Part shown: in pieces, positions 1-24,008 of the stretch
How the letters are laid out: each line of letters starts with the position of its first letter
Numbering within the stretch: the first letter of the stretch is position 1
From: a virus
Virus record (IMG/VR): IMGVR_UViG_3300022752_000391
Location: 1 to 24,008 of that record
Length of the DNA: 24,008 bases
Reading direction: 5' to 3' (one strand)
Made by a program: the position numbers and the translations under genes
Notes under the pieces: model-generated
Told to the model about the DNA's origin: nothing
Databases searched by the model: none
What the model saw: the letters and a program-made list of their open reading frames with translations, nothing else

Positions 1-1
1 C

Positions 2-70
2 TTTTACGATGTGTGGTGCGTTGCATGGAGTAAGGGTTGGGATAAAGGACGGGAGGCACAGGAAAAATGA
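2..70 (+). CDS. C-terminal end of an unknown small phage protein (truncated by window edge)
   Basis: An open frame enters from the left edge and gives 22 residues (FYDVWCVAWSKGWDKGREAQ, then EK) before a TGA at 68-70. The stop overlaps the next gene's ATG as ATGA, the same arrangement seen at several following junctions, which supports this being a real coding end. It is rich in Trp, Lys and Gly. Nothing indicates a function. Confidence 0.55.
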   Translation, partial: FYDVWCVAWSKGWDKGREAQEK

Positions 71-375
71 AACCAACAGACGAGTACAAAATCTGTAGTT
101 TGGAGGAAGCCGAGGAGTTTGCGAAAAAGCGAGAAAAGGGGAGTGAGCATGGCTATTGCCCAAACTGCAAGGCCGACTTAGATGGTGGGTCTATATGGGA
201 GCATTTTTATAAGTTGACTGGGTCAGAAGAAAAGGCCGACAAAAGCGCAGAGGCGTATGGTGCTACTAAAGAGAAGGGACAATGGGGTCGGGCAGTTGGT
301 ATTTACGATAGGGATTTAGACCGGACTGTGGCATGGTTTTGTCCGGATTGTCATCATAAATGGGGAAGAGTATGA
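67..375 (+). CDS. Small zinc-ribbon-like phage protein, function unknown
   Basis: This encodes 102 residues. Two CPxC knuckles, C31/C34 (CPNC) and C92/C95 (CPDC), are 58 residues apart and could together bind one zinc ion. The stretch between them is Lys/Glu/Gly-rich and carries a WEHFYKLTG segment. The final HHKWGRV follows the second knuckle in the manner of treble-clef or ribbon proteins. No catalytic residues are apparent. The start overlaps the previous stop (ATGA), and a GGAGGCACAGGAAAA stretch upstream supplies a ribosome binding site. Zinc binding is inferred from spacing only. The position at the head of a replication cluster is compatible with a nucleic-acid-binding or regulatory role, but I do not recognise the family. 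Confidence 0.8.
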   Translation: MKPTDEYKICSLEEAEEFAKKREKGSEHGYCPNCKADLDGGSIWEHFYKLTGSEEKADKSAEAYGATKEKGQWGRAVGIYDRDLDRTVAWFCPDCHHKWGRV

Positions 376-641
376 ACAAAAAGAATTTTCCACCACACAT
401 CGTAGATGGTGGGGCTAGTTACCAAAAGAAAGTAGAGGAGGCGCCATACCATCCAGGCTACGAGGATGCAGTTGTAACTCCAGCACCTAAATACACCGGC
501 ATGGATCCGGCCAAGATGTTATGGAAATCAAAGCCGTTAAGTGATGAAGAAGTGTGGGCGTTGTCAGAAGAGTTTATTAGAGAAAAACAAAATATTTTAT
601 TGTTTGCTAGAGCAATTGAAGAAAGGCATGGAATTAAATGA
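372..641 (+). CDS. Conserved-looking small phage protein, unknown function
   Basis: This encodes 89 residues from the ATG at 372. An in-frame ATG at 360 exists, but the 372 start gives an ATGA overlap with the preceding stop and has GGGGAAGAG just upstream, while nothing like a Shine-Dalgarno precedes 360. The N-terminal half is Pro/Tyr-rich (a YHPGYEDAVVTPAPKY segment) and probably extended. The C-terminal third (LSDEEVWALSEEFIREKQN) should be helical. There are no cysteines, membrane segments or known motifs. It ends in another ATGA overlap with the next gene, so it is probably translated as part of a coupled chain. Confidence 0.75.
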   Translation: MNKKNFPPHIVDGGASYQKKVEEAPYHPGYEDAVVTPAPKYTGMDPAKMLWKSKPLSDEEVWALSEEFIREKQNILLFARAIEERHGIK

Positions 642-808
642 ACTTACAAACAATCCATGAAAGGACTGCCAAGTGGGTTGGGGATACTTGGCATGTGTCT
701 GACACACCTAGTTATTATTGGGAAAATGGGCAGATAAAATCCCCGACATTTAATACACTAACGCTTGCGTTGCAATGGATTACTAAATACGATGAGGAGA
801 GAAAATGA
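638..808 (+). CDS. 56-residue phage protein, unknown function
   Basis: An uninterrupted frame from ATG 638 to TGA 806-808 encodes 56 residues (begins MNLQTIHERTAKWVGDTWHV). It fills the otherwise empty space between two flanking genes, and both ends use the four-base ATGA overlap, which is strong contextual support. The protein is rich in Trp, Thr and Tyr and could form a small beta-rich domain followed by a short helix (TLALQWITKYDEERK). No motif is recognised. GAAAGGCATGGAA upstream offers a plausible ribosome binding site. Confidence 0.7.
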   Translation: MNLQTIHERTAKWVGDTWHVSDTPSYYWENGQIKSPTFNTLTLALQWITKYDEERK

Positions 809-1020
809 AAATAGAAATTAAGATTACTAAAGAACACGAAGACGGCTCTGCCGATGCAAAGATTTCTTTTGATAAGTTAGGTATGCAAACCTTGATTCAA
901 TGGGGTATGGTTGCCATGCTTGAAAATGCAATAGATAAATACGCTACCGAAAAGCAACTAAAAGAAATTAAAAAAACTAAAAAGAAGTCTAAAGAAATTG
1001 ATCTAGATGGGCGTTGTTAA
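805..1020 (+). CDS. Small basic-tailed phage protein, unknown function
   Basis: This encodes 71 residues. The N-terminal half reads as two short beta strands (MKIEIKITKEH, SADAKISFDKL) followed by a hydrophobic helix (TLIQWGMVAMLENAIDKYA). The C-terminus is a dense Lys tract (KKTKKKSKE). GAGGAGAGAAA upstream is a good ribosome binding site. The start overlaps the previous stop (ATGA), and the stop overlaps the polymerase ATG by one base (TAATG). The lysine tail could touch nucleic acid, and its place directly before the polymerase suggests a replication accessory role. That is inference from position and charge only. Confidence 0.75.
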   Translation: MKIEIKITKEHEDGSADAKISFDKLGMQTLIQWGMVAMLENAIDKYATEKQLKEIKKTKKKSKEIDLDGRC

Positions 1021-2951
1021 TGAAAACATTAGTCTTGGATTTTGAAACACGATGGGATAGCAAGGAATACACGCTAAGCAAACTAACTACCGAGGAGTAT
1101 ATTAGAAGCCCTAAGTTCAAAGCGTTTGGACTAGGGTGGAAATGGTTTGGCGAAGATAAAAAAGAATGGGTTACGCACGACGACATTCCTGCTTGGGTAA
1201 GTTCAATAGATTGGGAGAACACCAATGTCTTAGCCCACAATGCTCAGTTTGATGTGTCGATACTTGCTTGGGTATACGGCGTGCGCCCTAAGTTCATACT
1301 AGATAGCCTATCAATGGCTAGGGCTTTGCGTGGTGTAGAAGTAGGTAATAGCCTAGCGACTTTAGCAGAAGCGTTCGGGCTACCGCCCAAAGGACAGGCG
1401 GTGCATAGCACCAACGGCTTGGCTGAGATTACTTTTGAGATGGAGAAAGAGTTAGCAGAGTATTGCCTACACGATGTGGTTCTCTGTGAAGAAGTATTTA
1501 AACGCTTGATTAAGGGCTACCCCAAAAACGAGTTAAAGCTGATCGACATGACACTTAAGATGTTTATAAATCCGGTGTTGGAATTAGACAAGGAGATATT
1601 AGTTGAAGCTATCGAAGTTGAAAAAACCAAGAGGGAGGCTCTTTTGGAGAAAATTAACATTGAGGAGTCGGCGCTTGCTAGCAACACTCAATTTGCTGAA
1701 GTTCTTGAACGACTCGGCGTTGTACCGCCAAAGAAAATTAGCAAGACGACTGGGAAAGAAACTTATGCTTTCGCTAAGAATGATGCGTTATTCCAAGCGT
1801 TGCTTAACAGCGACAACGAGGATATTGCGCTTATATGTGAGGCTAGACTCAAAGTCAAATCAACGTTGGAACGCACGAGAGCGCAAAGATTTCTCGACAT
1901 ATCAGAACGAGGTACGCTACCTGTCCCGCTTAACTACTACGGCGCCCACACAGGACGTTGGTCTGCGTCAAAAGGCTCGGGGCTTAATTTACAAAACCTC
2001 AAAAGGGGATCTTTCTTACGCCAAGCTATTAAAGCGCCGAAAGGCAAAACCCTTGTGGTCTGCGACTTGGCTCAAATCGAGCCGAGAGTGTTGGCATACT
2101 TGGCAGACTATAAAAACCTCCTCGAAATCTTTACTTCGGGGCAAGATGCGTATGCGTCTTTTGGTGCGCAGATGTTCAATATCCCGGGGCTTACAAAAAC
2201 CTCGCATCCTGACCTAAGACAGTCAGCCAAATCAGCACTACTAGGTTGTGGCTATGGCATGGGTTGGGCTAGCTTTTCTGCACAACTACTTACAGGTTTC
2301 CTAGGAGCACCACCCACACTCTATACAAAAGACTTTGCTAAACAACTTGGTGTAACTGAGCAGACTGTGGCGGACTTCCTTGCTTGGGAGAAGAATTTAG
2401 AACTGCTTGGCAAGATACCGCATACCTGCACTCCCAAAGAACTTTTAATACATGCACTAGCTGCTAAAGAAATCATTAATAAGTATCGTGAAGCAGCTTA
2501 TCCTGTTGTGGGCTTTTGGAACCTGTGTAATTCGTTGATAAAGCACAGTTTATCTGAGGGTAAACCATATCAACATAAGTGTCTAACATTTGAAAAAGAG
2601 CGTATAATTCTCCCTAGTGGGTTAGCTTTACGCTACCCTGATTTAAGATTAGAAAACGCCCAATGGGTTTATGGGTCTGACAGTAAGAAGCTGTATGGCG
2701 GTAAGCTAACAGAAAACATTGTTCAGGCTGTGGCTCGTTGTGTAATGACTGATGGCATGCTACGGATACAAGAAAAGTACCCCTGCGTGTTGACAGTCCA
2801 TGATGAAGTTGTTGCGCTAGTACCCGAAGATGACGCTGAAGAAACTGAAAAGTGGGTTTTGGCGCAGATGGTCATGGATCCGGAGTACATGAAAGGTATA
2901 CCGCTTGATGCTGAAGCAAGTAGTGCTAAACGATACGGAGATGCTAAGTGA
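1020..2951 (+). CDS. polA: Family A DNA polymerase with 3'-5' exonuclease domain
   Basis: This is the replicative DNA polymerase of the phage, 643 residues. The N-terminal proofreading exonuclease has Exo I D7-F-E9, Exo II N74-A-Q-F-D78 and Exo III Y148-x3-D152. The polymerase part has TGRWSA (311-316) with LNLQNL (322-327), motif A VCDLAQIE (D349, E353), motif B R400-x3-K404-x3-L408-x3-Y412, and motif C HDE (594-596). All catalytic residues are present. There is no 5' nuclease domain, as is usual for phage enzymes. L408 sits where E. coli Pol I has Phe762. A TTG at 1014 is in frame, but the ATG at 1020 gives the TAATG overlap and a start directly before the Exo I strand. It ends in a GTGA overlap with the nuclease gene. 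DNA polymerase I family is certain; only the start is slightly open. Confidence 0.97.
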   Translation: MKTLVLDFETRWDSKEYTLSKLTTEEYIRSPKFKAFGLGWKWFGEDKKEWVTHDDIPAWVSSIDWENTNVLAHNAQFDVSILAWVYGVRPKFILDSLSMARALRGVEVGNSLATLAEAFGLPPKGQAVHSTNGLAEITFEMEKELAEYCLHDVVLCEEVFKRLIKGYPKNELKLIDMTLKMFINPVLELDKEILVEAIEVEKTKREALLEKINIEESALASNTQFAEVLERLGVVPPKKISKTTGKETYAFAKNDALFQALLNSDNEDIALICEARLKVKSTLERTRAQRFLDISERGTLPVPLNYYGAHTGRWSASKGSGLNLQNLKRGSFLRQAIKAPKGKTLVVCDLAQIEPRVLAYLADYKNLLEIFTSGQDAYASFGAQMFNIPGLTKTSHPDLRQSAKSALLGCGYGMGWASFSAQLLTGFLGAPPTLYTKDFAKQLGVTEQTVADFLAWEKNLELLGKIPHTCTPKELLIHALAAKEIINKYREAAYPVVGFWNLCNSLIKHSLSEGKPYQHKCLTFEKERIILPSGLALRYPDLRLENAQWVYGSDSKKLYGGKLTENIVQAVARCVMTDGMLRIQEKYPCVLTVHDEVVALVPEDDAEETEKWVLAQMVMDPEYMKGIPLDAEASSAKRYGDAK

Positions 2952-3610
2952 CAATTAAATGGTCGCATTCAGGGCTTAAAGACTACGAAGGGTGTGCTAG
3001 GCGTTTCCACGAGGTTAAAGTCCTCAAGAACTACCCTTTCCAAGAAACCGAGCATACCCGCTACGGCAAGCAGGTGCATGAAGCGGCTGAACTTTATATT
3101 AAAGATGGCACCCCCATACCCCCCGAGTACGAGTACATGCGCCCTGTTGTGGATAGGCTAGCCCAAATCAAGGGTAGAAAATTACCTGAGTACCAGATGG
3201 GTGTAAAGATTGATCTGACCCCTTGTGCATTTGATGACCCTGATGTATGGTGTAGGGGTATTGCCGACCTGATTATCATAGATGATGATGGGCTAAAGGC
3301 TTGGATAGTTGATTACAAAACAGGCAACGACAAGTACCCTGACCGAGATCAGTTAATCCTCATGTCTTTGATGGTGTTTGCTCACTTCCCCCATATCCGT
3401 CAAGTCAATTCATCCTTACTCTTTGTGGTCAAAAACACGATGGTTAAGCATAAAATGACGATTGACGAGAAAGATTTTCATTGGCAGTTATATCGTGAGC
3501 GTGTGGCTAAACTTGAAGCAAGCCATGCTAACGGCGTATGGAATCCATCACAGACCCCTCTGTGCGGATGGTGCCAAGTAAAAGCTTGTGAATTTAACCC
3601 TAAACATTAG
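2948..3610 (+). CDS. PD-(D/E)XK nuclease, Cas4/RecB-nuclease type with likely Fe-S cluster
   Basis: This is probably a DNA exonuclease used in replication, recombination or host DNA breakdown, 220 residues. The RecB-type motifs appear in order: H44 in YGKQVHEAAEL, E81 in a short strand, D107 in GIADLIIID, D122-x-K124 in IVDYKTG, and Q135 in a QLxLM helix. Four cysteines are placed as in Cas4 and AddB nucleases: C16 near the N-terminus, and C206, C209 and C214 at the C-terminus, suiting a 4Fe-4S cluster. The only usable start is GTG 2948, which overlaps the polymerase stop (GTGA); no in-frame ATG exists near it. No cas1/cas2 or repeat array is present, so this is a phage replication nuclease and not a CRISPR adaptation gene. 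Family assignment is strong; substrate and polarity are unknown. Confidence 0.9.
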   Translation: MTIKWSHSGLKDYEGCARRFHEVKVLKNYPFQETEHTRYGKQVHEAAELYIKDGTPIPPEYEYMRPVVDRLAQIKGRKLPEYQMGVKIDLTPCAFDDPDVWCRGIADLIIIDDDGLKAWIVDYKTGNDKYPDRDQLILMSLMVFAHFPHIRQVNSSLLFVVKNTMVKHKMTIDEKDFHWQLYRERVAKLEASHANGVWNPSQTPLCGWCQVKACEFNPKH

Positions 3611-3618
3611 GAACTACT

Positions 3619-3852
3619 ATGACACAGAAAAATGGCAAGCGTGACTTCAAACACGCATACTTATTGCAAAAGAAATCGGGTGAAACCGAGGATCAGCTAG
3701 AGCGCCAACGAGCAAGACGCAAGTACGATAAAAAAGGTATCGACCGCAAAGGCAAACACATAGACCATGTTAAACCTTTACGGGCAGGAGGTAAATCTAC
3801 CACCGGCAACTTACGATTGCGATCACCAAAAGCAAACATGTCAGACAAATAA
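3619..3852 (+). CDS. Small HNH endonuclease
   Basis: This encodes 77 residues. The C-terminal half carries a compact HNH (beta-beta-alpha metal) signature: H47-I-D49-H50 followed by VKPLRAGGKS, N64 in GNLRL and N73 in SPKANMSDK. The N-terminal half is a basic helix (RQRARRKYDKKG) that could contact DNA. It lacks the CxxC zinc-binding pairs seen in many larger HNH proteins. AGGAA at about 3609-3613 gives a ribosome binding site. It lies between the nuclease and an unknown gene in the replication cluster. It could be a free-standing homing-type nuclease or a replication or packaging nickase; the sequence does not decide between them. Confidence 0.85.
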   Translation: MTQKNGKRDFKHAYLLQKKSGETEDQLERQRARRKYDKKGIDRKGKHIDHVKPLRAGGKSTTGNLRLRSPKANMSDK

Positions 3853-3879
3853 AAATAATACTGATAACGAAAGGAAAAA

Positions 3880-4164
3880 ATGGTTAATCAATTACTTAAG
3901 CAAACGTTTGAAGACTTTGCAAATGTATTTAATGACTCCGCAAGAGATGTAGAAGCTTTTACTGTGCCACTACCTATGGTGGTGGACTTGTGGACTGTGC
4001 GTTGGGGCGAAGATTGGGTGTCCGGCGACGAGATAAAAAAAGACCCCTATTGGAACATGCAACTACTGCGCTTGCTTAACAAAGAACTCGTTGAGCATCT
4101 GTACCTAATGGATAGACAAGACACAATGTATAGACTAATTACGAGCGATCATGGAAATAATTGA
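3880..4164 (+). CDS. 94-residue phage protein, unknown function
   Basis: This encodes 94 residues with AGGA about six bases before the ATG. The sequence is mixed and probably mostly helical: an N-terminal amphipathic helix (QLLKQTFEDFANVFNDSARD), a central aromatic segment (DLWTVRWGEDWVSGDEI) and a C-terminal helix (LLRLLNKELVEHLYLMDRQD). No cysteine cluster, membrane segment or catalytic motif is visible. Its last 14 bases overlap the start of the helicase gene, so the two are probably translationally coupled. This hints at a helicase-associated role, but only by position. Confidence 0.7.
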   Translation: MVNQLLKQTFEDFANVFNDSARDVEAFTVPLPMVVDLWTVRWGEDWVSGDEIKKDPYWNMQLLRLLNKELVEHLYLMDRQDTMYRLITSDHGNN

Positions 4165-5710
4165 AAACAAAGCCCTAGTATTTAAGACACGCAATCCTGA
4201 TAAGTACACAGTAATTCCCAAAAGTACTATCGTAGAAAGCTACGGAGATGTTCACAAAGTAGCGGTGCGGTGGGGCTTAGATGAAGTGCGTGTGCTTCGC
4301 AATCTAGGTGTGAAAGATGTGCCCTCGCCAATCAGAGCCAAGTATGCGTTTCCAGGAATGCACAAACCTTTTGCGCACCAAATTGACACCGCAGAATTCC
4401 TAACGCTAAACCGCAGAGCATTTGTATTTAACGACCCCGGCACAGGTAAAACTTTTAGTGCGTTATGGGCGGTTGATTACTTAATGAACATTAAACAGGT
4501 ACGCCGTTGTTTAATTCTATGCCCCCTATCCATCATGCACGACGCTTGGATGAACAGCATTGGCAAAAGCATTATTCACCGATCAGCTATCGTAGCCCAC
4601 CATTCCCAAGCAACCCGCCGTATTGAGATGGTGCAAGGTTCTTATGAGTTCGTAATCGTCAACTATGATGGGTTAAATCTTATTGCTGACGAGGTAGTTG
4701 CTAACGGCAAGTTTGACCTAGTAATTGTGGATGAAGCTAACGCATACAAAAACCCAAGCACTAAGCGGTGGAAATCCCTCAATAAGATTCTGCAACCAAA
4801 TACACAACTATGGATGATGACCGGAACCCCCGCTTCGCAGTCCCCTGTTGATGCCTACGGCTTGGCTAGGCTAGTTAATCCCGCCGGAGTTCCACGTTTT
4901 CTAACCGCATGGAGGGATAAAACCATGCAACGTCTAACCCAGTTTAAATGGGTGCCAAAAAAGGGGGCGGCTGAGGCTGTTTTTGACGCATTACAGCCTG
5001 CCATTAGGTTTACTAAGGAGGAGTGTACCGACTTGCCTCCAGTCCTCACAGAGACCCGAGAAATACCCTTAACGCCCCAACAACAGAAATACTATCGGTT
5101 GCTTAAGGAAAAGATGGTTATGCAAGCGGCTGGTGAGACTATTACGGCGGTCAATGCGGCGGCTGAAGTCAGCAAGCTACTGCAAATATCGGCAGGTGCG
5201 GCTTATTCTGATGGGCAGGAAGTAGTTGAGTTTGACTGCGCCCCTCGGCTAAATGTACTACTGGAAGTACTTGAGGAAACTAGCCGTAAAGTTATAGTCT
5301 TTGCGCCCTTCCGTCACAGTATAGATACAATCCATACTCATTTACTCAAGAATAATATTGCCTCAGAAGTCATACATGGTGATGTTTCTGTTGGAAAAAG
5401 AACCGACATATTCAAGCGTTTCCAAACTTTACCTGATCCGCGTATACTAGTAATTCAACCGCAAGCCGCAAGTCATGGTGTAACATTAACTGCGGCAGAT
5501 ACAGTAATCTTTTATGGACCTGTAATGTCGGTTGAAACGTATTTGCAGTGTATTGCTAGAGCAGACCGGATTGGGCAAACCAGTATAAACGTAACGGTGA
5601 TACACTTACAGGGTAGTGATATAGAAAAGAAGATGTTTGCGCAACTCGAGAAGCGAGTGCAAGGGCACGATATATTACTAAGCCTGTATAAAGAAGAAGT
5701 TAATCAATAA
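4151..5710 (+). CDS. SNF2-type superfamily 2 helicase / DNA translocase
   Basis: This is an ATP-dependent DNA helicase or translocase, 519 residues. RecA lobe 1 carries the Q-motif-like FAHQ (74-77), Walker A DPGTGKT (95-101), Walker B DEAN (194-197) and motif III TGTP (224-227). Lobe 2 carries VIVFAPF (381-387), a VIHGD segment (407-411) and motif VI QCIARADRIGQ (466-476), whose ARADRIGQ form is typical of SNF2 proteins. The second box is DEAN instead of the usual DEAH. The short N-terminal 70 residues have no obvious domain. Comparable enzymes in phage replication clusters are thought to remodel forks or drive recombination. The start overlaps the previous gene by 14 bases and lacks a strong Shine-Dalgarno, so coupling is likely. 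Confidence 0.93.
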   Translation: MEIIENKALVFKTRNPDKYTVIPKSTIVESYGDVHKVAVRWGLDEVRVLRNLGVKDVPSPIRAKYAFPGMHKPFAHQIDTAEFLTLNRRAFVFNDPGTGKTFSALWAVDYLMNIKQVRRCLILCPLSIMHDAWMNSIGKSIIHRSAIVAHHSQATRRIEMVQGSYEFVIVNYDGLNLIADEVVANGKFDLVIVDEANAYKNPSTKRWKSLNKILQPNTQLWMMTGTPASQSPVDAYGLARLVNPAGVPRFLTAWRDKTMQRLTQFKWVPKKGAAEAVFDALQPAIRFTKEECTDLPPVLTETREIPLTPQQQKYYRLLKEKMVMQAAGETITAVNAAAEVSKLLQISAGAAYSDGQEVVEFDCAPRLNVLLEVLEETSRKVIVFAPFRHSIDTIHTHLLKNNIASEVIHGDVSVGKRTDIFKRFQTLPDPRILVIQPQAASHGVTLTAADTVIFYGPVMSVETYLQCIARADRIGQTSINVTVIHLQGSDIEKKMFAQLEKRVQGHDILLSLYKEEVNQ

Positions 5711-5715
5711 GTAAA

Positions 5716-5731
5716 AACCCTAGTTAGGGTT
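5716..5731. promoter_or_regulatory. Perfect inverted repeat after the helicase gene
   Basis: AACCCTA-GT-TAGGGTT is a perfect 7-base dyad just after the helicase stop. The two-base centre would have to open to form a real hairpin (six or fewer pairs), and no U-tract follows, so it is not a classic terminator. It could be an RNA processing or decay signal, or a protein-binding dyad. Confidence 0.3.
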
Positions 5732-5756
5732 GTATAGTCGTCGCTGTTGTTGTAAA

Positions 5757-5770
5757 GTCTTTGACAAGAC
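5757..5770 (+). promoter_or_regulatory. Small hairpin immediately before the ribosome binding site of the coiled-coil gene
   Basis: GTCTT-TGAC-AAGAC forms a 5-base-pair stem with a 4-base loop and ends a few bases before the AAAGGAG ribosome binding site of the gene starting at 5788. Its position suits modulation of translation or 5'-end protection. The stem is short enough to be chance. Confidence 0.25.
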
Positions 5771-5787
5771 GTTGAAAGGAGAAACAG

Positions 5788-6186
5788 ATGTCAGAAGAAA
5801 ACGAAGTAGTACCGCTAGAAACTTTAGCAAGGGTGTATCGAAAGATATACCTCAAAGCGCAAGAAATACAAAAGCAGTTAGATAAGCTAGAAGAACAGAA
5901 AACTGAAATCAAGAACGCTATGAAAGATCAGATGCGTCAACTTGGGATTAATTCTGTTAAGACGGCGGGGGGCAATATTTCCCTATCTACTAAGACAAGA
6001 TACTACACAGATGACTGGGATTCATTTAAGACTTTTGTTGTTGAGAATGACGCCCTAGATTTGTTTGAGCATCGTATTGCGCAGAAGAACATGGCTTTAT
6101 TTTTGGAAGAGAATCCCGGAAAGGTTCCGGCGGGGTTATCTTCTTTATCTGAAAACACCGTAACCGTTACAAAACCTACAACTTAA
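5788..6186 (+). CDS. Coiled-coil phage protein next to the putative SSB, unknown function
   Basis: This encodes 132 residues with an excellent ribosome binding site (AAAGGAG). Residues about 12-52 form a strongly charged helix likely to be a coiled coil (KAQEIQKQLDKLEEQK). A small mixed domain follows, containing KTRYYTDDWDSFKTFVVEN (69-87), LFEHRIAQKNMALFLEENPG (92-111) and a Ser/Thr-rich beta tail ending TVTVTKP. The layout (coiled coil, short beta hairpin, helical end) resembles small conserved phage replication or recombination accessory proteins, but I cannot name the family. Only 11 bases separate it from the putative single-stranded-DNA-binding protein gene, so the two probably act together or are at least co-expressed. 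Confidence 0.8.
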   Translation: MSEENEVVPLETLARVYRKIYLKAQEIQKQLDKLEEQKTEIKNAMKDQMRQLGINSVKTAGGNISLSTKTRYYTDDWDSFKTFVVENDALDLFEHRIAQKNMALFLEENPGKVPAGLSSLSENTVTVTKPTT

Positions 6187-6197
6187 GGAAAAGAAAA

Positions 6198-7070
6198 ATG
6201 AGTGAACTCACTACATTTAATCCCACAAAACTGCCAGCCTTTGCTAAAAGTGCAGAGTTATCATCGTTAGCTAAGAGCCTTGCTGGTGGAGTGGGCGCAT
6301 CAACAAAACGCATCTCAACGAAAGGTGGTGTATTCCGTTTGATCGCCGGCGGTAAAGAAGTAGCCGCTATTGAGGATCGACATCTTGACGTAGTTATTGT
6401 TCAAGCCGCACCAAAGATTAGTCGTACATTCTATGCCGGCACTTATGAAGAAGGCGCAACTTCTGCACCTACTTGTTGGTCTGCTGATGGCGATAAACCT
6501 GACGCTAGTATTGAAGAGCCACAGTCTGATGCGTGCGCTACTTGCCCACAAAATGCTAAGGGTTCAGGTCAAGGCGATTCTCGTGCATGCCGTTTTAGTC
6601 AGCGTTTAGCAGTTGTTTTGGCTAACGATATGGAAGGCGATGTAATGCAATTAACCCTAGCCGCAACTTCTATCTTTGGTAAGGAAGACGGCGACAAGCG
6701 CCCATTACAAGCGTATGCACGCTATTTAGCGGCTCAGAATATTAATCCTGAGACTTTGGTAACTCGTTTACGCTTCGATACTAAAGCGGCAGTACCCAAG
6801 CTATTCTTCCAACCTGTGCGTTGGTTGACTGACGACGAGTACGAAGTCTGTAATAAGAAAGGGAAAACTCCCGAGGCTAAAAACGCTATCACCATGAGCG
6901 TTTCCAAAAGCGACTCTAAGCCTGCACTAGCCGCACCCAAGGCGCAAGCTGAAGAGGAAATTGACGAGCCTGAAAAACGTAAACCCGCAGTTAAACCCAA
7001 TGCAGTACCGGCTAAAAAAACCGGTAAGCTAGCCGAAGTAATTGGCGAGTGGGAAACTGACGACGAGTAA
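6198..7070 (+). CDS. Putative zinc-containing single-stranded-DNA-binding protein
   Basis: This encodes 290 residues. Residues about 40-210 form a beta-rich core (GGVFRLIAGG, LDVVIVQAAPKISRTFY, LFFQPVRWL). Within it lie four cysteines, C93, C113, C116 and C131, spaced to hold one zinc ion. From about residue 235 the protein becomes a low-complexity Ala/Lys/Pro/Glu linker, and it ends in the acidic, Trp-containing tail GEWETDDE. A folded ssDNA-binding core plus a flexible linker and acidic tail is the layout of phage and bacterial SSBs, and an embedded zinc site recalls T4 gp32. It sits between the helicase and the primase-helicase, where an SSB is otherwise missing from the window. This is inference from layout and context, not from a recognised family motif. 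AAGGAAAAG upstream is the ribosome binding site. Confidence 0.65.
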   Translation: MSELTTFNPTKLPAFAKSAELSSLAKSLAGGVGASTKRISTKGGVFRLIAGGKEVAAIEDRHLDVVIVQAAPKISRTFYAGTYEEGATSAPTCWSADGDKPDASIEEPQSDACATCPQNAKGSGQGDSRACRFSQRLAVVLANDMEGDVMQLTLAATSIFGKEDGDKRPLQAYARYLAAQNINPETLVTRLRFDTKAAVPKLFFQPVRWLTDDEYEVCNKKGKTPEAKNAITMSVSKSDSKPALAAPKAQAEEEIDEPEKRKPAVKPNAVPAKKTGKLAEVIGEWETDDE

Positions 7071-7091
7071 TAGTTTTGGGGAAAGTGGTGC

Positions 7092-7116
7092 GCCGAGCGC
7101 TGGCATGTAAGCTTAC
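7092..7116. promoter_or_regulatory. Two adjacent dyads upstream of the helix-turn-helix gene (candidate operator)
   Basis: In the 89-base gap before the helix-turn-helix gene lie GCC(G)AGCGCTGGC (7092-7104, a dyad with one extra base) and the perfect palindrome GTAAGCTTAC (7107-7116), two bases apart. A TATAAC box (7122-7127) follows, but no good -35 partner is visible 17 bases upstream. A repressor-bound operator/promoter is a natural reading for this place, unproven by the sequence alone. Confidence 0.35.
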
Positions 7117-7159
7117 CCGCTTATAACCATGAGTACCCCCCTTATTTAACGAGAACATA

Positions 7160-7426
7160 ATGCCTTATTCAGACAAAATAAAATCAACAACCGCTAAAGC
7201 GCCAAAGACGCTTGGCAATCAATTAGGGAGATGGGCAGTCCATTTAGACTACCCAGTAATACACATAGCAAATTTTACAGGCGCAACTCGTCAGTCGATT
7301 TATAACTGGTTTGGTGGCGCTGAAGTATCACCCGCATACAGAGAACGAGTTAAGCAATTGCTTGACATATTACAAACATGCAATACCGCAGAAGAGGCGA
7401 TGAGAAAATGCTTGAAAATAAAATAG
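7160..7426 (+). CDS. Helix-turn-helix DNA-binding protein (Cro/C1-like)
   Basis: This is probably a transcription factor or replication-initiation regulator, 88 residues. After a basic N-terminus, residues about 19-55 read as a helix-turn-helix: LGNQLGRWAVHLD, then VIHIANFTGATRQSIYNWF, where TRQSIYNWF would be the recognition helix. A C-terminal helix (AYRERVKQLLDILQ) could support dimerisation. The length fits single-domain Cro-like proteins. The gene opens a new group after an 89-base gap containing two dyads, which suggests autoregulation. The ribosome binding site is weak (ACGAGAA). It could act as an early/late switch; no integrase or second repressor is in the window to argue for lysogeny. 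Confidence 0.75.
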   Translation: MPYSDKIKSTTAKAPKTLGNQLGRWAVHLDYPVIHIANFTGATRQSIYNWFGGAEVSPAYRERVKQLLDILQTCNTAEEAMRKCLKIK

Positions 7427-7569
7427 ACACTCAAATGAATCCTAGAATTTTGACTGATCGAGAGTTAGCTGATTTTGCAGAACGTCACTTAAATAACGCA
7501 GGAACCATGCCAATAAGTTTTCAGCAAGAAATATTGGCAAGATTGCAACAACGTTTAAAAACTTATTAA
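7408..7569 (+). CDS. 53-residue phage protein, unknown function
   Basis: This encodes 53 residues from ATG 7408, overlapping the helix-turn-helix gene by 19 bases. In-frame ATGs at 7378 and 7435 are alternatives. 7408 is preferred because GAGG and GAGAAA lie upstream and the overlap is modest. Residues from 17 onward look like two amphipathic helices (RELADFAERHLNN and QQEILARLQQRL) joined by a GTMPIS turn. No motif is recognised. The overlap suggests coupled translation with the regulator, and the gene could encode a small partner protein. Confidence 0.55.
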   Translation: MLENKIDTQMNPRILTDRELADFAERHLNNAGTMPISFQQEILARLQQRLKTY

Positions 7570-7584
7570 AACTTGGAGAGTTAA

Positions 7585-10461
7585 ATGAAGTCGCAGGAAT
7601 TCCTAGCGACTGTACTACCCTCTTCAGGTTTTTATTGTGCCTGTGAGCTTAGTACAGCAAAAAAAGAACATGTCTTCGTTGACACGATTGAAGACCTGTA
7701 TAGCAAAGCAATACAATTTAGCAACAACAACCATAATGCTTTCTACGCCCTAGCAACATTTAAGGAAAAAGGCAAGAGGGTGGCAGATAATGCCCTTAAA
7801 ATCAAGTCCTTATTCTTAGATATTGATTGTGGCGAAGGAAAGGATTATGCTACTAAGAACGAAGCTGCGGCGGCGCTGGATACCTTTTTGTCTAGCACTT
7901 CGTTAGACGACCTCGGAACCCCTTACATCCTATCTAGTGGGGGTGGTTTACATGTGTATTGGGCGCTTACAGAAGAAGTTGATATAGAGGTTTGGAAACC
8001 TGTTGCAGAGAACCTAAAGCGTCTTTGCAAGCAAGAAGGCTTCAAGATTGACTTTAATGTAACCGGCGACTCTGCGAGGGTTTTGCGGGTTCCCGATACT
8101 AACAACTATAAAGAAGAGAAACCACGCCAAGTTAAGATTAAAGTAGTAGGTGGGGTATTTGATCTTGATAAAATCAACGCCATTCTTAAAGACAGGCTAA
8201 CCACAAGCTACGAAGAAACCGCCCTTTTACTGCCCGGCAAACGCCCTAAAGAAACAGGCACGACCAATGTCAAATTAATAGAAAACTCCTCAACTTTTTT
8301 CAGCAAAATTGAAGAAACAAAACAATGCGGACAGCTTGAGCATTACAAAAACAACGCAAGCAAAGATGGCATGGAGCCTCTGTTTTTCAATATAGTTTCA
8401 TGGGCTAAGCGTTGCGATGACGGACACAAAGCTGCAATGCGTCTTGGTGCTATGCACCCCTATGATGAAGCCCGAATAAATGCTAAGTGGAACAGTACAA
8501 AAGGTCCAAGCCCCTGCCTAAAGCTAGATGAAGTGAACCCCGGCATCTGCACAAGTTGCCCGCACTTTGGCAAGATTACAAACCCATTAGTATGGGGCAA
8601 AGAATTAAAGACCGACAACACCGAGAAAGAAGTTGTAATTGATCGGCTACAAACTAAAACAGAAGACGCTGAGATTGTAGATGTCCAAGAAGAAAAGCCA
8701 ACAGTTACCAAACCAATTCCACCCAAGGGCTTTAGTTATGGTGCTAATGGTGGCGTCTACATGGATAAGTTGCTAGAAGACGACGATGGTAAAAAGGCAC
8801 GCAAACAAGTTATGTTATTGCCATACGATTTGTTTGCCGTAGACATCCTTAATAGAAACGGCGAGCATAGCGTTCACATGGTAGCTTTTCGCCCCGAAGG
8901 TGCAGTCGATGTTATCTTCCCCCAAAAGGCGGTGGTTAGTAAAGACGAGACTGTTAAAGCCTTGGCTAGCCAAAACATCATTGCTACATTCGGATCAGGC
9001 AACGACAAGAACTTGTTTGAGTATGTGCGTGGTTGCGTAGAGCAGGCTAGCGCCAACAAAAGGGCTATTAAAGTTCCCAATAACTGTGGATGGCAGGACG
9101 ACAACGCTTTTGTATATAACAGTTGTATATACCAGCCCAACGGCAAAAGAGTGTTTGTTCCCACCCCCGGACTTGAGAACGTCAATCAGCACACCAAACC
9201 AGCAGGCAGCATTGAAGAATGGCGGGAAGTTATTAACCTGTTTGTCAGACGAGACATTTGGAATCTACTTACTATAAGTCTGGCAGGTCCTGCATCGTTG
9301 CTAATGGAGTTCTCAGGATTTAGCGGTATGACATACCACTTAGGCTCAGATACTTCAGGTGCGGGTAAATCACTTGCCTTATCTATTGCAGAAAGTTTCT
9401 TCGGCAAGCCTGAGAAATACAGGGTAGGTCAGGCGACATCAGCAGTTGCCCTGCAACAGCGCCAAGGTATGCTAGGTAGTCTGCCCCTGATAACCGATGA
9501 GATTACCGCCAAGAACCGAGGCGACTTTGAGTGGTTGCCTATTTTCTTGCTAGATCAGTCGCAGGGTAAAGGCAAAGAGCGTATGGAAGCCAACGCTAAC
9601 AAAGAGCGCCTTAACGTATTGAATTGGAAATCTATTGCGCTTTTGTCCTCTAACACACACGTCTTTGACTTCTTGGGTGGTATGCGTAAGCACGCTTCTC
9701 AAGCGGAAATGTTGCGTATTTTAGAGGAATGCCCCACAGTTAAATTAGAATGGAGTGAAGAAGAGTCCGCTATCCTTGATAAATTAAAAGAGAATTACGG
9801 CATAGCAGGCGATAGATACATACGTTGGTTAGTCCAAAATAGGGAGGTAGCAATTGATGTTTACAAGAAAACGCATACGATGCTTAAGAAAGAACTTGAA
9901 TCCACCGATGACGAGCGATTTTGGTCTGCGGGTAACGCTTGTATTATTTCTACTGTCATTCTTCTTGGTTCTAAGTATTCCAATGTTATTGATATACCAG
10001 TTAAGCCTGTTATTGAAGTCCTGCGTGGAATGGTTCAGAGGGCTAGGGTAATTATATTTGGCGCTCGTCGTTCTGCGGAAGACATCCTAAACGCTTACAC
10101 ACGAGAGAACTATGGCAAGTTTGTTATTGTGAAAGTCATTAACGGCAATCTTGAAGCCATGCTTGGTAGTGGCGGTGTAGTAGATCAGTCGCTAACTAGG
10201 TCAGAAGTTGCCGGAAGGGTTGACCACGATATAACCCCCGGCTGGATTGACTACTATATAGAAGAGGCGCAACTTAGATCGCATTGTGTGTCCATGAGTT
10301 TTGGTTACTCTAACTTTAAGAAACAAATGGAAGCCTTGAAAGACTATAAGATTGAGTATCTAGAAAAGAAAAACATCTTGTACAAAACTCGGGGTCCAGC
10401 TATGCGAGTTAACGTAATGAAAATAAGCCGTCGAGCCGACGTTAAAGATGAGGAAAGTTAA
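7585..10461 (+). CDS. Primase-helicase: archaeo-eukaryotic primase domain fused to a DUF927-like ATPase
   Basis: This is a bifunctional replication protein, 958 residues, expected to lay RNA/DNA primers and unwind DNA. The N-terminal primase domain has motif I FLDID (D79, D81), motif II SGGGLHVYW (H123) and motif III FKIDFN (D156), the catalytic set of archaeo-eukaryotic primases. A cysteine group C311, C322, C325 with H327 suggests a zinc site in a PriCT-like linker. From about residue 381 (GFSYGANGGVY) a DUF927-like region leads to an ATPase with Walker A SGAGKS (591-596), Walker B LPLITDE (D638, E639) and sensor N690 (LLSSN). This arrangement matches virus and plasmid primase-helicases rather than T7 gp4 or DnaB/DnaG. 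GGAG about eight bases before the ATG fixes the start. It follows the HTH and 53-residue genes and overlaps the next gene by 14 bases. Confidence 0.92.
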   Translation: MKSQEFLATVLPSSGFYCACELSTAKKEHVFVDTIEDLYSKAIQFSNNNHNAFYALATFKEKGKRVADNALKIKSLFLDIDCGEGKDYATKNEAAAALDTFLSSTSLDDLGTPYILSSGGGLHVYWALTEEVDIEVWKPVAENLKRLCKQEGFKIDFNVTGDSARVLRVPDTNNYKEEKPRQVKIKVVGGVFDLDKINAILKDRLTTSYEETALLLPGKRPKETGTTNVKLIENSSTFFSKIEETKQCGQLEHYKNNASKDGMEPLFFNIVSWAKRCDDGHKAAMRLGAMHPYDEARINAKWNSTKGPSPCLKLDEVNPGICTSCPHFGKITNPLVWGKELKTDNTEKEVVIDRLQTKTEDAEIVDVQEEKPTVTKPIPPKGFSYGANGGVYMDKLLEDDDGKKARKQVMLLPYDLFAVDILNRNGEHSVHMVAFRPEGAVDVIFPQKAVVSKDETVKALASQNIIATFGSGNDKNLFEYVRGCVEQASANKRAIKVPNNCGWQDDNAFVYNSCIYQPNGKRVFVPTPGLENVNQHTKPAGSIEEWREVINLFVRRDIWNLLTISLAGPASLLMEFSGFSGMTYHLGSDTSGAGKSLALSIAESFFGKPEKYRVGQATSAVALQQRQGMLGSLPLITDEITAKNRGDFEWLPIFLLDQSQGKGKERMEANANKERLNVLNWKSIALLSSNTHVFDFLGGMRKHASQAEMLRILEECPTVKLEWSEEESAILDKLKENYGIAGDRYIRWLVQNREVAIDVYKKTHTMLKKELESTDDERFWSAGNACIISTVILLGSKYSNVIDIPVKPVIEVLRGMVQRARVIIFGARRSAEDILNAYTRENYGKFVIVKVINGNLEAMLGSGGVVDQSLTRSEVAGRVDHDITPGWIDYYIEEAQLRSHCVSMSFGYSNFKKQMEALKDYKIEYLEKKNILYKTRGPAMRVNVMKISRRADVKDEES

Positions 10462-10639
10462 GGTTCATTATCCTTGGGAAACTCTTCCTCCCAAGGGAAC
10501 TTTTTTTGTACCTAGCCTAAACTTAAAAGAAACCCGAGAAGCAGGACTAAAAGCCGCCGTCTACCACAAGGTTAAAGCCAAAGCGCACTTTGTTATTGTG
10601 CAAGGGAAGATTGGCGTTTTGTTTCAGCGATTGTTTTAA
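10448..10639 (+). CDS. 63-residue basic phage protein at the end of the replication cluster, unknown function
   Basis: This encodes 63 residues and overlaps the primase-helicase end by 14 bases. It begins with a basic strand and HYPWETLPPKGTFFVPSL, then a basic helix (KETREAGLKAAVYHKVKAKA) and a hydrophobic strand pair (HFVIVQGKIGVLFQRLF). The pattern PWE..P.G..FFVPS followed by a basic helix looks like a real folded small protein that recurs in phage replication regions, perhaps binding nucleic acid; I cannot name it. The ribosome binding site is poor. Two oddities bear on whether it is expressed: a terminator-like hairpin lies in codons 9-20, and its last 47 bases overlap the end of the opposite-strand giant gene. 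Confidence 0.65.
   Translation: MRKVKVHYPWETLPPKGTFFVPSLNLKETREAGLKAAVYHKVKAKAHFVIVQGKIGVLFQRLF
10472..10507 (+). terminator. Terminator-like hairpin just after the primase-helicase stop
   Basis: CCTTGGGA (10472-10479) pairs perfectly with TCCCAAGG (10489-10496) across a 9-base loop, and seven T residues follow at 10501-10507 after four bases. This fits a rho-independent terminator for rightward transcription, although the four-base spacer is longer than ideal. It lies inside codons 9-20 of the 63-residue gene, so it may terminate, attenuate or be chance. Confidence 0.5.
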
Positions 10640-13600
10640 GGTATTCTTTTGCAAGTTTTGTTCTGTTGTCTTGCAGTTCTTTAATCTGCTCTTTCTTCTC
10701 TCTAGCAAACTGCTCTCTATTTTGCCCCGGCTGCAACACGCTTTCTTTTATCTTACGGATTTCAGCAGACAACGCATCTAACTGCGCCTTCATAGTGCCG
10801 GCAGCTTGCCCAAGATTTATTTCTTTTTCGTACTTCTTAGAATAAGCTTCGGCTTCTTTTTCACGTCCAGTTTCTTGCAGTCTTTCAAGAGTTTCAGCTT
10901 TTTGTGCATAGCCTTCCAAAGCATCGTAGGCGCTACGAACTATACCGCCACCATCTCGAGGCTGGAATAGAACACCAAATCCCGGAGTATCGGCAAGTGA
11001 GCCATCAGGTTTAACAGTGCGGCTATCCAAAAGCATTGGGTTTACTAAAGCTGAAATCGTTGTATACAACCCGCCAAAATAATTCTTAAACAAGTAGTCC
11101 AGCTTTACAGGGCTAATGTTTAACATTTCTCCAAGCATCTTAGGACCTTCATTGGTAGTATCGTAATACCTTTGCCCCGGCTCATATTGCTGCAACCTGA
11201 CGCTTTCAATGTCCCTGCCTGTATAAATAGACTTATTAAATCCATACGCTTCCAAAGGCGCTTTAATTGCGGTTGGAATGCCCAAAGGATTGGTTGCGTT
11301 TAGTACAGTCTTAATAGCGTCTAGACCTTCTCTAGCTTTATCATCGCTGTATGCCATGTTTACCAACGCCTCAGGCAAAGCTTTGAATATGTAACCAGCC
11401 TCAAACGGTATGGGCATTCTAAAACCTTCTTTGCCTTCAGCCCCAAATCCAGGGATAAACCAGTTCATGTATCTCTGCTCAGGCGTAGCGTTTTGATACG
11501 CTTCGTTATCTTGGTTAGCAATTGCGTACAGTATCGACATACCCGCAATCATTGAACCCCGTTTAATTAACTTGTTTTGTAAGTCTAATCGCTTAGCATA
11601 CGGCATTTTTCCAGCAAACGCTTTGTATAACACGTTATAGCCTTGGACTGCCGAATTAAAGAACGGCACCATTGTGTTAACCCAGTGCATAGATGGAGAT
11701 GCGCCACGAGTATTAAAGTTCATAGACTCCATCGTAGCAATCTGCGCTTCCATGTCCGTTAAGCCTTGCTTGCGGAAACTTTCGTATAAAACAGAACGTG
11801 TAGACGCATCAGCCTGAGAAGCTACTCTATCCATAAAAGCCATAGCGCCAGTCAAATTAGCTGAGCCACCTTTAAGTCTAGTAACGATTTGATTTAGGTC
11901 TTCAGCGTATCCTGTATATACTTCCCCACCAGTAATTCCCGACTCTTGCATAAACTTGCTTGTATCGCTTGTGCCCCTAGCCGCTTTTCCAATTTCTTTT
12001 AGCGACGACAAAATAGGTACAAAGTTACCGCCTGTGGTTAGGTATGCTGAAATTGGGTCACGCACTAACTGTTTGTAGGCATAGAACGGGTTACGGGTTA
12101 CGCCTTTGCGCAACCAATTAGCCGGAATGCCTAACAAACGCACAATACCCGGAAGCTGTGTTGGTATACCTTCTAAGCCTTTTACCAATAAATCAGGGCT
12201 AATGTCGTTGAATTCTGCATTCTTAGACGTATCAATTACTGCATGGTAGTCTTTACCGTTAGACTTAAAGCGAATTACGTCTGGGGAAGCAGGTCCATTT
12301 CCCTTGTGGATTTCGGCAATTCCTAATCCTTTTAACGTATTAGCCACGCTCATTGTTGCGTTATTGCTCAAAGCCATGTCTGTAATCATGGCGGTATTTT
12401 CTACCGATGAACGGAAAAAGTCTCGTATTTTTGTTTCGCCGCCAACCAACTCTTTTAAGTATGGTTGTTCTTTTAGCGACCCAATACGAATTGGGCTTTC
12501 CATACCTATCATTAATTCAGCGTTACCGTTACGGATGCGGTAGTAAGGCACGTAATTTTTAGCCTTTAATTCTTTTCCTTTTTGCGCACCCAAATATCCG
12601 GAATCAATTAAAGTATCAATCAGTCCGTTATTGTATTTCTGATAAATCTCAAATGCCTTAACAAAATGCGGGTCTGCATCACCAGACTTCTTAGCTGCTG
12701 CAAGCATCTGCGGTGTAACTTCTTTGCCGTCAATAACGCCGTCCATTACTAACTTATTAAAGCCAACGTCATCAGCACGTTTAGCAATAGCGTAGGCGGT
12801 AAAGCCTTCATTCAGCGCTTGGACATTACCTTTTTTAGACTGTAACAATTCCTGTAGTACGTCTTTCATGCCCGGTCCACCGCCAGCACGAATAGTAACT
12901 TCGCCGGTTTCAGGGTTTTTGTAGAAGATACGAGGTCCGTTTACAACCGTTTCGCTTGTTATATTGGTCCGTTGTCCATGTGCCAACAGGTTGTACATCA
13001 TTTGCGAAGCCGGTCCTGTCTCTCCCATACGGCGCCATATTTCTTTTAGCGGGGCTAGGCGGTCAACAAATTGCGTATTAAAAGCAACTAAGTTACCTTT
13101 AAGTTTAGAAACAACGCTCTTTTCTCTTCCAACAATTAAGTTAGCAGCATTAGAAAGGGGATCGTTAGGATCTGCAAATTTGGCTTTTCTAAAAGCTTTA
13201 TCAAGACCTATAGGACCGCTTGGCAAAACAGCGCCTTTACCTCCAATAGCATCCCTAGATTCTTTTAGTAGATACAGCAAGTCAGCATCGCTAACTTTCT
13301 CTAATTTAGTAAGCCCGGTGCTACGTAACCAATTACGGAACGCTCCAACCATTTCTTTAATGAAGCGGATAGAACGTTTGATAAAGTTATCTGTTAACCG
13401 GTTTTGCTCAACATAAGCAACCATCTCTCGCAAAGCCGTTACCATTTCTCCCTCAGGAGTTAGTCCGCCTCGTGCTTTAGCATCTTTAACAGCCGCAACT
13501 ACGTCATTGAGAACGCCCATTTCTCTAGCCATGCGGATAATTCCGCCCGGTTTGGCTTCAATACGTTTGGCTAAATCATAAAGCCCTTTTCTGCCAATCA

Positions 13601-16600
13601 AACGGTCAAAGCCGTAGTGACCAGCAAGTTCGTGGGCTAAAGTCATTTCAAAGTCTAAACGGTTAGCATGGGTATTACCAACAGTTACAACGGTGCCGTC
13701 ATCTAATACAACGCCTTTTAATGTACGCAGATCTTCAGGGTCAAGTTGATTCCTAATATAGTCTGGTAAACCTTCTACAGAATCAGCGTATACAAAGTTG
13801 ATTCCTTCTGGCAGTTTAGCTTTTGCTTCTTCGGCTAGTTTGCGAGTCTCGGCAACATTAACTTTGCCTTCTCCCTTTTTACCAAGCCTAAATACGCTAT
13901 CAAAATCATCACGAGTGAACTTAATTTCAGGTTTATATTCAAGTTCGCCCTCAAATAAAGACTCAAACTGACCTTCTTTTTCTGCTTTTATACCTGCTTC
14001 AATTTCTGCTACGCCGGTCTTAAGCGGCTTTTTACGTTGCTTACGGGCAGGTTGATCGCCTAAAATAGCTAATGCACGCGCTGCTTTTGTTTTTTCTTTA
14101 AGTTCTTCAATGCGTACGTTTTCTTTTGCTACCTCATCTTTAAGTACTTTAATGACGTCGGTTAAAGTTTCTTTCTTTTCAGCTAAAGAATTAAATTTTT
14201 GTTTTAACGGACCAACAAGCGCTTTAGTTTTAAGCGCATTTTCGTTAGCCGTAATTCTAGTTTCAATTGCTTTTATGTAGGCTTTAATATCCGCTTCATA
14301 CTCAGGCACTTCATCAATTGTTTTGCCAAGGCGCTTACGGATGCCAGCCATTTCGGCGGCACCTTCTCTACTTCTTTCAATTACTTCTTGGCGTTTCTCT
14401 TCCGCCGTCTTACCCAAACCAACTTTTTTAGTTACCGCTTTCTGCATTAACGGCTGGCGTTCTCTATCACGAGCTTCTTTTAGTATGCCTAGCTGTCTTT
14501 CTAATCTAGCATATTCCGGTGTGCCTTCTTTGGCTTTTTCTAGCTGCGCTTCTTTATTACGAATAAGCTTTCTAACAGCCGCTAAATTTCTAGATTTTGT
14601 GCCAATTTCTACAGTACGTTCTGTCGTAACACCGAGATCTTCAGGCGCACCCTTAGCTTCTACTTCTTCTTTAACCACAACAGGTTTTACTTCTTGGCGT
14701 ACGTATGCTGCCGCTTCGCCTTTTTCTAATGCTTTTTGCCCTGAAACCCGTTTTTCTGCAATTCTTTTTTCTAAGTCTGCCGCAGCTTTAGCTTCTGCTT
14801 CATCAAATTTTCCAAGAGTAGCTTGCGAGAAAGCTTGGTCTACTTCGCCTTTTGCTTCGCTTTCTTCTAGTACTTTCTTTAAGCGTTTACGAGTACGCTT
14901 TACAAAAGCGTCGCTGTTTTCCCGAGCACGAACAATATCACTAAGCGTAACACTTTCTTCACGCTGCCGTATATCTTCTATAAACGCTTGCTCTTCTTTT
15001 AGAGTTTGCTCTAATTCTGTAAGCCGTTTCTCATACGCAGGTATTTCTTTTTCAAATACAAATTTAGCTTTAGCTGACTTGCCTTTTGTATTTTCCTTAA
15101 GCCATTTAATACGGTCTTTGTAGAACTTAATTTCTTTTTCAGTGCGCTTATCATTCTCTAATGCTTGCTCTAGTGGCTTAGCAAACAATTCACGCATAGC
15201 AATAGCACGGTTTTCTAACTCTTTTTTTGTCTGCGCATAAGACGTTTCTAAATCAGAACTTAGTTTAGCTATTAAAGCTTTTCTATTATCTTGTGCAAGT
15301 AGCGCGGCGGTTTGCTCTTCAGTTAAAGGTCTTTTTTCTCCAGTAACTCCAAGTTTTTCAAGAAGTTTGTCTTTCTTAACTTCTAACTGAAGATGCCGTT
15401 TAATGTACCTATTTCTTTGTGCTTTAGAATCTTCAACAAATTTCTTAATTCTTGCAGCTGGCAAACGCTCTTTATCTGTCTGTGCTTTATTTAACTGTTT
15501 CTCGGCTTCTAAAAAAGCTTTAGTTAAAAATTGTTTTTGCGCAATTTGATACGGGCCACGACCTAAATCATGGGGCGCTTTAACTCCGGCTTTTAAAGCT
15601 TTAGCGTTTTCCTCTTGTTTCTGGGTAAAATCTTCTAGTTTTATGCGAGCTGCTTCAAAAGTTTTGGTTGCTTCTGGAACCGTAATATATAGAGCAGGTG
15701 CTTTTTCTAAAGGCACAGTTTCTAGTTCAAGCTTAACTTGTTCTAGTTCTTTAACTATTTTTGCGTATTTGTCGTTTTCGACTTTTGCTTTTTCAATAGC
15801 CTGTTGCGCTAAATTTTTAGCAAGCTGTAGTTTTTGCTTTTGGATTCCTACAAACTTCATAAAGTTTGCGGGGGTAGCACGCACTATAGCAACAGGTTCT
15901 AAATCTCTTTCGCCAAACAATTCCCTCTGTGCTAGATCAACGCCGCCTTCATCAGGTTTAGCGTATTCAGGGTAAAACTGAGCAAGTTCTTTTTCTCTAG
16001 GTGTAAGCGCTGCCTGTTCCGTTACTTTATAAGTAGGAACCTTTTTAACTTCGCCTTTTTTACCTACAACTTCATACTCGCCAGTCTTTTCAATTTTGGA
16101 AACGCCGGTAACAGGTTCTTCAGTTTCTGCTATTTGTTTCTCTAAAAACCTAATTTTGTTTAAATCTGGGTTTGCTTTGGCTTTTTCAGTGCGAAGCATC
16201 TGCACTGGATCACGCTCCATTGCGCTAAAGAATTGTTTTTCTACTTTAAGCGCTGACTCGCCTTTAATGTATTTTTGTTTAATACCGGCAAGCTGTTTTT
16301 CTATTTGGCTAATACCCTCTTGCAGCGTATCTTCTTTCTGCATTTTGCTGTATTGCGCAGCTATACGGTTTAATACCAGTCTTTCTTCATCTGGCATTTT
16401 TTCACGTAATGCTTTTTGCCCAAGGCTTAAACGCTGCTGTATGTATTCTGGGCGTAACAGTACCGATAAATTTCGGTTTTTAATTACGTTTTCTAAAGAA
16501 TCTTTTAAGTCGTATGCAAGCTTTAATGCCTCATCAGGAGTCATAGCTTTTTGTTTAGCAGCGGCTCTACGAGCATCTACGTCACGCACCGCAGCTTCAA

Positions 16601-18932
16601 TATAGTCCCCAGCAGCTTGTTCTGCTTTGGCAATAAGACCTTCTTTATTTGTTGCAGCAAATGCAGTTTCCTTTTGCCCTTTGCCTAAATACCTGCTCTT
16701 AACAAGGTCTTCAACAGCATCACGTAATTCGTCAATTGCTTTTTGTTGATCCATTAACGCTTTGTCAAGACGTCCTTCAGCTTTGCGAGTTAACTCAGAC
16801 CATGAACCGCCAAGACTTTCTACGGATGTTTTAGCTTCCGCAAGTCTTTCATTTAGTATATTGACAGTATTTATGTCGTTAGCGGCTTTAGCTTCTTCAA
16901 TAGCCCGATTGATACGATCAATTCGTAAAGCGTTTAACTCTAAATTTTCTGCTGATTTGGGTTGATTGTTTATGCTGTCTACTAAATCATCCGCAACTTT
17001 CTGCGGCATCTGCGTATTAAAAGTTTCTTCTAACTCGGCTCGACGAGCGTCATACGCTAGTTCTTCTTTTGTAGGCTCAAAGGCTAACCCTTGCTGCTTA
17101 GGCGCAAACAAATCTTCTTGTTCTTTTGCCGGTAGTTCTTCTAAGCGCTTTTGCGCTTTCTCTAATTTGCCAACAATTTTGTCAAGTTTTTCTTGATCAA
17201 AAGCTGGACCTGTGTATTTAGCGGCTTGTTTCTTTAGGGTTGATATTTCTTTTTCAAGAGACGCCCGTTCTTCTTCCGGCAGTTTAGGAAGCGTTTCACG
17301 TTGTTTTTGCGCTGCATCAAGAGCGTCAGATATTTGTGTACGAGTTTCAATTAAATCTCGGTAGGCTTTTGTGTCGCCATTTTTAATAGCCTCATCTATT
17401 TGAGACTGTATACGGTCTAGCATGTTCTCCATACGGGGTATGGAATTAGCTAACATAGTACGAGTATCTTCTAGTTCTTTAGCTTGCGCTTCTTTTTCAG
17501 CTACGGTAAGCGTTGATTTAGCGCCGGGCAATTCAACAAACTTAGATGGCGGTATTTCTTCGCCTAGTTGTAGTTCCCTAGCTTGTTGTAGCCGTTCTGC
17601 TTCTGCCGCTTGTTGTTCATCTAATTTAGCTTGCGCTTCAGCAGCTTCTTGCTCTCTGGTAACTTTTAACGCTTCAATGCGTTGTTCTAGCGTTTTATAT
17701 GCGCCGGGTACTTCTGGGGCGGCTACGCCAACACGTTTAGCGTACTCTGCTTGTTCTTGTTTAAGTGCTTTAATCTGATCAATAACATTGCGCTTATCTT
17801 CTTTAGATAAATCTTTTTGCTTTCTTACAGCTTCTAAGTCCGCAATACGTTGCGCAAAATCTGCTTGTACTTGCTGTACTTCTGCTTGACCTTCGGGGCT
17901 AGCATAGTAGTCTTTCATTACCCCAGCTTGCTGCTCACGAGCTATTTCTGCACGCTGTGTTTCACCTTGTTTAGCCGCAGTGTCAATTAAATTTTTAGCA
18001 CGTTTAGTTTCACCTACACGCATGAAGCCTAAGAACGGAGCCAATAACCCCATATCTTTAGCCATCTGCGTATATTCATTTAAAGCTTCTTGGCTGGTTA
18101 TTTCTTGTCCTGCGGCTCCTCGCCGTAAAGCTTCGGTACCAACCATAGAGCCGGCACCAATAACGCCAGCTTCGCCAGCAGTAATAAGGTAGTTTTTAAG
18201 TTTTCCGCCAATCTGAGCAGTAGCTTGTTCAGCCGTAATAGCGCCAGATTTAATTTGTGGCAGGAGAATTTTTGCTTCTTGAGTGGCTGTTTTAAAAGCC
18301 GTATTTTTAATAGCGCCGGTAATTAACCCGGGTCCTACGCTATCAATAGCGGTTTGTCCAATAGCAGCAATAAGGGCTGCGTCTGTATCGACTGGCTTAC
18401 CTAAGTCTTTTGCCCTAGTAATGTTTTCGCCGTAGTGAATAGGCAAGTTAGCTGCCGCAAAACCAATTAAACTGGCTACAGCAGCTTTAGGCGCAATGGC
18501 ACCGGCAGCAGCACCAGCAGCAATAGGGGCACCATAGCGACCACCAATACTACCAATTAAGCCGCCAACAGGCTCTGTTACATACTCGCTTAATAATGCG
18601 CCGGCTCCGGGTATTATGCCCTGCCGTTGTCTTGCGGCTACATCTTCTTTTGTAATTTGCTGAAAACCTTCAGCCGCAGATTTTTCTAGTTCTTTGCCGT
18701 ATTCAACAAGACTTTCTGCACCGGTAGTTTCACCAATGCCTCGTGCCGCCGAACCTAGTCCAGATTTAAAACCTGATTTAACTGCCGGTATAAAACCGGT
18801 CTTTGCCATGCGCTCTTCAAATTCAGGAAAAGCTTCAGGGTATTTTTTACGGGCAAGCTCAAAAGCTTCATCATCGCTTAGACCCTTAGGCACCTCCATA
18901 TAGGTGCCATCTGGCAACGGCAAATACGGCAT
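10593..18932 (-). CDS. Giant virion/ejection protein with coiled coils, HExxxH site and LPD38-like domain
   Basis: This encodes 2779 residues, probably an internal virion protein ejected into the host (the role of T7 gp15/gp16). Order of parts: a short N-terminal LPDGTYMEVPKGLSDDEAF module; hydrophobic Gly/Ala-rich segments at about 121-165, 185-210 and 250-268 that could enter membranes; a Glu/Lys/Ala/Gln-rich, mostly coiled-coil region from about 320 to 1640; and a metallopeptidase-like domain with H1767-E-L-A-G-H1772. Last comes a C-terminal region resembling large polyvalent protein domain 38 (around 2150-2560, including NPFYAYKQLVRDP), ending in more charged helix. AGGGAA before the ATG is the ribosome binding site; 16 bases separate it from the transglycosylase gene. 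No frameshift is seen. The LPD38 label rests on recognition of its style and is less certain than the virion role. Confidence 0.88.
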   Translation of the reverse strand: MPYLPLPDGTYMEVPKGLSDDEAFELARKKYPEAFPEFEERMAKTGFIPAVKSGFKSGLGSAARGIGETTGAESLVEYGKELEKSAAEGFQQITKEDVAARQRQGIIPGAGALLSEYVTEPVGGLIGSIGGRYGAPIAAGAAAGAIAPKAAVASLIGFAAANLPIHYGENITRAKDLGKPVDTDAALIAAIGQTAIDSVGPGLITGAIKNTAFKTATQEAKILLPQIKSGAITAEQATAQIGGKLKNYLITAGEAGVIGAGSMVGTEALRRGAAGQEITSQEALNEYTQMAKDMGLLAPFLGFMRVGETKRAKNLIDTAAKQGETQRAEIAREQQAGVMKDYYASPEGQAEVQQVQADFAQRIADLEAVRKQKDLSKEDKRNVIDQIKALKQEQAEYAKRVGVAAPEVPGAYKTLEQRIEALKVTREQEAAEAQAKLDEQQAAEAERLQQARELQLGEEIPPSKFVELPGAKSTLTVAEKEAQAKELEDTRTMLANSIPRMENMLDRIQSQIDEAIKNGDTKAYRDLIETRTQISDALDAAQKQRETLPKLPEEERASLEKEISTLKKQAAKYTGPAFDQEKLDKIVGKLEKAQKRLEELPAKEQEDLFAPKQQGLAFEPTKEELAYDARRAELEETFNTQMPQKVADDLVDSINNQPKSAENLELNALRIDRINRAIEEAKAANDINTVNILNERLAEAKTSVESLGGSWSELTRKAEGRLDKALMDQQKAIDELRDAVEDLVKSRYLGKGQKETAFAATNKEGLIAKAEQAAGDYIEAAVRDVDARRAAAKQKAMTPDEALKLAYDLKDSLENVIKNRNLSVLLRPEYIQQRLSLGQKALREKMPDEERLVLNRIAAQYSKMQKEDTLQEGISQIEKQLAGIKQKYIKGESALKVEKQFFSAMERDPVQMLRTEKAKANPDLNKIRFLEKQIAETEEPVTGVSKIEKTGEYEVVGKKGEVKKVPTYKVTEQAALTPREKELAQFYPEYAKPDEGGVDLAQRELFGERDLEPVAIVRATPANFMKFVGIQKQKLQLAKNLAQQAIEKAKVENDKYAKIVKELEQVKLELETVPLEKAPALYITVPEATKTFEAARIKLEDFTQKQEENAKALKAGVKAPHDLGRGPYQIAQKQFLTKAFLEAEKQLNKAQTDKERLPAARIKKFVEDSKAQRNRYIKRHLQLEVKKDKLLEKLGVTGEKRPLTEEQTAALLAQDNRKALIAKLSSDLETSYAQTKKELENRAIAMRELFAKPLEQALENDKRTEKEIKFYKDRIKWLKENTKGKSAKAKFVFEKEIPAYEKRLTELEQTLKEEQAFIEDIRQREESVTLSDIVRARENSDAFVKRTRKRLKKVLEESEAKGEVDQAFSQATLGKFDEAEAKAAADLEKRIAEKRVSGQKALEKGEAAAYVRQEVKPVVVKEEVEAKGAPEDLGVTTERTVEIGTKSRNLAAVRKLIRNKEAQLEKAKEGTPEYARLERQLGILKEARDRERQPLMQKAVTKKVGLGKTAEEKRQEVIERSREGAAEMAGIRKRLGKTIDEVPEYEADIKAYIKAIETRITANENALKTKALVGPLKQKFNSLAEKKETLTDVIKVLKDEVAKENVRIEELKEKTKAARALAILGDQPARKQRKKPLKTGVAEIEAGIKAEKEGQFESLFEGELEYKPEIKFTRDDFDSVFRLGKKGEGKVNVAETRKLAEEAKAKLPEGINFVYADSVEGLPDYIRNQLDPEDLRTLKGVVLDDGTVVTVGNTHANRLDFEMTLAHELAGHYGFDRLIGRKGLYDLAKRIEAKPGGIIRMAREMGVLNDVVAAVKDAKARGGLTPEGEMVTALREMVAYVEQNRLTDNFIKRSIRFIKEMVGAFRNWLRSTGLTKLEKVSDADLLYLLKESRDAIGGKGAVLPSGPIGLDKAFRKAKFADPNDPLSNAANLIVGREKSVVSKLKGNLVAFNTQFVDRLAPLKEIWRRMGETGPASQMMYNLLAHGQRTNITSETVVNGPRIFYKNPETGEVTIRAGGGPGMKDVLQELLQSKKGNVQALNEGFTAYAIAKRADDVGFNKLVMDGVIDGKEVTPQMLAAAKKSGDADPHFVKAFEIYQKYNNGLIDTLIDSGYLGAQKGKELKAKNYVPYYRIRNGNAELMIGMESPIRIGSLKEQPYLKELVGGETKIRDFFRSSVENTAMITDMALSNNATMSVANTLKGLGIAEIHKGNGPASPDVIRFKSNGKDYHAVIDTSKNAEFNDISPDLLVKGLEGIPTQLPGIVRLLGIPANWLRKGVTRNPFYAYKQLVRDPISAYLTTGGNFVPILSSLKEIGKAARGTSDTSKFMQESGITGGEVYTGYAEDLNQIVTRLKGGSANLTGAMAFMDRVASQADASTRSVLYESFRKQGLTDMEAQIATMESMNFNTRGASPSMHWVNTMVPFFNSAVQGYNVLYKAFAGKMPYAKRLDLQNKLIKRGSMIAGMSILYAIANQDNEAYQNATPEQRYMNWFIPGFGAEGKEGFRMPIPFEAGYIFKALPEALVNMAYSDDKAREGLDAIKTVLNATNPLGIPTAIKAPLEAYGFNKSIYTGRDIESVRLQQYEPGQRYYDTTNEGPKMLGEMLNISPVKLDYLFKNYFGGLYTTISALVNPMLLDSRTVKPDGSLADTPGFGVLFQPRDGGGIVRSAYDALEGYAQKAETLERLQETGREKEAEAYSKKYEKEINLGQAAGTMKAQLDALSAEIRKIKESVLQPGQNREQFAREKKEQIKELQDNRTKLAKEYLKTIAETKRQSSLAQ

Positions 18933-18948
18933 AAAAATTCCCTAATTG

Positions 18949-20961
18949 TTATTTTCTAATCTTATCCTCAGGTACTGTTTGCACCTGTACTGATGGATTT
19001 GCTAGTCCTTGTAAATCTGATTCAGTTAACCCTGATGATTCTAAATACCAACGTTTAAGCTCAGGATTCATCATTATACGCTTATACGTTTCTTGTTGGA
19101 TATACTTCTCACGATTACCCGGTTTATTCAAATCAAAGTTGCCAATCTTGGTCATGTTTTTGATTTGAGCTTCAATTGACTTAGGTATATTTTCAAGCAA
19201 TCCTGCATACTTAACATTCTGCGTTTCAACACCTCTTTGTTTATAAAGGTCTTGATATAGCTTGTTTCTTTCTTGCGCAGATAATGCCGCAAGTCCTTGA
19301 GCTTCTGCGGCGCTTAAAGCTTTACGAGAAGTTAAGTAATCTTGAATACCTGCGGCACCACCTTGACCAATATTAGCCGAAGCATAGGGAGAAGTTCCGC
19401 CAGCAATCCGCAATCCAGTACCTAATAAACCAAGCCCTTGTGCTTCTTTTTGCTGTTTAGCTAAGTTGAGGAAGTAGTCGTTTATGCGGTCTTGGGTTGA
19501 AACGCCGGGTGGCATTGCAGGCTGACTGGAGGTTTCAAAATTAAATTTTGGTAGTTTGTAGTTAGGATCAAATGCTGCGCTTGAAGGGAATTGATTGCCC
19601 TCTTGTGCCATACGGCGGTTTACGTTTGAACTTGAGATCATGCGGTTTATTTCACGATCAGAATCTGCCTGAGAAATTGTTTTTGGTTCCGTTTTTGCGG
19701 CAGTTTCACTTACAGCTGATTTACCAAGAGGCTGTTTTCCAAGGCGTATTCTTTCTATATCAGAAGCAGATAAATCTGTTTTAGGGATTCTACCTCTAAG
19801 AATGTCTGTTTCTGGAGAAGGTGTACTTAAAAATGAACCAACCTTAGACGGTATCTTTTTAAGAAACTCCATTATTTTTTTGTCAGTTGGACTCCCGCCA
19901 TAAATTAAAGGCGTTTCTTCTTCCTCTTCAACAGGGGCAGGGACGCTTCCCCTGTCAACAAAATTAATAATGCCGCCTTTGGCTAAGTTTTTAACATAGT
20001 TACGAGTCTCTTTTGGTAACTTACTAAAGTCACCGCCACGCTTGAGCCACTTGTCAGTATTGCCCGGACCCCAGTTGTACGCAATTGCAGCTAGTTTAGG
20101 ATCGCCATACTTTCTTTCTAGTTTAGCCAAGTACCCAACACCGCCAAAAATATTCTGATATGGATCAGTAATATCACTAACACCCATTTCTCTTGCAGTG
20201 CCCGGCATTAACTGCATAACACCTGTAGCCCCTTTGGGCGAGACTGCACGAGCAGGGTCTTTATGTCCGCCGGTTTCTTTATTCATTACATGCTCAACCA
20301 GCCATGGGGTAGCGCCTTTTTCTTGGGCTGCCTTTAAAGCAATATCTCTATGAGATCCGCCTGCGGTTGAAGCTGGGGTGGCACTTTTTGTTTGTCTGGC
20401 TTCTGCCAAAGCTGTTTCATATGACTTAGGCACCATCGCACCAATCTTCTGACGTAACATATTTGCACCGGCAGCAAAGCCACCTAGCCCGCCAGTCTTA
20501 ATAATCTGACTTAAAAATTTGTCATCGTCATCAGTATCGTCGTCTTCGTCATCATCGGCGAAACTAGGCATGCCGCCAGTATTAAATGCAACCATGCCGC
20601 CGCCAGCATAGCTCTGCATTTCATCGTCGGTAGGGTCAAAATGGTCATCCATAGCAATACCACCACCAGCTAGGGTCTGCATATTTTCTGCCGGTAAAGC
20701 GGCTACGCCCGATTCTGCCATTTGTGGTGGGGCAGCTTGAGCCAACATTTGGTCTCGTACTGTTGGCGCTTGCATTTGTTGTGCAGCTTCTGCGCCTTGA
20801 CTAGCGGTCATTAATCTATCACGCTGCTGCTTTGCAGCCATGGCTACAGCCATAGGAATCGAGTTATCTCGACCCTGCATTACCGCTAATAGTCTATCAA
20901 CAGGATACAGTTGTGGATTAAGCGCATCCTGATACAGTTGTTCCATACTTGGGGCTTTCAT
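18949..20961 (-). CDS. Virion protein with soluble lytic transglycosylase (SLT) domain
   Basis: This should cut peptidoglycan glycan strands during DNA entry, 670 residues. Residues about 203-325 form the SLT domain: catalytic E229 in MNKETGG, GVMQLMPGTA (247-256), a YQNIFGGVGYLAKL helix and AYNWGPG (294-300). The N-terminal 200 residues are Gln/Ala-rich with Gly-Gly-Gly hinges and an acidic run (136-147). The C-terminal half is low in motifs, mostly polar helix with a short Gly-rich stretch (LGLLGTGLRIAGG). There is no signal peptide or membrane anchor, which argues for a virion component and not a lysis enzyme. AGGAG at 20967-20971 overlaps the previous stop codon, so translation is probably coupled. 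The catalytic assignment is strong; particle location is inferred from neighbours. Confidence 0.9.
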   Translation of the reverse strand: MKAPSMEQLYQDALNPQLYPVDRLLAVMQGRDNSIPMAVAMAAKQQRDRLMTASQGAEAAQQMQAPTVRDQMLAQAAPPQMAESGVAALPAENMQTLAGGGIAMDDHFDPTDDEMQSYAGGGMVAFNTGGMPSFADDDEDDDTDDDDKFLSQIIKTGGLGGFAAGANMLRQKIGAMVPKSYETALAEARQTKSATPASTAGGSHRDIALKAAQEKGATPWLVEHVMNKETGGHKDPARAVSPKGATGVMQLMPGTAREMGVSDITDPYQNIFGGVGYLAKLERKYGDPKLAAIAYNWGPGNTDKWLKRGGDFSKLPKETRNYVKNLAKGGIINFVDRGSVPAPVEEEEETPLIYGGSPTDKKIMEFLKKIPSKVGSFLSTPSPETDILRGRIPKTDLSASDIERIRLGKQPLGKSAVSETAAKTEPKTISQADSDREINRMISSSNVNRRMAQEGNQFPSSAAFDPNYKLPKFNFETSSQPAMPPGVSTQDRINDYFLNLAKQQKEAQGLGLLGTGLRIAGGTSPYASANIGQGGAAGIQDYLTSRKALSAAEAQGLAALSAQERNKLYQDLYKQRGVETQNVKYAGLLENIPKSIEAQIKNMTKIGNFDLNKPGNREKYIQQETYKRIMMNPELKRWYLESSGLTESDLQGLANPSVQVQTVPEDKIRK
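20521..20556 (-). repeat. Acidic-run coding repeat in the transglycosylase gene
   Basis: Twelve consecutive codons (GAT/GAC with one GAA and one ACT) encode DDDEDDDTDDDD at residues 136-147, directly before the SLT region. The near-pure GAY codons make the DNA a short imperfect trinucleotide repeat. It may bind divalent cations or act as a charged linker. Confidence 0.7.
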
Positions 20962-20969
20962 GCTCGCTC

Positions 20970-22037
20970 CTAACCAAATGCTTTATATGCACCAAGACCC
21001 GCAAGACCCAAGCCTGTAACTTGAGATAATGAACTGGGAGGTGCTTGATATTGTTGAACTGAAGTTTGCTGAAGTGGCAAACCGCGTAATTGAGCATTCA
21101 TAAATGCAAGCTGTTGTTGTGGGTATTGTTGCGCTACAGCATAGTTTTGAATAGCTTGATTCATTATATTTTGCTGTTGCTGCTGTTGTTGTGTGCCCAA
21201 CTGATTCTGTAAACCAATGATGCCTTGCTGCGCACCAAGTTGTTGCCCGCCCAATTGACCTAGTTGACCAGCTGCTTGAACGGCTTGACCGTAACCCTGT
21301 AGTCCTGCGGTAGTACCAAATTGCTGTGCTTGTTGCGCAGCTTGGAATGCGTTTTGTGTGCCAGTAGCTTGAATGTTGGCTAACTGTGCTTGTAAGTTTC
21401 TGTTTCTTTCTTGTTCAGCCAAAACTTGACGGGCGCCACCATATGTTCCTTGTCTAGCTGCGCCAAGATTTGCGCCTACATTACGCATTTGTGCATCACG
21501 TAATGCTTCTGTTTTTTGCACATCTACCACATTTTGTACATACGGCGACATGTATGCTTGCGTAGCCGCTGGGTTTGTAGCCATAGCACGATAGTCCGCA
21601 CCAGCACCAATAGAACCTAAACCTGCGGCACCGGCTAAACCTGTAGCTTGACCATACTGACCGGGTACTTGCAGATTTTCTGCACCGGTAAAACTTTGTT
21701 GCTGCATTGGGCTAAACGAAGCAATATAATCCTCAGGTTTTGTGCTATACGGTACAAAAGGTTTAACACCTGTAATTTGAGTAGTACCATCAGGTCCCGG
21801 GGTAGTATTAAACAACTGCTGTTGAGTTGCGCCAAGCATTGTCTCAACATAGGGACGTGCGTATTCAGGAATGCTTGTATTTTGTACAGTCGTTTGAGTA
21901 GGTGCGGCAGGAGGAGGGGGAGGCGAACCACCACCGCCACCAAGGATGTATCCGCCGTTAGCTTTTCTGCGTGTAGCAGAGTCGCCTAAAAATTCTCCAG
22001 CGGCGTATAACTCACGTCTAGAATAAGTTGTTTTCAT
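20970..22037 (-). CDS. Gln/Ala-rich internal virion protein (gp14-like by position)
   Basis: This encodes 355 residues with strongly biased composition. A GGGGGSPPPPPAAP linker (33-46) follows a short basic N-terminus. Residues 55-120 hold a more ordered part (IPEYARPYVETMLGATQQQ, SFSPMQQQSF). From about 150 to 330 there is a helical Gln/Ala/Asn-rich region (QVLAEQERNRNLQAQLANIQ), including seven consecutive Gln at 283-289. A short hydrophobic Gly/Leu tail ends the protein. There are no cysteines or catalytic motifs. Its start overlaps the GNAT-like gene stop (ATGA), and eight bases separate it from the transglycosylase gene. Alongside a transglycosylase and a giant coiled-coil protein, this profile suits an ejection-channel component comparable in place to T7 gp14. 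Homology to gp14 itself is not claimed. Confidence 0.8.
   Translation of the reverse strand: MKTTYSRRELYAAGEFLGDSATRRKANGGYILGGGGGSPPPPPAAPTQTTVQNTSIPEYARPYVETMLGATQQQLFNTTPGPDGTTQITGVKPFVPYSTKPEDYIASFSPMQQQSFTGAENLQVPGQYGQATGLAGAAGLGSIGAGADYRAMATNPAATQAYMSPYVQNVVDVQKTEALRDAQMRNVGANLGAARQGTYGGARQVLAEQERNRNLQAQLANIQATGTQNAFQAAQQAQQFGTTAGLQGYGQAVQAAGQLGQLGGQQLGAQQGIIGLQNQLGTQQQQQQQNIMNQAIQNYAVAQQYPQQQLAFMNAQLRGLPLQQTSVQQYQAPPSSLSQVTGLGLAGLGAYKAFG
21171..21191 (-). repeat. Seven-codon CAA/CAG glutamine tract
   Basis: Seven successive CAA/CAG codons encode glutamines 283-289 of the Gln-rich virion protein. Mixed codons reduce slippage, but the tract may still vary in length among relatives. Confidence 0.75.
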
Positions 22038-22447
22038 ATGTTCGTCTCTACAATTCTGTACCGCTCTTCAAACCCATATCGGCTCCACAAACGAGCAATT
22101 GACTCCCTTGCCGCACCTTGTATCTTAGTTGCGCCGTACACTTTTAAAATGGCTTTAAATTGTTCAAATGTTTCTTTACTTGAAATCAATTTGCCCCCTA
22201 TAAATGTTACAAACGCTACTCGTGCATTTGGGTAATTCATAAAACTAATTGTTGCTGCGCCGTGAAACTTACCTTCTTCATCTACTGCCGCTACTAAAAT
22301 CCACTGCCCTGAAGTTACATAGACTTTAATCTGATCCAACGTGTAATCGTCACCGCAGTATTGTTGTGCGGAATCAATAAATCCTTCAACCAGAGGCCAA
22401 ACTTGCGATACATAATTAGGGTTAATATCCGTTATTTTTAATGTCAT
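22034..22447 (-). CDS. GNAT-like acetyltransferase-fold protein in the virion cluster
   Basis: This encodes 137 residues. The fold pattern fits a GNAT: an N-terminal helix after a first strand (YVSQVWPLVEGFIDSA), strands WILVAAVDEEGKFHGAATI (49-67) and VAFVTFIGG (78-85), a central helix (KETFEQFKAILKVYG) and the closing RESIARLWSRYGFEE (114-128), very like the acetyltransferase C-terminal motif. The usual acetyl-CoA loop (Q/R-x-x-G-x-G/A) is replaced by GGKLISSKE, so catalysis is doubtful. Both ends use ATGA overlaps with virion genes, so it is expressed with them. Phage podovirus clusters often carry such a protein near the internal virion genes. It may modify a host or virion protein, or be a structural relic of the fold. 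Confidence 0.75.
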   Translation of the reverse strand: MTLKITDINPNYVSQVWPLVEGFIDSAQQYCGDDYTLDQIKVYVTSGQWILVAAVDEEGKFHGAATISFMNYPNARVAFVTFIGGKLISSKETFEQFKAILKVYGATKIQGAARESIARLWSRYGFEERYRIVETNI

Positions 22448-23526
22448 GCGGGTAGATATTTATTAGGGTTTATACGCCTAGCTTGTTTAACTTTGCCAGT
22501 ACGTGCCTTTCTAACTCTATCCATCATTGTATACAGCTTTTTAGCACCAGCGTCACTAGAGCCATTACCTAAATGACTTACCACATCTGCTGGTACTACA
22601 AATTCAGAATCCGCTAAACGTGCGGGTTGTTTGCCTTCAATAGTGGCTGGGATTGAATCGCTCATGCCATCACCGGGACCTTTTAAAACTCTAGCGCCAT
22701 CAGAATAACCGCCTAAATGTCCGCTACCGCCTCTAGCAAAACTACGTAAACCCATCAAACCGCCGCCAGCTGCATAAGTTGCTTGGTATGTTGGAAGAGG
22801 GGGTCTTACTTCATCTGCTTTGTACGTGTTAGGATCGTATGTAAATTTACTTAATGGACCGCCTTTATAGGTTATCTCGTCAGTAGATGGTTGACCAAAT
22901 TGCTTTTTCTCTTTGTTCATTAAAGATGCTACGCCAAGCGCACCCGCACCATACCCAGCCATTTTGGGGGTTATGCCCATACTACCTAAGATACCACCTG
23001 ATCCGGCTGCACCGCCGGCTCCTGAAGCACCTAAAAAACCAGCATTTGATGCCGCTACGGGGGTTACGCCAAAACTACTAGGGGCGGCTAAAGAACCAAA
23101 AGCACTACCAGCGCCTGTACCTGCGCCCGCACCGCCAAGCGTACCAGCTCCCGCAAATCCAGAAGCAGCCGCAGTATTACCAATTGCTCCGGGAACAACC
23201 GATGGGGCTAAAGTTGCCCCTGTACCAGCAACAGTCGGCGCAGTACTAGCTGCAAGAGTACTAGGCGCTGCAGTAGCGGCGCTACCACCAACACCAGCCG
23301 CACCGGCTCCTAAACCACCAAGACCACCGCCTAAAGCACCCATAATAGGGTCACGACCAATTAAAGCAGATCCAAGACCGCCAATACCGGCACCAGTTAA
23401 AGCAATCGTACCAAGTCCAGCACCAGCACCAAAAAGCGCAGGCGCAGCATAAGGCGCCGCAATAGAAGCACCAAGAATTACCGCTGTTTGTAAGGGGTCA
23501 AAACCGCCTTGCCCGCCGCCGCTCAT
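22444..23526 (-). CDS. Gly/Ala-rich virion protein with conserved C-terminal domain
   Basis: This encodes 360 residues. Residues 1-205 are almost entirely Gly, Ala, Ser, Pro and Thr in short hydrophobic repeats (GLGGLGAGAAGVGG and similar), likely flexible or membrane-active. A linker (206-250) is Lys/Pro/Tyr-rich. The C-terminal part is compact: GPGDGMSDSIPATIEGKQPA (283-302), RLADSEFVVPADVVSHLGNG (303-322) and a basic helix with YTMMDRVRKARTGK, ending NPNKYLPA. That C-terminal pattern recurs in uncultivated phage virion clusters; I know of no assigned function. AAAGGA sits six bases before the ATG. The stop overlaps the GNAT-like gene (ATGA). Low complexity makes the long open frame on the opposite strand a composition artefact. 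Confidence 0.85.
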   Translation of the reverse strand: MSGGGQGGFDPLQTAVILGASIAAPYAAPALFGAGAGLGTIALTGAGIGGLGSALIGRDPIMGALGGGLGGLGAGAAGVGGSAATAAPSTLAASTAPTVAGTGATLAPSVVPGAIGNTAAASGFAGAGTLGGAGAGTGAGSAFGSLAAPSSFGVTPVAASNAGFLGASGAGGAAGSGGILGSMGITPKMAGYGAGALGVASLMNKEKKQFGQPSTDEITYKGGPLSKFTYDPNTYKADEVRPPLPTYQATYAAGGGLMGLRSFARGGSGHLGGYSDGARVLKGPGDGMSDSIPATIEGKQPARLADSEFVVPADVVSHLGNGSSDAGAKKLYTMMDRVRKARTGKVKQARRINPNKYLPA

Positions 23527-23560
23527 ACGCTATCCTTTACTAGGTTTTTGTCCGATTTTA

Positions 23561-23860
23561 TCATGTAATAGTCACCGTTACCGTTCCCACACTAGCTGTG
23601 GCTGATACTCCAAATAGATAAGAAATATAAGGTACAACAATCTTTAAGTTTTCGCCAACCTGAAATACAGTGCCGTCTGGCAAATTGTATCCTGATGTTG
23701 GTAGATTTAATAGCCTGATTCCGTCTGCCTGTAAAGGCACATTGGAGTCTAACTGGGTAAAATATAGCCGTAAAACGCTGATTAACTGAGAAAGCTGTTG
23801 CTGGTCGTAAGCAACTGGAGGCAGAGGCAGGGCTGGCGCCCGAAATCGTTGCATTGCCAT
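23561..23860 (-). CDS. Small virion-cluster protein, unknown function
   Basis: This encodes 99 residues. The N-terminal half is helical after a Pro-rich start (APALPLPPVAYDQQQLSQLI, then SVLRLYFTQLDSN). The C-terminal half is beta-rich and resembles a small capsid-decoration or tail-fold strand set (NLPDGTVFQVGENLKIVVPY, ending ATASVGTVTVTIT). The MAMxRFRxPALPLPP type of start is one I associate with small conserved proteins in podovirus structural clusters, of no known function. Its ATG overlaps the preceding gene's stop (TAATG), and 34 bases separate it from the next gene. Confidence 0.75.
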   Translation of the reverse strand: MAMQRFRAPALPLPPVAYDQQQLSQLISVLRLYFTQLDSNVPLQADGIRLLNLPTSGYNLPDGTVFQVGENLKIVVPYISYLFGVSATASVGTVTVTIT

Positions 23861-24006
23861 TATCTGCGCCCATCTGGTCTGCCGTCTAATCTAGGGCTAC
23901 CTAACTGCCACTGGACGTTTAAGTCTGTAGAGGCAATCTCAATAGCCATCTGTCTAGCCCTAGCCCGCATGAAGATCTGTTCGGTAAAGACGTCTACGGA
24001 GGTTTC
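23860..24006 (-). CDS. C-terminal end of an unknown virion-cluster protein (truncated by window edge)
   Basis: An open frame enters from the right edge on the minus strand and gives 48 residues, ending GSPRLDGRPDGRR before a TAA at 23860-23862. It starts in the window as ETSVDVFTEQIFMRARARQM. The stop overlaps the next ATG (TAATG). The piece is a basic helix followed by a Gly/Arg/Pro tail. Its length and function cannot be judged from this window. Confidence 0.6.
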   Translation of the reverse strand, partial: ETSVDVFTEQIFMRARARQMAIEIASTDLNVQWQLGSPRLDGRPDGRR

Positions 24007-24008
24007 AA

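Follow-up and report, generated by a model that had tools for sequence, protein, structure and literature searches.

A conserved HExxxH motif in a giant phage polyvalent protein and the homology of its domain to C1 of N4 virion RNA polymerase

Described HExxH and HExxxH domains

An HEXXXH set is among the zincin metallopeptidases (MPTases) that Iyer et al. (2017; PMC5512222) describe, with 12 clades, from polyvalent proteins, where the MPTase core consists of an N-terminal helix, three strands, and two helices. Polyvalent MPTases were proposed to process their own chains; DdrB of phage P1 is processed before packaging, and the virion RNA polymerase (vRNAP) of phage N4 is packaged unprocessed (PMC5512222). 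The C1 domain of N4 vRNAP contains an HExxH motif (PMC12633501), and solved PDB entries (9pnr and related) include full-length N4 vRNAP chains containing this domain. The HExxxH spacing itself is compatible with metallopeptidase activity, since DPP III (M49) and the MATCAP/TMCP tubulin carboxypeptidases are HExxxH enzymes (PMC10499314).

We analyzed the virus record IMGVR_UViG_3300022752_000391 over its full 24,008 bases (the window), in which the largest gene encodes a giant protein carrying a single HExxxH motif. Compared by published description, the domain around this motif showed no difference from the HEXXXH set of Iyer et al. (PMC5512222). It shares the spacing, a later Glu on the following helix, a predicted core of one helix, three strands, and two helices, and its occurrence in giant polyvalent phage proteins that bear an LPD domain. 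An earlier note on this DNA had pointed to similar HExxxH forms in other phage polyvalent proteins, which PMC5512222 states outright. The form was already described in 2017, and the window case is real but not new in kind. Our own additions are modest: Pfam has no model for these domains, conservation of the third Glu was measured, the domain is homologous to N4 C1, and a single HExxH member came to light. The DPP III and MATCAP/TMCP enzymes likewise combine HExxxH with a downstream Glu but gave no significant sequence or fold match to the window domain and have other substrates and contexts. Membership in M49, raised by the likeness to HExxGH, was rejected, as no DPP III was found among the sequence or fold matches.

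The motif in the giant protein and its relatives

The giant gene and the features within it are as follows, with residue numbers referring to the 2779-aa protein.

10593..18932, minus strand: giant polyvalent-type protein, 2779 aa (ORF call, LPD38, and giant relatives of 2471-3165 aa)
11004..11504, minus strand: large polyvalent protein associated domain 38 (LPD38), residues 2477-2643 (Pfam PF18857, E 4e-26)
13383..13865, minus strand: putative zincin-like metallopeptidase core, residues about 1690-1850 (A3 and A4 alignments, AlphaFold models, hhalign to the N4 vRNAP C1 family)
13425..13427, minus strand: E1836 in REMVA, proposed third metal ligand (conserved in alignments A2, A3, and A4)
13617..13634, minus strand: HELAGH, residues 1767-1772 (H1767 and H1772 as candidate ligands of the metal, E1768 as candidate general base)

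The motif LAHELAGHYGF, with H1767, E1768, and H1772, matched exactly between the ORF translation and the earlier note. The same note had looked to a later Glu-rich helix for a third ligand, and this suggestion can be sharpened to one conserved glutamate, because TALREMVAYVE begins at residue 1832 and its first Glu is E1836. HELAGH is the sole HExxH, HExxxH, or HExxxxH in the 2779-aa protein, which contains only 11 histidines, and any HExxxH occurred in 0.4% of 2000 composition-preserving shuffles of that protein. Between the N-terminus and the peptidase domain lies an E/K/A-rich region without a family match above cut-off; the long stretch at residues about 330-1690 is probably coiled coil.

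When viral contigs were searched with the domain, every relative returned had HExxxH, whether close (51-58% identity) or more distant (35%). Aligning the window with seven relatives (A2; 23-58% identity to the window) gave 14 invariant columns, including H1767, E1768, H1772, Y1773, E1836, and A1839; among the aligned sequences, Vibrio phage D274 carries the variant HELVVH. Vibrio phage 1F273_PE002, a cultured relative, has the domain as well. The DNA pattern LxHEx[VIM]GHYG matched 90 viral stretches, which yielded 76 distinct domains, each in an ORF longer than 500 aa. In a 48-sequence alignment (A3), E1836 and A1839, neither of which is part of the search pattern, were at least 90% conserved, and E1836 was invariant in a further alignment (A4). 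The HExxxH motif in the giant protein is thus real and not a product of chance, because H1767, E1768, H1772, and E1836 are among the few positions conserved in relatives. Like the large LPD38 protein of the window, these relatives carry the domain in giant ORFs.

Because A3 was mostly gathered through a DNA pattern that contains the motif, its perfect HE..GHY columns are partly circular, and we therefore ran searches in which the motif was not prescribed. Three relatives were used in tblastn against named phages, and the matched regions were then inspected, several matches in Stx-converting phages being left out of this inspection. Of about a dozen domains from named phages, only one lacked HExxxH; those with it included the domains of Achromobacter, Bacteroides, Vibrio, and Dolichospermum phages and of a faecal phage, with G, A, V, T, or R at the fifth motif position. 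The exception was Methanosarcina virus MetMV (L127), whose HELTH, an HExxH, stands in register with the HExxxH of the others. When 369 bacterial genomes of one class were searched with a profile, 10 prophage-bearing genomes matched, and all 10 had HExxxH. Across loci we counted 94 distinct domains (93 HExxxH, one HExxH). The named-phage matches show the domain in viruses whose hosts are as unlike as Bacteroides and Methanosarcina. Homologues lacking the H or E, which the earlier note had named as evidence against its reading, did not appear: none of the 94 domains, most of them fetched via the motif, had lost it altogether.

Two further observations concern individual members. The HELTH of MetMV, an archaeal virus and the only HExxH member found in this otherwise HExxxH family, aligns with a one-residue gap. 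In some giant ORFs (L019, L074, L089, and L111), the profile matched more than one stretch, which fits the argument of PMC5512222 that multidomain chains are processed; the 4808-aa ORF of L019 contains HExxxH twice (residues 2648 and 3265).

Predicted fold and relation to N4 vRNAP C1

AlphaFold2 with A3 as input modeled the window domain at pLDDT 86, with a helix at 1693-1706, strands at 1713-1716, 1740-1742, and 1748-1751, an HExxxH helix at 1758-1792, and a helix bearing E1836 at 1826-1843. A trimmed relative (L085) was modeled at pLDDT 91 with an identical order of elements. The predicted order of helix, three strands, HExxxH helix, and Glu helix is that of the zincin core, and both motif elements fall on the expected helices of the predicted structure. 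The predicted-structure check proposed in the earlier note thus returned the zincin core order, but not a significant fold match to a solved zincin: Foldseek against the PDB gave none for either the window domain or the trimmed core of the relative. Sub-threshold PDB folds for the relative's core included anthrax lethal factor, BlaR1, ZMPSTE24, and MATCAP, all with E >0.1 and suggestive only. Against a viral library, Foldseek matched polyvalent phage proteins down to E 1e-6. The fold-library search did not return the N4 vRNAP C1 structures, and PDB sequence searches with the domain profiles found no match to a solved zincin. For the window domain and its relatives, Pfam held no credible peptidase model and gave single sub-threshold matches only, to Peptidase_M48, Zincin_1, and MATCAP. 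The PHROGs into which relatives fall are mostly of unknown function.

A profile of 33 N4-type C1 domains aligned with A3 by hhalign at E 2.3e-7 and a probability of 93.5%. The match covers the strands and the first part of the HE helix, and on this sequence evidence we regard the window domain as homologous to the HExxH domain of N4 vRNAP C1. The two domains also have in common a conserved later Glu (within NEFMAW in the N4-type domains), and each is followed by a large C-terminal region, in a protein that is ejected from the virion in N4 and probably so in the window phage. They differ in the motif, which is HExxH in N4 vRNAP C1 and HExxxH in the window. The region after the window domain had no detectable homology to N4 C2, and the reading of a shared C-terminal half was rejected; nor was an RNA polymerase domain found in the window protein. 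With its HExxxH and later Glu, the zincin-like domain foreseen in the earlier note is upheld by the conservation, the predicted core order, and the N4 C1 homology.

In a quick tree, the HExxxH rows stood apart from the N4-type HExxH rows, with MetMV inside the HExxxH side; the tree had many open forks, and no direction of change between HExxH and HExxxH is claimed from it. The earlier suggestion of a distinct phage peptidase family therefore holds insofar as the HExxxH rows group together, apart from the N4-type rows (one HExxH member inside), and have no Pfam model, but its distinctness is qualified by the set already having been described. More speculatively, and with considerable doubt on our part, these domains might constitute a phage-borne metallopeptidase family without its own Pfam model that arose from an N4-type HExxH domain by insertion of one residue in the active-site helix, a step revertible as in MetMV, and that cuts the giant protein during ejection.

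A separate observation from the PDB is chain G of entry 9sfn, a solved 1337-aa internal virion protein with HEAVH that matched the N4 C1 profile at E 1e-6. Other internal virion proteins thus carry the N4 C1 domain type.

Gene neighborhood and proposed function

The giant gene ends a cassette that relatives have in the same order, over the extent of their loci. Upstream of the giant gene are a 360-aa protein and the following genes.

18949..20961, minus strand: 670-aa protein with an SLT lytic transglycosylase domain, the upstream neighbor of the giant gene (Pfam SLT 6e-20; PHROG lytic tail protein; synteny)
20970..22037, minus strand: 355-aa protein resembling a DNA ejection protein (PHROG 4287, E 4e-7; synteny)
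22034..22447, minus strand: 137-aa protein, GNAT-like by eye, without a family match above cut-off (synteny)

This ejection-type cassette supports, without proving, a virion-carried and ejected protein, which the giant protein probably is. Its nearest relatives continue for about 1000 residues past the motif and have a homologous C-terminal region. Mass spectrometry detected a giant DarB-like protein, which need not carry this domain, in virions of a different, Bcep22-like phage (PMC9144972).

We infer, with differing confidence, that the domain binds metal, is catalytic, is carried in the virion, and processes its own chain. Residues H1767, H1772, and E1836 very likely form a metal site, and it is reasonably likely that the domain is an active protease. 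In the mechanism we propose, residues about 1690-1850 would form a gluzincin-type metallopeptidase domain in which a zinc ion is held by H1767, H1772, and E1836 and water is activated by E1768 as the general base. The helix would make room for the extra residue between the histidines through a local bulge or bend, as other HExxxH enzymes do. Cleavage would occur in cis and divide the giant protein into functional parts, either ahead of packaging, inside the head, or at entry. A zinc peptidase acting on the giant protein to which it belongs, at about the time of packaging or ejection, is the reading we favor, albeit tentatively and at somewhat less than an even chance, and host targets and a structural role stand beside it as alternatives.

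Having such a domain does not necessarily entail self-cleavage, because N4 vRNAP, with a homologous domain, is packaged unprocessed. An active peptidase might instead act on a host protein met on entry or on another virion protein; effector use is listed as an option for polyvalent MPTases (PMC5512222), and the domain is encoded in an ejection cassette. We consider such a target unlikely, given that the nearest substrate is plainly the giant protein itself and that the domain is spread over viruses whose hosts differ so widely. It also seems unlikely that the metal site is kept for a structural role, in packaging or in forming the DNA-ejection channel, with little or no proteolysis. Such a role would be in keeping with N4, where the homologous vRNAP region is needed for encapsidation of a protein packaged unprocessed (PMC5512222) and where full-length chains including C1 have been solved, but a purely structural zinc site could dispense with the general base E1768, which is invariant in every relative examined. 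That a helical protein acquired HExxxH by accident and has no metal site is highly improbable: although E and helices abound in the protein and no solved fold matched significantly, the motif is rare in shuffled sequences, is strictly conserved with the third Glu, and has a homologous counterpart in the N4 HExxH.

The self-processing we favor bears on a wider question, as phages commonly have giant virion proteins with predicted protease domains and whether these domains cut is largely untested. A compact, conserved HExxxH domain with a candidate catalytic Glu offers a clean test case for the self-processing idea, and comparing it with the single HExxH relative could show how the extra residue fits in.

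Elsewhere in the window, the plus strand encodes a 958-aa protein (7585-10461) with DUF927 and a weak primase-like N-terminal match, along with genes for a family A DNA polymerase, a PD-(D/E)XK nuclease, and an SNF2-type helicase.
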